40,166 nucleotides of DNA from Blautia sp. (GTDB lineage: Bacteria; Bacillota; Clostridia; Lachnospirales; Lachnospiraceae): NCBI GenBank assembly GCA_017459635.1, contig JAFUCO010000056.1:1-40166 (forward strand), written 5' to 3'. Numbering within the stretch: the stretch's first letter is position 1; each line of letters opens with the position of its first letter. Of this stretch, positions 1 to 40,166 are shown piece by piece. Under the pieces are notes generated by a model. That model was not told the DNA's origin, ran no database searches, and saw only the letters and a list, made by a program, of their open reading frames with translations. A program made the translations under genes and the position numbers.

Positions 1-79
1 AAGGAAGGGCAGCTATACTCGCATTTTCTGTGCCATAGGCCGAACGGTTCCGTACATATGGTCAGTCCTCCCCCTACAG
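1..79. repeat. Right half of a long inverted-repeat element, cut by the window edge
   Basis: Positions 1-79 match 29298-29376 almost base for base (for example the shared block ATACTCGCATTTTCTGTGCC with one change nearby). At 29183-29376 this sequence is the right half of a large hairpin. The left arm would lie upstream of position 1 and cannot be seen. No coding capacity is visible. Confidence 0.8.
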
Positions 80-133
80 CTGTTTGTTGGCAAGTATACA
101 AATCCATATCCAAAACACTAACTAAATGACATT

Positions 134-176
134 GGGACGGTTCTGTGTCTTAAGACAGAGAACTGTCCCCTGTCTG
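134..176. repeat. GACGGTTCTCTGTC-family repeat, inverted pair
   Basis: GGGACGGTTCTGTGTCTTAA is followed at once by its near-complement AAGACAGAGAACTGTCCC, making a loop-less palindrome at 134-169 with a CTGTCT tail. It abuts the start of the hicB relic at 179, so the repeat lies at the edge of the duplicated segment described below. Confidence 0.85.
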
Positions 177-178
177 CC

Positions 179-283
179 CCTGAACTTTATTAAGAGGCAG
201 CAGGAGCAGGGATTCCCGGGATATCGCTGAACAGTATTGTTGAAAAATCTGTCAGAGATGAGCTGAAAGCCATGAGTGGCTGA
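179..283 (+). pseudogene. Relic of the 3' end of hicB
   Basis: Translated in the frame ending at TGA 281-283, this stretch reads as the last 35 or so residues of the intact HicB at 5283-5618: it ends in the same EKSVRDELKAMSG. It has one in-frame TAA (191-193) where the intact gene has CAA, and lacks one codon. From 218 to 328 it differs from 5553-5663 at only 3 of 111 positions, and the match runs on past the stop codon into the promoter and leader. It has no start codon and is not expected to be expressed. Only the ribbon-helix-helix end of the antitoxin is represented. It is evidence of a segmental duplication rather than an independent gene. Confidence 0.85.
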
Positions 284-296
284 AAGTAAAAAATAT

Positions 297-325
297 TTGC
301 ATTTTCTCATTGAGTGGAGTACAAT
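297..325 (+). promoter_or_regulatory. Sigma-A promoter of carAB
   Basis: TTGCAT (297-302), a 17-nt spacer and TACAAT (320-325). Transcription should start near 332, giving a leader of about 95 nt before the carA ATG. The same promoter occurs before gltB at 5632-5660. Confidence 0.75.
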
Positions 326-344
326 GCTCTAAAATATAATAGGT

Positions 345-393
345 TTTGAAGCAATGGCGCTTCGGGTTTGTATGCCCGAAGTGCCTTTTTTTT
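345..393 (+). promoter_or_regulatory. ANTAR-type antiterminator/terminator switch before carA
   Basis: Two mutually exclusive hairpins are visible. Hairpin one pairs TTTGAAGC (345-352) with GCTTCGGG (359-366) around the hexaloop AATGGC (353-358), with A at loop position 1 and G at position 4. Hairpin two pairs GGCGCTTCGGG (356-366) with CCCGAAGTGCC (375-385) and is followed by eight T (386-393), a textbook intrinsic terminator. The 3' arm of the first hairpin is the 5' arm of the terminator, so stabilising the first prevents termination. ANTAR proteins are known to act this way on A1/G4 hexaloops. A clear upstream partner hairpin (P1) was not found in the predicted transcript. The ANTAR protein at 16402-16980 is the obvious candidate ligand. 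Confidence 0.72.
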
Positions 394-426
394 GCTGCAA
401 ATGATTTAGCCAAAGGGGAGAGAAGG

Positions 427-1500
427 ATGAAAACAGACAGAAAGCTGATCCTGGAGGATGGAAGTGAATATTATGGAACCGGGTTTGGTTCGGGAAAGGA
501 TGTTGTGTGTGAGGTGGTTTTCAACACTTCCGTGGTCGGATACCAGGAAATCCTTTCAGATCCTTCCTATACCGATCAGGCAGTGGTGATGTCATACCCG
601 ACGATCGGTAATTATGGGATAACAGAAGAAGATTTTGAGAGCAGAAGGATCGCGCCCTCGGCCTTTATTGTGAGGGATGTATGCAGAAATCCCTCTAATT
701 TCCGATCTACTCTTTCTGTGGAGGAACTGCTGGAGGAGAATGATATTCCCGGAATCAGCGGAGTGGATACCAGAAGACTTGTCCGCAGCATCAGGGAATA
801 TGGAACCCGCAGAGGTCTGGTTACAGATTCAGATACTCCCGTTCAGGAAGGGCTTGAGCGTATCCGGGCCGCGGATATTCCTCATGATGCAGTACGCCGC
901 AGCAGCTGCAGGAAAAAATGGTACAGCCGTACAGCAAATCCCCGTTTTAATGTAGTTATCATTGACTGCGGGATGAAGGCAAATATTGTGCGGGCATTAA
1001 ACCGGAACCGATGCAATGTAACCATAGTTCCTTATGACACCGGGCACGAGGAGATCCTTGCGCTTTCTCCTGATGGAATCCTTGTTTCGAACGGTCCCGG
1101 TGATCCTCAGGATGTTCCGGAGGTGGTATATACATTGCAGAATATCATCGGGAAATGTCCGATATTCGGGATATGCCTTGGCCACCAGCTGCTTGCCCTT
1201 GCTTATGGCGCAAAAACCTATAAGCTGCCCTTTGGCCACCGGGGAGGAAATCATCCTGTGAAAGAGCTGCGGACCGGACGTATTTACGTCACAAGCCAGA
1301 ATCACAGCTATGCAGTTGATGAAAAGAGCCTTTCGAATACCGGGCTTAAAGTGTCCCATTTTAACCTTATTGATCATACAGTAGAAGGGCTGTTCAGTGA
1401 AAAAGATGCTGTTTTCTCGGTACAGTTCCACCCGGAAAGCGCTCCGGGGCCACAGGATGCCATTGATCTGTTTGAAGCATTCACGGCTATTATGCCTTAG
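427..1500 (+). CDS. carA: Carbamoyl phosphate synthetase small (glutaminase) subunit
   Basis: CarA hydrolyses glutamine and channels ammonia to CarB for carbamoyl phosphate, the precursor of pyrimidines and arginine, in the cytoplasm. The 357-residue protein has the CarA N-terminal domain (LEDGSEYYGTGFG, VGYQEIL) and a C-terminal class I amidotransferase domain with nucleophile C250 in GICLGHQ and the His335/Glu337 pair in QFHPES. I chose the ATG at 427 because a purine-rich GGGGAGAGAAGG lies just before it; the longer frame from the TTG at 346 would run through the terminator hairpin. carB follows after 123 nt. Expression is probably set by the leader switch at 345-393, which would tie glutamine-consuming carbamoyl phosphate synthesis to nitrogen status. 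Family assignment is very secure. Confidence 0.97.
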   Translation: MKTDRKLILEDGSEYYGTGFGSGKDVVCEVVFNTSVVGYQEILSDPSYTDQAVVMSYPTIGNYGITEEDFESRRIAPSAFIVRDVCRNPSNFRSTLSVEELLEENDIPGISGVDTRRLVRSIREYGTRRGLVTDSDTPVQEGLERIRAADIPHDAVRRSSCRKKWYSRTANPRFNVVIIDCGMKANIVRALNRNRCNVTIVPYDTGHEEILALSPDGILVSNGPGDPQDVPEVVYTLQNIIGKCPIFGICLGHQLLALAYGAKTYKLPFGHRGGNHPVKELRTGRIYVTSQNHSYAVDEKSLSNTGLKVSHFNLIDHTVEGLFSEKDAVFSVQFHPESAPGPQDAIDLFEAFTAIMP

Positions 1501-1623
1501 GAGAGCGGCTCAAAAGCCAGCCGGCAGGATACAGACTGCCTGGAACGGATAGAGAATGCCAAAACAGTTTATAAAGGCTGTACAGGTATTTATAAAAAAA
1601 CAATGATGATTCGGAGGTTATAC

Positions 1624-4600
1624 ATGCCTAGAAGAACAGACATTAAGAAAGTGATGGTCATAGGTTCCGGGCCGATCGTGATCGGACAAGCGGCAGAGTT
1701 TGATTATGCAGGTACTCAGGCATGTCTGGCGCTGAAGGAAGAGGGGTACGAAGTGATCCTGGCAAATTCCAATCCGGCTACGATCATGACAGACCATTCC
1801 ATTGCGGACAAAGTTTATATGGAACCGCTGACGCTGGAGTACATGGCCAGGATATGCAGATATGAAAGACCGGATGCCGTCCTGCCGGGGCTGGGAGGTC
1901 AGACCGGGCTGAATCTTTCCCTGGAGCTTTACGACAAAGGAGTATTAGAAGAATGTGAGATAGAACTTCTTGGAACTGACGCAGCAAGCATAAGGAAGGC
2001 TGAAGACAGGGAGCAGTTCAAAGAACTGTGTCTGGAGCTGGGAGAACCTGTGATCCCATCAATTATCACTGCAGACATTGAAGAAGGAGTGAAAGCAGCA
2101 GCGGAGATAGGTTATCCGGTCATCCTTCGTCCGGCCTTCACCCTCGGAGGCACCGGAGGCGGTTTTGCCTACAGTGAGGAGGAAATGAGGGAGAGAATGC
2201 GGAACGCTCTGGAGTGTTCGCCTGTCAGTCAGGTATTGGTAGAAAAAAGCATACGCGGTTACAAGGAAATAGAGTATGAAGTGATCCGGGATGCAAATGA
2301 TACAGTTATCACAGTATGCAATATGGAAAATCTGGATCCTGTAGGGATCCACACAGGTGATTCGGTTGTCGTTGCGCCCAGCCAGACCCTTACCAATAAA
2401 GAATATCAGATGCTGAGGGAAAGCGCTATAAGGATCATCCGGGCGCTAAAGGTAAAGGGAGGGTGCAATGTCCAGTTTGCCCTGGATCCGGAATCTTTTG
2501 ATTACTATGTGATCGAGGTAAACCCAAGGGTATCACGTTCTTCCGCCCTTGCTTCCAAGGCCACAGGTTATCCCATAGCAAGGGTATCTGCAAAGATCGC
2601 GGTGGGAATGAACCTTTCTGAGATCATGCTTGCCAATACGCCGGCCTGCTTTGAACCGGCACTCGACTATGTTGTGACAAAGATGCCCAGGTTTCCGTTT
2701 GATAAATTTACACTTGCCTCGAATGTCCTGTCTACACAGATGAAAGCGACCGGGGAGACCATGAGCATCGGCAGAACCCTGGAGGAGAGCCTGCTTAAGG
2801 CCATAAGGTCTCTGGAGGACGGGAAAAACCATATTCATCTTGCGAAATTTGATGTACAGACTCTCTCGGATAAACCGGCTCCGGAAAACCGGAAGGAAGC
2901 AGTTAAAAAACTTCTTCATTATATCGAAGAAGGGACAGATGACAGGATCTATGCTATCGCAGAGCTGCTCTGGCTGGGAGTGGATCCGCAGGTTATTTAT
3001 TCCCGGACACGTATCGATCTTCTTTTCCTGGATGTGATCCGCAGTATTGTAGAATTTGAGAAGAGGCTTGAGAAAGCCGCACAGTGGAAAGAGAAAACCG
3101 GGAACATACAGATACCGGCGTTGTCAGCTTTTGATAGAGCAAAGAAGATAATAGATGAAGAACTGCTGCGTGATGCCAAGCGGATGGGCTTTTCTGATTC
3201 CTATATTGCCGAGCTGACCGGCTGCCGGGAGCAGGATGTGTGGAAGCTCCGGCGGGAATACAGTATCTTTCCGGTATACAAGATGATCGATACGTGCGCA
3301 AGCGAATTCAAAAGCTATGTGCCCTATTTTTACTCTACATATGAGGAGGAGAACGAATCGATAGTTTCCGAAAACAGCAAGATAATAGTCCTGGGTTCGG
3401 GTCCTATAAGAATAGGGCAGGGAGTGGAATTTGATTATTCAACGGTTCATGCTGTAAAGACCATACATGAGCTTGGATATGAAGCTATTGTGGTCAACAA
3501 CAATCCGGAGACAGTTTCAACCGATTATACTACGGCAGATAAGCTGTATTTTGAGCCTCTCACTGCAGAGGATGTGATGAACATTGTTAATCTTGAGAAG
3601 CCTCTGGGGGTGATAACTTCGCTTGGAGGTCAGACAGCAGTAAATCTGGCTGAGTCTCTGGCAGAGAGGGGAGTTCATATCATAGGTACCTCCCCGGAAG
3701 CGATCTTCTCTGCAGAGGATCGTGACGCATTTGAAAAAGTACTTGAAAAAGCCGGCATACCCCATCCTGAGGGGAGTGCTGTCAGCAGCGTCCCGGAAGG
3801 GATAAGGGAGGCAGAAAGGATTGGATATCCGGTTCTGGTACGACCAGGCTTTGTCCTGGGAGGAAGGGCTATGGAGATCGCAGCCAACGAGTCCATGCTC
3901 AGAAAATATCTGGAGCAGGCTGAAGCGGTAGATGAAAAACGTCCGGTCCTTGTAGATAAATACGTCGTTGGGAAAGAAGTGGAGGTAGATGCGGTCTGTG
4001 ACGGAAAGGAGGTTTTTCTTCCCGGAATTATGGAACTGGTGGAGCGTACCGGAGTTCATTCCGGAGACAGCATCAGCGTATATCCTCCTTTTTCCATTTC
4101 GGAGAAGGTATGTGAGGTGATCGCGGATCATACCAGGCGGCTTGGCCTGGCAATCGGAATTATCGGACTGTACAATATCCAGTTTATTGTTGACAGAGAT
4201 GAGAATGTATATATCATCGAAGTAAATCCCAGAGCCTCCAGAAGTGTACCGTTTCTCTCAAAATCTACAGGAATCCCGCTTGTGGATATTGCGGTAAAGA
4301 CCATGCTTGGAATTTCGCTTTCTCAGCAGGGACTTTCCGGGAAGACCGTTCAAAGAAAGGACAGATGGTATGTGAAGGCCCCGGCATTCTCCTTTGCAAA
4401 GCTGAACGGGATGGATGCGTACCTTTCACCGGAGATGAAGTCAACCGGGGAAGCCATCGGATATGACATAAGCCTGAAAAGAGCTTTATACAAGGCGCTT
4501 CAGGCTTCAGGGATCAAGATGAAGGAATATGGAACCGTAGTGGTGACTCTGGCGGACGAGGATAAAAAAGAGGCGCTGCCGCTGGTAAGAAGATTCTACG

Positions 4601-4905
4601 CGCTGGGCTTTAACATAGAAGCGACAGCCGGAACCGGAGAATACCTGAAAAAGAACGGTATCCATACCAGGATCCGCGGCAAGATAAGTGAGGGGAGCCA
4701 TGAGATCCTGGATTCGATAAGCGCCGGGTATGTCAGCTATATCATTAATACGAGGGCTATCTATTCGGGCATTCATTATGAAGACGGCGTACAGATACGT
4801 CAGTGCGCAATCCGTAACGGAGTGACCATGTTTACTTCACTGGATACAGTCAGGATACTGCTGGATGTGCTTGAGGAGATCACACCGCGGATAAGCACGA
4901 TATGA
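1624..4905 (+). CDS. carB: Carbamoyl phosphate synthetase large subunit
   Basis: CarB uses ammonia from CarA, bicarbonate and two ATP to make carbamoyl phosphate. The 1093-residue protein is slightly longer than the usual 1060-1075 and has the two homologous halves: each begins with a VIGSGPI/VLGSGPIRIGQ-type motif and a phosphate-binding EFDY segment, followed by an ATP-grasp domain (the first with RPAFTLGGTGGG, the second with RPGFVLGGRAME), then an MGS-like allosteric domain near residues 940-1070. The start at 1624 is preferred over the upstream ATGs because CGGAGG sits 6 nt before it. It is co-transcribed with carA. Its 3' flank carries a copy of the GACGGTTCTCTGTC repeat that may serve as the end of the transcript. 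Confidence 0.97.
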   Translation: MPRRTDIKKVMVIGSGPIVIGQAAEFDYAGTQACLALKEEGYEVILANSNPATIMTDHSIADKVYMEPLTLEYMARICRYERPDAVLPGLGGQTGLNLSLELYDKGVLEECEIELLGTDAASIRKAEDREQFKELCLELGEPVIPSIITADIEEGVKAAAEIGYPVILRPAFTLGGTGGGFAYSEEEMRERMRNALECSPVSQVLVEKSIRGYKEIEYEVIRDANDTVITVCNMENLDPVGIHTGDSVVVAPSQTLTNKEYQMLRESAIRIIRALKVKGGCNVQFALDPESFDYYVIEVNPRVSRSSALASKATGYPIARVSAKIAVGMNLSEIMLANTPACFEPALDYVVTKMPRFPFDKFTLASNVLSTQMKATGETMSIGRTLEESLLKAIRSLEDGKNHIHLAKFDVQTLSDKPAPENRKEAVKKLLHYIEEGTDDRIYAIAELLWLGVDPQVIYSRTRIDLLFLDVIRSIVEFEKRLEKAAQWKEKTGNIQIPALSAFDRAKKIIDEELLRDAKRMGFSDSYIAELTGCREQDVWKLRREYSIFPVYKMIDTCASEFKSYVPYFYSTYEEENESIVSENSKIIVLGSGPIRIGQGVEFDYSTVHAVKTIHELGYEAIVVNNNPETVSTDYTTADKLYFEPLTAEDVMNIVNLEKPLGVITSLGGQTAVNLAESLAERGVHIIGTSPEAIFSAEDRDAFEKVLEKAGIPHPEGSAVSSVPEGIREAERIGYPVLVRPGFVLGGRAMEIAANESMLRKYLEQAEAVDEKRPVLVDKYVVGKEVEVDAVCDGKEVFLPGIMELVERTGVHSGDSISVYPPFSISEKVCEVIADHTRRLGLAIGIIGLYNIQFIVDRDENVYIIEVNPRASRSVPFLSKSTGIPLVDIAVKTMLGISLSQQGLSGKTVQRKDRWYVKAPAFSFAKLNGMDAYLSPEMKSTGEAIGYDISLKRALYKALQASGIKMKEYGTVVVTLADEDKKEALPLVRRFYALGFNIEATAGTGEYLKKNGIHTRIRGKISEGSHEILDSISAGYVSYIINTRAIYSGIHYEDGVQIRQCAIRNGVTMFTSLDTVRILLDVLEEITPRISTI

Positions 4906-4962
4906 AAATGAAAACACAGGGGAAACCATAAAGACCGTTCTTTGCCTTGAGAAGCAAAAAAG

Positions 4963-4990
4963 TAAGACAGAGAACCGTCCCCTTGTCTTA
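4963..4990. repeat. GACGGTTCTCTGTC-family repeat between carB and hicA
   Basis: TAAGACAGAGAACCGTCCCC followed by TTGTCTTA. A single copy with short outer TAAGACA/TGTCTTA complementarity, lying directly before the hicA promoter. Confidence 0.85.
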
Positions 4991-4996
4991 TTTTGC

Positions 4997-5025
4997 TTGA
5001 CAAAGGTACTGAAACATAGTACTAT
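4997..5025 (+). promoter_or_regulatory. Promoter of hicAB, predicted leaderless start
   Basis: TTGACA (4997-5002), a 17-nt spacer and TACTAT (5020-5025). Only six bases separate the -10 box from the hicA ATG at 5032, so the transcript should begin at or within a base or two of the start codon. Confidence 0.7.
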
Positions 5026-5031
5026 AAAAAC

Positions 5032-5286
5032 ATGAACAGCAAGAATAGAAAAACATATAGAGAAATATACACTGATCCTGTTAAAGCAGATATAGCCTGG
5101 TCTGACATTGAAGCCCTGTTTTCTGCACTGGGAGCAAAAATATCCGAGGGAAATGGTTCCCGGGTTCGAGTTGAACTGAATGGAGAAAGGGCTGTTTTTC
5201 ACAGGCCATATCCTGAGAACAATACAGATAAAGGAGTTGTAAAATCAGTTCGCAGATTTTTGGAGAATGCAGAGGTGGAGATATGA
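5032..5286 (+). CDS. hicA: HicA-type mRNA interferase toxin
   Basis: An 84-residue small basic protein with the HicA dsRBD-like pattern: a DIEALFSALGAKISEG helix, then GSRVRVELNG, FHRPYP and a closing VVKSVRRFLENA helix. HicA toxins cleave mRNA and are neutralised by HicB. The family's usual catalytic His follows GS (GSH); here that position is Arg and a His is found later in FHRP, a pattern I believe typifies a HicA subfamily, although I cannot confirm activity. No Shine-Dalgarno is present and the promoter -10 box ends at 5025, so translation is probably leaderless. The stop overlaps the hicB start by 4 nt. The pair sits between carB and the gltB leader. Confidence 0.85.
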   Translation: MNSKNRKTYREIYTDPVKADIAWSDIEALFSALGAKISEGNGSRVRVELNGERAVFHRPYPENNTDKGVVKSVRRFLENAEVEI

Positions 5287-5618
5287 TGAATTATAAAGGT
5301 TATATCGGAAAAGTCGAATATGATGACGAAAACCGTATCTTTACCGGAAGTGTCATAAATGTCAGAACGGTTATTACATTTCAGGGAAGGACGGTAGATG
5401 AGATTGAAGATGAGTTTAAAGCATCTGTAGATGATTATCTGGAGTGGTGCAGGGAGGATGGGATAGAGCCGGAGAAACCCTACTCCGGGAAGTTCAATGT
5501 CAGGTTTACACCAGAGCTTCATCAACAGGCAGCAGTAGGAGCAAGGATTCTTGGGATATCGCTGAACAGTTTTGTTGAAAAATCTGTCAGAGATGAGCTG
5601 AAAGCCATGAGTGGCTGA
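5283..5618 (+). CDS. hicB: HicB-type antitoxin with C-terminal ribbon-helix-helix domain
   Basis: A 111-residue protein with the HicB partial RNase H-like fold (YIGKVEYDDENRIFTGSV, then FQGRTVDEIEDEFKASVDDYLEWC) and a C-terminal RHH DNA-binding segment (FTPELHQQAAVGARILGISLNSFVEKSVRDEL). It should bind and block HicA and repress the hicAB promoter. ATG at 5283 overlaps the hicA stop (ATGA); a second ATG at 5286 is equally near the GAGGTGGAG ribosome site at 5272-5280. The sequence from about residue 76 to the stop and on through the next leader is duplicated at 179-396, so the gene end carries the gltB promoter region directly behind it. Confidence 0.9.
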   Translation: MMNYKGYIGKVEYDDENRIFTGSVINVRTVITFQGRTVDEIEDEFKASVDDYLEWCREDGIEPEKPYSGKFNVRFTPELHQQAAVGARILGISLNSFVEKSVRDELKAMSG

Positions 5619-5631
5619 AAGTAAAAAACAT

Positions 5632-5660
5632 TTGCATTTTCTCATAGAGTGGAGTACAAT
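5632..5660 (+). promoter_or_regulatory. Sigma-A promoter of gltBD
   Basis: TTGCAT (5632-5637), a 17-nt spacer and TACAAT (5655-5660), starting 14 nt after the hicB stop. It is identical in its boxes to the carA promoter. Start of transcription is expected near 5667. Confidence 0.75.
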
Positions 5661-5680
5661 GCTATAAATACATAATGATG

Positions 5681-5728
5681 TTGAAGCAAAGGCGCTTCGG
5701 GTTTTCATGCCCGTAGTGCCTTTTTTTT
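5681..5728 (+). promoter_or_regulatory. ANTAR-type antiterminator/terminator switch before gltB
   Basis: TTGAAGC (5681-5687) pairs with GCTTCGG (5694-5700) around the hexaloop AAAGGC (5688-5693), A at position 1 and G at position 4. The alternative terminator pairs GGCGCTTCGGG (5691-5701) with CCCGTAGTGCC (5710-5720) and is followed by eight T (5721-5728). It has the same logic as the carA leader, with changes between the two copies that keep both hairpins and the A1/G4 loop positions. Confidence 0.72.
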
Positions 5729-5766
5729 CTGTTAAGGCTCAGCGCTTGCGGCTGAGCTGTGAACAG
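5729..5766 (+). other. Hairpin between the gltB terminator and the gltB ribosome site
   Basis: GGCTCAGC (5736-5743) pairs with GCTGAGCT (5751-5758), with an outer CTGTT/AACAG pair (5729-5733 and 5762-5766). It has no counterpart before carA. It lacks a T-run. Its role is unknown. Confidence 0.5.
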
Positions 5767-5807
5767 CCTTTTTATAAAAGAAAAAGCACAGGGGCGGAGG
5801 TGGCTGA

Positions 5808-8800
5808 ATGGAAAATCTGTTTGAGAAGATACAGCGTGAAGGACTGTATGATACTTCCTTTGAACACGATAACTGCGGTATCGGCGCTGTCATAGATGTG
5901 CAGGGACGCAAAGATCATAGACTGGTGGATGATGCCCTTTCGATCGTGGAGAATCTTGAGCACCGGGCCGGCAAGGACGCGGAGGGGAAAACCGGGGACG
6001 GGGTAGGAATTCTGACACAGATCCCTCATCGTTTTTTTGTGAAAAAGCTGAAGGAACAGGGAATACTTCTTCCGGAAGAGCGGCAGTATGGTGTTGGAAT
6101 ATTCTTTTTCCCGCAGGATGACCTTGAAATGAGACAGGCCAGATCCATGTTCGAGGTTATCACCAGAAAAGCCGGGATCCGCATTCTGGGATGGAGGAAG
6201 GTGGAATCTGATCCGTCGGTGCTTGGGAAGAGAGCCCGGGAATGCATGCCGAATATCTGCCAGGTTTTTGTGGAAAGACCATCTCAGGCTGGGCAGGACA
6301 TCGACTTTGACAGGATGCTCTACATAATCCGGCGGGAATTTGAACAGAGCTGTGTCAGTACCTATGTGCCTTCATTTTCCTGCCGTACTATCGTCTACAA
6401 GGGGATGTTCCTTGTGAGGCAGCTGCGCACATTTTTTACAGATCTGATGGATCCGGATTATGAATCAGCGATCGCGATAGTCCACTCGCGTTTTTCCACC
6501 AATACCATGCCGAGCTGGAACAGGGCTCATCCTAACCGCCTGATCGTACATAACGGCGAGATCAACACCATAAAGGGTAATGTAGATAAAATGCTGGCCC
6601 GGGAAGAGACCATGCACACTTCACTGTTTTCCGAGGAAGACATGACCAGAGTCCTTCCGGTAATCTCCCAGAGCGGTTCCGATTCCGCGATGCTTGACAA
6701 TACCCTGGAATTCCTGATGATGAGCGGGATGGAACTCCCGCTTGCGGCAATGATCCTCATCCCGGAGCCGTGGGCGCATAATGAGACCCTTTCGCAGGAG
6801 GAGAGGGATTTTTATCAGTATTATGCGACCATGATGGAACCGTGGGACGGCCCGGCTTCTATACTTTTTTCGGACGGGGACGTGATGGGAGCCATCCTGG
6901 ACCGCAATGGGCTGAGACCCTCCCGGTATTACGTGATGGATGACGGAAGGCTTATCCTCTCTTCAGAGGTCGGGGTGCTGGAGCTTGACGAGAGCCATAT
7001 TGTTAAGAAGGAACGGCTGCATCCGGGCAAAATGCTCCTGGTGGATACAAAACAGAAAAGGATCCTGGGGGATGAAGAGATCAAGGAGACCTATGCGAAA
7101 GCACAGCCTTTTGGTGAATGGCTTGACAGTCATCTGCTGCAGCTTTCAGATCTTAAGATACCCAACAAAAAGGTTCCGTCATTTTCTGATATAGAGAGGA
7201 AAAAGCTTCAGAAAGCTTTTGGATACACATGGGAAAACTACCATGATGGAATACTGTCGATGGCTCTTTCGGGTACCGAACAGATCGGCTCCATGGGCGT
7301 GGATACACCGATTGCGGCACTTTCCGGGACTTATCAGCCGCTGTTTTATTATTTCAAGCAGCTTTTTGCACAGGTGACAAATCCGCCCATCGATGCCCAG
7401 CGGGAGGAGATAGTGACATCCAGGACTGTCTATGTGGGGAAGAACGGAAATCTGCTTGAACAGAAGCCGGAGAACTGTCATGTGCTGAAGATCAACAATC
7501 CGATCCTCACTGACCTGGATCTTCTGAAGATCCAGAATATGAATCAGGAAGGCTTCCGGGTGGCAAAGGTTTCCACACTGTTCTATAAAAGTACGCCGAT
7601 GAAACGCGTACTGCAGCATCTGTCTGTAGAAGTGGATAAAGCATACCGGCAGGGGGCAAATATACTTATACTTTCAGACCGGGGAGTTGATGAGAACCAC
7701 GTGGCGATTCCGTCCCTGCTGGCGGTGGCGGCTGTCCACAAGCATCTGGTAGATACCAGGAAATGTACCGCGATGTCCATTATACTGGAGTCAGGCGAAC
7801 CCTGCGAGGTACATCATTTTGCCCTGCTTCTCGGATATGGAGCTTCGGCAGTAAATCCCTATCTTGCCCATGCCACTATTGCGGAGCTGGTTTCTGAGGA
7901 GCTGCTGGATAAGGATTATTACGCGGCTGTGGAGGACTATGACAGGGCAATACTGTTCGGCATAGTCAAGATCGCTTCCAAGATGGGCATCTCAACGATA
8001 CAGTCCTATCAGGGGAGCAAGATATTTGAGGCCATCGGGATATCGGAGGATGTGATTCAGACCTGTTTTACCGGAACTGTGAGCCGTGTGGGCGGGGTCA
8101 CTCTTCAGGATATCGAAAAGGCCTGCGACGAGCAGCACAGCCGGGCCTTCGATCCCCTGGGGCTGCCCTCCGATCTTGAGCTGACGGCAGCAGGAAGGCA
8201 CAAAGCGCGAAGTCAGGGGGAAAACCACCGGTATAATCCGCAGACTATTCATATGCTGCAGCGTTCGGTGAGGGAAGGAAGCTACGAAGAATATGTTCAG
8301 TACACCCGCATGGTAGACAGCGAGAATACAGGCTATCTCAGAAGCCTGCTGGATTTCCGGTATCCTGATAAAGGGATCGACATTTCAGAGGTTGAAAGTG
8401 AAGAATCAATTGTACAGCGTTTCAAGACGGGAGCAATGTCCTATGGCTCGATCTCGGAGGAGGCGCATGAGACACTTGCCATTGCCATGAACCGCCTGCA
8501 TGGAAAATCTAACAGCGGGGAAGGCGGGGAGAGCGAGGAAAGGATCAGGTCAGCAGGAACAGAAAATGACCGCAGCTCTGCAATCAAGCAGGTTGCAAGC
8601 GGCCGGTTCGGCGTGACAAGCCGTTACCTGGTAAGCGCTAAGGAGATCCAGATCAAGATGGCACAGGGAGCAAAGCCGGGTGAAGGCGGTCATCTTCCGG
8701 GCAAAAAGGTCTATCCGTGGATCGCCAGGACAAGACACTCTACGCCGGGTGTGAGCCTGATCTCACCGCCGCCGCATCATGACATATATTCGATCGAGGA

Positions 8801-10370
8801 TCTGGCTCAGCTTATATTTGACCTTAAAAATGCCAACAAGGATGCACGTATCTCAGTGAAGCTGGTGTCCGAAGCCGGAGTGGGGACAGTGGCAGCAGGT
8901 GTTGCAAAGGCAGGAGCTTCTGTTATCCTGATCTCCGGATATGACGGAGGTACCGGAGCGGCACCGCTTTCATCCATCCACAATGCCGGACTCCCGTGGG
9001 AACTGGGACTTGCGGAGACACATCAGACACTGATCGCCAACGGTCTCCGCAGCCAGGTGGTGATAGAAACTGACGGAAAACTGATGAGCGGGCGTGATAC
9101 AGTTATCGCCGCAATACTGGGGGCTGAGGAGTTCGGCTTCGCTACAGCGCCGCTTATCACGATGGGATGCGTGATGATGAGGACCTGCCAGTCGGACACA
9201 TGTCCTATGGGGGTCGCAACCCAGAATCCGGAGCTCAGGAAGCGTTTTGCAGGAAAACCGGAATACGTAGAAAACTTCATGCTGTTTACGGCCCGTCAGA
9301 TGCGTGAGATCATGGCATCTCTTGGAGTACGGTCCGTTGAGGAGCTGGTGGGCAGGACCGATCTTCTGTGCCTGAAAAAAGAGCTCTCAAAACAGGAACA
9401 AAGACTGGATCTTTCGAAGATCCTTTTGGATATGTCTTCAGTGGACAGAAAAGACGCAACCTTCCATCCGGAGAGCAGATATGACTTCAGACTGCAGGAG
9501 TCGAAGGACGAAAAAGCACTTCTTTCTTCTCAGGCTGTGCGCAGGGCTCTGGAAAAAGGTGAAAAGGCTGAAATATCAGTTCACATCAGGAATACCGACC
9601 GCACCTTCGGAACACTTCTTGGGGCGGAGATCACCCGGAAACACCCGGAAGGACTGCCTGATGACACGATCACTGTACACTGCTGTGGCGCAGGAGGGCA
9701 GAGTTTCGGGGCATTTGTGCCAAAAGGGCTCACACTGGACCTGACAGGAGACAGCAACGATTATTTCGGAAAAGGACTTTCAGGCGGAAGGCTGATACTT
9801 CACGCACCGGAAGAAGCCTCCTATGATCCCCAGGATAATATCATTGTCGGCAATGTAGCTCTTTATGGGGCTACATCCGGACAGGCGTTTATCGCGGGTA
9901 TGGCAGGTGAGAGATTCTGCATCCGCAATTCCGGGGCACACTGTGTGGTGGAGGGCGTCGGAGAACACGGCTGTGAATACATGACCGGGGGCTGCGTTGT
10001 GGTGCTTGGTTCAACAGGCAAGAACTTCGCCGCCGGGATGAGCGGAGGCACAGCCTATGTGCTGGATGAGGAAAACCGCCTGTACAGAAACCTGAATAAA
10101 CAGCTGGTAAAGATGGAGAATGTGGAGACGAAAACAGATCTCGCGGAGCTGAGAAAACTGATAGAGGCTCATGTAAAATGGACAGGTTCGAAGAAAGGCA
10201 GAGAGATCCTGGAACGGTTTGACGAGTACAAGAGCCATTTTAAGAAGATCATTCCTTCAGATTACAAGTCAATGCTCCGGCTGATCGCCAAAAACGAAGA
10301 GCAGGGCATGTCTCAGGAGGAGGCAAAGATAGAAGCTTTTAAAGAATTCATCGGAGAGGAGGGCGCGTGA
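5808..10370 (+). CDS. gltB: Glutamate synthase large (alpha) subunit
   Basis: GltB takes the amide group of glutamine and transfers it to 2-oxoglutarate to give two glutamate, using electrons from GltD. The 1520 residues follow the family plan: an N-terminal class II amidotransferase domain whose nucleophile C23 (in DNCGIGA) is normally exposed by removal of a short propeptide, a central domain, the FMN-binding synthase domain (GEGGESEERI, GAKPGEGGHLPG, ISGYDGGTGAAP), a 3Fe-4S site at C1121/C1127/C1132 (CVMMRTCQSDTC) and the C-terminal GXGXG beta-helix domain. The start at 5808 has GGAGG at 5796-5800. gltD follows with overlapping TGATG. Regulation by the leader switch at 5681-5728 fits a role in nitrogen assimilation. 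Confidence 0.98.
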   Translation: MENLFEKIQREGLYDTSFEHDNCGIGAVIDVQGRKDHRLVDDALSIVENLEHRAGKDAEGKTGDGVGILTQIPHRFFVKKLKEQGILLPEERQYGVGIFFFPQDDLEMRQARSMFEVITRKAGIRILGWRKVESDPSVLGKRARECMPNICQVFVERPSQAGQDIDFDRMLYIIRREFEQSCVSTYVPSFSCRTIVYKGMFLVRQLRTFFTDLMDPDYESAIAIVHSRFSTNTMPSWNRAHPNRLIVHNGEINTIKGNVDKMLAREETMHTSLFSEEDMTRVLPVISQSGSDSAMLDNTLEFLMMSGMELPLAAMILIPEPWAHNETLSQEERDFYQYYATMMEPWDGPASILFSDGDVMGAILDRNGLRPSRYYVMDDGRLILSSEVGVLELDESHIVKKERLHPGKMLLVDTKQKRILGDEEIKETYAKAQPFGEWLDSHLLQLSDLKIPNKKVPSFSDIERKKLQKAFGYTWENYHDGILSMALSGTEQIGSMGVDTPIAALSGTYQPLFYYFKQLFAQVTNPPIDAQREEIVTSRTVYVGKNGNLLEQKPENCHVLKINNPILTDLDLLKIQNMNQEGFRVAKVSTLFYKSTPMKRVLQHLSVEVDKAYRQGANILILSDRGVDENHVAIPSLLAVAAVHKHLVDTRKCTAMSIILESGEPCEVHHFALLLGYGASAVNPYLAHATIAELVSEELLDKDYYAAVEDYDRAILFGIVKIASKMGISTIQSYQGSKIFEAIGISEDVIQTCFTGTVSRVGGVTLQDIEKACDEQHSRAFDPLGLPSDLELTAAGRHKARSQGENHRYNPQTIHMLQRSVREGSYEEYVQYTRMVDSENTGYLRSLLDFRYPDKGIDISEVESEESIVQRFKTGAMSYGSISEEAHETLAIAMNRLHGKSNSGEGGESEERIRSAGTENDRSSAIKQVASGRFGVTSRYLVSAKEIQIKMAQGAKPGEGGHLPGKKVYPWIARTRHSTPGVSLISPPPHHDIYSIEDLAQLIFDLKNANKDARISVKLVSEAGVGTVAAGVAKAGASVILISGYDGGTGAAPLSSIHNAGLPWELGLAETHQTLIANGLRSQVVIETDGKLMSGRDTVIAAILGAEEFGFATAPLITMGCVMMRTCQSDTCPMGVATQNPELRKRFAGKPEYVENFMLFTARQMREIMASLGVRSVEELVGRTDLLCLKKELSKQEQRLDLSKILLDMSSVDRKDATFHPESRYDFRLQESKDEKALLSSQAVRRALEKGEKAEISVHIRNTDRTFGTLLGAEITRKHPEGLPDDTITVHCCGAGGQSFGAFVPKGLTLDLTGDSNDYFGKGLSGGRLILHAPEEASYDPQDNIIVGNVALYGATSGQAFIAGMAGERFCIRNSGAHCVVEGVGEHGCEYMTGGCVVVLGSTGKNFAAGMSGGTAYVLDEENRLYRNLNKQLVKMENVETKTDLAELRKLIEAHVKWTGSKKGREILERFDEYKSHFKKIIPSDYKSMLRLIAKNEEQGMSQEEAKIEAFKEFIGEEGA

Positions 10371-11854
10371 TGGGAAAGACGACAGGTTTCCTTGAATATC
10401 AAAGACAGTCAGGACCGGTGCGTCCGGAGGAAGAGCGGATCCTGGACTTCAGGGAGTTCCACTGCGCGCTGCCGTTAAACGAACAGAAAAAGCAGGCAGC
10501 ACGCTGTATGGACTGCGGAATTCCCTTCTGCCAGGCCGGTGTCATGATAAGCGGGATGGCATCCGGCTGCCCGCTTCACAATCTGGTTCCGGAGATCAAC
10601 GATCTGGTGTACCGGAGCCGGATGAACGAAGCTTATCACCGGCTTTCAATAACACACAGCTTTCCGGAATTTACAAGCCGCGTATGCCCCGCTCTCTGCG
10701 AGGCCGCATGCACCTGCGGACTGCATGATGATCCGGTGTCCACAAAGGAAAATGAGAGAGCCGTGATCGAATATGCCTTTATGAATGGTCTGGCTGTCGA
10801 ACCGGTGCCGGAGATCCGCACCGGGAAGAAGATAGCCGTGGTAGGGAGCGGACCTGCAGGACTCTCAGCAGCCCAGCTGCTTAACCGCAGGGGACATGAG
10901 GTGACCGTATATGAAAGAAGCGACCGGGTCGGAGGGCTTCTAATGTATGGGATCCCGAATATGAAGCTGGATAAAAGCATCATCGACCGGCGTGTAAGTC
11001 TGATGGAGAAAGCCGGTGTCAGGTTTATCGTGAACGCGGATGTAGGAAGAACGATTCCTTCCGAGACGCTCCTGAAGGAATATGACAGTGTGGTTCTGGC
11101 ATGCGGCGCATCCAGGGCCAGGGATATTGCTGTCCCGGGACGGGATGCAAAGGGAATATTCCTGGCGGTGGATTTTCTCGGCAAAGTCACAAAACAGCTG
11201 CTTGATACGGATTTTCAGAAAGCTCCCTTAGAGCTTGCCAAAGGCAAGGATGTAATTGTAATCGGCGGTGGAGACACCGGAAATGACTGCGTTGGAACCT
11301 GCATCCGCCTTGGCGCGAAAAGCATTACACAGCTTGAGATGATGCCGGCACCGCCCGCAGTGAGGGAAGAACGGAACCCGTGGCCTGAATGGCCGAGGAT
11401 CCTTAAGACCGATTATGGCCAGGAGGAGGCCATACGGGTGTTCGGGGCAGATCCGAGAGTGTATCAGACTACAGTGAAAGAATTTATCAAGGATAAGAAG
11501 GGACACTTGAAGGAAGCTGTGCTTATCTCTCTTTCCCCGAAGAAAGATGAGGCTACAGGGAGGATCAGGATGGTTCCCGCGGAGGGGACCGAGCGAAGAG
11601 TAAAAGCGCAGCTTGTGCTGATCGCGGCCGGATTTCTGGGAAGCGAAGAGTATGTGACCGGGAGCTTTGGTGTAGAGACAGACGCCCGAACCAATGTGAA
11701 AACAGCACCTGGTGGATATAGTACATCGAAAGAAAAGGTCTTCACAGCCGGAGACATGCACCGGGGACAGTCGCTGGTGGTGTGGGCGATCGCGGAAGGA
11801 CGAAACGCAGCGAGGGCAGTGGATGAGGCACTGATGGGATATAGTAATCTTTAA
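10370..11854 (+). CDS. gltD: Glutamate synthase small (beta) subunit
   Basis: GltD is the NADPH-dependent FAD oxidoreductase that feeds electrons to GltB. In this 494-residue protein the N-terminal cysteine clusters for two 4Fe-4S centres are visible (CMDCGIPFCQ, CPLHN, CPALCEAACTC), then the FAD-binding VVGSGPAGLSAA motif near residue 150 and the NADPH-binding VIGGGDTGNDCVG motif near residue 300. A GTG at 10367 would add one codon; I prefer the ATG at 10370, which overlaps the gltB stop and has GGAGG 8 nt upstream. Translational coupling with gltB is likely, giving matched subunit amounts. Confidence 0.97.
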   Translation: MGKTTGFLEYQRQSGPVRPEEERILDFREFHCALPLNEQKKQAARCMDCGIPFCQAGVMISGMASGCPLHNLVPEINDLVYRSRMNEAYHRLSITHSFPEFTSRVCPALCEAACTCGLHDDPVSTKENERAVIEYAFMNGLAVEPVPEIRTGKKIAVVGSGPAGLSAAQLLNRRGHEVTVYERSDRVGGLLMYGIPNMKLDKSIIDRRVSLMEKAGVRFIVNADVGRTIPSETLLKEYDSVVLACGASRARDIAVPGRDAKGIFLAVDFLGKVTKQLLDTDFQKAPLELAKGKDVIVIGGGDTGNDCVGTCIRLGAKSITQLEMMPAPPAVREERNPWPEWPRILKTDYGQEEAIRVFGADPRVYQTTVKEFIKDKKGHLKEAVLISLSPKKDEATGRIRMVPAEGTERRVKAQLVLIAAGFLGSEEYVTGSFGVETDARTNVKTAPGGYSTSKEKVFTAGDMHRGQSLVVWAIAEGRNAARAVDEALMGYSNL

Positions 11855-11913
11855 AGCGGGACAGGAAATTTATACCATATTCATATGAGAGTATCTGCTT
11901 TTCAAGAGTCTGT

Positions 11914-12091
11914 GTATCTGTTCAGAACCTGAACAGTTACAGGTCGTTCTCTATATGAGAGGGTTGGGAAACCGAGAATGTTTTTCTTTCAACTTTGTCT
12001 TCCATGTTTCGTTTTCAGGATGATATACTATATTTCGAGAATCTGTTCTTTTGAATTCAAAAGATTCTTTGTTACTGTTCTGAACAGATAC
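11914..12091. repeat. Inverted-repeat-bounded element before dapL
   Basis: GTATCTGTTCAGAAC (11914-11928) and its exact complement GTTCTGAACAGATAC (12077-12091) bound 178 bp. Inside is the 16-bp palindrome CTTTTGAATTCAAAAG flanked by GAATC/GATTC. The ends resemble those of the elements at 34554-34708 and 36407-36538. No ORF is present. The element fills most of the 272-nt gltD-dapL gap, so the dapL promoter may lie within it. Confidence 0.75.
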
Positions 12092-12126
12092 CATACTTTT
12101 TAAAAATGATGAAAAGAGGAATGGAT

Positions 12127-13341
12127 ATGGTTAAAGTAAATAAGAATTATCTGAAGCTTCCGGGTAGCTATCTTTTTTCTACGATAGGGAAAAAGGTCCG
12201 GGAATACTCTCAGGCTCATCCGGACGCACATATCATCCGGCTTGGGATCGGAGATGTTACGCAGCCTCTGGCACCGGCCGTAATAACAGCGCTGCATGGT
12301 GCGGTGGATGAGATGGGAAAAGCCGAGAGCTTCAGGGGATATGCCCCGGATCTTGGGTACGATTTTCTTCGGAAGGTGATTTCAGATAAGGATTACAAGG
12401 CGAGAGGTTGTGACATCTCACCGGATGAGATATTTGTGTCCGACGGGGCTAAGTGTGACTGCGGAAATATACAGGAAATATTCGGGGCAGAGAACACCAT
12501 CGCGGTATGTGATCCGGTGTACCCGGTATATGTGGATTCAAATGTTATGGCCGGGAGGACGGGAGAATATGATGCCGAAAGCGGGAAGTTCCACAATGTG
12601 ATCTATCTTCCCTGTACGGCAGAAAATGACTTTGCGCCTGAGATGCCGGAAGAGGTGCCTGATCTGATCTACCTTTGCTTCCCGAATAACCCGACAGGGG
12701 CTGTCATAACGAAGGACAGGCTGCAGAAATGGGTAGACTATGCCAATGATCATGGCTCGGTGATTCTGTATGATGCCGCATATGAAGCTTATATTTCGGA
12801 GGAAGGGATACCTCACAGTATCTATGAATGTGAAGGAGCGAAAACCTGTGCGATAGAATTCCGCTCCTTCTCAAAGACAGCAGGCTTTACAGGGCTGCGG
12901 CTGGGATTTACTGTGGTGCCCTTTGATCTTTCTGTTGAAGGAGTGTCTTTACATACCCTGTGGGCACGCCGACATGGAACTAAATATAACGGTGCCCCAT
13001 ATATAGTACAGAGAGCCGGCGCGGCAGTATATTCGGCAGAGGGCAGGCAGCAGGTGCTTAAGCAGGTTGCGTACTATATGGAAAACGCGACTGTCATAAA
13101 AGACGGACTTCTAAAGGCCGGATATGAAGCCTCGGGAGGAGTCAATGCCCCGTATATCTGGCTGAGAACGCCCGGATCAATGACAAGCTGGGAGTTCTTT
13201 GACTATCTTCTTTCAGAAGCAAACGTGGTCGGCACACCCGGCTCCGGATTTGGCCCGCACGGAGAACACTACTTCCGTCTGACAGCCTTCGGAACAAGGG
13301 AGAGCACCATAGAAGCCATGGAAAGGATCAGGAAACTATAA
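12127..13341 (+). CDS. dapL: LL-diaminopimelate aminotransferase
   Basis: DapL converts tetrahydrodipicolinate directly to LL-diaminopimelate with glutamate as amino donor, a short lysine/peptidoglycan route found in many Clostridia, plants and chlamydiae. The 404-residue protein is a class I/II PLP aminotransferase with the DapL start [15 protein letters not shown], the [10 protein letters not shown] motif, and the PLP-binding K250 in [13 protein letters not shown] chose ATG 12127 because GAGG lies 7 nt upstream and the resulting N-terminus matches the family; ATGs at 12106 and 12121 are less likely. Placement behind gltBD makes sense, since glutamate is its amino donor, but the 272-nt gap suggests a separate transcript. 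Confidence 0.95.
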
Positions 13342-13353
13342 GGGGCTGTAAAA

Positions 13354-13380
13354 ATAAGACAGAGAACCGTCCCCTTCTTA
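13354..13380. repeat. GACGGTTCTCTGTC-family repeat after dapL, copy 1
   Basis: ATAAGACAGAGAACCGTCCC followed by CTTCTTA, starting 12 nt after the dapL stop. It is one of two direct copies in this spacer. Confidence 0.85.
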
Positions 13381-13423
13381 CTATGGCTGTTTATGGCAGG
13401 TGAGAGTATTATTATTGGTAGTA

Positions 13424-13451
13424 ATAAGACAGAGAACCGTCCCCTGTCTTA
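13424..13451. repeat. GACGGTTCTCTGTC-family repeat before pyrG, copy 2
   Basis: ATAAGACAGAGAACCGTCCC followed by CTGTCTTA, in the same direction as copy 1 and 70 nt further on. TAAGACAG/CTGTCTTA outer complementarity could form a hairpin. Confidence 0.85.
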
Positions 13452-13457
13452 TCCTGA

Positions 13458-15080
<1,623 letters not shown>

Positions 15081-15086
15081 GACGGT

Positions 15087-15180
15087 GGACGGTTCTCTAA
15101 GACAGGGGACGGTTCTCTGTCTTATCAATAAAAATAAGACAGAGAACCGTCCCCTGTCTTAGAGAACCGTCCCCTGTCTT
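15087..15180. repeat. 39-bp perfect palindrome of GACGGTTCTCTGTC repeats
   Basis: Left arm 15087-15125 and right arm 15134-15172 are perfect complements across 39 bases with an 8-nt loop; 15173-15180 adds a further partial copy. It occupies nearly all of the space between pyrG and the GS-like gene and contains no promoter that I can recognise. It could end the pyrG transcript, though no T-run follows. Confidence 0.9.
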
Positions 15181-15195
15181 ACTCGGAGGAAAAAA

Positions 15196-16368
15196 ATGGA
15201 ATATACAGTAGATGAGGTAATGAAGTACATAGAGGAAGAGGATGCCAAGTTTATCCGCCTGGCTTTCCGTGATGCATTCGGTGTGCAGAAAAACATATCC
15301 GTGATGCCGGGAGAAATAAAGAAAGCGTTTGAACATGGGGTGCCGATCAATGCCAGGGCTATAGCGGGCTTTGAGGACTGTCCTTATGCATCGCTGCTGC
15401 TGAAACCGGATTCTTCAACACTGGCTGTCCTTCCGTGGAGGCCGGACAGCGGCCGGGTGCTGCGGATGTTCTGCGATGTGTATACACCGGATGGAGAAGT
15501 GTATCCGTCTGACACCAGGGCTATTCTCAAAAGAGCTGTGGCTAAGGCTGAAGAGGCCGGCATAGAGTTCCGTTTTGGTACTGAGACAGAATTCTATCTG
15601 TTCCGCAAGGATGATGAGGGAAACCCCACAAAAATCCCTTATGACAATGCCGGGTATATGGATATCGCTCCGCTTGACCGCTGCGAGAATGTCCGCAGGG
15701 AGATAGACCTTACCATTGAGCAGATGGGGCTGACTCCGGAACGCTCTCATCATGAGCGCGGACCGGGGCAGAATGAGATCGATTTTCATTATGGTAAGCC
15801 ATTAAAAGCAGCAGATCAGATGATAACCTTCAAGATGGTAGTCAGTATCATTGCCGACAGGTGCGGCCTTACAGCAGACTTTTCACCGCTGCCTCTCCCG
15901 GGGCAGCCGGGGAACGGTTACCATATTAATATATACGCTGTGGATAAGAACGGGGACGATGTGGTCAGATATGCTGCGGCCGGAATCATAGATAAGATCC
16001 GGGACATTACTCTGTTCCTGAATCCTTCCGAGGCATCCTATTCACGTTTCGGCAGCAATATGGCACCTGACAGGGTCAACTGGTCAAGCGCCGGGAAATC
16101 GGAGCTTATGTATATTGAGAACTATCGAGGGAAGATCAGGGCAGAGCTGCGCTCCCCGGATGCTTCCGGAAATCCGTATCTTGTATATGCACTGCTGATA
16201 CATGCAGGCCTTCTGGGAATCGAAAAGAAGCTTGAATTGCCGGAAGAGATGGATGAAAAAGGGCCGCTTCTTCCGGGATCACTGAAAGAAGCCAGGAGGA
16301 TCTCTGCAGAAAGCAGTTTTGTACGGGACATCGTACCGGAAGGTATTCTTCGCAAATACACAACCTGA
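15196..16368 (+). CDS. Divergent, short glutamine-synthetase-like protein
   Basis: A 390-residue member of the GS-I superfamily (canonical GS-I is about 440-470). Kept: the beta-grasp start, the metal-ligand set E130/E132 (GTETEF), E187 (HHERGPGQ), E194 (NEIDF), H243 (GNGYH) and E317 (RAELRSPD), plus NPYL. Changed by hand alignment to Bacillus and Salmonella GlnA: the SD carrying the ammonium-site Asp (Asp50) is A65-S66; the flap Glu region GYEAP reads SNMAP; NRS...IRIP reads GKS...MYIE, so two glutamate/ATP Arg become K301 and Y306. The usual C-terminal helix that locks the two rings is absent. GGAGG at 15184-15188 supports the start. The ANTAR gene follows after 33 nt. It may be a GS with altered chemistry or a ligand-sensing pseudoenzyme; gene name glnA is therefore withheld. 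Confidence 0.85.
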   Translation: MEYTVDEVMKYIEEEDAKFIRLAFRDAFGVQKNISVMPGEIKKAFEHGVPINARAIAGFEDCPYASLLLKPDSSTLAVLPWRPDSGRVLRMFCDVYTPDGEVYPSDTRAILKRAVAKAEEAGIEFRFGTETEFYLFRKDDEGNPTKIPYDNAGYMDIAPLDRCENVRREIDLTIEQMGLTPERSHHERGPGQNEIDFHYGKPLKAADQMITFKMVVSIIADRCGLTADFSPLPLPGQPGNGYHINIYAVDKNGDDVVRYAAAGIIDKIRDITLFLNPSEASYSRFGSNMAPDRVNWSSAGKSELMYIENYRGKIRAELRSPDASGNPYLVYALLIHAGLLGIEKKLELPEEMDEKGPLLPGSLKEARRISAESSFVRDIVPEGILRKYTT

Positions 16369-16401
16369 ACAGGATTTTATTTGGTTGACAGGGGGAAACA
16401 T

Positions 16402-16980
16402 ATGCCCGGAAGTACAGACAGAATAAGCTCCATTTTGATCGTTTCAGGTTCGGAGCAGTTTACGGCTATATTTAAAAAAGTTCTGTCCAGAAAAGGGATC
16501 ATGAGGTTAGACACCGCTAAAAGCGCTGCGTCTGCCAGACGCCGTGTGCTTGAGACACCCTATGATATAGTGGTGATAAACAGTCCGCTGCAGGAGGAAT
16601 TCGGGCATGACCTGGCACGTGACGTTTCTGAAAAAGGAAATACTTCAGTGCTGATGGTGGTTCCTTCAGAGGTGTACGAGACCGTAATGGAGAATGTGAC
16701 AGACTATGGGATACTGGTGATTTCAAAGCCTTTGTCAGGAAGCATGGCAGATAAGACAGTGCGATTCCTGATTGCAGGCCAGAAACGTTATCTAAGACTG
16801 GAAAAGAGAGTAAGAACGCTGGAAGAGAAGATGGAGGAATTGAGGATAGTGAGCAAAGCCAAACTGTTCCTGATAGAACAGAAACATATGACAGAAGAAG
16901 AGGCGCATCGCTATATAGGAAAACAGGCAATGGATCACGGAGTTTCCAGAAGACGGATCGCCGAACAGATACTGGAGTAA
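16402..16980 (+). CDS. ANTAR-domain antitermination regulator with degenerate receiver
   Basis: The 192-residue protein has an N-terminal receiver-like domain (about 8-120), a coiled-coil linker (130-150) and a C-terminal ANTAR RNA-binding domain (about 150-192: AKLFLIEQKHMTEEEAHRYI, KQAMDHGVSRRRIAEQIL). ANTAR domains bind paired hexaloop hairpins in nascent RNA and prevent termination. The receiver lacks the acidic pair (VSGS instead of VDD) and has N60 where the phospho-accepting Asp should be, though K109 is kept, so control is probably not by phosphorylation. ATG 16402 with GGGGG 7 nt upstream is preferred to the TTG at 16381. Its position behind a GS-like gene parallels NitR-type regulators of clostridia. 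The carA and gltB leaders are its likely targets. Confidence 0.9.
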   Translation: MPGSTDRISSILIVSGSEQFTAIFKKVLSRKGIMRLDTAKSAASARRRVLETPYDIVVINSPLQEEFGHDLARDVSEKGNTSVLMVVPSEVYETVMENVTDYGILVISKPLSGSMADKTVRFLIAGQKRYLRLEKRVRTLEEKMEELRIVSKAKLFLIEQKHMTEEEAHRYIGKQAMDHGVSRRRIAEQILE

Positions 16981-16997
16981 ACACAGGGGTGGTGAAC

Positions 16998-17050
16998 ACA
17001 GGGGAGGGTTCTCTGTGCGCTAAGAAAGTGCACAGAGAACCCTCCCCTGT
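16998..17050. terminator. Repeat-derived hairpin after the ANTAR gene
   Basis: ACAGGGGAGGGTTCTCTGTGC (16998-17018, 21 bases, first base A) is exactly complementary to 17030-17050, with an 11-nt loop. It is a variant of the GACGGTTCTCTGTC family with GAGGGTTC in place of GACGGTTC, the compensating change being present in both arms. A terminator role for the GS-like/ANTAR operon is plausible, followed only by CTTA. Confidence 0.7.
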
Positions 17051-17070
17051 CTTACGGGTGAAAATAATAC

Positions 17071-17099
17071 TTGAAAATACACGCCTTGCGTGATATACT
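17071..17099 (+). promoter_or_regulatory. Promoter of the small HTH gene, predicted leaderless start
   Basis: TTGAAA (17071-17076), a 17-nt spacer and TATACT (17094-17099). Seven bases separate the -10 box from the ATG at 17107, the same arrangement as hicA. Confidence 0.7.
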
Positions 17100-17106
17100 C
17101 TTTGAC

Positions 17107-17334
17107 ATGAATACAAGAGAAGAACTTATTAATTTAAAAGAAAAAACGGGAATGAACTGGAAGAAGATGTCGGAGTATTACGGGATACCTTACAGGACCA
17201 TACAGGACTGGCATATGGGGAAACGTAATATGCCGGAGTATCTGCTCAGGCTTATGATCTACAAAGCCGAGATTGAGATAATCTCCAAGAGACAGGATAC
17301 ACTTAAAACGGGAACTGAGGAGGAGATGCAATGA
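17107..17334 (+). CDS. Small helix-turn-helix protein (XRE-like, antitoxin-like)
   Basis: A 75-residue protein with an HTH of the form LKEKTGMNWKKMSEYYGIPY then RTIQDWHMGKRNMPEYLLRL, as found in many short clostridial HTH proteins that serve as antitoxins or DNA-binding regulators. No toxin-like gene adjoins it: the next gene, 89 nt on, is a GNAT acetyltransferase, which could in principle be a partner but shows no special relation. The start at 17107 is chosen because the upstream TTG lies inside the -35 box. There is no ribosome-binding site, consistent with a leaderless message. Its specific target is unknown. Confidence 0.7.
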   Translation: MNTREELINLKEKTGMNWKKMSEYYGIPYRTIQDWHMGKRNMPEYLLRLMIYKAEIEIISKRQDTLKTGTEEEMQ

Positions 17335-17422
17335 TATCTGCTGAAGGGCAGAAGCCGTAAAATCTTTGCTCCTTAGATGATCGCGGGAGAATTGAAACAT
17401 GTAATACTGACAGGGAGGTATA

Positions 17423-17926
17423 ATGAAGATTCGAAAGACGACGGAGGAGGATTTTGTACGGGTAATGGAGATCTATGCGGCTGCGCGGGACTTCATGGCG
17501 AGGACGGGGAATCCAAACCAGTGGGGGCTGACACACTGGCCTCCTGAAGCATTGATCCATGATGACATCAAAGAGGGCAGCAGCTATGTGTGTGTAAATG
17601 ATGACGGAAAAGTCGTTGCCGTATTTTACTACGTACAGGGGAAGGATATCGAACCTATATACCGCGATATTACTGAGGGCGCCTGGCTTAATGACAGTGC
17701 TTACGGAGTGATCCACAGGATCGCTTCAGACGGTACTGAAAAAGGAATTGGCAGGTTCTGCATAAACTGGGCGTCAAAGCAGTGCAGTCATCTTCGTATA
17801 GACACACATCCGGACAATAAGGTTATGCAGAATCTTCTGTCCGGTCTGGGTTTTGTGCGGTGCGGAATCGTACATGTTGAAGAGGATGATCATCCGAGAT
17901 ATGCCTACGAAAGGATACAGGTGTGA
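17423..17926 (+). CDS. GNAT-family N-acetyltransferase
   Basis: The 167-residue protein starts with the common GNAT motif [18 protein letters not shown] and carries the acetyl-CoA-binding region [11 protein letters not shown] (motif A-like), then [20 protein letters not shown] and FVRCGIV near the C-terminus, typical of RimI-like single-domain acyltransferases. It transfers an acetyl group from acetyl-CoA to an amine; the substrate cannot be told. GGGAGG lies before the ATG. The stop overlaps the GTG start of recQ by 4 nt, so the two are probably co-translated. The presence upstream of RecQ is probably incidental. Confidence 0.85.
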
Positions 17927-20409
17927 ATTTAAACGAAGCATTAAAAGTTTATTTTGGTTATCCCTCTTTCAAGCCCGGACAGGAAGAGATAATGGATGCA
18001 ATAATGTCCGGAAAAGATGTGCTGGCGATCATGCCGACAGGAGCCGGAAAGTCGATCTGCTATCAGGTCCCGGCCATGCTTCTGACCGGAATTACGATCG
18101 TAATATCTCCGCTGATCTCACTTATGCAGGACCAGGTAAAGGCGCTTAACGCTGCCGGGATACACGCGGGGTATATCAATTCGTCCCTTACGGATTCTCA
18201 GATATCAAAGGTATACAGAAGTGCACTGGAAGGAGCGTATAAGATCCTGTACGTGGCGCCTGAGCGGCTTGAGAGCTATGACTTTATTGACTTCGCCGGA
18301 AGGGTCCCCATATCGATGGTTACGGTGGATGAGGCTCACTGCATTTCCCAGTGGGGGCAGGATTTCAGGCCGAGCTATCTGAAGATCGTTGATTTTATTG
18401 ACAGCCTGCCGCAGAGGCCGGTCGTGAGCGCATTCACTGCTACGGCTACAGAAGAAGTAAAAAACGACATCTCCTGTGTGCTTAAGCTCCGCTCCCCAAG
18501 GGTAGTTGTAACGGGGTTCGACCGTGAGAATCTGTATTTTGACGTCGAAGCGATCAAAAAGAAAGACGACTATGTGCTGGAATATATAAGGAAGCATCCG
18601 GATGACAGCGGAATCATTTACTGTGCAACGCGGAAGAATGTTGATGCACTGTACGACCTGCTAAGCAGCGCCGGGGTACCTGCAGCAAAGTATCATGCCG
18701 GAATGTCGAACGGAGACAGGAAAGAAAACCAGGATGATTTCATATATGACAGACTGCCGGTAATAGTTGCAACGAACGCATTTGGCATGGGCATTGACAA
18801 GTCGAATGTTCGTTTTGTCATCCATTATAATATGCCCCAGAGTATGGAGAATTATTATCAGGAAGCCGGGCGTGCGGGGAGAGACGGCGAGCCTGCACAG
18901 TGCATACTTCTGTTCTCACCGCAGGACATTATGATCAACAAATTCCTGCTGGATCATAAAGAATTCACTGATATGTCATATGAGGACATAGACCTGATAA
19001 GGCAGCGCGATGTAAGAAGGCTGCAGGTCATGGAAGGATATGCACGGACTTCCGACTGTCTTCGGAATTATATCCTGTCCTATTTTGGAGAAAAGAGGAA
19101 CGCTCCATGCGAAAACTGCGGAAACTGCCACAGGGACTTTGTTGAGACTGACATGACAAGGGAGGCAAAGCAGGTCATCAACTGTGTATGGGAAGCCAAA
19201 GGAAGATATGGACTTAACATCATCCTCGGTACGCTTCTTGGCGCCAACAGGGCAAGACTGAAGGAACTCGGCACAGTGAATTATAAGACTTATGGCGTTC
19301 TCAAAGAAACATCCGAATCTATGCTCCGAATGCTTATCAGCCAGATGATAATGGATGGTTACCTGTACCAGACTATGGAAAAGTACAGCGTGGTACGTAT
19401 AGGTAATATAGAAGCGCTTAAGAATCCGGATACCCATGTCATGGTCCGCGCTCACAAGGACAGAGAACCTGAACGAAGGGCGGCCGGACAGAGCAGAAGA
19501 AGCACCGACACGCTTACAAAAGCAGGGTATGAACTGTTTGACATCCTTCGAAAGCTCCGGCTTACTATAGCCAGGGATGAGGGACTGCCTCCCTATATAA
19601 TCTTCAATGATAAAACGCTTGTTGATATGAGCGCCAAAGTACCGCAGACAAAGGCAGCCATGCTCAATGTGTCAGGCGTTGGCGAGGCAAAATTCGAGAA
19701 ATACGGCAGCAGGTTCATTGAGGAAATAGCTGAATTTCTGAATGCTAATCCGGATTCTGTGACCAGCATTTCTGAAGCTCTGGAGACACCTGCACCGAAG
19801 GACAGGCCCGCCGGAAAACCTAAGAAGCAGAAAGCCCCATTCTGCCTCAATCTTGAAGATGGTGAAAGATTTGAATACAAAGACCTGTATCATATTTCTG
19901 AGATAAAGGACGAGCTGAACCGTATAACTACTGTGGATAATGTAAGGCATATATACGGAACGGATATATTCAGTCTTCTGACAGAACGCGGATATGTCGA
20001 GGAAAGGGTGATCAACGGCAGGCTTATGCAGGTTCATACTGAAAAGGGCATTTCAAAAGGGATTTCTGCTGTTGAAAAAACAAGCAGAACAGGCAACATA
20101 TATACTATTCTGATGTATCCGCCGGCAATCCAGAAGGAAGTCGTAGAGTATTATACCGGAATAAGGGATATGGTTCTTTCAGAAGAGGACGAAGGACAGG
20201 AAGGTGCTGAAGGAACTGCTTTTGACAGGGCCGGGTATAATCTCAGTATGAACAGACCTGTCGGAGCCGGAGCATCATGGACTGAGGAAGAGGACAGGCA
20301 GCTGGAGGAAGAGTACAGATCCGGCATGAAAATATCAGAGATAGCAAAAGCTCACAGCCGTACGAGCGGAGCGATAAGAGCCAGGCTGAGCAGGAACGGG
20401 CTGAATTAA
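17923..20409 (+). CDS. recQ: RecQ-family ATP-dependent DNA helicase with C-terminal SANT-like extension
   Basis: RecQ unwinds DNA 3'-5' in recombination and fork repair. Of 828 residues, 1-330 form the helicase core (Walker A TGAGKS at 39-44, DEAH from D136, [10 protein letters not shown] motif VI), then a zinc site around 378-401 (C...CENCGNC), a winged-helix RQC region (about 410-510) and an HRDC domain (about 526-607). After a Lys/Pro-rich linker comes an unusual tail with an unassigned wing-like part and, at 785-828, a SANT/Myb-like helix set: [20 protein letters not shown] then [19 protein letters not shown]. coli RecQ is about 610 residues, so roughly 200 extra are present. The start is a GTG overlapping the GNAT stop. 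Confidence 0.95.
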
Positions 20410-20438
20410 CCATTCATAATGATCTGACAGTGCATATT

Positions 20439-20458
20439 GCAGAGAAGTTTTTCTCTGC
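20439..20458 (+). other. Small hairpin after recQ
   Basis: GCAGAGAA and TTCTCTGC pair across a GTTT loop. No T-run follows, so terminator function is uncertain. Nothing else certain is seen in the 137-nt recQ-ABC gap. Confidence 0.4.
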
Positions 20459-20546
20459 ATGTGTAAGATACCGGGAAACCGGCACACAGCCATGCACAAA
20501 CCGGGCGCTTCAGGTTTGTAAAAGAATAGAAAGAGGAGGTGCTGCC

Positions 20547-21272
20547 TTGATATCTGTGCAGAACTTTACTAAAAGGTATGGCAATCACGATGCAGTGAAG
20601 AATATCTCATTTACGGCTAAGGATGGAGCAATTACCGGTTTCATCGGCCACAACGGAGCGGGCAAATCGACTACGATCAAAGCAATCACAGGCGTGATAA
20701 GCCCGACGGAAGGAAATATAACAATCAACGGGATCGACATCGTGAAGGATGCGCAGAAAGCGAAGTATCAGTTCGGCTATGTTTCGGACAGTCCGGACCA
20801 TTTCTTACGGCTTACCGGTATAGAGTACCTTAACTTTATGGCGGATGTTTATGACGTGCCGCAAAAAGGAAGGAGCGGGTTTATTGAGACTTACGCGAAA
20901 CGCTTTGGAATCTATGACGACCTGAACAACCGGATCCTTTCATATTCACATGGGATGCGTCAGAAGATAATGATCCTTGGGGCTCTTATCCATGATCCGT
21001 CGGTCTGGATCCTTGATGAACCGATGACCGGACTTGACCCGCAGGCGGCATTTGAACTTAAAAAGATGATGCGTGAGCACGCTGAAAAAGGCAAATCCGT
21101 CTTCTTTTCCACCCATGTACTGGAAGTGGCGGAGAAGCTGTGTGATGAGATATGCATCATCAAAAGCGGAGAGCTGTTGTATACAGGGACTCTGGAGAAA
21201 CTGAAGGAGACGCACGTGTCACAGGCGTCACTTGAAAACATCTTCATGGAACTGACTGAAACGAAAGAATGA
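20547..21272 (+). CDS. ABC transporter ATP-binding protein
   Basis: A 241-residue ATPase subunit of an ABC-2 type exporter. Motifs in order: Walker A GHNGAGKST (about 37-45), signature SYSHGMRQK, Walker B VWILDEPMTGLDP and the switch His in FFSTHVLEVAEKL. It resembles BcrA/YhaQ-like ATPases that pair with large membrane permeases. I choose the TTG at 20547 because AGGAGGTG lies 6 nt before it and the protein then starts ISVQNFTKRYG like its relatives; the longer frame from 20430 crosses a hairpin. It is followed by a small membrane protein and the permease, forming one operon. The exported substrate is unknown. Confidence 0.93.
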   Translation: MISVQNFTKRYGNHDAVKNISFTAKDGAITGFIGHNGAGKSTTIKAITGVISPTEGNITINGIDIVKDAQKAKYQFGYVSDSPDHFLRLTGIEYLNFMADVYDVPQKGRSGFIETYAKRFGIYDDLNNRILSYSHGMRQKIMILGALIHDPSVWILDEPMTGLDPQAAFELKKMMREHAEKGKSVFFSTHVLEVAEKLCDEICIIKSGELLYTGTLEKLKETHVSQASLENIFMELTETKE

Positions 21273-21291
21273 AGGAGGCAATGAAAAAGAT

Positions 21292-21621
21292 ATGGGTACA
21301 GGGTTTGATTATGGGCAGATCATATTTATCGCGATTGGTGTCTACTGTGCGATAAGAGGATTCATGATACTTGCCACAGGCAAGATCGGTGAAAAAGAGG
21401 AAGCGGCTATCAGTGCTTATTCACCTGAAGGCAGAAGAAGATACAAGCTTCTTTCGGCTGGCATAAATATAGTCGGAGGAGTGTTTATAGTTATTGTTGA
21501 TGTGCTCAAAATGATGAATATGATAGACAGAAATATCTACAGGATCCTGCTTATTGCCGCTGTTATTGTGATGCTGGCAGTTTACTTTATAGTCCGTAAT
21601 TCATGCAAGAACGTTAAATGA
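21292..21621 (+). CDS. Small three-TM membrane protein of the ABC operon
   Basis: A 109-residue protein with hydrophobic spans at about 9-28 (IIFIAIGVYCAIRGFMILAT), 55-75 (AGINIVGGVFIVIVDVLKMM) and 82-102 (NIYRILLIAAVIVMLAVYFI). It lies 19 nt after the ATPase and 4 nt before the permease. I do not recognise a family with certainty; it may be an accessory subunit of the exporter. AGGAGG at 21273-21278 is somewhat far from the ATG at 21292 (13 nt). Confidence 0.75.
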   Translation: MGTGFDYGQIIFIAIGVYCAIRGFMILATGKIGEKEEAAISAYSPEGRRRYKLLSAGINIVGGVFIVIVDVLKMMNMIDRNIYRILLIAAVIVMLAVYFIVRNSCKNVK

Positions 21622-21625
21622 GAAT

Positions 21626-23323
21626 ATGATGAAAACGACATCTACAGGAAGCTTCTCAAAAGTCAGGAAGCTTATCACGGTATTAAAAAAATGTAATGGA
21701 AAAGCGGTCATCGGGGACAGTAATTCACTGATTTCGCCGTTTATGGCAAAGATTCTGGTCTACTGCGGCGTGGTCCTTCTGACAGGCGCTCTGCTGCTGG
21801 GGTCTTACTTTGTGCAGCCATATCTGGCACCTTTCATCAGCACTGAAAGCCTGGCACAGGTGCTTATGCTGCTTCTACTGATCCTGAGCTTTGTGCTTTC
21901 GATCAAAGATATTGTGACGGTTCTCTATACATCTGATGACCTGGAACTGCTCCTTCCGATGCCTTTCTCAGCCGGACAGATTGTTATTGCAAAAGTAGCA
22001 GTCGCATCTTCGTTTCCTGTGATCCTGAGCTTTATTCTTATGAATTCCATATGCCTTGGATATGGAATCAGGGCCAAAGAAGGAGCATCGTTCATAACAG
22101 GTACTGTACTTTCGGGCATTTTGATACCGGTCTCGGGGATATCGGCGGCGGTCCTGCTTGTAGTAGTGGTTTTCCGTGTGTTCGGTTTTATCAGGAATCG
22201 TGATATCACTGTTGCACTTGGGGGAATATTTACTTTTGCACTTTCGGCTGCCTACATTTTTGTAAGCAGCAGGTTTAATGGAGATGAAACCGGCGAGAAG
22301 GCAACAGCAGCATTTAATACATTCGCGGCAGTTTCGGGGGTATTCCCCAATATCTCCTACATGTCCAGTTTTATGTTTGAAGGCAGTATCCCGGGGCTGC
22401 TTATAAGCCTGGCGGTTCCGGCAATCCTGTTTTTTCTGGCAGTGACCGCAGTCAAAGCTTTTTATTTCAGCACCGCGCTTTCAATACAGAACACCGGTAC
22501 CGGGAAGAAGGCAGTGACAAAATCACAGCTTCAAAGCGGGAAAAAGAGAAATGCCCTGAAAGCGCTGACTGTGTACGAAGCCAAAAGCTCACGGAGAAAC
22601 CCTGCATATATGATATACGGTTTTGTCATGAGCTTTGCCTGGCCGGTGCTTTTCGCCATGCCGCTTTTATTCGGAAACGATAGTTTTTTTAAAGGAGCGT
22701 CTTTTCCGCTTGGCCCCATACCGACGCTGCTTGCCTTTCTGTCATTTGCAATGACAGCATCCTGCTTTTCGTGCGGTTTCAATATTCTGCCGGGAACAGC
22801 ATTTTCGCGCGAGGGCAGCGGCTTTGAGGCTATACGGGCTTTGCCTGTAGATCTGCGTGATTATTACAGGAGCAAACGAAATTCTTCCATGCTGATCTGT
22901 TCACTTGGAAGTGTGCTGTACGTGATCATTATCGGGATCGTCAGTATTGTGATGGGGTTCATTTCCGTCGGAAACGGGTGGATGATCATTCCGGGCGCAG
23001 GTGTCAGTTTCCTTCTTAACCTTGTGTTTGTTAACCTGATGCTGCTTGGAGATTCAAAGAAACCGCGCCTTAACTGGGACAGCGAAACCGAATTTTCCAG
23101 GAAGCTCGGTGTTGTCAACCTGATCATCATTGGGCTCGGTGTGATCATGCTTATAGTATTCATGATTTCTGTGGCGATCATGCCGAAGCTGGACGGAACA
23201 GAAACAACTAAAATAATCAGCATCGTATGTGCTGCTGTGGCACTGCTGATATGTGTCCTGGCAGCGGTGATAAATAATATTTCCTGCAGGAAAGCGGCAG
23301 AGAACCTTGCAAAGATTGAATAA
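21626..23323 (+). CDS. ABC exporter permease (large ABC-2 type membrane protein)
   Basis: A 565-residue polytopic membrane protein with about 12 hydrophobic spans, beginning with a cytoplasmic stretch containing VLKKCNGK, then paired TM blocks (for example LVYCGVVLLTGALLLGSYF, FALSAAYIFV, TLLAFLSFAMTASCFSCGF) and repeated small cytosolic loops. It matches the putative ABC exporter type of Firmicutes in which one permease protein carries both halves. ATGs at 21626 and 21629 are both possible. It is co-transcribed with the ATPase at 20547. The substrate is unknown; bacteriocin or envelope-stress export is a guess from relatives. Confidence 0.85.
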   Translation: MMKTTSTGSFSKVRKLITVLKKCNGKAVIGDSNSLISPFMAKILVYCGVVLLTGALLLGSYFVQPYLAPFISTESLAQVLMLLLLILSFVLSIKDIVTVLYTSDDLELLLPMPFSAGQIVIAKVAVASSFPVILSFILMNSICLGYGIRAKEGASFITGTVLSGILIPVSGISAAVLLVVVVFRVFGFIRNRDITVALGGIFTFALSAAYIFVSSRFNGDETGEKATAAFNTFAAVSGVFPNISYMSSFMFEGSIPGLLISLAVPAILFFLAVTAVKAFYFSTALSIQNTGTGKKAVTKSQLQSGKKRNALKALTVYEAKSSRRNPAYMIYGFVMSFAWPVLFAMPLLFGNDSFFKGASFPLGPIPTLLAFLSFAMTASCFSCGFNILPGTAFSREGSGFEAIRALPVDLRDYYRSKRNSSMLICSLGSVLYVIIIGIVSIVMGFISVGNGWMIIPGAGVSFLLNLVFVNLMLLGDSKKPRLNWDSETEFSRKLGVVNLIIIGLGVIMLIVFMISVAIMPKLDGTETTKIISIVCAAVALLICVLAAVINNISCRKAAENLAKIE

Positions 23324-23354
23324 ATGTTATTAATATGCCAGCCGCAGGCAGCCG

Positions 23355-23530
23355 GGGTCTGAGCTATCCATTCGGAATCTTGCACTTACGGCTGTGAATA
23401 ACCAGATCTCATTTTTACTGTTCACGGCCTAACCGCAAGCGGTTGGGCCTGAGCCCTCCATTCGGAATCTCGCCCTTGCGGGCTTCACCGCCGCTTTGCG
23501 GCTGGATTCCTCATGAAGGGCTCAGACCCT
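23355..23530. repeat. GC-rich intergenic repeat block before tRNA-Pro
   Basis: Two direct copies of a 37-nt unit (23355-23391 and 23445-23481) share CTGAGC...TCCATTCGGAATCT. The second also pairs with GGGCTCAGACCC at 23519-23530 and with GGATTCCT before it, giving an imperfect hairpin. Short internal palindromes such as CCGCAAGCGG and CCGCTTTGCGG are included. A related tail is found again at 23997-24036. No ORF is seen. Confidence 0.7.
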
Positions 23531-23601
23531 GTAAGGAAATTTACTCTGTCCTGCTCTGCTCATGCAAGCATGGCAGAGCAGGGCAGAGTAAATTTCCTTA
23601 C
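23531..23601. repeat. 29-bp stem hairpin
   Basis: GTAAGGAAATTTACTCTG (start of 23531-23559) pairs over 29 positions with 23573-23601, broken only by one G-U pair, and the loop contains a further CATG/CATG pair around CAAG. It is followed by GGCCGTTAACAG rather than a T-run. It separates the ABC operon from the tRNA-Pro promoter. Confidence 0.85.
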
Positions 23602-23654
23602 GGCCGTTAACAGTAACATCTCATTGGAATCATTTCTTACTGACAAAAAAATCC

Positions 23655-23683
23655 TTGACTAATATCACGCAGAGTGGTATCAT
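23655..23683 (+). promoter_or_regulatory. Promoter of tRNA-Pro
   Basis: TTGACT (23655-23660), a 17-nt spacer and TATCAT (23678-23683), 39 nt before the tRNA. Confidence 0.7.
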
Positions 23684-23722
23684 ATTCTTCGCTGAATCTG
23701 TATAGAGATGATTCAGGTGATC

Positions 23723-23796
23723 CGGGGTATGGCGTAGCTTGGTAGCGCGCTCGGCTGGGGGCCGAGAGGTCGCAGGTTCAAATCCTGTTGCCCCGA
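23723..23796 (+). tRNA. tRNA-Pro (anticodon GGG)
   Basis: A 74-nt cloverleaf. Acceptor CGGGGTA pairs with TGCCCCG, the anticodon stem CTCGG/CCGAG holds the loop CTGGGGG with anticodon GGG (codon CCC/CCU), and the T-arm contains GGTTCAAATC. Discriminator base A. No CCA is encoded. Confidence 0.97.
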
Positions 23797-23892
23797 CTTT
23801 TTTGAGATATGAGGGAGTAGCCGGACATCCTTTAGCGGGTGGGTTTGAGACCGTCAGTACGATGAGGGTTCATCCGTATCAAATGAAATGGC

Positions 23893-23936
23893 AAGACTCA
23901 TACTGTGACTTAGTCATGGTATGGGTCTTTTTGTTT
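23893..23936 (+). terminator. Strong intrinsic terminator after tRNA-Pro
   Basis: AAGACTCATACTGTGAC pairs with GTCATGGTATGGGTCTT over 17 positions around a TTA loop, followed by TTTTGTTTT. It lies about 100 nt after the tRNA, so the transcript may include about 100 nt of extra RNA of unknown role (23797-23892). Confidence 0.8.
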
Positions 23937-23996
23937 TATCCTGCAGGAAAGAGACTCATCCACATTCATTCTATTTGGGATCTTGAGCCTGCGGAT

Positions 23997-24036
23997 TTCA
24001 TCGCTGCTCCGCGGCTGAATTCCTCATGAAGGCTTC
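23997..24036. repeat. Partial copy of the GC-rich repeat
   Basis: TTTCATCGCTGCTCCGCGGC and then TGAATTCCTCATGAAGGCTT resemble 23490-23520 (CGCCGCTTTGCGGCTGGATT and following). It lies about 45 nt before the next gene. Confidence 0.6.
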
Positions 24037-24082
24037 AGGCATCGGCTTGAATTATTGAATGTTTATACGGGAGGTGGTATAA

Positions 24083-24484
24083 TTGTTTTCAAAGAAAAAA
24101 AACGGAGCTGAAAAACTTGAAGAACGGATGCAGGCGCTTTCAGAGGAGGCCGGAAAGATCCTTAACAGCATTCAGAAAATGACGTCAAAGGATTTAGAGG
24201 CGGAGCTTCCAATTCTGGAGCTGCGGATGAAAAGGATCCTCAGTGCTTATGAAGCCTGTGCCGGTGAGCTTAAAATGCTTTTGAAATCTTCAGAGAAGGA
24301 TACTGAAGAGGCAGGACTGTTCCTGCAGCAGCTGCAGGAAATGGCGGAGCTTGAGATGAGCTGGATAAAGGATACGCTTCTGCATCTCAATGAGAGCAGT
24401 AAAAGCCTTGATGCTTCAGGCAGCATTGCAAAAAGCAGCCTGGAGTCGAGACTCAGGAGAGGTCTTGAACAGTCAAAGTCCTGA
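24083..24484 (+). CDS. Coiled-coil protein of unknown function
   Basis: A 133-residue, charged, nearly all-helical cytoplasmic protein without membrane segments or signal peptide. Heptad-like runs are seen from EKLEERMQALSEEAGKIL onward, and again in FLQQLQEMAELEMSWIKDTL. It starts with TTG at 24083, supported by GGGAGGTGG 5 nt upstream. Two genes downstream encode a two-TM coiled-coil protein and a VWA lipoprotein, and I infer that the three work together. I do not recognise a named family; a distant relation to the helical partners found beside TelA/XpaC-type genes is possible but unproven. Confidence 0.7.
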   Translation: MFSKKKNGAEKLEERMQALSEEAGKILNSIQKMTSKDLEAELPILELRMKRILSAYEACAGELKMLLKSSEKDTEEAGLFLQQLQEMAELEMSWIKDTLLHLNESSKSLDASGSIAKSSLESRLRRGLEQSKS

Positions 24485-24656
24485 ATTGCTTCCCTGCTGC
24501 CTCTCCTGTGACATCTCAGCAGCGCATACAGAAGGCAATCGGTTTGTGTATGCATTTCTGTCACCATTATGGTATTGATTCGTGAAGTGCCGGCCCGGGG
24601 TTCAAAACCTGTGCCTGCTGAGACGTGTATGAATTATTCATTTGAGAGGAGGAGAC

Positions 24657-25367
24657 ATGAAAAAGAAAAGAGGGTTTTTTATCACGGCGCTTGTCCTGTT
24701 TATCGCAGCGGGGGCGGGCTTCGCTGTGCTCATTCTTGAGAAGGACAACTTTGTAATATACTACGGGCTGAACGCATATCGGGCGTTAAGATCTGTATCT
24801 GCCGCTGCCGTTATCGCCCTTGGACTTTTGACTCTGACTGCGTATCTGTTTACTAACAGGAAGACGGACAGCAGCGAAGAAACACAGCCCGGAAAAGCAC
24901 CGACACTCTCCGTGAAAGAAAAACTTGACAACTCATCTCTCAGAAAGCTGCTCCTGCAGGCTTCGAAGGGAAAGTGGGCAGGCCTTTCTGAAGAGCTTGG
25001 CGTCATGATATCACAGCTTCAGCAGATGGATACCTATCAGGAACGCCTGCATACACTGCTGCAGGACAATGATATCAAGGCACTTTCCGATACGGAGGAG
25101 GTTCTGGAACAGGCAGAGCAGTCGCTGTGCCAGAATGTACGGAAGTTTATCAACTACATGAATGTGTTTGATGAGAAGGATGCGGAGGTTATCAGGACAT
25201 CAGCTGCCAAAACGATAGAGAAGAATAATGAGCAGCTGTCCCAGGTGAGGGATTTTGTTGTGGCTGTTACGGACTTTGTCAATCAGCAGGGATCGACCCG
25301 TCAGGATCCGGATCTTCTGAACACCTATAAAAACATGATTCTCGATTCACTGAAGGAGGAATTGTGA
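24657..25367 (+). CDS. Two-TM protein with cytoplasmic helical domain
   Basis: A 236-residue protein with two N-terminal hydrophobic spans (FFITALVLFIAAGAGFAVLI at about 7-26 and AAAVIALGLLTLTAYLF at about 48-64) and a long helical C-terminal part (85-236) rich in Gln/Glu/Leu. Because of the positively charged MKKKR start, both termini are probably cytoplasmic. ATG 24657 is chosen since GAGGAGG lies immediately before it. It overlaps the start of the VWA lipoprotein gene (TGATG), implying coupled translation. Function is unknown; the topology would suit a transmembrane link between the VWA lipoprotein outside and the coiled-coil protein inside. Confidence 0.75.
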   Translation: MKKKRGFFITALVLFIAAGAGFAVLILEKDNFVIYYGLNAYRALRSVSAAAVIALGLLTLTAYLFTNRKTDSSEETQPGKAPTLSVKEKLDNSSLRKLLLQASKGKWAGLSEELGVMISQLQQMDTYQERLHTLLQDNDIKALSDTEEVLEQAEQSLCQNVRKFINYMNVFDEKDAEVIRTSAAKTIEKNNEQLSQVRDFVVAVTDFVNQQGSTRQDPDLLNTYKNMILDSLKEEL

Positions 25368-27040
25368 TGAAAAAGAGATTTTTTGCTGCTGCATTAGCCG
25401 CCGTGCTGGCCTTTTCGCTGGCGGGCTGCGGTGGTTCCGAGGTGAGGACGGAGGGAGAAAAGAAGATGTCCTATGATGACGCATCTTCTGAACTGTCCTC
25501 ACTTATGAAGAAGATCAACGTTAAGACTATACAGAATCCGACTTTGGACATTTACATGTCTGAAACTTCAAAGGCGGATGCCCTGGACGATATAAGCACG
25601 TTCCCGGTCACGGTCCGCGGGAACGGGGACATAGATATTGAGGTTGCCGCGGCGACGGAGATGAGCGCGGATGCCCCTGACGACTGGATGAATGCGGTGG
25701 CAAAGGACTTTAACCGGGAAGGCTTTAAGATCAACGGGCGCACGGTTTCAGTATCGGTGAGGAAGATCACCTCTGGTGAAGCAGTTACGTATATGATCGA
25801 CGGAGGCTATGAACCGCAGGTATTTGCTCCGAGCAATTATGCCTGGGGTGACATGCTTAAGGCAAGCGGCATTGATATAATAAAGATCGCTGACAGGATA
25901 GCCGGGAACACTGCAGGCATTCTGATCCAGAAGGATGTGTATGACAAGTTTATTGAGAAATATAAAGAGGCGACTGTAGGAAATGTACTTGATGCTACTA
26001 TAAACGGGGATCTTGTTTTTGCTTATACGAACCCTTATACTTCAAGTACAGGTCTTAATATACTTACGGCGATGCTGAAGTCCTTTGACGAGGATGACCC
26101 GCTCTCGGACAATGCGGCTCAGAAGCTGATCGAGTATCAGAGGTCTTCACCGCCCGTCGCTTATACAACGGCAGTACTTCGACAGAGCGCTGCCAAGGGC
26201 GTGATCAATGCAATGGTGATGGAAGAACAGGCTTATGTAAATACTCCTGAGCTGAAGAGCTTCCAGTATATACCCGCAGGTATACGCCATGATCACCCGG
26301 TATATACTTTCGAATGGGCATCTAAGGAGGAGCAGGAGGCTGCGAAGCTTTTTACGGAGTACTGCCAGAATGAGGAAAACCAGGCACTTGCTACAGAAAA
26401 AGGCTTCAACCGCCATGATGATTATGAAGGGCAGGACCCGGGCATGACGGGCACGGATTTCCTGAACGCACAGAAGATCTGGAAACAGAACAAAAACGGC
26501 GGGAAGCCGATCGTTGCAGTTTTCGTCTCGGATATTTCCGGTTCAATGGACGGAGAGCCTTTGAATGCACTCAAACGTTCACTGATTAACGGTTCGGAAT
26601 ATATCGGATCCGAGAATTATATCGGACTTGTCAGCTATTCAAGCAGCGTTACCGTAAATCTTCCTATTAAGGAGTTCGATGCTACCCAGAGAGCGTATTT
26701 TTCAGGAGAAGTGAAGTCGCTTTCTGCAGGAGGAACCACCGCAACTTATGATGCGGTGCTTGTTGCTCTGGATATGCTGAAAAACAAAGCTGCAGAGGTT
26801 CCGGACGCAAAGCTGATGCTTTTTGTCCTGACAGACGGTGAACAGAACGAAGGGTATTCCCTGGAGAGGATCACCGGTATTGTCGGGGGTCTCGAGGTGC
26901 CGGTGTACACTATCGCGTATAATTACAGCGACAACGGGGAACTTGAAACTCTGTCCGGTATAAATGAAGCGGCCTGCATCAAGGCAGAAAGCTCTGATAT
27001 AGCTAACCAACTGAGAAATCTGTTCAATGTGCAGATATAA
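25367..27040 (+). CDS. Lipoprotein combining a substrate-binding-like domain and a VWA domain
   Basis: The 557-residue protein has a lipoprotein signal peptide with lipobox LAGC (Cys about 22), so it should be anchored on the outer face of the membrane. Residues about 75-370 resemble a type 2 periplasmic binding protein (SGEAVTYMIDGGYEPQVFAP, FAYTNPYTSSTGLN, FTEYCQNEENQALATEKGF). Residues about 385-557 form a von Willebrand A domain with an intact MIDAS: DISGS, the Thr in GGTTATYD and the Asp in LTDGEQ. VWA domains bind partner proteins through a divalent metal. ATG 25367 overlaps the upstream stop and has AGGAGGA 6 nt before. No ABC permease partner follows, so a transport role is doubtful; binding or sensing at the surface fits better. 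Confidence 0.88.
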   Translation: MKKRFFAAALAAVLAFSLAGCGGSEVRTEGEKKMSYDDASSELSSLMKKINVKTIQNPTLDIYMSETSKADALDDISTFPVTVRGNGDIDIEVAAATEMSADAPDDWMNAVAKDFNREGFKINGRTVSVSVRKITSGEAVTYMIDGGYEPQVFAPSNYAWGDMLKASGIDIIKIADRIAGNTAGILIQKDVYDKFIEKYKEATVGNVLDATINGDLVFAYTNPYTSSTGLNILTAMLKSFDEDDPLSDNAAQKLIEYQRSSPPVAYTTAVLRQSAAKGVINAMVMEEQAYVNTPELKSFQYIPAGIRHDHPVYTFEWASKEEQEAAKLFTEYCQNEENQALATEKGFNRHDDYEGQDPGMTGTDFLNAQKIWKQNKNGGKPIVAVFVSDISGSMDGEPLNALKRSLINGSEYIGSENYIGLVSYSSSVTVNLPIKEFDATQRAYFSGEVKSLSAGGTTATYDAVLVALDMLKNKAAEVPDAKLMLFVLTDGEQNEGYSLERITGIVGGLEVPVYTIAYNYSDNGELETLSGINEAACIKAESSDIANQLRNLFNVQI

Positions 27041-27089
27041 TGCTTCTGAAACGTGTAAAGAGTGAGCCTCAAAACCTGCTGAAACTTGT

Positions 27090-27117
27090 CCCGGTGGGAG
27101 ATGATCCTCCCTCCGGG
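27090..27117 (+). other. Hairpin before the glycosyltransferase gene
   Basis: CCCGG (27090-27094) with CCGGG (27113-27117) and GGGAG (27096-27100) with CTCCC (27107-27111) form a compact stem with loop ATGATC, ending 4 nt before the ribosome site. No T-run. It may affect translation or mark the end of the VWA message. Confidence 0.45.
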
Positions 27118-27136
27118 TTCAGGAAAGGAAAACCGA

Positions 27137-29059
27137 ATGGTCAGTATTGTAACTCCGGTCTACAATGCGGAAAAGTATATAAAAGAAACGATCAAGAGTG
27201 TAATCGAGCAGTCCTATACGGACTGGGAACTCCTGCTGGTGGATGACTGCTCGACAGACCGCTCATGCGAGATCATCCGGCAGTACGGTGATCCCAGGAT
27301 CAGGCTGATAAAGCAGGAAGAAAACGGCGGAGCAGCCCGGGCGAGAAACCGTGGTATCGATGAGGCAAAGGGAAGGTACATTGCTTTTCTGGATGCGGAT
27401 GATATCTGGTACGCTGATAAACTTGAATGCCAGATGCAGTTTATTAAAAGACAGGATGCCGGTTTCGTATTCACCTCCTATTATTTTGGGGATGAGAATG
27501 CAGAGCGCACCGGGAAAATGGTGAGGGTACCCAAAAAGCTGGTTTACAGTGAGGCATTGTCACGTACCGTGATCTTCACTTCTACGGTGCTTATCGATAC
27601 GATGAAGATCGGAAAACCTCACATGCCTGAGATCAGTTCAGAGGATACGGCGACCTGGTGGGATATTCTGAGAAGCGGAGTGACTGCCTATGGCCTGGAC
27701 CAGCCACTGGTTATATACCGGAGGCCGGCTTCATCTTTGTCTTCAGATAAAAAGGCTGCGGTAGGGCGGATATGGAACCTTTATAAAAGGGAAGGGCTGT
27801 CCTTTCCGCATGCTGCGTCCTGCCTGGTACGGTGGGCGTTCAGGGCAACAGTCCGAAGGTTTGTGGACGATGCTCTGAGAGCTCATTTCGAAGCTATCAA
27901 GCGATTTACCGTACTTCAGCTTAGCATTGCCGGGCTGGTGCTTCAGACAGCTATCTATGCGGCCTTCTGGTTCCGGTATCTTTATCCGGAACTAAGCAAA
28001 GTCCGGTATTCCCGTGAGGGCTACAATCTTGGCCGGGGCCTTGTCCTTTATTTCAGGGGACATCTTCTGATACTGCTTATTTATTTTGTGATGCTTGTTT
28101 TCTTTTCGCAGACTACGGGAGGAATGAAAACAGGTTATCTGAAACCGAAAAATGTGTTCGGCTCTGAAGTGACTGCACTTTTGATGACTAACATTCTTAC
28201 GTATTTTGAACTCAGCCTGATGAAGAACTGGCTTCTGGAGCCTCGTTATCTGGTGCTTGTTTTTCTGTGTCAGGTGGCCCTTGCGTACATATGGTCTTTT
28301 GCGGGAAGCGCGATTTATCGAAAGGTATTTCCGCCTCGTGAAACACTTGTTCTCAATTATTCGGACTATAATATTGCGGAGAAATTCAGCACACGGAGCG
28401 ACCGGTTCGAGATTGTAAAGGTGATGAACAGGCCGGGGCTTGAAAAGGCAGAGCAGGAATGCAAGCGGTGGTACGGCTGTGTCGTTGTCTGCGGAGGCAC
28501 CGAAGTGGAAAGGCGGATTCTGCTGGAATTCTGCTATAAAGAGTTTATCCGCGTATATCTTGTGCCTGAGATAGAAGATATCCTTATACAGGGTTCAGAA
28601 CAGATGGACCTGTTCGATACGCCTATCTTTGAACTGAAAGAGTATACCATCAGGTGGGAGCTCCGCCTGGTAAAACGGATGATAGATATTCTGGTCGGGA
28701 TAATATGCCTGCCGTTCGGGCTTTATGGAAGAAAGCATCCGGTGGTCTGTATCGGTAAGGACAAGAAGGAGTTTGTCAGGTACGGCAGGGGATTTTATAA
28801 TCTGTTAAACGGTACGATGTCGCTTATCGGCCCGGAGGCGCTTGAGGCAGAGACAGCACGGGAGCAGATGAAGAAAGATGAAAGGGCTATATACAGATAT
28901 CGTATAAAGCCGGGCATTACCGGCTATGCAAAGCTTTACCGGACCAGAAACACGACACGCGAGGAGCAGCTGAAAATGGATTTATATTATATCCAGCATT
29001 ACAGTCTTCTGTTCGACTTTAAGCTGATGCTGCTCGCACTGCAGAGCAAGGCGCAGTAG
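27137..29059 (+). CDS. GT2 glycosyltransferase fused to a truncated polyprenyl-phosphate sugar transferase-like protein
   Basis: The 640-residue protein has a GT2 domain at 1-230 (SIVTPVYNAEKYIKETIKSV, DDCSTD, the DXD motif as DADD in AFLDADDIW), then four hydrophobic spans at about 265-420, a Rossmann-like segment (ETLVLNYSDYN...) and a C-terminal bacterial sugar transferase-like part (KRMIDILVGIICLPFGLYG, NLLNGTMSLIGPEALEAETA, RIKPGITGYAKL). This last part lacks the stretch between the membrane helix and the NLLNG motif that normally holds the KFR and catalytic Asp-Glu dyad, so phosphosugar transferase activity is doubtful. AGGAAAGGA precedes ATG 27137. It likely acts in surface polysaccharide synthesis. 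Being 96 nt after the VWA gene it may share its transcript. Confidence 0.85.
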   Translation: MVSIVTPVYNAEKYIKETIKSVIEQSYTDWELLLVDDCSTDRSCEIIRQYGDPRIRLIKQEENGGAARARNRGIDEAKGRYIAFLDADDIWYADKLECQMQFIKRQDAGFVFTSYYFGDENAERTGKMVRVPKKLVYSEALSRTVIFTSTVLIDTMKIGKPHMPEISSEDTATWWDILRSGVTAYGLDQPLVIYRRPASSLSSDKKAAVGRIWNLYKREGLSFPHAASCLVRWAFRATVRRFVDDALRAHFEAIKRFTVLQLSIAGLVLQTAIYAAFWFRYLYPELSKVRYSREGYNLGRGLVLYFRGHLLILLIYFVMLVFFSQTTGGMKTGYLKPKNVFGSEVTALLMTNILTYFELSLMKNWLLEPRYLVLVFLCQVALAYIWSFAGSAIYRKVFPPRETLVLNYSDYNIAEKFSTRSDRFEIVKVMNRPGLEKAEQECKRWYGCVVVCGGTEVERRILLEFCYKEFIRVYLVPEIEDILIQGSEQMDLFDTPIFELKEYTIRWELRLVKRMIDILVGIICLPFGLYGRKHPVVCIGKDKKEFVRYGRGFYNLLNGTMSLIGPEALEAETAREQMKKDERAIYRYRIKPGITGYAKLYRTRNTTREEQLKMDLYYIQHYSLLFDFKLMLLALQSKAQ

Positions 29060-29182
29060 ACATAGGGGACGCTGGCCTCGGTTTTTTTCAGATGATAACT
29101 CAGGATTTGTGGAGGTGGGGCTTCTTTTACTTTTAGAAATCCGGAAGAGTGACACCGCATACTTTTAGTGGCGAGTCGGACG

Positions 29183-29376
29183 CCGTAGGGGGAGGACTGA
29201 CCATATGTACGGAACCGCGGCCTCTGGCAGAGAAAATGCTGCGTCGCCTATTAGCCCTTCCTTCGGCAAACTCGCAAAAACCGCTCAGACAGTGCCGAAG
29301 GAAAGGCAGCTATACTCGCATTTTCTGTGCCAGAGGCCGAACGGTTCCGTACATATGGTCAGTCCTCCCCCTACGG
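29183..29376. repeat. 194-bp long inverted-repeat element
   Basis: The left arm 29183-29239 (begins CCGTAGGGGGAGGACTGACC) and right arm 29318-29376 are complementary over about 57 positions with only a 2-nt indel and one change. The interior has a second nested stem, GCCCTTCCTTCGGCA with TGCCGAAGGAAAGGC. The whole could fold as one extended hairpin of about 80 bp. A second copy is cut by the window edge at 1-79. No ORF or transposase is present, so it resembles a MITE or a structured RNA. It sits in the 512-nt gap before the tRNA-Gly pair, the remainder of which shows nothing else I can name. Confidence 0.85.
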
Positions 29377-29468
29377 CTGTTTATGGCAGTGTGAAGTTAT
29401 GATATCAGGCGATACGCGGTGGCTTTTTACTTATCTTGCTGTGGACGATAAGTTTATTTTGCCCACTA

Positions 29469-29489
29469 AGGAACTGTCCCTTGTCTTAA
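29469..29489. repeat. Degenerate GACGGTTCTCTGTC-family copy
   Basis: AGGAACTGTCCCTTGTCTTA keeps the GTCCC..TGTCTTA end of the family but not the left half. Confidence 0.55.
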
Positions 29490-29516
29490 AAAAATGTGAA
29501 TTTCTGAAAATAATTG

Positions 29517-29545
29517 TTGACAAAGACCGTGATTATGCGTATACT
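29517..29545 (+). promoter_or_regulatory. Promoter of the tRNA-Gly pair
   Basis: TTGACA (29517-29522), a 17-nt spacer and TATACT (29540-29545), 26 nt before the first tRNA. Confidence 0.8.
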
Positions 29546-29571
29546 GTTCTTTGCGTTGAGAAATGATGTGC

Positions 29572-29642
29572 GCGGGTGTAGTTCAATGGTAGAACACCAG
29601 CCTTCCAAGCTGGACACGTGGGTTCGATTCCCATCACCCGCT
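29572..29642 (+). tRNA. tRNA-Gly (anticodon TCC)
   Basis: A 71-nt cloverleaf with acceptor GCGGGTG/CACCCGC, anticodon loop CTTCCAA (anticodon TCC, codons GGA/GGG) and T-arm GGGTTCGATTCCC. Discriminator T. No CCA is encoded. Confidence 0.97.
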
Positions 29643-29645
29643 TGT

Positions 29646-29718
29646 GCGATAGTGGCGTAGTTGGTAACGCGCGACCTTGCCAAGGTCGAGACCGCGGGTT
29701 CGAGCCCCGTCTATCGCT
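29646..29718 (+). tRNA. tRNA-Gly (anticodon GCC)
   Basis: A 73-nt cloverleaf only 3 nt after the first. Acceptor GCGATAG/CTATCGC, anticodon stem CGACC/GGTCG with loop TTGCCAA (anticodon GCC, codons GGC/GGU). Discriminator T. No CCA is encoded. The two tRNAs together decode all glycine codons. Confidence 0.96.
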
Positions 29719-29727
29719 CTTTCAGAA

Positions 29728-29764
29728 AACCGAAAGCTCTTTGGATTGAGCTTTCGGTTTTTTT
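29728..29764 (+). terminator. Intrinsic terminator of the tRNA-Gly operon
   Basis: AACCGAAAGCTC pairs with GAGCTTTCGGTT around an 8-nt loop, followed by a T-run. Confidence 0.92.
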
Positions 29765-29879
29765 GTCTGCCATGACGGCAGTGGAGGTTCACTATTAACA
29801 TGTTTCATAATGATTACTATTAATTGACTCAGCCGCAAGTGGCTGTGAATAGTGACTCAAAAAGTGCGTTTTACAGGCA

Positions 29880-29908
29880 TTGACGTTTTTTTTATGGCGT
29901 GCTACAAT
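29880..29908 (+). promoter_or_regulatory. Promoter of rnpB
   Basis: TTGACG (29880-29885), a 17-nt spacer and TACAAT (29903-29908). The start predicted near 29915 coincides with the 5' strand of RNase P helix P1. Confidence 0.8.
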
Positions 29909-29915
29909 AACCGCG

Positions 29916-30262
29916 CAGCCAGGCCAGGTGATCGCGGCTGGACAGACGAAAGGGTTCAGACGAGGAAAGTCCGGGCTTCACAGGGCAGGATGCCGGATAA
30001 CGTCCGGTGGAGGCAACTCCCAGACCAGTGCAACAGAAATAAACCGCCGCTGTTTACGCGGTAAGGGTGGAAAGGCAGTGTAAGAGACTACCGCCGGCCT
30101 GGTAACAGGGCGGGCACATGTAAACTCCATTCGAAGCAAGACCAAAAAGAAAGCCATACGGCGGCCCGTCGTGCTTTCAGGTAGGTCGCTTGAGCCTTCC
30201 GGCAACGGAAGGCCTAGATAGATGATCACCCAACGACATAACCCGGCTTATCGGCCTGACTG
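29916..30262 (+). ncRNA. rnpB: RNase P RNA, class A
   Basis: The catalytic RNA of RNase P, which matures tRNA 5' ends. The universally conserved GAGGAAAGTCCGGGCT occurs at about 29961-29976, ACAGAAA in the middle and the AGATAGATGATCACC / ACATAACCCGGCTTATCG block near the 3' end. P1 is formed by CAG..AGGCC (29916-29925) and GGCCT..CTG (30253-30262). The length of about 347 nt and layout fit the ancestral class A. It lies directly behind the tRNA-Gly operon but has its own promoter. Confidence 0.96.
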
Positions 30263-30279
30263 CAAGAAGGGTTTTTAGA

Positions 30280-30317
30280 ATATCCCCCGCTGCTGTATCT
30301 CTGCAGCGGGGGATATT
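30280..30317. terminator. Hairpin between rnpB and pyrI
   Basis: ATATCCCCCGCTGC pairs with GCAGCGGGGGATAT around a short loop, followed by TTCTCC. It is probably the end of rnpB. Being symmetrical it could also stop transcripts from pyrI. The 82 nt from 30318 to 30399 shows nothing further. Confidence 0.75.
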
Positions 30318-30399
30318 TCTCCGAAAGGTGTGGGGGGAAAACGCTCTCTGAGTTGCGAAGGGAGGCGTTGGGAGAGTGCATGGGTTAGACGGTATCTTT

Positions 30400-30837
30400 T
30401 TATTTATTTCTGTGCCCGCGGTACTTTTCTTCGCAGTATTTGCACCTGTAGATCTCTTTGTCGGGATCTGACAGTATAAATACCTGATCGAGTCCCTGCT
30501 CTATGGAGGTTATGCAGCGTGGGTTTTTGCACTTTATTATATTAACTATCTGTTTTGGGAGCTTCAGCTCTCTTTTTTCTACTATCTGTTCATCTTTGAT
30601 TATGTTCACGGTGATGTTGTGGTCGATAAAACCGACAATGTCGAGGTCGAGGGAATCAACCGGGCATTCTACCTTGATAATATCCTTCTTGCCCATCTTG
30701 TTGCTGCGGGCATTTTTGATGATCGCAACCTGGTAGTCGGCTTTGTCAAGCTTGAGGTCATGGTAGATGGTCATAGCCTTTCCGGCTTTGATGTGATCAA
30801 GGACATAGCCCTCATGAAGTGCACCAACGTTCAGCAT
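30400..30837 (-). CDS. pyrI: Aspartate carbamoyltransferase regulatory subunit
   Basis: PyrI joins PyrB trimers and binds nucleotides that control activity. The 145-residue protein has the allosteric N-terminal domain (YVLDHIKAGKAMTIYHDL) and the C-terminal zinc domain with four cysteines, CKNPRC and CKYC. I choose the ATG at 30837 since AAGGAG lies 11 nt before it; the GTG at 30846 would be only 2 nt from that site. It is 27 nt downstream of pyrB in the same direction and presumably co-transcribed. Some clostridial PyrI proteins diverge from the enterobacterial form, so allosteric effectors cannot be predicted. Confidence 0.95.
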   Translation of the reverse strand: MLNVGALHEGYVLDHIKAGKAMTIYHDLKLDKADYQVAIIKNARSNKMGKKDIIKVECPVDSLDLDIVGFIDHNITVNIIKDEQIVEKRELKLPKQIVNIIKCKNPRCITSIEQGLDQVFILSDPDKEIYRCKYCEEKYRGHRNK

Positions 30838-30864
30838 AAAGATCACGGCTCCTTTCCGGTTTTA

Positions 30865-31782
30865 TCAGACATTGATTTCAAGCAGTGTGAGGATGAGCGC
30901 CATACGGACATATACTCCGTACTGCGCCTGACGGAAGTATGCAGCCCTCGGATCCTTGTCCACTTCGACGGAAATCTCATTCACTCTTGGAAGCGGGTGA
31001 AGTACAAGCATTTCCTTCTTTGCAAGAAGCATTTTCGTTTCGTCCAGAATATAGAAATCCTTCATCCTTACATAATCTTCTTCGTTGAAGAAGCGCTCTC
31101 TCTGAACCCTTGTCATGTACAGGATGTCGAGGGCAGGGATAGCATCTTCAAGACGTTCTACTTCAGTATAATCAATGTGTTTTTTATCAAGAACATCCTC
31201 ACGGATGTAGCTGGGGATCCGAAGCTCTTCAGGCGAGATGAGGACAAACCTGACGCCTTCGTATCTCGCGAGCGCCTCTATCAGGGAATGAACGGTACGG
31301 CCGAACTTCAGATCACCGCAAAGCCCGATGGTAAGTCCTTTGAACTCGCCCCGAAGAGACCTTATTGTGAGAAGGTCGGTGAGTGTCTGTGTAGGATGCT
31401 GGTGGCCGCCGTCACCGGCGTTGATGACCGGGATGGAAGAGGCCATTGAAGCCACAAGCGCGGCGCCCTCTTTTGGATGGCGCATGGCGCAGATATCGGC
31501 ATAGCAGGAAACAACACGGATAGTGTCGGCGACACTTTCTCCCTTGGCGGCCGAACTGGAGTCTGCTGTAGAGAATCCAAGTACCTTGCCTCCAAGGTTC
31601 ATCATAGCTGCCTCAAAACTCAGTCGTGTACGGGTGCTTGGCTCATAGAACAGTGTGGCAAGCCTCTTATCATCACAGACATGGGCATACCTGGAACGAT
31701 TCTGTTCAATATCCTGAGCGAGGTCAAGAAGTCTGTCAAGCTCCTCCACCGAAAAGTCCATAGGACTCATCAAATGTCTCAT
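30865..31782 (-). CDS. pyrB: Aspartate carbamoyltransferase catalytic subunit
   Basis: PyrB condenses carbamoyl phosphate (made by CarAB) with aspartate, the first committed pyrimidine step. The 305-residue protein has the carbamoyl phosphate motif [22 protein letters not shown] in the hinge region and HPLPR near residue 265. GGAGG lies 8 nt before the ATG. Together with PyrI it forms the PyrB-PyrI holoenzyme type. The long + strand frame over the same DNA is a shadow. The only - strand genes of the window are these two. Confidence 0.97.
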
Positions 31783-31837
31783 GTTTTATCCTCCATGAAA
31801 TTCAAAACCGGGGACCATTACCCCAAACATCCGTACT

Positions 31838-31866
31838 ATAATAAAACAATATAACTCCTTTTTCAA
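31838..31866 (-). promoter_or_regulatory. Promoter of pyrBI
   Basis: On the minus strand, TTGAAA (31866-31861), a 17-nt spacer and TATTAT (31843-31838). A GGGG/CCCC stem can form in the leader but no T-run follows, so attenuation is not supported. Confidence 0.65.
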
Positions 31867-31884
31867 GATGAACTCTTCGAATCC

Positions 31885-31913
31885 TTGAAAAATATATACG
31901 ATTAAATTATAAT
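31885..31913 (+). promoter_or_regulatory. Promoter of folC-pheA
   Basis: TTGAAA (31885-31890), a 17-nt spacer and TATAAT (31908-31913), divergent from the pyrB promoter. A short hairpin GCTCTT-CTT-AAGAGC lies in the leader. Confidence 0.75.
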
Positions 31914-31974
31914 GGATTAAATACCTGCGCTCTTCTTAAGAGCAGCTGCGATTATTTTAAAAAATGGAGATTTT

Positions 31975-33273
31975 ATGAATTACAGAGAAAGCCGTTCTTT
32001 TATAAGTGATGCATCAAAATATGGAAGTGTCCTTTCGCTTGACGCAATGACAAAGCTTATGGAGCGGCTTGATAATGTGCAGGACAGTTATCCGGTGATC
32101 CATGTAGCGGGGACAAATGGCAAAGGCTCTGTATCCGCATTCCTTTATTCTGTCCTTCAGGAGGCAGGATACAGGGTCGGACGGTATAATTCACCGGCTC
32201 TTTTCTGCTACAGGGAAAGGTGGAGCGTATCCGGGGAGATGATCACCCGGGATGAATTCGCATCCTGCACAGACCTGGCAGCGAAGGCAGCCGCCGATAT
32301 GGTGAGTGAAGGCCTGCCGCATCCGACTGTGTTTGAGATTGAAACGGCAGTTGCTTTTGTGTGGTTTGCCAGAAAAAACGTTGACATTGCCATTATCGAG
32401 GTGGGAATGGGCGGTGACAGGGACGCTACAAATGTCATAAGTAAGCCGCTCCTTTCGGTAATAACATCCATTGGGATGGATCATTGTGAGTATCTTGGGA
32501 AGACTGTATCGGAGATAGCCGCCAGGAAGGCAGGGATCATCAAAAAAGACTGTCCTGTAGTAAGCGCCCTGCAGGAGAATGCCGCATCTGAAGTTATTGA
32601 ACGTTTTTGCGATGAAGCGGGCGTCCCTTTAATCACGGCAGATCCCAAGGAAGCGGAGATACTGGAGGAAGGATATCTCTTTCAGCGTTTCCGACTGGAC
32701 AATAAGGAGTACAGGATCGGTCTTTCGGGAGTCCACCAGATACAGAACGCTGTTCTTGCAGTAAGGGCGGCAGAAATACTGCGCGGGCGGGAATTCATGA
32801 TCAGCGAAGAAGCTCTTAAAAGAGGCCTTGAAAAGACCAGGTGGAACGGAAGATTTGAGACGATCATGAGTGAGCCGCTGTTCATAATAGACGGTGCCCA
32901 TAATCCGCCGGCTGCGCACGCACTGGCAGAATCGCTTGTAAAGTATTTTCCGGAAAAGGCCGGACACTTTATTTTTATAATAGGAATGTTCAGGGACAAG
33001 GATTACCATGAGGTGTTAAGGCTGACATGTCATCTGGCAGACAGGATATATACGATAGAAACCCCGGGGAACAGGAGAGCCTGCCCGGCGGAGAAGCTGT
33101 GTGAAGCCGCTGCCTTATATGTCCACGGCGGAAGTGTGGAGGCTATGAAAAGCATCGAGGATGCGGTACGCTCCTCCCTTAAGACGGCATCGCCTGATGA
33201 TGTTATAGTCTGCTTTGGCTCTCTGTCATTTCTTGCTTCTGTTAAGAGAATCATAGAAACGGAGCATTATTAA
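31975..33273 (+). CDS. folC: Folylpolyglutamate synthase / dihydrofolate synthase
   Basis: FolC ligates glutamate to dihydropteroate and extends the polyglutamate tail of folates, using ATP. The 432-residue Mur-ligase-type protein has P-loop VAGTNGKGSVSAF near residue 44, EVGMGGDRDATNV at about 141, SIGMDHCEYLG, the carbamylated Lys region RKAGIIK, and DGAHNP near residue 305 opening the C-terminal domain. ATGGAG lies upstream of the ATG. Its stop overlaps the start of pheA by one base, so the two are translated together. A single family member is seen; bifunctional use is common in bacteria. Confidence 0.95.
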   Translation: MNYRESRSFISDASKYGSVLSLDAMTKLMERLDNVQDSYPVIHVAGTNGKGSVSAFLYSVLQEAGYRVGRYNSPALFCYRERWSVSGEMITRDEFASCTDLAAKAAADMVSEGLPHPTVFEIETAVAFVWFARKNVDIAIIEVGMGGDRDATNVISKPLLSVITSIGMDHCEYLGKTVSEIAARKAGIIKKDCPVVSALQENAASEVIERFCDEAGVPLITADPKEAEILEEGYLFQRFRLDNKEYRIGLSGVHQIQNAVLAVRAAEILRGREFMISEEALKRGLEKTRWNGRFETIMSEPLFIIDGAHNPPAAHALAESLVKYFPEKAGHFIFIIGMFRDKDYHEVLRLTCHLADRIYTIETPGNRRACPAEKLCEAAALYVHGGSVEAMKSIEDAVRSSLKTASPDDVIVCFGSLSFLASVKRIIETEHY

Positions 33274-34565
33274 TGGAAGTAAATAAGACTGATTTTATAG
33301 CGAAAGTAAAAGATGCGGATCCCGGGATGGAAGCCAAAGACGTGGATCCCGGGATGAAAGCCAAAGAAACGGATCCAGAGAAGGATGTCAAAGACGCGGA
33401 TCCAGAGATGGAAGTCAAAGAAACTGACCTTAAGGAGTGCAGGACCCATATAGATGAGATAGATGATCAGATTATAAAGCTGTTTGAAGAAAGAATGGCA
33501 GTCTCCGAGGAGGTTGCCATGTACAAGATCAGAACAGGCATGCAGGTACTGGATCCGGTTCGTGAGAGGGAAAAGATCCAGAGCCTCAGAAAGAAAGCCC
33601 ATGGTGATTTTAACGCGAACGGCGCAGAGCTGCTTTTCAGGCAGATCATGGCGGTAAGCCGCAAAAGACAGTATCAGCTTCTGACAGAGCGTGGACGGGA
33701 TGACATGCCTTATGAAGGTGAATTTACGGAAAAGCTACGGGTAAGCGGCAGCACTGTGGTGTTTCAGGGTGTTGAAGGAGCCTACAGCTTCGCCGCTATG
33801 AAAAAGTATTTTGGAGATGATATCAGCAGTTTCCATGCGGCGACCTGGCGGGAGGCGATGGAAGCTGTGAGATGCGGCAAGGCAGTTTACGCTGTCCTTC
33901 CTATAGAGAATTCTACCGCAGGCATCGTTTCGGACATCTATGATCTGATGATGGAGTACGGGCTTTACATTGTGGGCGGGCAGATCATCCGTGTGGAGCA
34001 TGTCCTGCTCGGGCTCCCCGGCGCGAAGCTTGAAGACATAAAAAAGGTGTGTTCACATCCGCAGGGACTTATGCAGTGTAAAGCTTTTCTTGAGAAGCAT
34101 CCTGACTGGGAACAGATAACCGAGAAGAATACTGCCGGTGCCGCAAAAGCAGTAAGCAGAGATGCGGATATAAGAAAGGCAGCCATTGCAAGCCGTGAAG
34201 CAGGAAAGGTGTATGGATTAAGTGTTCTGGCGGAGAATATCTGTGAGAACAGGAAGAATGAGACCCGATTTATCATAGTAAGCCGTAATCCGGTGTACGA
34301 AAGCTGCTCTGACACGGTCAGCATCTGCTTTGAGCTGCCTCATGAGAGCGGCTCGCTGTATAACATGCTTTCACACATAATATTCAACGGACTCAATATG
34401 ACGCGCATTGAATCACGCCCGATACCCGGCAGGAACTGGGAATACAGGTTCTTTGTGGACTTTGAGGGAAATCTGAGGGACAGCGCGGTCAAAAACGCAC
34501 TTAAGGGGATAGCCTCCGAAGCACTCAGAATGCGCGTGCTCGGAAATTATGTAGAATATTCGTAA
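33273..34565 (+). CDS. pheA: Bifunctional chorismate mutase / prephenate dehydratase with repeat extension
   Basis: PheA makes phenylpyruvate from chorismate for phenylalanine synthesis. The 430 residues comprise a repeat tail (13-52), a chorismate mutase domain (about 53-140: IDEIDDQIIKLFEERM, KQY-like end), prephenate dehydratase (about 160-340: FQGVEGAYS, IENSTAG, the catalytic TRF in ETRFIIV) and an ACT domain with the Phe-binding ESRP. The N-terminal tail is a nine-residue repeat (K-D/E-x-D-P-x-x-x-x) four times in tandem, not usual in the family, whose members are about 375 residues. The ATG at 33273 has GGAG 9 nt upstream. No leader peptide attenuator is visible. Confidence 0.95.
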   Translation: MEVNKTDFIAKVKDADPGMEAKDVDPGMKAKETDPEKDVKDADPEMEVKETDLKECRTHIDEIDDQIIKLFEERMAVSEEVAMYKIRTGMQVLDPVREREKIQSLRKKAHGDFNANGAELLFRQIMAVSRKRQYQLLTERGRDDMPYEGEFTEKLRVSGSTVVFQGVEGAYSFAAMKKYFGDDISSFHAATWREAMEAVRCGKAVYAVLPIENSTAGIVSDIYDLMMEYGLYIVGGQIIRVEHVLLGLPGAKLEDIKKVCSHPQGLMQCKAFLEKHPDWEQITEKNTAGAAKAVSRDADIRKAAIASREAGKVYGLSVLAENICENRKNETRFIIVSRNPVYESCSDTVSICFELPHESGSLYNMLSHIIFNGLNMTRIESRPIPGRNWEYRFFVDFEGNLRDSAVKNALKGIASEALRMRVLGNYVEYS

Positions 34566-34708
34566 CTGTTCAGAACAGCCTGAAGCACTTGCTGCTGAAG
34601 GCGTACGAAAACGCAGATGCAGCGGGCAGCGGGCGATTTTGCATGCGGAGCATCGCCTGCTGCGTATCTGTTCAGGACGGGTTCTGAACAGACACGAATA
34701 TTCGTAAC
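34554..34708. mobile_element. MITE-like element after pheA with 13-bp direct repeats
   Basis: GAATATTCGTAAC occurs at 34554-34566 (overlapping the pheA stop codon) and again at 34696-34708. Between them lies a 129-bp segment bounded by CTGTTCAGAAC (34566-34576) and GTTCTGAACAG (34681-34691), with an internal stem GGCGAT/ATCGCC extended by GCAGC/GCTGC. The direct repeats look like a target-site duplication. No ORF is present. The related elements are at 11914-12091 and 36407-36538. Confidence 0.7.
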
Positions 34709-34731
34709 AAGATGGATGAATTGCAGCTTAC

Positions 34732-34761
34732 TTGAACCGGTGAATTAGCGCCTGGTACTAT
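34732..34761 (+). promoter_or_regulatory. Possible promoter of the ppx/gppA gene
   Basis: TTGAAC (34732-34737), an 18-nt spacer and TACTAT (34756-34761), just downstream of the element described above. Confidence 0.5.
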
Positions 34762-34784
34762 CTAAGAGAAACAGGGAGGAGAAA

Positions 34785-36320
34785 ATGGCAGTTAACACTT
34801 TTGCAGCAATTGATGTCGGGGCCTATGAGATAAGCATGAAGGTCTTTGAACTTTCAAAAAAGACAGGCTTCAGGGAACTGACGGATATACGTTACAGGCT
34901 TGAACTGGGAGAGGATGCCTATACTGTCCGCAAGATCAGCCCCGAGATGGTGGATTATCTGTGTGAGATCCTGATCGACTTTAAGCGTGTAATGGCAGAG
35001 TTCGGGGTAACCGAATACCGGGCATGCGCTACAAGTGCCTTCAGGGAGCTGCTGAATCCGGTAATAGTGATTGAACAGATCTTCCAGCGTACAGGGCTGA
35101 GGGTCGAGGTGCTGAGCAATTCGGAGCAGCACTTCCTGGGCTACAAATCGATAGCCGCCATAGAGGCAGGCTTTAAAAAGATGATCCAGAAAGGTACCGC
35201 AATTCTGGATGTCGGCGGCGGAAGCCTGCAGGTTTCCCTTTTTGACAACGATACTCTGGTTACGACCCAGAGCCTCAAGATGGGAAGCATGCGCATCAGG
35301 GAGCGGCTTAAGGATCTTGAAAAAACGACCATCCACTATGACCAGCTTATAGAGGAGTTCATCAGGAATGACCTGACCTGCTTCCAGAGACTGTACCTTA
35401 AGGACAGGGATATCAAAAATGTAATCCTGATGGGGGATTTCCTGACAGATACGATATATCATGAGGACCTTAAGGATAATACGATAACCCGGGCGGAGTT
35501 TGACAGACGATATGGTGATGTTGTCAACAAGCCGGTTCAGGAGCTGTCCGAGACGCTTGGGATCGATCCGGAGTATGCATCGCTTGTGACCCCGACAATG
35601 GTCATATGCCGCTGCTTCCTGGACATATTCGGTGCCGAGCAGCTGTGGGCGCCGGGCGTTTCGCTCCTTGATGGAATTGCCTATGATTATGCCGAACGTC
35701 ATAAATACATCAAGAGCGCCCATAATTTTGAGAATGATATTCTTGTAGCCGCACGCAATATCGCAAAGCGTTATTCCTCCGGGAAAGCGCATATACAGGG
35801 GACTACCGATATTGCGCTTGCGATCTTTGACAGCACAAAAAAGATACATGGCATGGGCAAACGGGAACGCCTGCTGCTCCAGCTGGCAGTACAGCTGCAT
35901 GACTGTGGCAAGTACATCAGCATGGGCGCCGTTTCGGAATGCTCCTACCGTATCATTATGGAGACGGAGATCATCGGACTGTCCACAGAGGAGAGGCATA
36001 TAATTGCCAGCGCTGTGCGCTACAATAATGCGGACTTCCGTTACAGCTCACAATATGAGCAGGAGACAGCCCTCGACCGTGAAAAATACCTGCTGGTAGC
36101 AAAGCTGACGGCAATCCTCCGTATAGCAAATGCCATGGACCGCAGCCATTATCAGAAGGTAGAGAGCATCCGCACGACGCTGAAGGACCGCAAGCTCACA
36201 CTGCTTGTGGATTCATCCAGGGATATGTCTCTGGAGCTTGGGCTTCTGAAGGATAAGGTTGAATTCTTTGAAGAAGTGTTCGGGATCAGACTTGAGCTCA
36301 GGAGGAAGAAGAAAGTATAA
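34785..36320 (+). CDS. Ppx/GppA-type phosphatase with HD domain
   Basis: The 511-residue protein has the actin-like Ppx/GppA domain (about 1-300: AAIDVGAYEISMKVFEL, CATSAFRELLNP, ILDVGGGSLQVSLFD) and a C-terminal HD-type domain with the H372-D373 pair in QLHDCGKY. Such proteins hydrolyse terminal phosphates of inorganic polyphosphate (Ppx) and/or convert pppGpp to ppGpp (GppA); the sequence alone does not decide. AGGGAGGAG precedes the ATG. A polyphosphate kinase gene follows at 36566, supporting the exopolyphosphatase reading. The frame from 34854 to 35999 on the other strand is a shadow. Confidence 0.9.
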   Translation: MAVNTFAAIDVGAYEISMKVFELSKKTGFRELTDIRYRLELGEDAYTVRKISPEMVDYLCEILIDFKRVMAEFGVTEYRACATSAFRELLNPVIVIEQIFQRTGLRVEVLSNSEQHFLGYKSIAAIEAGFKKMIQKGTAILDVGGGSLQVSLFDNDTLVTTQSLKMGSMRIRERLKDLEKTTIHYDQLIEEFIRNDLTCFQRLYLKDRDIKNVILMGDFLTDTIYHEDLKDNTITRAEFDRRYGDVVNKPVQELSETLGIDPEYASLVTPTMVICRCFLDIFGAEQLWAPGVSLLDGIAYDYAERHKYIKSAHNFENDILVAARNIAKRYSSGKAHIQGTTDIALAIFDSTKKIHGMGKRERLLLQLAVQLHDCGKYISMGAVSECSYRIIMETEIIGLSTEERHIIASAVRYNNADFRYSSQYEQETALDREKYLLVAKLTAILRIANAMDRSHYQKVESIRTTLKDRKLTLLVDSSRDMSLELGLLKDKVEFFEEVFGIRLELRRKKKV

Positions 36321-36334
36321 ATGCGGCTGTCAAT

Positions 36335-36408
36335 AACATATAGAAGAATTGTCCGCATAAGGATTGTCCATAACAGATAGAAGAATTGTCCGCATAAGGA
36401 TTATCCAT
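36335..36408. repeat. Two tandem 37-bp units
   Basis: Units 36335-36371 and 36372-36408 are direct copies differing at two positions; each includes ATAGAAGAATTGTCCGCATA. They lie 14 nt after the phosphatase stop and run into the inverted-repeat element that follows. Confidence 0.9.
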
Positions 36409-36538
36409 ATGTTCAGAACAGGTTTTGAATAGCCACGCAGGCTGGCATCTGTATGTCGGATATAAACGGCTAAAACATGCGTTTATAGATGAGACGTGCA
36501 AGGGGAATCTGACCTTTTCAGAAAAGGCCTGAACATAT
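36407..36538. repeat. Inverted-repeat-bounded element before ppk
   Basis: ATATGTTCAG (36407-36416) and CTGAACATAT (36529-36538) bound 132 bp that contain GTTCAGAACAG at the left, an ATAAACG/CGTTTAT stem and CCTTTT/AAAAGG. No ORF is present. The arrangement resembles the elements before dapL and ppx. Confidence 0.65.
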
Positions 36539-36565
36539 ATGATGGATTTGTCGGGAGGAAATATA

Positions 36566-38713
36566 ATGGATTTAAAAAACTTTGAGAAACCGGAATATTT
36601 TGTAAACAGAGAGCTCAGCTGGCTTAAATTTGACGAGAGGGTACTGTCTGAGGCGCGCGATAAAAGCCTGCCGCTTTTTGAAAGACTGAAATTCCTCAGC
36701 ATCACATCATCAAACCTGGATGAATTCTATATGGTCCGTGTGGCTTCGCTGAAGGATCAGGTCCACGCCGGTTACACCAAAACGGATCTTGCGGGACTTA
36801 CACCTAAGGAACAGCTGAAGGAGATCAGCGCGCAGACTCATGAGATAGTGCAGCAGCAGTATTCGACGCTTAACAGGAGCCTTCTTCCTGCTCTTGAAAA
36901 AGCCGGCTTTCATCTTGTGACCGATGTAGCTGATCTTACAAAGGAGCAGGCTGAATTTGTGGACCGCTATTTTGAGGACAATGTCTATCCGGTGCTCACA
37001 CCGATGGCGATGGATTCGTCCCGTCCGTTCCCGCTTGTAAGGAACAAGACCCTTAACATTGGCGCGCTGATATCCAGAAAAGACAAGAAAAAAGGAAAAG
37101 AGAACCTTGTTTTTGCCACGGTACAGGTGCCCTCTGTCCTGCCGAGAGTGGTGATAATACCATCCAAAAAGAGCGAAGAAACCACCGTCATACTGCTGGA
37201 GGAGATTATCCGCCGTAATATTAAGAGCCTGTTCCTGTCGAATGATGTGGTGTGCGCTCATCCTTACAGGATAATGAGAAACGCTGACCTCACCATCGAT
37301 GAAGATGAGGCGGAGGATCTGCTGGTAGAGATCAAGAAGCAGCTCAAAAAGCGCCAGTGGGGAGAAGTCATCCGCCTTGAGATAGAGGAGAAGATGGATC
37401 CGAGGCTTCTGAAGGTGCTTGAGCAGGAATTCGCGATCAAGGAAGAGGATCTTTTCAGGATAAACGGACCGCTGGACCTTACCATGCTGATGAAGGTGTA
37501 CGGGCAGGAAGGATACGACCAGTATAAGGCGCCGAAGCATGTACCGGCACCGGTGGTGGAATTCATGGATGAGCATGTCAACATTTTTGATGTGATCCGC
37601 AATAAGGATGTTTTCCTTCACCATCCATACATGAGCTTTGATCCGGTGGTGAATTTTATCCGCCAGGCTTCAAAGGATCCGGATGTCCTTGCCATAAAGC
37701 AGACGCTTTACCGTGTAAGCGGGAATTCCCCGATAATATCAGCGCTTGCGAACGCGGCAGAGAACGGAAAGCAGGTTTCGGTACTTGTAGAGCTTAAGGC
37801 ACGTTTTGATGAGGAAAACAATATTGTGTGGGCCCAGAAGCTTGAAAAAGCAGGCTGCCATGTAATTTACGGCCTGGTAGGCCTTAAGACTCACAGCAAG
37901 ATCACCCTTGTAGTGCGCCGTGAGGAGACAGGCATACGCCGTTATGTCCATCTTGCGACGGGTAATTACAATGACTCTACTGCAAAGCTTTATACGGACT
38001 GCGGTATCTTTACCTGCGATGAACGGTTCGGCGAGGATGCAACGGCAGTTTTCAATATGCTTTCCGGATATTCCGAGCCGAAGCACTGGAACAAGCTGAT
38101 CGTTGCGCCTATCTGGATGAAGGACCGTTTCCTGAAGCTGATAGAGCGTGAGGCCGATTATGCGTCGAAGGGGATACCGGCGGAGATCACCGCAAAGATG
38201 AATTCACTGTGCGATCCGGTTATCATGTCAGCGCTTTACTATGCCTCTTCATGCGGAGTTAAGATCAACCTGCTGGTACGCGGGATATGCTGCCTTAAGG
38301 TCGGCATACCGGGCGTCAGTGAAAACATACATGTGAGGTCGATCGTGGGTGATTTCCTGGAGCACAGCCGTATATTCTGCTTTGTCAACGGCGGAAGCCC
38401 TGAAATATACATGGGAAGCGCCGACTGGATGCCACGTAATCTTGACAGACGTGTTGAGATCGTTTTTCCGGTCGAGGATGAGGATATCAAAGCCGAACTC
38501 CTGCATATTCTCGATGTTGAGTTTAAGGATAATGTAAAAGCTCACATTCTTGGAGCGGACGGCAAGTATGTGAAACAGGACAAGAGAGGGAAAGTTCTGG
38601 TGAATTCCCAGATGGAATTCTGCAGGGAAGCCGATGAAAAAGTTGAGAAGAAGAAACGCCAGGCTGACAGCAGACGGACATTCGTTCCGGCAGAGCCTGT
38701 TCAGGAGGATTGA
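36566..38713 (+). CDS. ppk: Polyphosphate kinase 1
   Basis: Ppk1 makes inorganic polyphosphate from ATP reversibly. The 715-residue protein opens with FVNRELSWLKFDERVL, the family's N-terminal domain, continues with the middle domain and two PLD-like C-terminal domains containing LIKASKDPDV-like RQASKDPDVLAIKQTLYRVS, the phosphorylated His in KTHSK (H443), the HLATGNYND stretch, and DWMPRNLDRRVE. GGGAGGA before ATG 36566 decides the start against the upstream ATG at 36539. Together with the phosphatase before it this is a polyphosphate turnover pair. The next gene begins 2 nt after the stop. Confidence 0.97.
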   Translation: MDLKNFEKPEYFVNRELSWLKFDERVLSEARDKSLPLFERLKFLSITSSNLDEFYMVRVASLKDQVHAGYTKTDLAGLTPKEQLKEISAQTHEIVQQQYSTLNRSLLPALEKAGFHLVTDVADLTKEQAEFVDRYFEDNVYPVLTPMAMDSSRPFPLVRNKTLNIGALISRKDKKKGKENLVFATVQVPSVLPRVVIIPSKKSEETTVILLEEIIRRNIKSLFLSNDVVCAHPYRIMRNADLTIDEDEAEDLLVEIKKQLKKRQWGEVIRLEIEEKMDPRLLKVLEQEFAIKEEDLFRINGPLDLTMLMKVYGQEGYDQYKAPKHVPAPVVEFMDEHVNIFDVIRNKDVFLHHPYMSFDPVVNFIRQASKDPDVLAIKQTLYRVSGNSPIISALANAAENGKQVSVLVELKARFDEENNIVWAQKLEKAGCHVIYGLVGLKTHSKITLVVRREETGIRRYVHLATGNYNDSTAKLYTDCGIFTCDERFGEDATAVFNMLSGYSEPKHWNKLIVAPIWMKDRFLKLIEREADYASKGIPAEITAKMNSLCDPVIMSALYYASSCGVKINLLVRGICCLKVGIPGVSENIHVRSIVGDFLEHSRIFCFVNGGSPEIYMGSADWMPRNLDRRVEIVFPVEDEDIKAELLHILDVEFKDNVKAHILGADGKYVKQDKRGKVLVNSQMEFCREADEKVEKKKRQADSRRTFVPAEPVQED

Positions 38714-38715
38714 TT

Positions 38716-40122
38716 ATGAAAGATGAAATACCCTCCGACAGCACGAGGGAAGCAGTTGACACACCTGATACCGCCTCCACGGAAAAGACGGGGAAGACCG
38801 CAGAAAATGCATCTTCCAAAGCCTGGGCGGATCTGATGAGAGATGTGAATAAAGCAAGAGGCAGTGATGCTTCCGCTGCCTCAGCCGGGGCGGCGTCTGA
38901 GAGCAATTTAAAAACATCACAGACAGAAAGGCCTGAAAGCGCTGCAAGGCAGGCAAGGACTTCAAGCCAGGAGAGTGGCCCGGGAGCTGAGAGGAATGCG
39001 AGTCCGGAAAGCGCCTCCGGAACCTCAAAAGCTGCGAGGCAAAAGACTGCATCCGGAGCTGAGAGGAATTCGAGGGTGAATAGTGCGTCCGGAACTTCAA
39101 GGGCTGCCAGGCCGAAGACTGCATCCGGAACTGTAAAGACTGAGAGACCTGAAGCTGCATCCAGGACTTCAAAGCAGGCAAGGCCGGAGACAGCCGCGAG
39201 GTCAGCAAAATCTGCGAAGCCTGTAAAATCCGCGAGGCCTGAGTCAATGAGAACGGGAGATCCGGCACGCAAACGGACAAACGGCAGCAGCCCACAGAGC
39301 CGTAAAAGAAAAGCTGCGCTTGCGAGAAGGCGGAAAAAAAGGCGGCTTCTGATTGCGGCCTCTGCTGCAGTACTTGTACTATTGATAGTCATATGTATAT
39401 TTGTTGTCCGCGGGTGCAAGTCACGGAAAAACGGGAGCAGCACATCTACCGAACCCGTAACCGGAGAGGCCGTTCAGGGAAGCTTTGCAATAACAGGCGG
39501 AGATGAGGTGGAAGAAGCTTCTGCTGCAGAGGCAACACCGACACCTGTACCGGATCCCTATGCTGATAAGCCCGATATTGATATCAACAGCTGGGAATAC
39601 ATTCTTGCCAACGCGACGCACTCAATTGAGGAATACAGGCCTGAGACAGAGTATTTTGAAGATGTACAGCTGGACTACCGCATAATTGAGCCGATGAGCC
39701 GGTTTGTGGAAGATGCCCGCGCTCAGGGACTAAGCGTGTTCATGTCTTCCGGATACCGTGATTATGATGAGCAGAGCTGGCTTTTTAATATGAAGGTTGA
39801 GGAATACGGCGACGAGGCGGTTGCAGCAACCATAGTAGCACCTCCCGGGACAAGCGAGCACCAGACAGGCCTTGCCGCAGACATAACTGATGACTATTAC
39901 GAAACCAAAAATGAGAGCCTTGAAAATACAGAGCTCTACAAGTGGATGAGCGCCCACTGCCAGGAATACGGCTTTATAGTCCGCTTCCCGAAAGGCAAAG
40001 AAGACGTCACAGGAATCATATACGAGCCCTGGCATTTCAGATACGTAGGCGTAGAAGCCGCCACCTACATAATGGAGCATAACCTGACACTGGAAGAGTT
40101 CATAGAGCTGTACAAGAACTAA
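38716..40122 (+). CDS. VanY-like D-alanyl-D-alanine carboxypeptidase with long cytoplasmic tail
   Basis: A 468-residue membrane protein. Residues 1-200 are low-complexity, rich in Ala, Ser, Lys, Arg and Thr with repeated SGTSKAAR/SGTSRAAR/RPKTASGT blocks. One membrane span follows at about 213-235 (LLIAASAAVLVLLIVICIFV) after a KRKAALARRRKKRR cluster, so the tail is cytoplasmic. The outer part (290-468) is a zinc carboxypeptidase of the M15B type with SGYRDYDEQ, the His/Asp ligands in SEHQTGLAADI and the YEPWHFRYVG Glu/His pair. It should trim D-Ala from peptidoglycan stems. AGGAGG lies 7 nt before ATG 38716. It is 2 nt from ppk. Confidence 0.9.
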   Translation: MKDEIPSDSTREAVDTPDTASTEKTGKTAENASSKAWADLMRDVNKARGSDASAASAGAASESNLKTSQTERPESAARQARTSSQESGPGAERNASPESASGTSKAARQKTASGAERNSRVNSASGTSRAARPKTASGTVKTERPEAASRTSKQARPETAARSAKSAKPVKSARPESMRTGDPARKRTNGSSPQSRKRKAALARRRKKRRLLIAASAAVLVLLIVICIFVVRGCKSRKNGSSTSTEPVTGEAVQGSFAITGGDEVEEASAAEATPTPVPDPYADKPDIDINSWEYILANATHSIEEYRPETEYFEDVQLDYRIIEPMSRFVEDARAQGLSVFMSSGYRDYDEQSWLFNMKVEEYGDEAVAATIVAPPGTSEHQTGLAADITDDYYETKNESLENTELYKWMSAHCQEYGFIVRFPKGKEDVTGIIYEPWHFRYVGVEAATYIMEHNLTLEEFIELYKN

Positions 40123-40166
40123 AATAAGACAGGGGACGGTTCTCTGTTTCAAGACAGAGAACCGTC
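40123..40166. repeat. GACGGTTCTCTGTC-family repeat, inverted pair cut by the window end
   Basis: AATAAGACAGGGGACGGTTC continues to GACGGTTCTCTGT and its complement ACAGAGAACCGTC, just after the last stop codon. Likely terminator position. Confidence 0.8.

Follow-up and report, generated by a model that had tools for sequence, protein, structure and literature searches.

A probable single-hexaloop ANTAR-type attenuator before carA and related leaders before glutamine genes in Lachnospiraceae

The closest described counterpart of the leader analysed here is the target of EutV in the eutP leader of Enterococcus faecalis. In the passages of Ramesh et al. (2012; PMC3369931) on target definition, an ANTAR target is a dual hexaloop, and an A1/G4 hexaloop that overlaps a terminator is its published signature; the linker between the two hairpins, P1 and P2, is given as 5–12 nt in eut leaders. 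Sections of PMC3369931 and PMC8934654 on the mechanism state that EutV antitermination needs both hairpins, and the actinobacterial ANTAR RNAs described in parts of the survey PMC8164766 are also dual stem-loops. Walshe et al. (2022; PMC8934654), who reduce the minimal ANTAR motif to one hexaloop, consider single sites possible and expect them where the time limit imposed by a transcribing polymerase is absent, with both hexaloops still required for antitermination.

Nitrogen genes are among the targets named in portions of PMC3369931, which list glutamate, glutamine and arginine synthases and ammonium transporters, and glutamine synthetase is named in part of a commentary on that paper (PMC3369936). 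Given the list in PMC3369931, targets such as glutamine synthetase, GltB and AmtB are therefore not new as a theme. The arginine synthases on the list could include carAB; the main text of PMC3369931 contains neither carA nor amidotransferase as a word, and carbamoyl appears in it as a phosphodonor only. Literature searches, whose coverage took in few subscription papers, returned no description of a single-hexaloop attenuator and none in which ANTAR controls carAB or glutamine-spending amidotransferases other than GltB. Work on nitR in Clostridium, reportedly dealing with glnA-nitR and gltA leaders, is a likely precursor.

The leader described here lies before carAB in a Blautia contig of 40,166 nt, the whole of which is called the window. 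It shares with EutV/eutP an A1/G4 hexaloop, a hairpin that excludes the terminator, a position in front of nitrogen genes and an ANTAR protein in the genome. It differs from EutV/eutP in having one hairpin near the 5′ end of the transcript, with no P1 and no linker, a receiver that lacks the phospho-Asp, and many glutamine amidotransferases among its targets. The single hexaloop as motif agrees with the single site considered in the relevant part of Walshe et al. (PMC8934654), whereas its overlap with a terminator departs from the expectation set out there. Since EutV needs both hairpins, the mechanism of a lone hairpin must differ. We consider it probable that the carA leader is a single-hexaloop ANTAR-type transcription attenuator and belongs to a glutamine regulon.

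Two exclusive structures before carA and a second copy before gltB

The region singled out in the earlier note, positions 297–426, extends from the −35 box of the carA promoter through the last base 5′ of the carA ATG. From the promoter TTGCAT-17-TACAAT at 297–325, a transcript start near position 332 is predicted, because the usual distance from a −10 box to +1 is 6–7 nt. Coordinates of the leader elements and genes are collected in Table 1.

Table 1. Features of the window that bear on the carA and gltB leaders
Feature	Position	Strand	Details and basis
197-nt direct repeat, copy one	197–393	+	Contains hicB 3′-end fragment, promoter, P2 and terminator; repeat search
−35 box, carA promoter	297–302	+	TTGCAT; read from sequence
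−10 box, carA promoter	320–325	+	TACAAT, spacer 17 nt; read from sequence
P2-type hairpin, proposed antiterminator	348–363	+	GAAGC-AATGGC-GCTTC; fold and covariation in relatives
Hexaloop AATGGC (A1 and G4)	353–358	+	Sequence; family consensus AANGGC; A1 recovered blind
Intrinsic terminator	356–393	+	Stem 356–367/374–385, U8 386–393; sequence and fold
carA, glutamine-hydrolysing carbamoyl phosphate synthase, small subunit	427–1500	+	Pfam CPSase_sm_chain, GATase
carB, large subunit	1624–4905	+	Pfam CPSase_L_D1, D2, D3 and MGS
Direct repeat, copy two, before gltB	5532–5728	+	197 nt, 89% identical to copy 197–393; repeat search
Copy two, promoter	5632–5660	+	
Copy two, P2	5683–5698	+	Loop AAAGGC
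Copy two, terminator and U-tract	5691–5728	+	
gltB, glutamate synthase large subunit	5808–10370	+	NCBIfam NF008730
glnA, glutamine synthetase	15196–16368	+	Pfam Gln-synt_C/N
ANTAR protein (degenerate receiver and ANTAR), proposed RNA-binding antiterminator	16402–16980	+	Pfam ANTAR PF03861

Direct reading of the sequence places the arms of P2 at 348–352 (GAAGC) and 359–363 (GCTTC), enclosing the hexaloop. Positions 356–363 are common to P2 and the terminator, and the two structures are mutually exclusive. The earlier note had described two hairpins with a shared arm, a first loop AATGGC carrying A1 and G4, and a second hairpin forming a terminator with U8, and all of this is borne out. In co-transcriptional folding, P2 forms from about 33 nt of growing transcript and is displaced by the terminator from about 48–54 nt, which leaves a short decision window. 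The terminator has a predicted energy of −24.2 kcal/mol (z −7.05; equalled or bettered by 0 of 200 shuffles) and P2 one of −7.3 kcal/mol (z −2.67; 3 of 200). Taken by itself P2 is only moderately better than chance; chance is excluded by the family evidence presented below.

At gathering score, an Rfam search of the whole window returned RNase P and three tRNAs and no known leader family. Between 200 and 520, with E values up to 5, nothing came near gathering score, the best match by bits being SpF01 (25, cut-off 55). PyrR, T-box, glnA RNA and the other known Rfam leaders were thus set aside for the carA leader, as none gave a gathering-score match over it. PyrR and other car/pyr attenuators also provide attenuation before carAB, a proposed role that the leader would share with them.

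The copy before gltB repeats the −35 box, the −10 box TACAAT and the 17-nt spacer of the carA promoter. The window's own pyrG and glnA have no hexaloop leader of the carA/gltB kind. A hicA/hicB toxin-antitoxin-like pair (5032–5618; Pfam HicA_toxin, HicB) lies between carB and gltB, and a 3′ fragment of hicB (197–285) was copied together with the leader to the front of carA. The window also holds a dispersed repeat, GACAGAGAACCGTCCCC, with 10 matches at up to 2 mismatches where 0.01 are expected (133–170, 4966–4982, 13358–13444, 15105–15154, 17001–17047 and 40132–40148), which resembles REP-type repeats. Several of these repeats precede pyrG and glnA, where some relatives have hexaloop leaders.

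The leader family in relatives

A covariance-model search of relatives, as suggested in the earlier note, was carried out with a model of the terminator (R1; 16 seeds) in which the upstream P2 arm and the loop were left unpaired. The family set comprised 120 genomes: the window's own, which is 66.8% complete, and 119 others of 90% completeness or more, one per genus. R1 matched in 88 of the 120 (E up to 0.01). Loci were retrieved where E was no more than about 1e-3; of the 163 matches obtained 134 were kept, and the 29 set aside were 2 duplicates and 27 extra matches that were weak or on the opposite strand. Plain terminators that lack P2 are included in the 134 (L268, L303 twice, L306, L311 and L313, among others).

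The upper hairpin covaries. Its 4-bp stem is intact in 100 of 125 distinct matches; when the 3′ arms were shuffled 5000 times the count was 50.3±3.8 (maximum 63), and with the 5′ arm displaced by −2, −1, +1, +2 or +3 it was 0. The 5′ arm involved is no part of the terminator and had been left single-stranded in R1. Stem types include AAGC/GCTT (42), GAAC/GTTC (15), AGGC/GTCT (14), AAAC/GTTT (12) and AGAC/GTCT (6), with changes on both sides, and both-sided changes occur in 4 of 5 pairs among the 16 seeds. The loop consensus is AANGGC, and A1 and G4 are each present in 122 of the 125 distinct matches. Upper-hairpin covariation and A1/G4 retention were two of the three points on which the earlier note had staked its proposal, and neither result speaks against it.

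As R1 included the loop bases, a second model, R2, was restricted to the terminator from G4 onwards and was therefore blind to loop bases 1–3. In the genus it gave matches in 56 of 64 genomes (E up to 0.02), and 73 of these matches (70 distinct), mostly the best scoring and not all, were read. P2 with at least 4 bp was present in 59 of the 70 distinct matches read, and A1 in 58 of those 59. Because G4-G5-C6 are also constrained by pairing in the terminator, G4 conservation alone proves nothing; the independent signs are A1, A2 and the 5′ arm only.

These data bear on the simplest alternative, that the leaders are plain promoter-proximal terminators, unregulated, with an incidental upper hairpin. 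The strength of the terminator would suit it, and some R1 and R2 matches are indeed plain terminators, but covariation of a 5′ arm outside the terminator, conservation of an A1 to which the model was blind, and the set of genes downstream make it highly improbable.

Leaders of the same kind precede carA and gltB in genome G018 and carA in G040; the promoters there have −35 boxes TTGCAA or TTGCTT, a 17-nt spacer and −10 TACAAT. Outside the family, 20 order-level R1 matches were read: in 13, P2 has 4 bp or more and its loop reads AANGGC, in 3 the stem has 3 bp, and 4 fail. In a pattern scan, the terminator-bearing loci among the 80 named loci listed are mostly from Lachnospiraceae, with a few from other groups. 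Within the window's genus, the leader of a Blautia schinkii locus is identical to that of genome G306, and a leader of Blautia sp. RGIG5147 to that on contig 176 of G036.

Promoter geometry leaves little room for a first hairpin. A clear promoter, scoring above the 95th percentile of shuffles, was found for 104 of the 134 leaders; the distance from the end of the −10 box to the P2 arm has a median of 10 nt and does not exceed 15 nt for 93 of the 104. With the usual 6–7 nt to +1, P2 therefore starts no more than a few bases from the 5′ end of the RNA. In the window's two leaders the distance is 22 nt, corresponding to about 16 nt of transcript. Beyond the family, the best promoter is at most 15 nt from P2 in 12 of 16 order-level leaders with P2, some of these promoters being weak.

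The main weakness conceded in the earlier note, that P1 was not seen in the predicted transcript, holds up: over the 110 nt upstream of P2, neither leader of the window has an A1/G4 hexaloop on a stem of at least 3 bp. Across the 134 relatives, scanned without a dual-hexaloop positive-control set, 3-bp stems were found upstream in 11 as compared with 6.0±2.3 after shuffling, a slight excess, and 4-bp stems in 3 as compared with 2.3±1.4. A classical dual-hexaloop target with an overlooked P1 would be the published form and could claim the excess at 3 bp. Most of those 11 stems, as read by eye, overlap promoter boxes, the 4-bp count is at the shuffled level, predicted transcripts are too short in the 93 leaders with close promoters, and the geometry outside the family is similar, all of which makes an overlooked P1 very unlikely. 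As P1 was looked for and not found, the carA leader falls outside the dual-hexaloop class as defined and is most likely a single-hexaloop variant with a glutamine regulon. The ANTAR-style reading of the earlier note is thus supported in part: covariation, A1/G4, nitrogen genes and co-occurrence with ANTAR speak strongly for it, and membership of the dual-hexaloop class is not borne out.

The ANTAR protein and its co-occurrence with the leaders

The ANTAR domain encoded in the window is C-terminal and scores 57.2 bits with PF03861 (Pfam cut-off 27.3); no other ANTAR was found in the window's assembly, which is 66.8% complete. By eye, the ATG at 16402 was preferred as start to the TTG at 16381. 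The receiver scores 29.6, below the Pfam cut-off of 30.2, and has Asn opposite the phospho-Asp of Rv1626. In 31 loci, the 30 best-scoring family ANTAR loci and the window, this position is Gly in 23, Asn in 3, Ser in 3, Ala in 1 and a gap in 1, so that Asp occurs in 0 of 30 aligned; phosphorylation at the usual site is therefore unlikely as the signal. With EutV numbering as we placed it on the alignment, the equivalent of Met172 is Met in all 31, that of Tyr164 is His in 26 and Phe in 5, and the positions of R142, K143 and K147 are variable. glnA lies directly 5′ of the ANTAR gene in 30 of the 31 loci. In the alignment of the lineage ANTAR profile, A5, two sub-types can be distinguished, one with a more recognisable receiver (the window, L201, L215) and a second, more degenerate one with a motif like GIVICGY; judging from the alignment, the two seem to share one target motif.

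PF03861 was found in 108 of the 120 family genomes searched with R1. Leaders occur in 87 of these 108 and in 1 of the 12 lacking it (Fisher p 1.1e-6, phylogeny ignored), the one ANTAR-less match, in G146, being weak and without P2. In 147 genomes of the order (E up to 1e-3) the corresponding fractions are 37/109 and 1/38 (p 5.9e-5, again ignoring phylogeny), and the ANTAR-less match, in G172, is likewise without P2. At the thresholds used, R1 gave no match in 21 of the 108 family genomes and 72 of the 109 order genomes with ANTAR.

Within the genus, ANTAR is absent from 5 of 64 genomes. One of these, G019 (1.6 Mb, completeness 92%), is a real exception: it carries four leaders, each with P2 and A1/G4, and no ANTAR could be detected in it. 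The search with R1 was repeated at E up to 0.05 on 18 ANTAR-negative genomes (12 from the family, 5 from the genus and 1 from the order, the other 37 order genomes being excluded) and gave 15 matches in 10 of the 18, with a P2 bearing A1 and G4 in G019 only; G132 has a 5-bp stem with the loop AAACGC. With profile A5, G019 gave no match, and the other 17 genomes gave matches that were mostly confined to the receiver and did not exceed 35 bits. Both glutamine synthetases of G019 are of the long type (open frames of 700 and 705 aa), the ANTAR-associated glnA was not found there, and the other four ANTAR-less genus genomes are also without a glnA of the usual size. The same absence in all five indicates that the presence of ANTAR and that of glnA are linked, and both may be genuinely absent from G019.

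The G019 leaders are one reason to consider that the hexaloop hairpin of glutamine-regulon attenuators is read by an RNA-binding regulator other than ANTAR; binding of the hairpin by ANTAR is in any case our proposal, and co-occurrence could reflect shared ancestry. Against this, a terminator-overlapping A1/G4 hexaloop is the ANTAR signature published in the part of PMC3369931 cited above, leaders follow ANTAR across the family in the proportions just given, and the ANTAR gene sits behind glnA almost throughout. The G019 assembly is also short of complete, though the loss of ANTAR and glnA there may be real. We regard a non-ANTAR regulator as unlikely.

A single-hexaloop ANTAR attenuator would work as follows. 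RNA polymerase would start near 332, and P2, with its loop AATGGC, would form first. By default the stronger terminator would displace P2 and transcription would stop at the U-tract 5′ of carA. Binding of the hexaloop by the ANTAR protein would hold P2, block the terminator and allow carAB to be transcribed, presumably when glutamine is short. Because the receiver has no phosphorylatable Asp, the signal is probably a protein partner and not a kinase, and GlnA, the operon neighbour, is the obvious candidate. ANTAR activity set by a partner is described for NasT/NasS in part of PMC3795266 and for AmiR/AmiC in part of PMC8934654, which fits a receiver of this kind; in contrast to those pairs, it is gene order that suggests GlnA as the partner here.

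The same element before gltB and, in relatives, before genes for glutamine synthetases, amtB, pyrG, purF, asnB, glmS, guaA and others would make up a glutamine regulon. We lean towards a broader reading, in which a widespread class of 5′-proximal, one-hexaloop ANTAR targets in Blautia and many related genera is served by a phosphorylation-independent, GlnA-coupled ANTAR protein and unites in one regulon the makers of glutamine and the amidotransferases CarA, PyrG, PurF, GlmS, GuaA, AsnB and GltB. Induction of glutamine users along with glutamine makers is not obvious physiology. Two hexaloops are required in the ANTAR antitermination model as published, with which a large natural one-hexaloop family would contrast; with such a family near the RNA start, why eut leaders need two would become directly testable. 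The proposed circuit suggests, in a major lineage of the gut microbiota, nitrogen and glutamine control by an RNA-level switch, which would tie glutamine supply to many steps that spend glutamine, among them steps of pyrimidine, purine, amino-sugar and asparagine synthesis.

Genes downstream of the leaders

An open reading frame was assigned downstream of 127 of the 134 matches and none in 7, and 108 of the 134 stand before genes for the synthesis, uptake or use of glutamine nitrogen. The most frequent are type III glutamine synthetase (42) and ammonium transporter amtB (25), followed by gltB (9), pyrG (8), purF (7), asnB (6), GlnA-type synthetase (4), carA (3), gdhA (2) and a glnQ-like ABC ATPase (2). 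Other targets are a class-III aminotransferase (2), a circularly permuted ATP-grasp protein (3), a PEP-synthase-like protein (3) and, once each, 11 genes that include dapL. In this tally tandem leaders were counted twice; one representative per cluster was checked with Pfam or NCBIfam, and many other gene names rest on N-termini. Downstream of the seeds glmS and guaA also occur, and in the genus set glmS and many more purF.

carA leaders were confirmed at six further loci by tblastn with the window's CarA, with CarA identities of 81% (G018), 78% (G040), 68% (L078), 54% (L112), 53% (L164, in G105) and 46% (L163, in G151). The earlier note had presented the leader as a control of carAB; a leader is present there, and it is regulon-wide, not special to carAB.

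Tandem leaders, two units each with its own terminator before one gene, occur at L046, L179, L181, L259 and L376, the last in G019. In 4 of the 25 transporter cases (L242, L258, L298, L301) the open reading frame starts 510–654 nt downstream of the leader, a gap that leaves room for a short intervening gene, possibly one for a PII protein. Leaders at L237, L257, L270, L248, L177, L292 and L377 precede the circularly permuted ATP-grasp or PEP-synthase-like proteins, which are candidates for glutamine-tied functions. The PEP-synthase-like fragment matched no Pfam family, and its NCBIfam PEP synthase matches are partial and far below cut-off; the dapL fragment (L250), which had no Pfam match, was named from its sequence. 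In five genus genomes (L379, L380, L381, L383, L388), purF and glnN are divergent and a single short intergenic region between them carries two outward-facing leaders.
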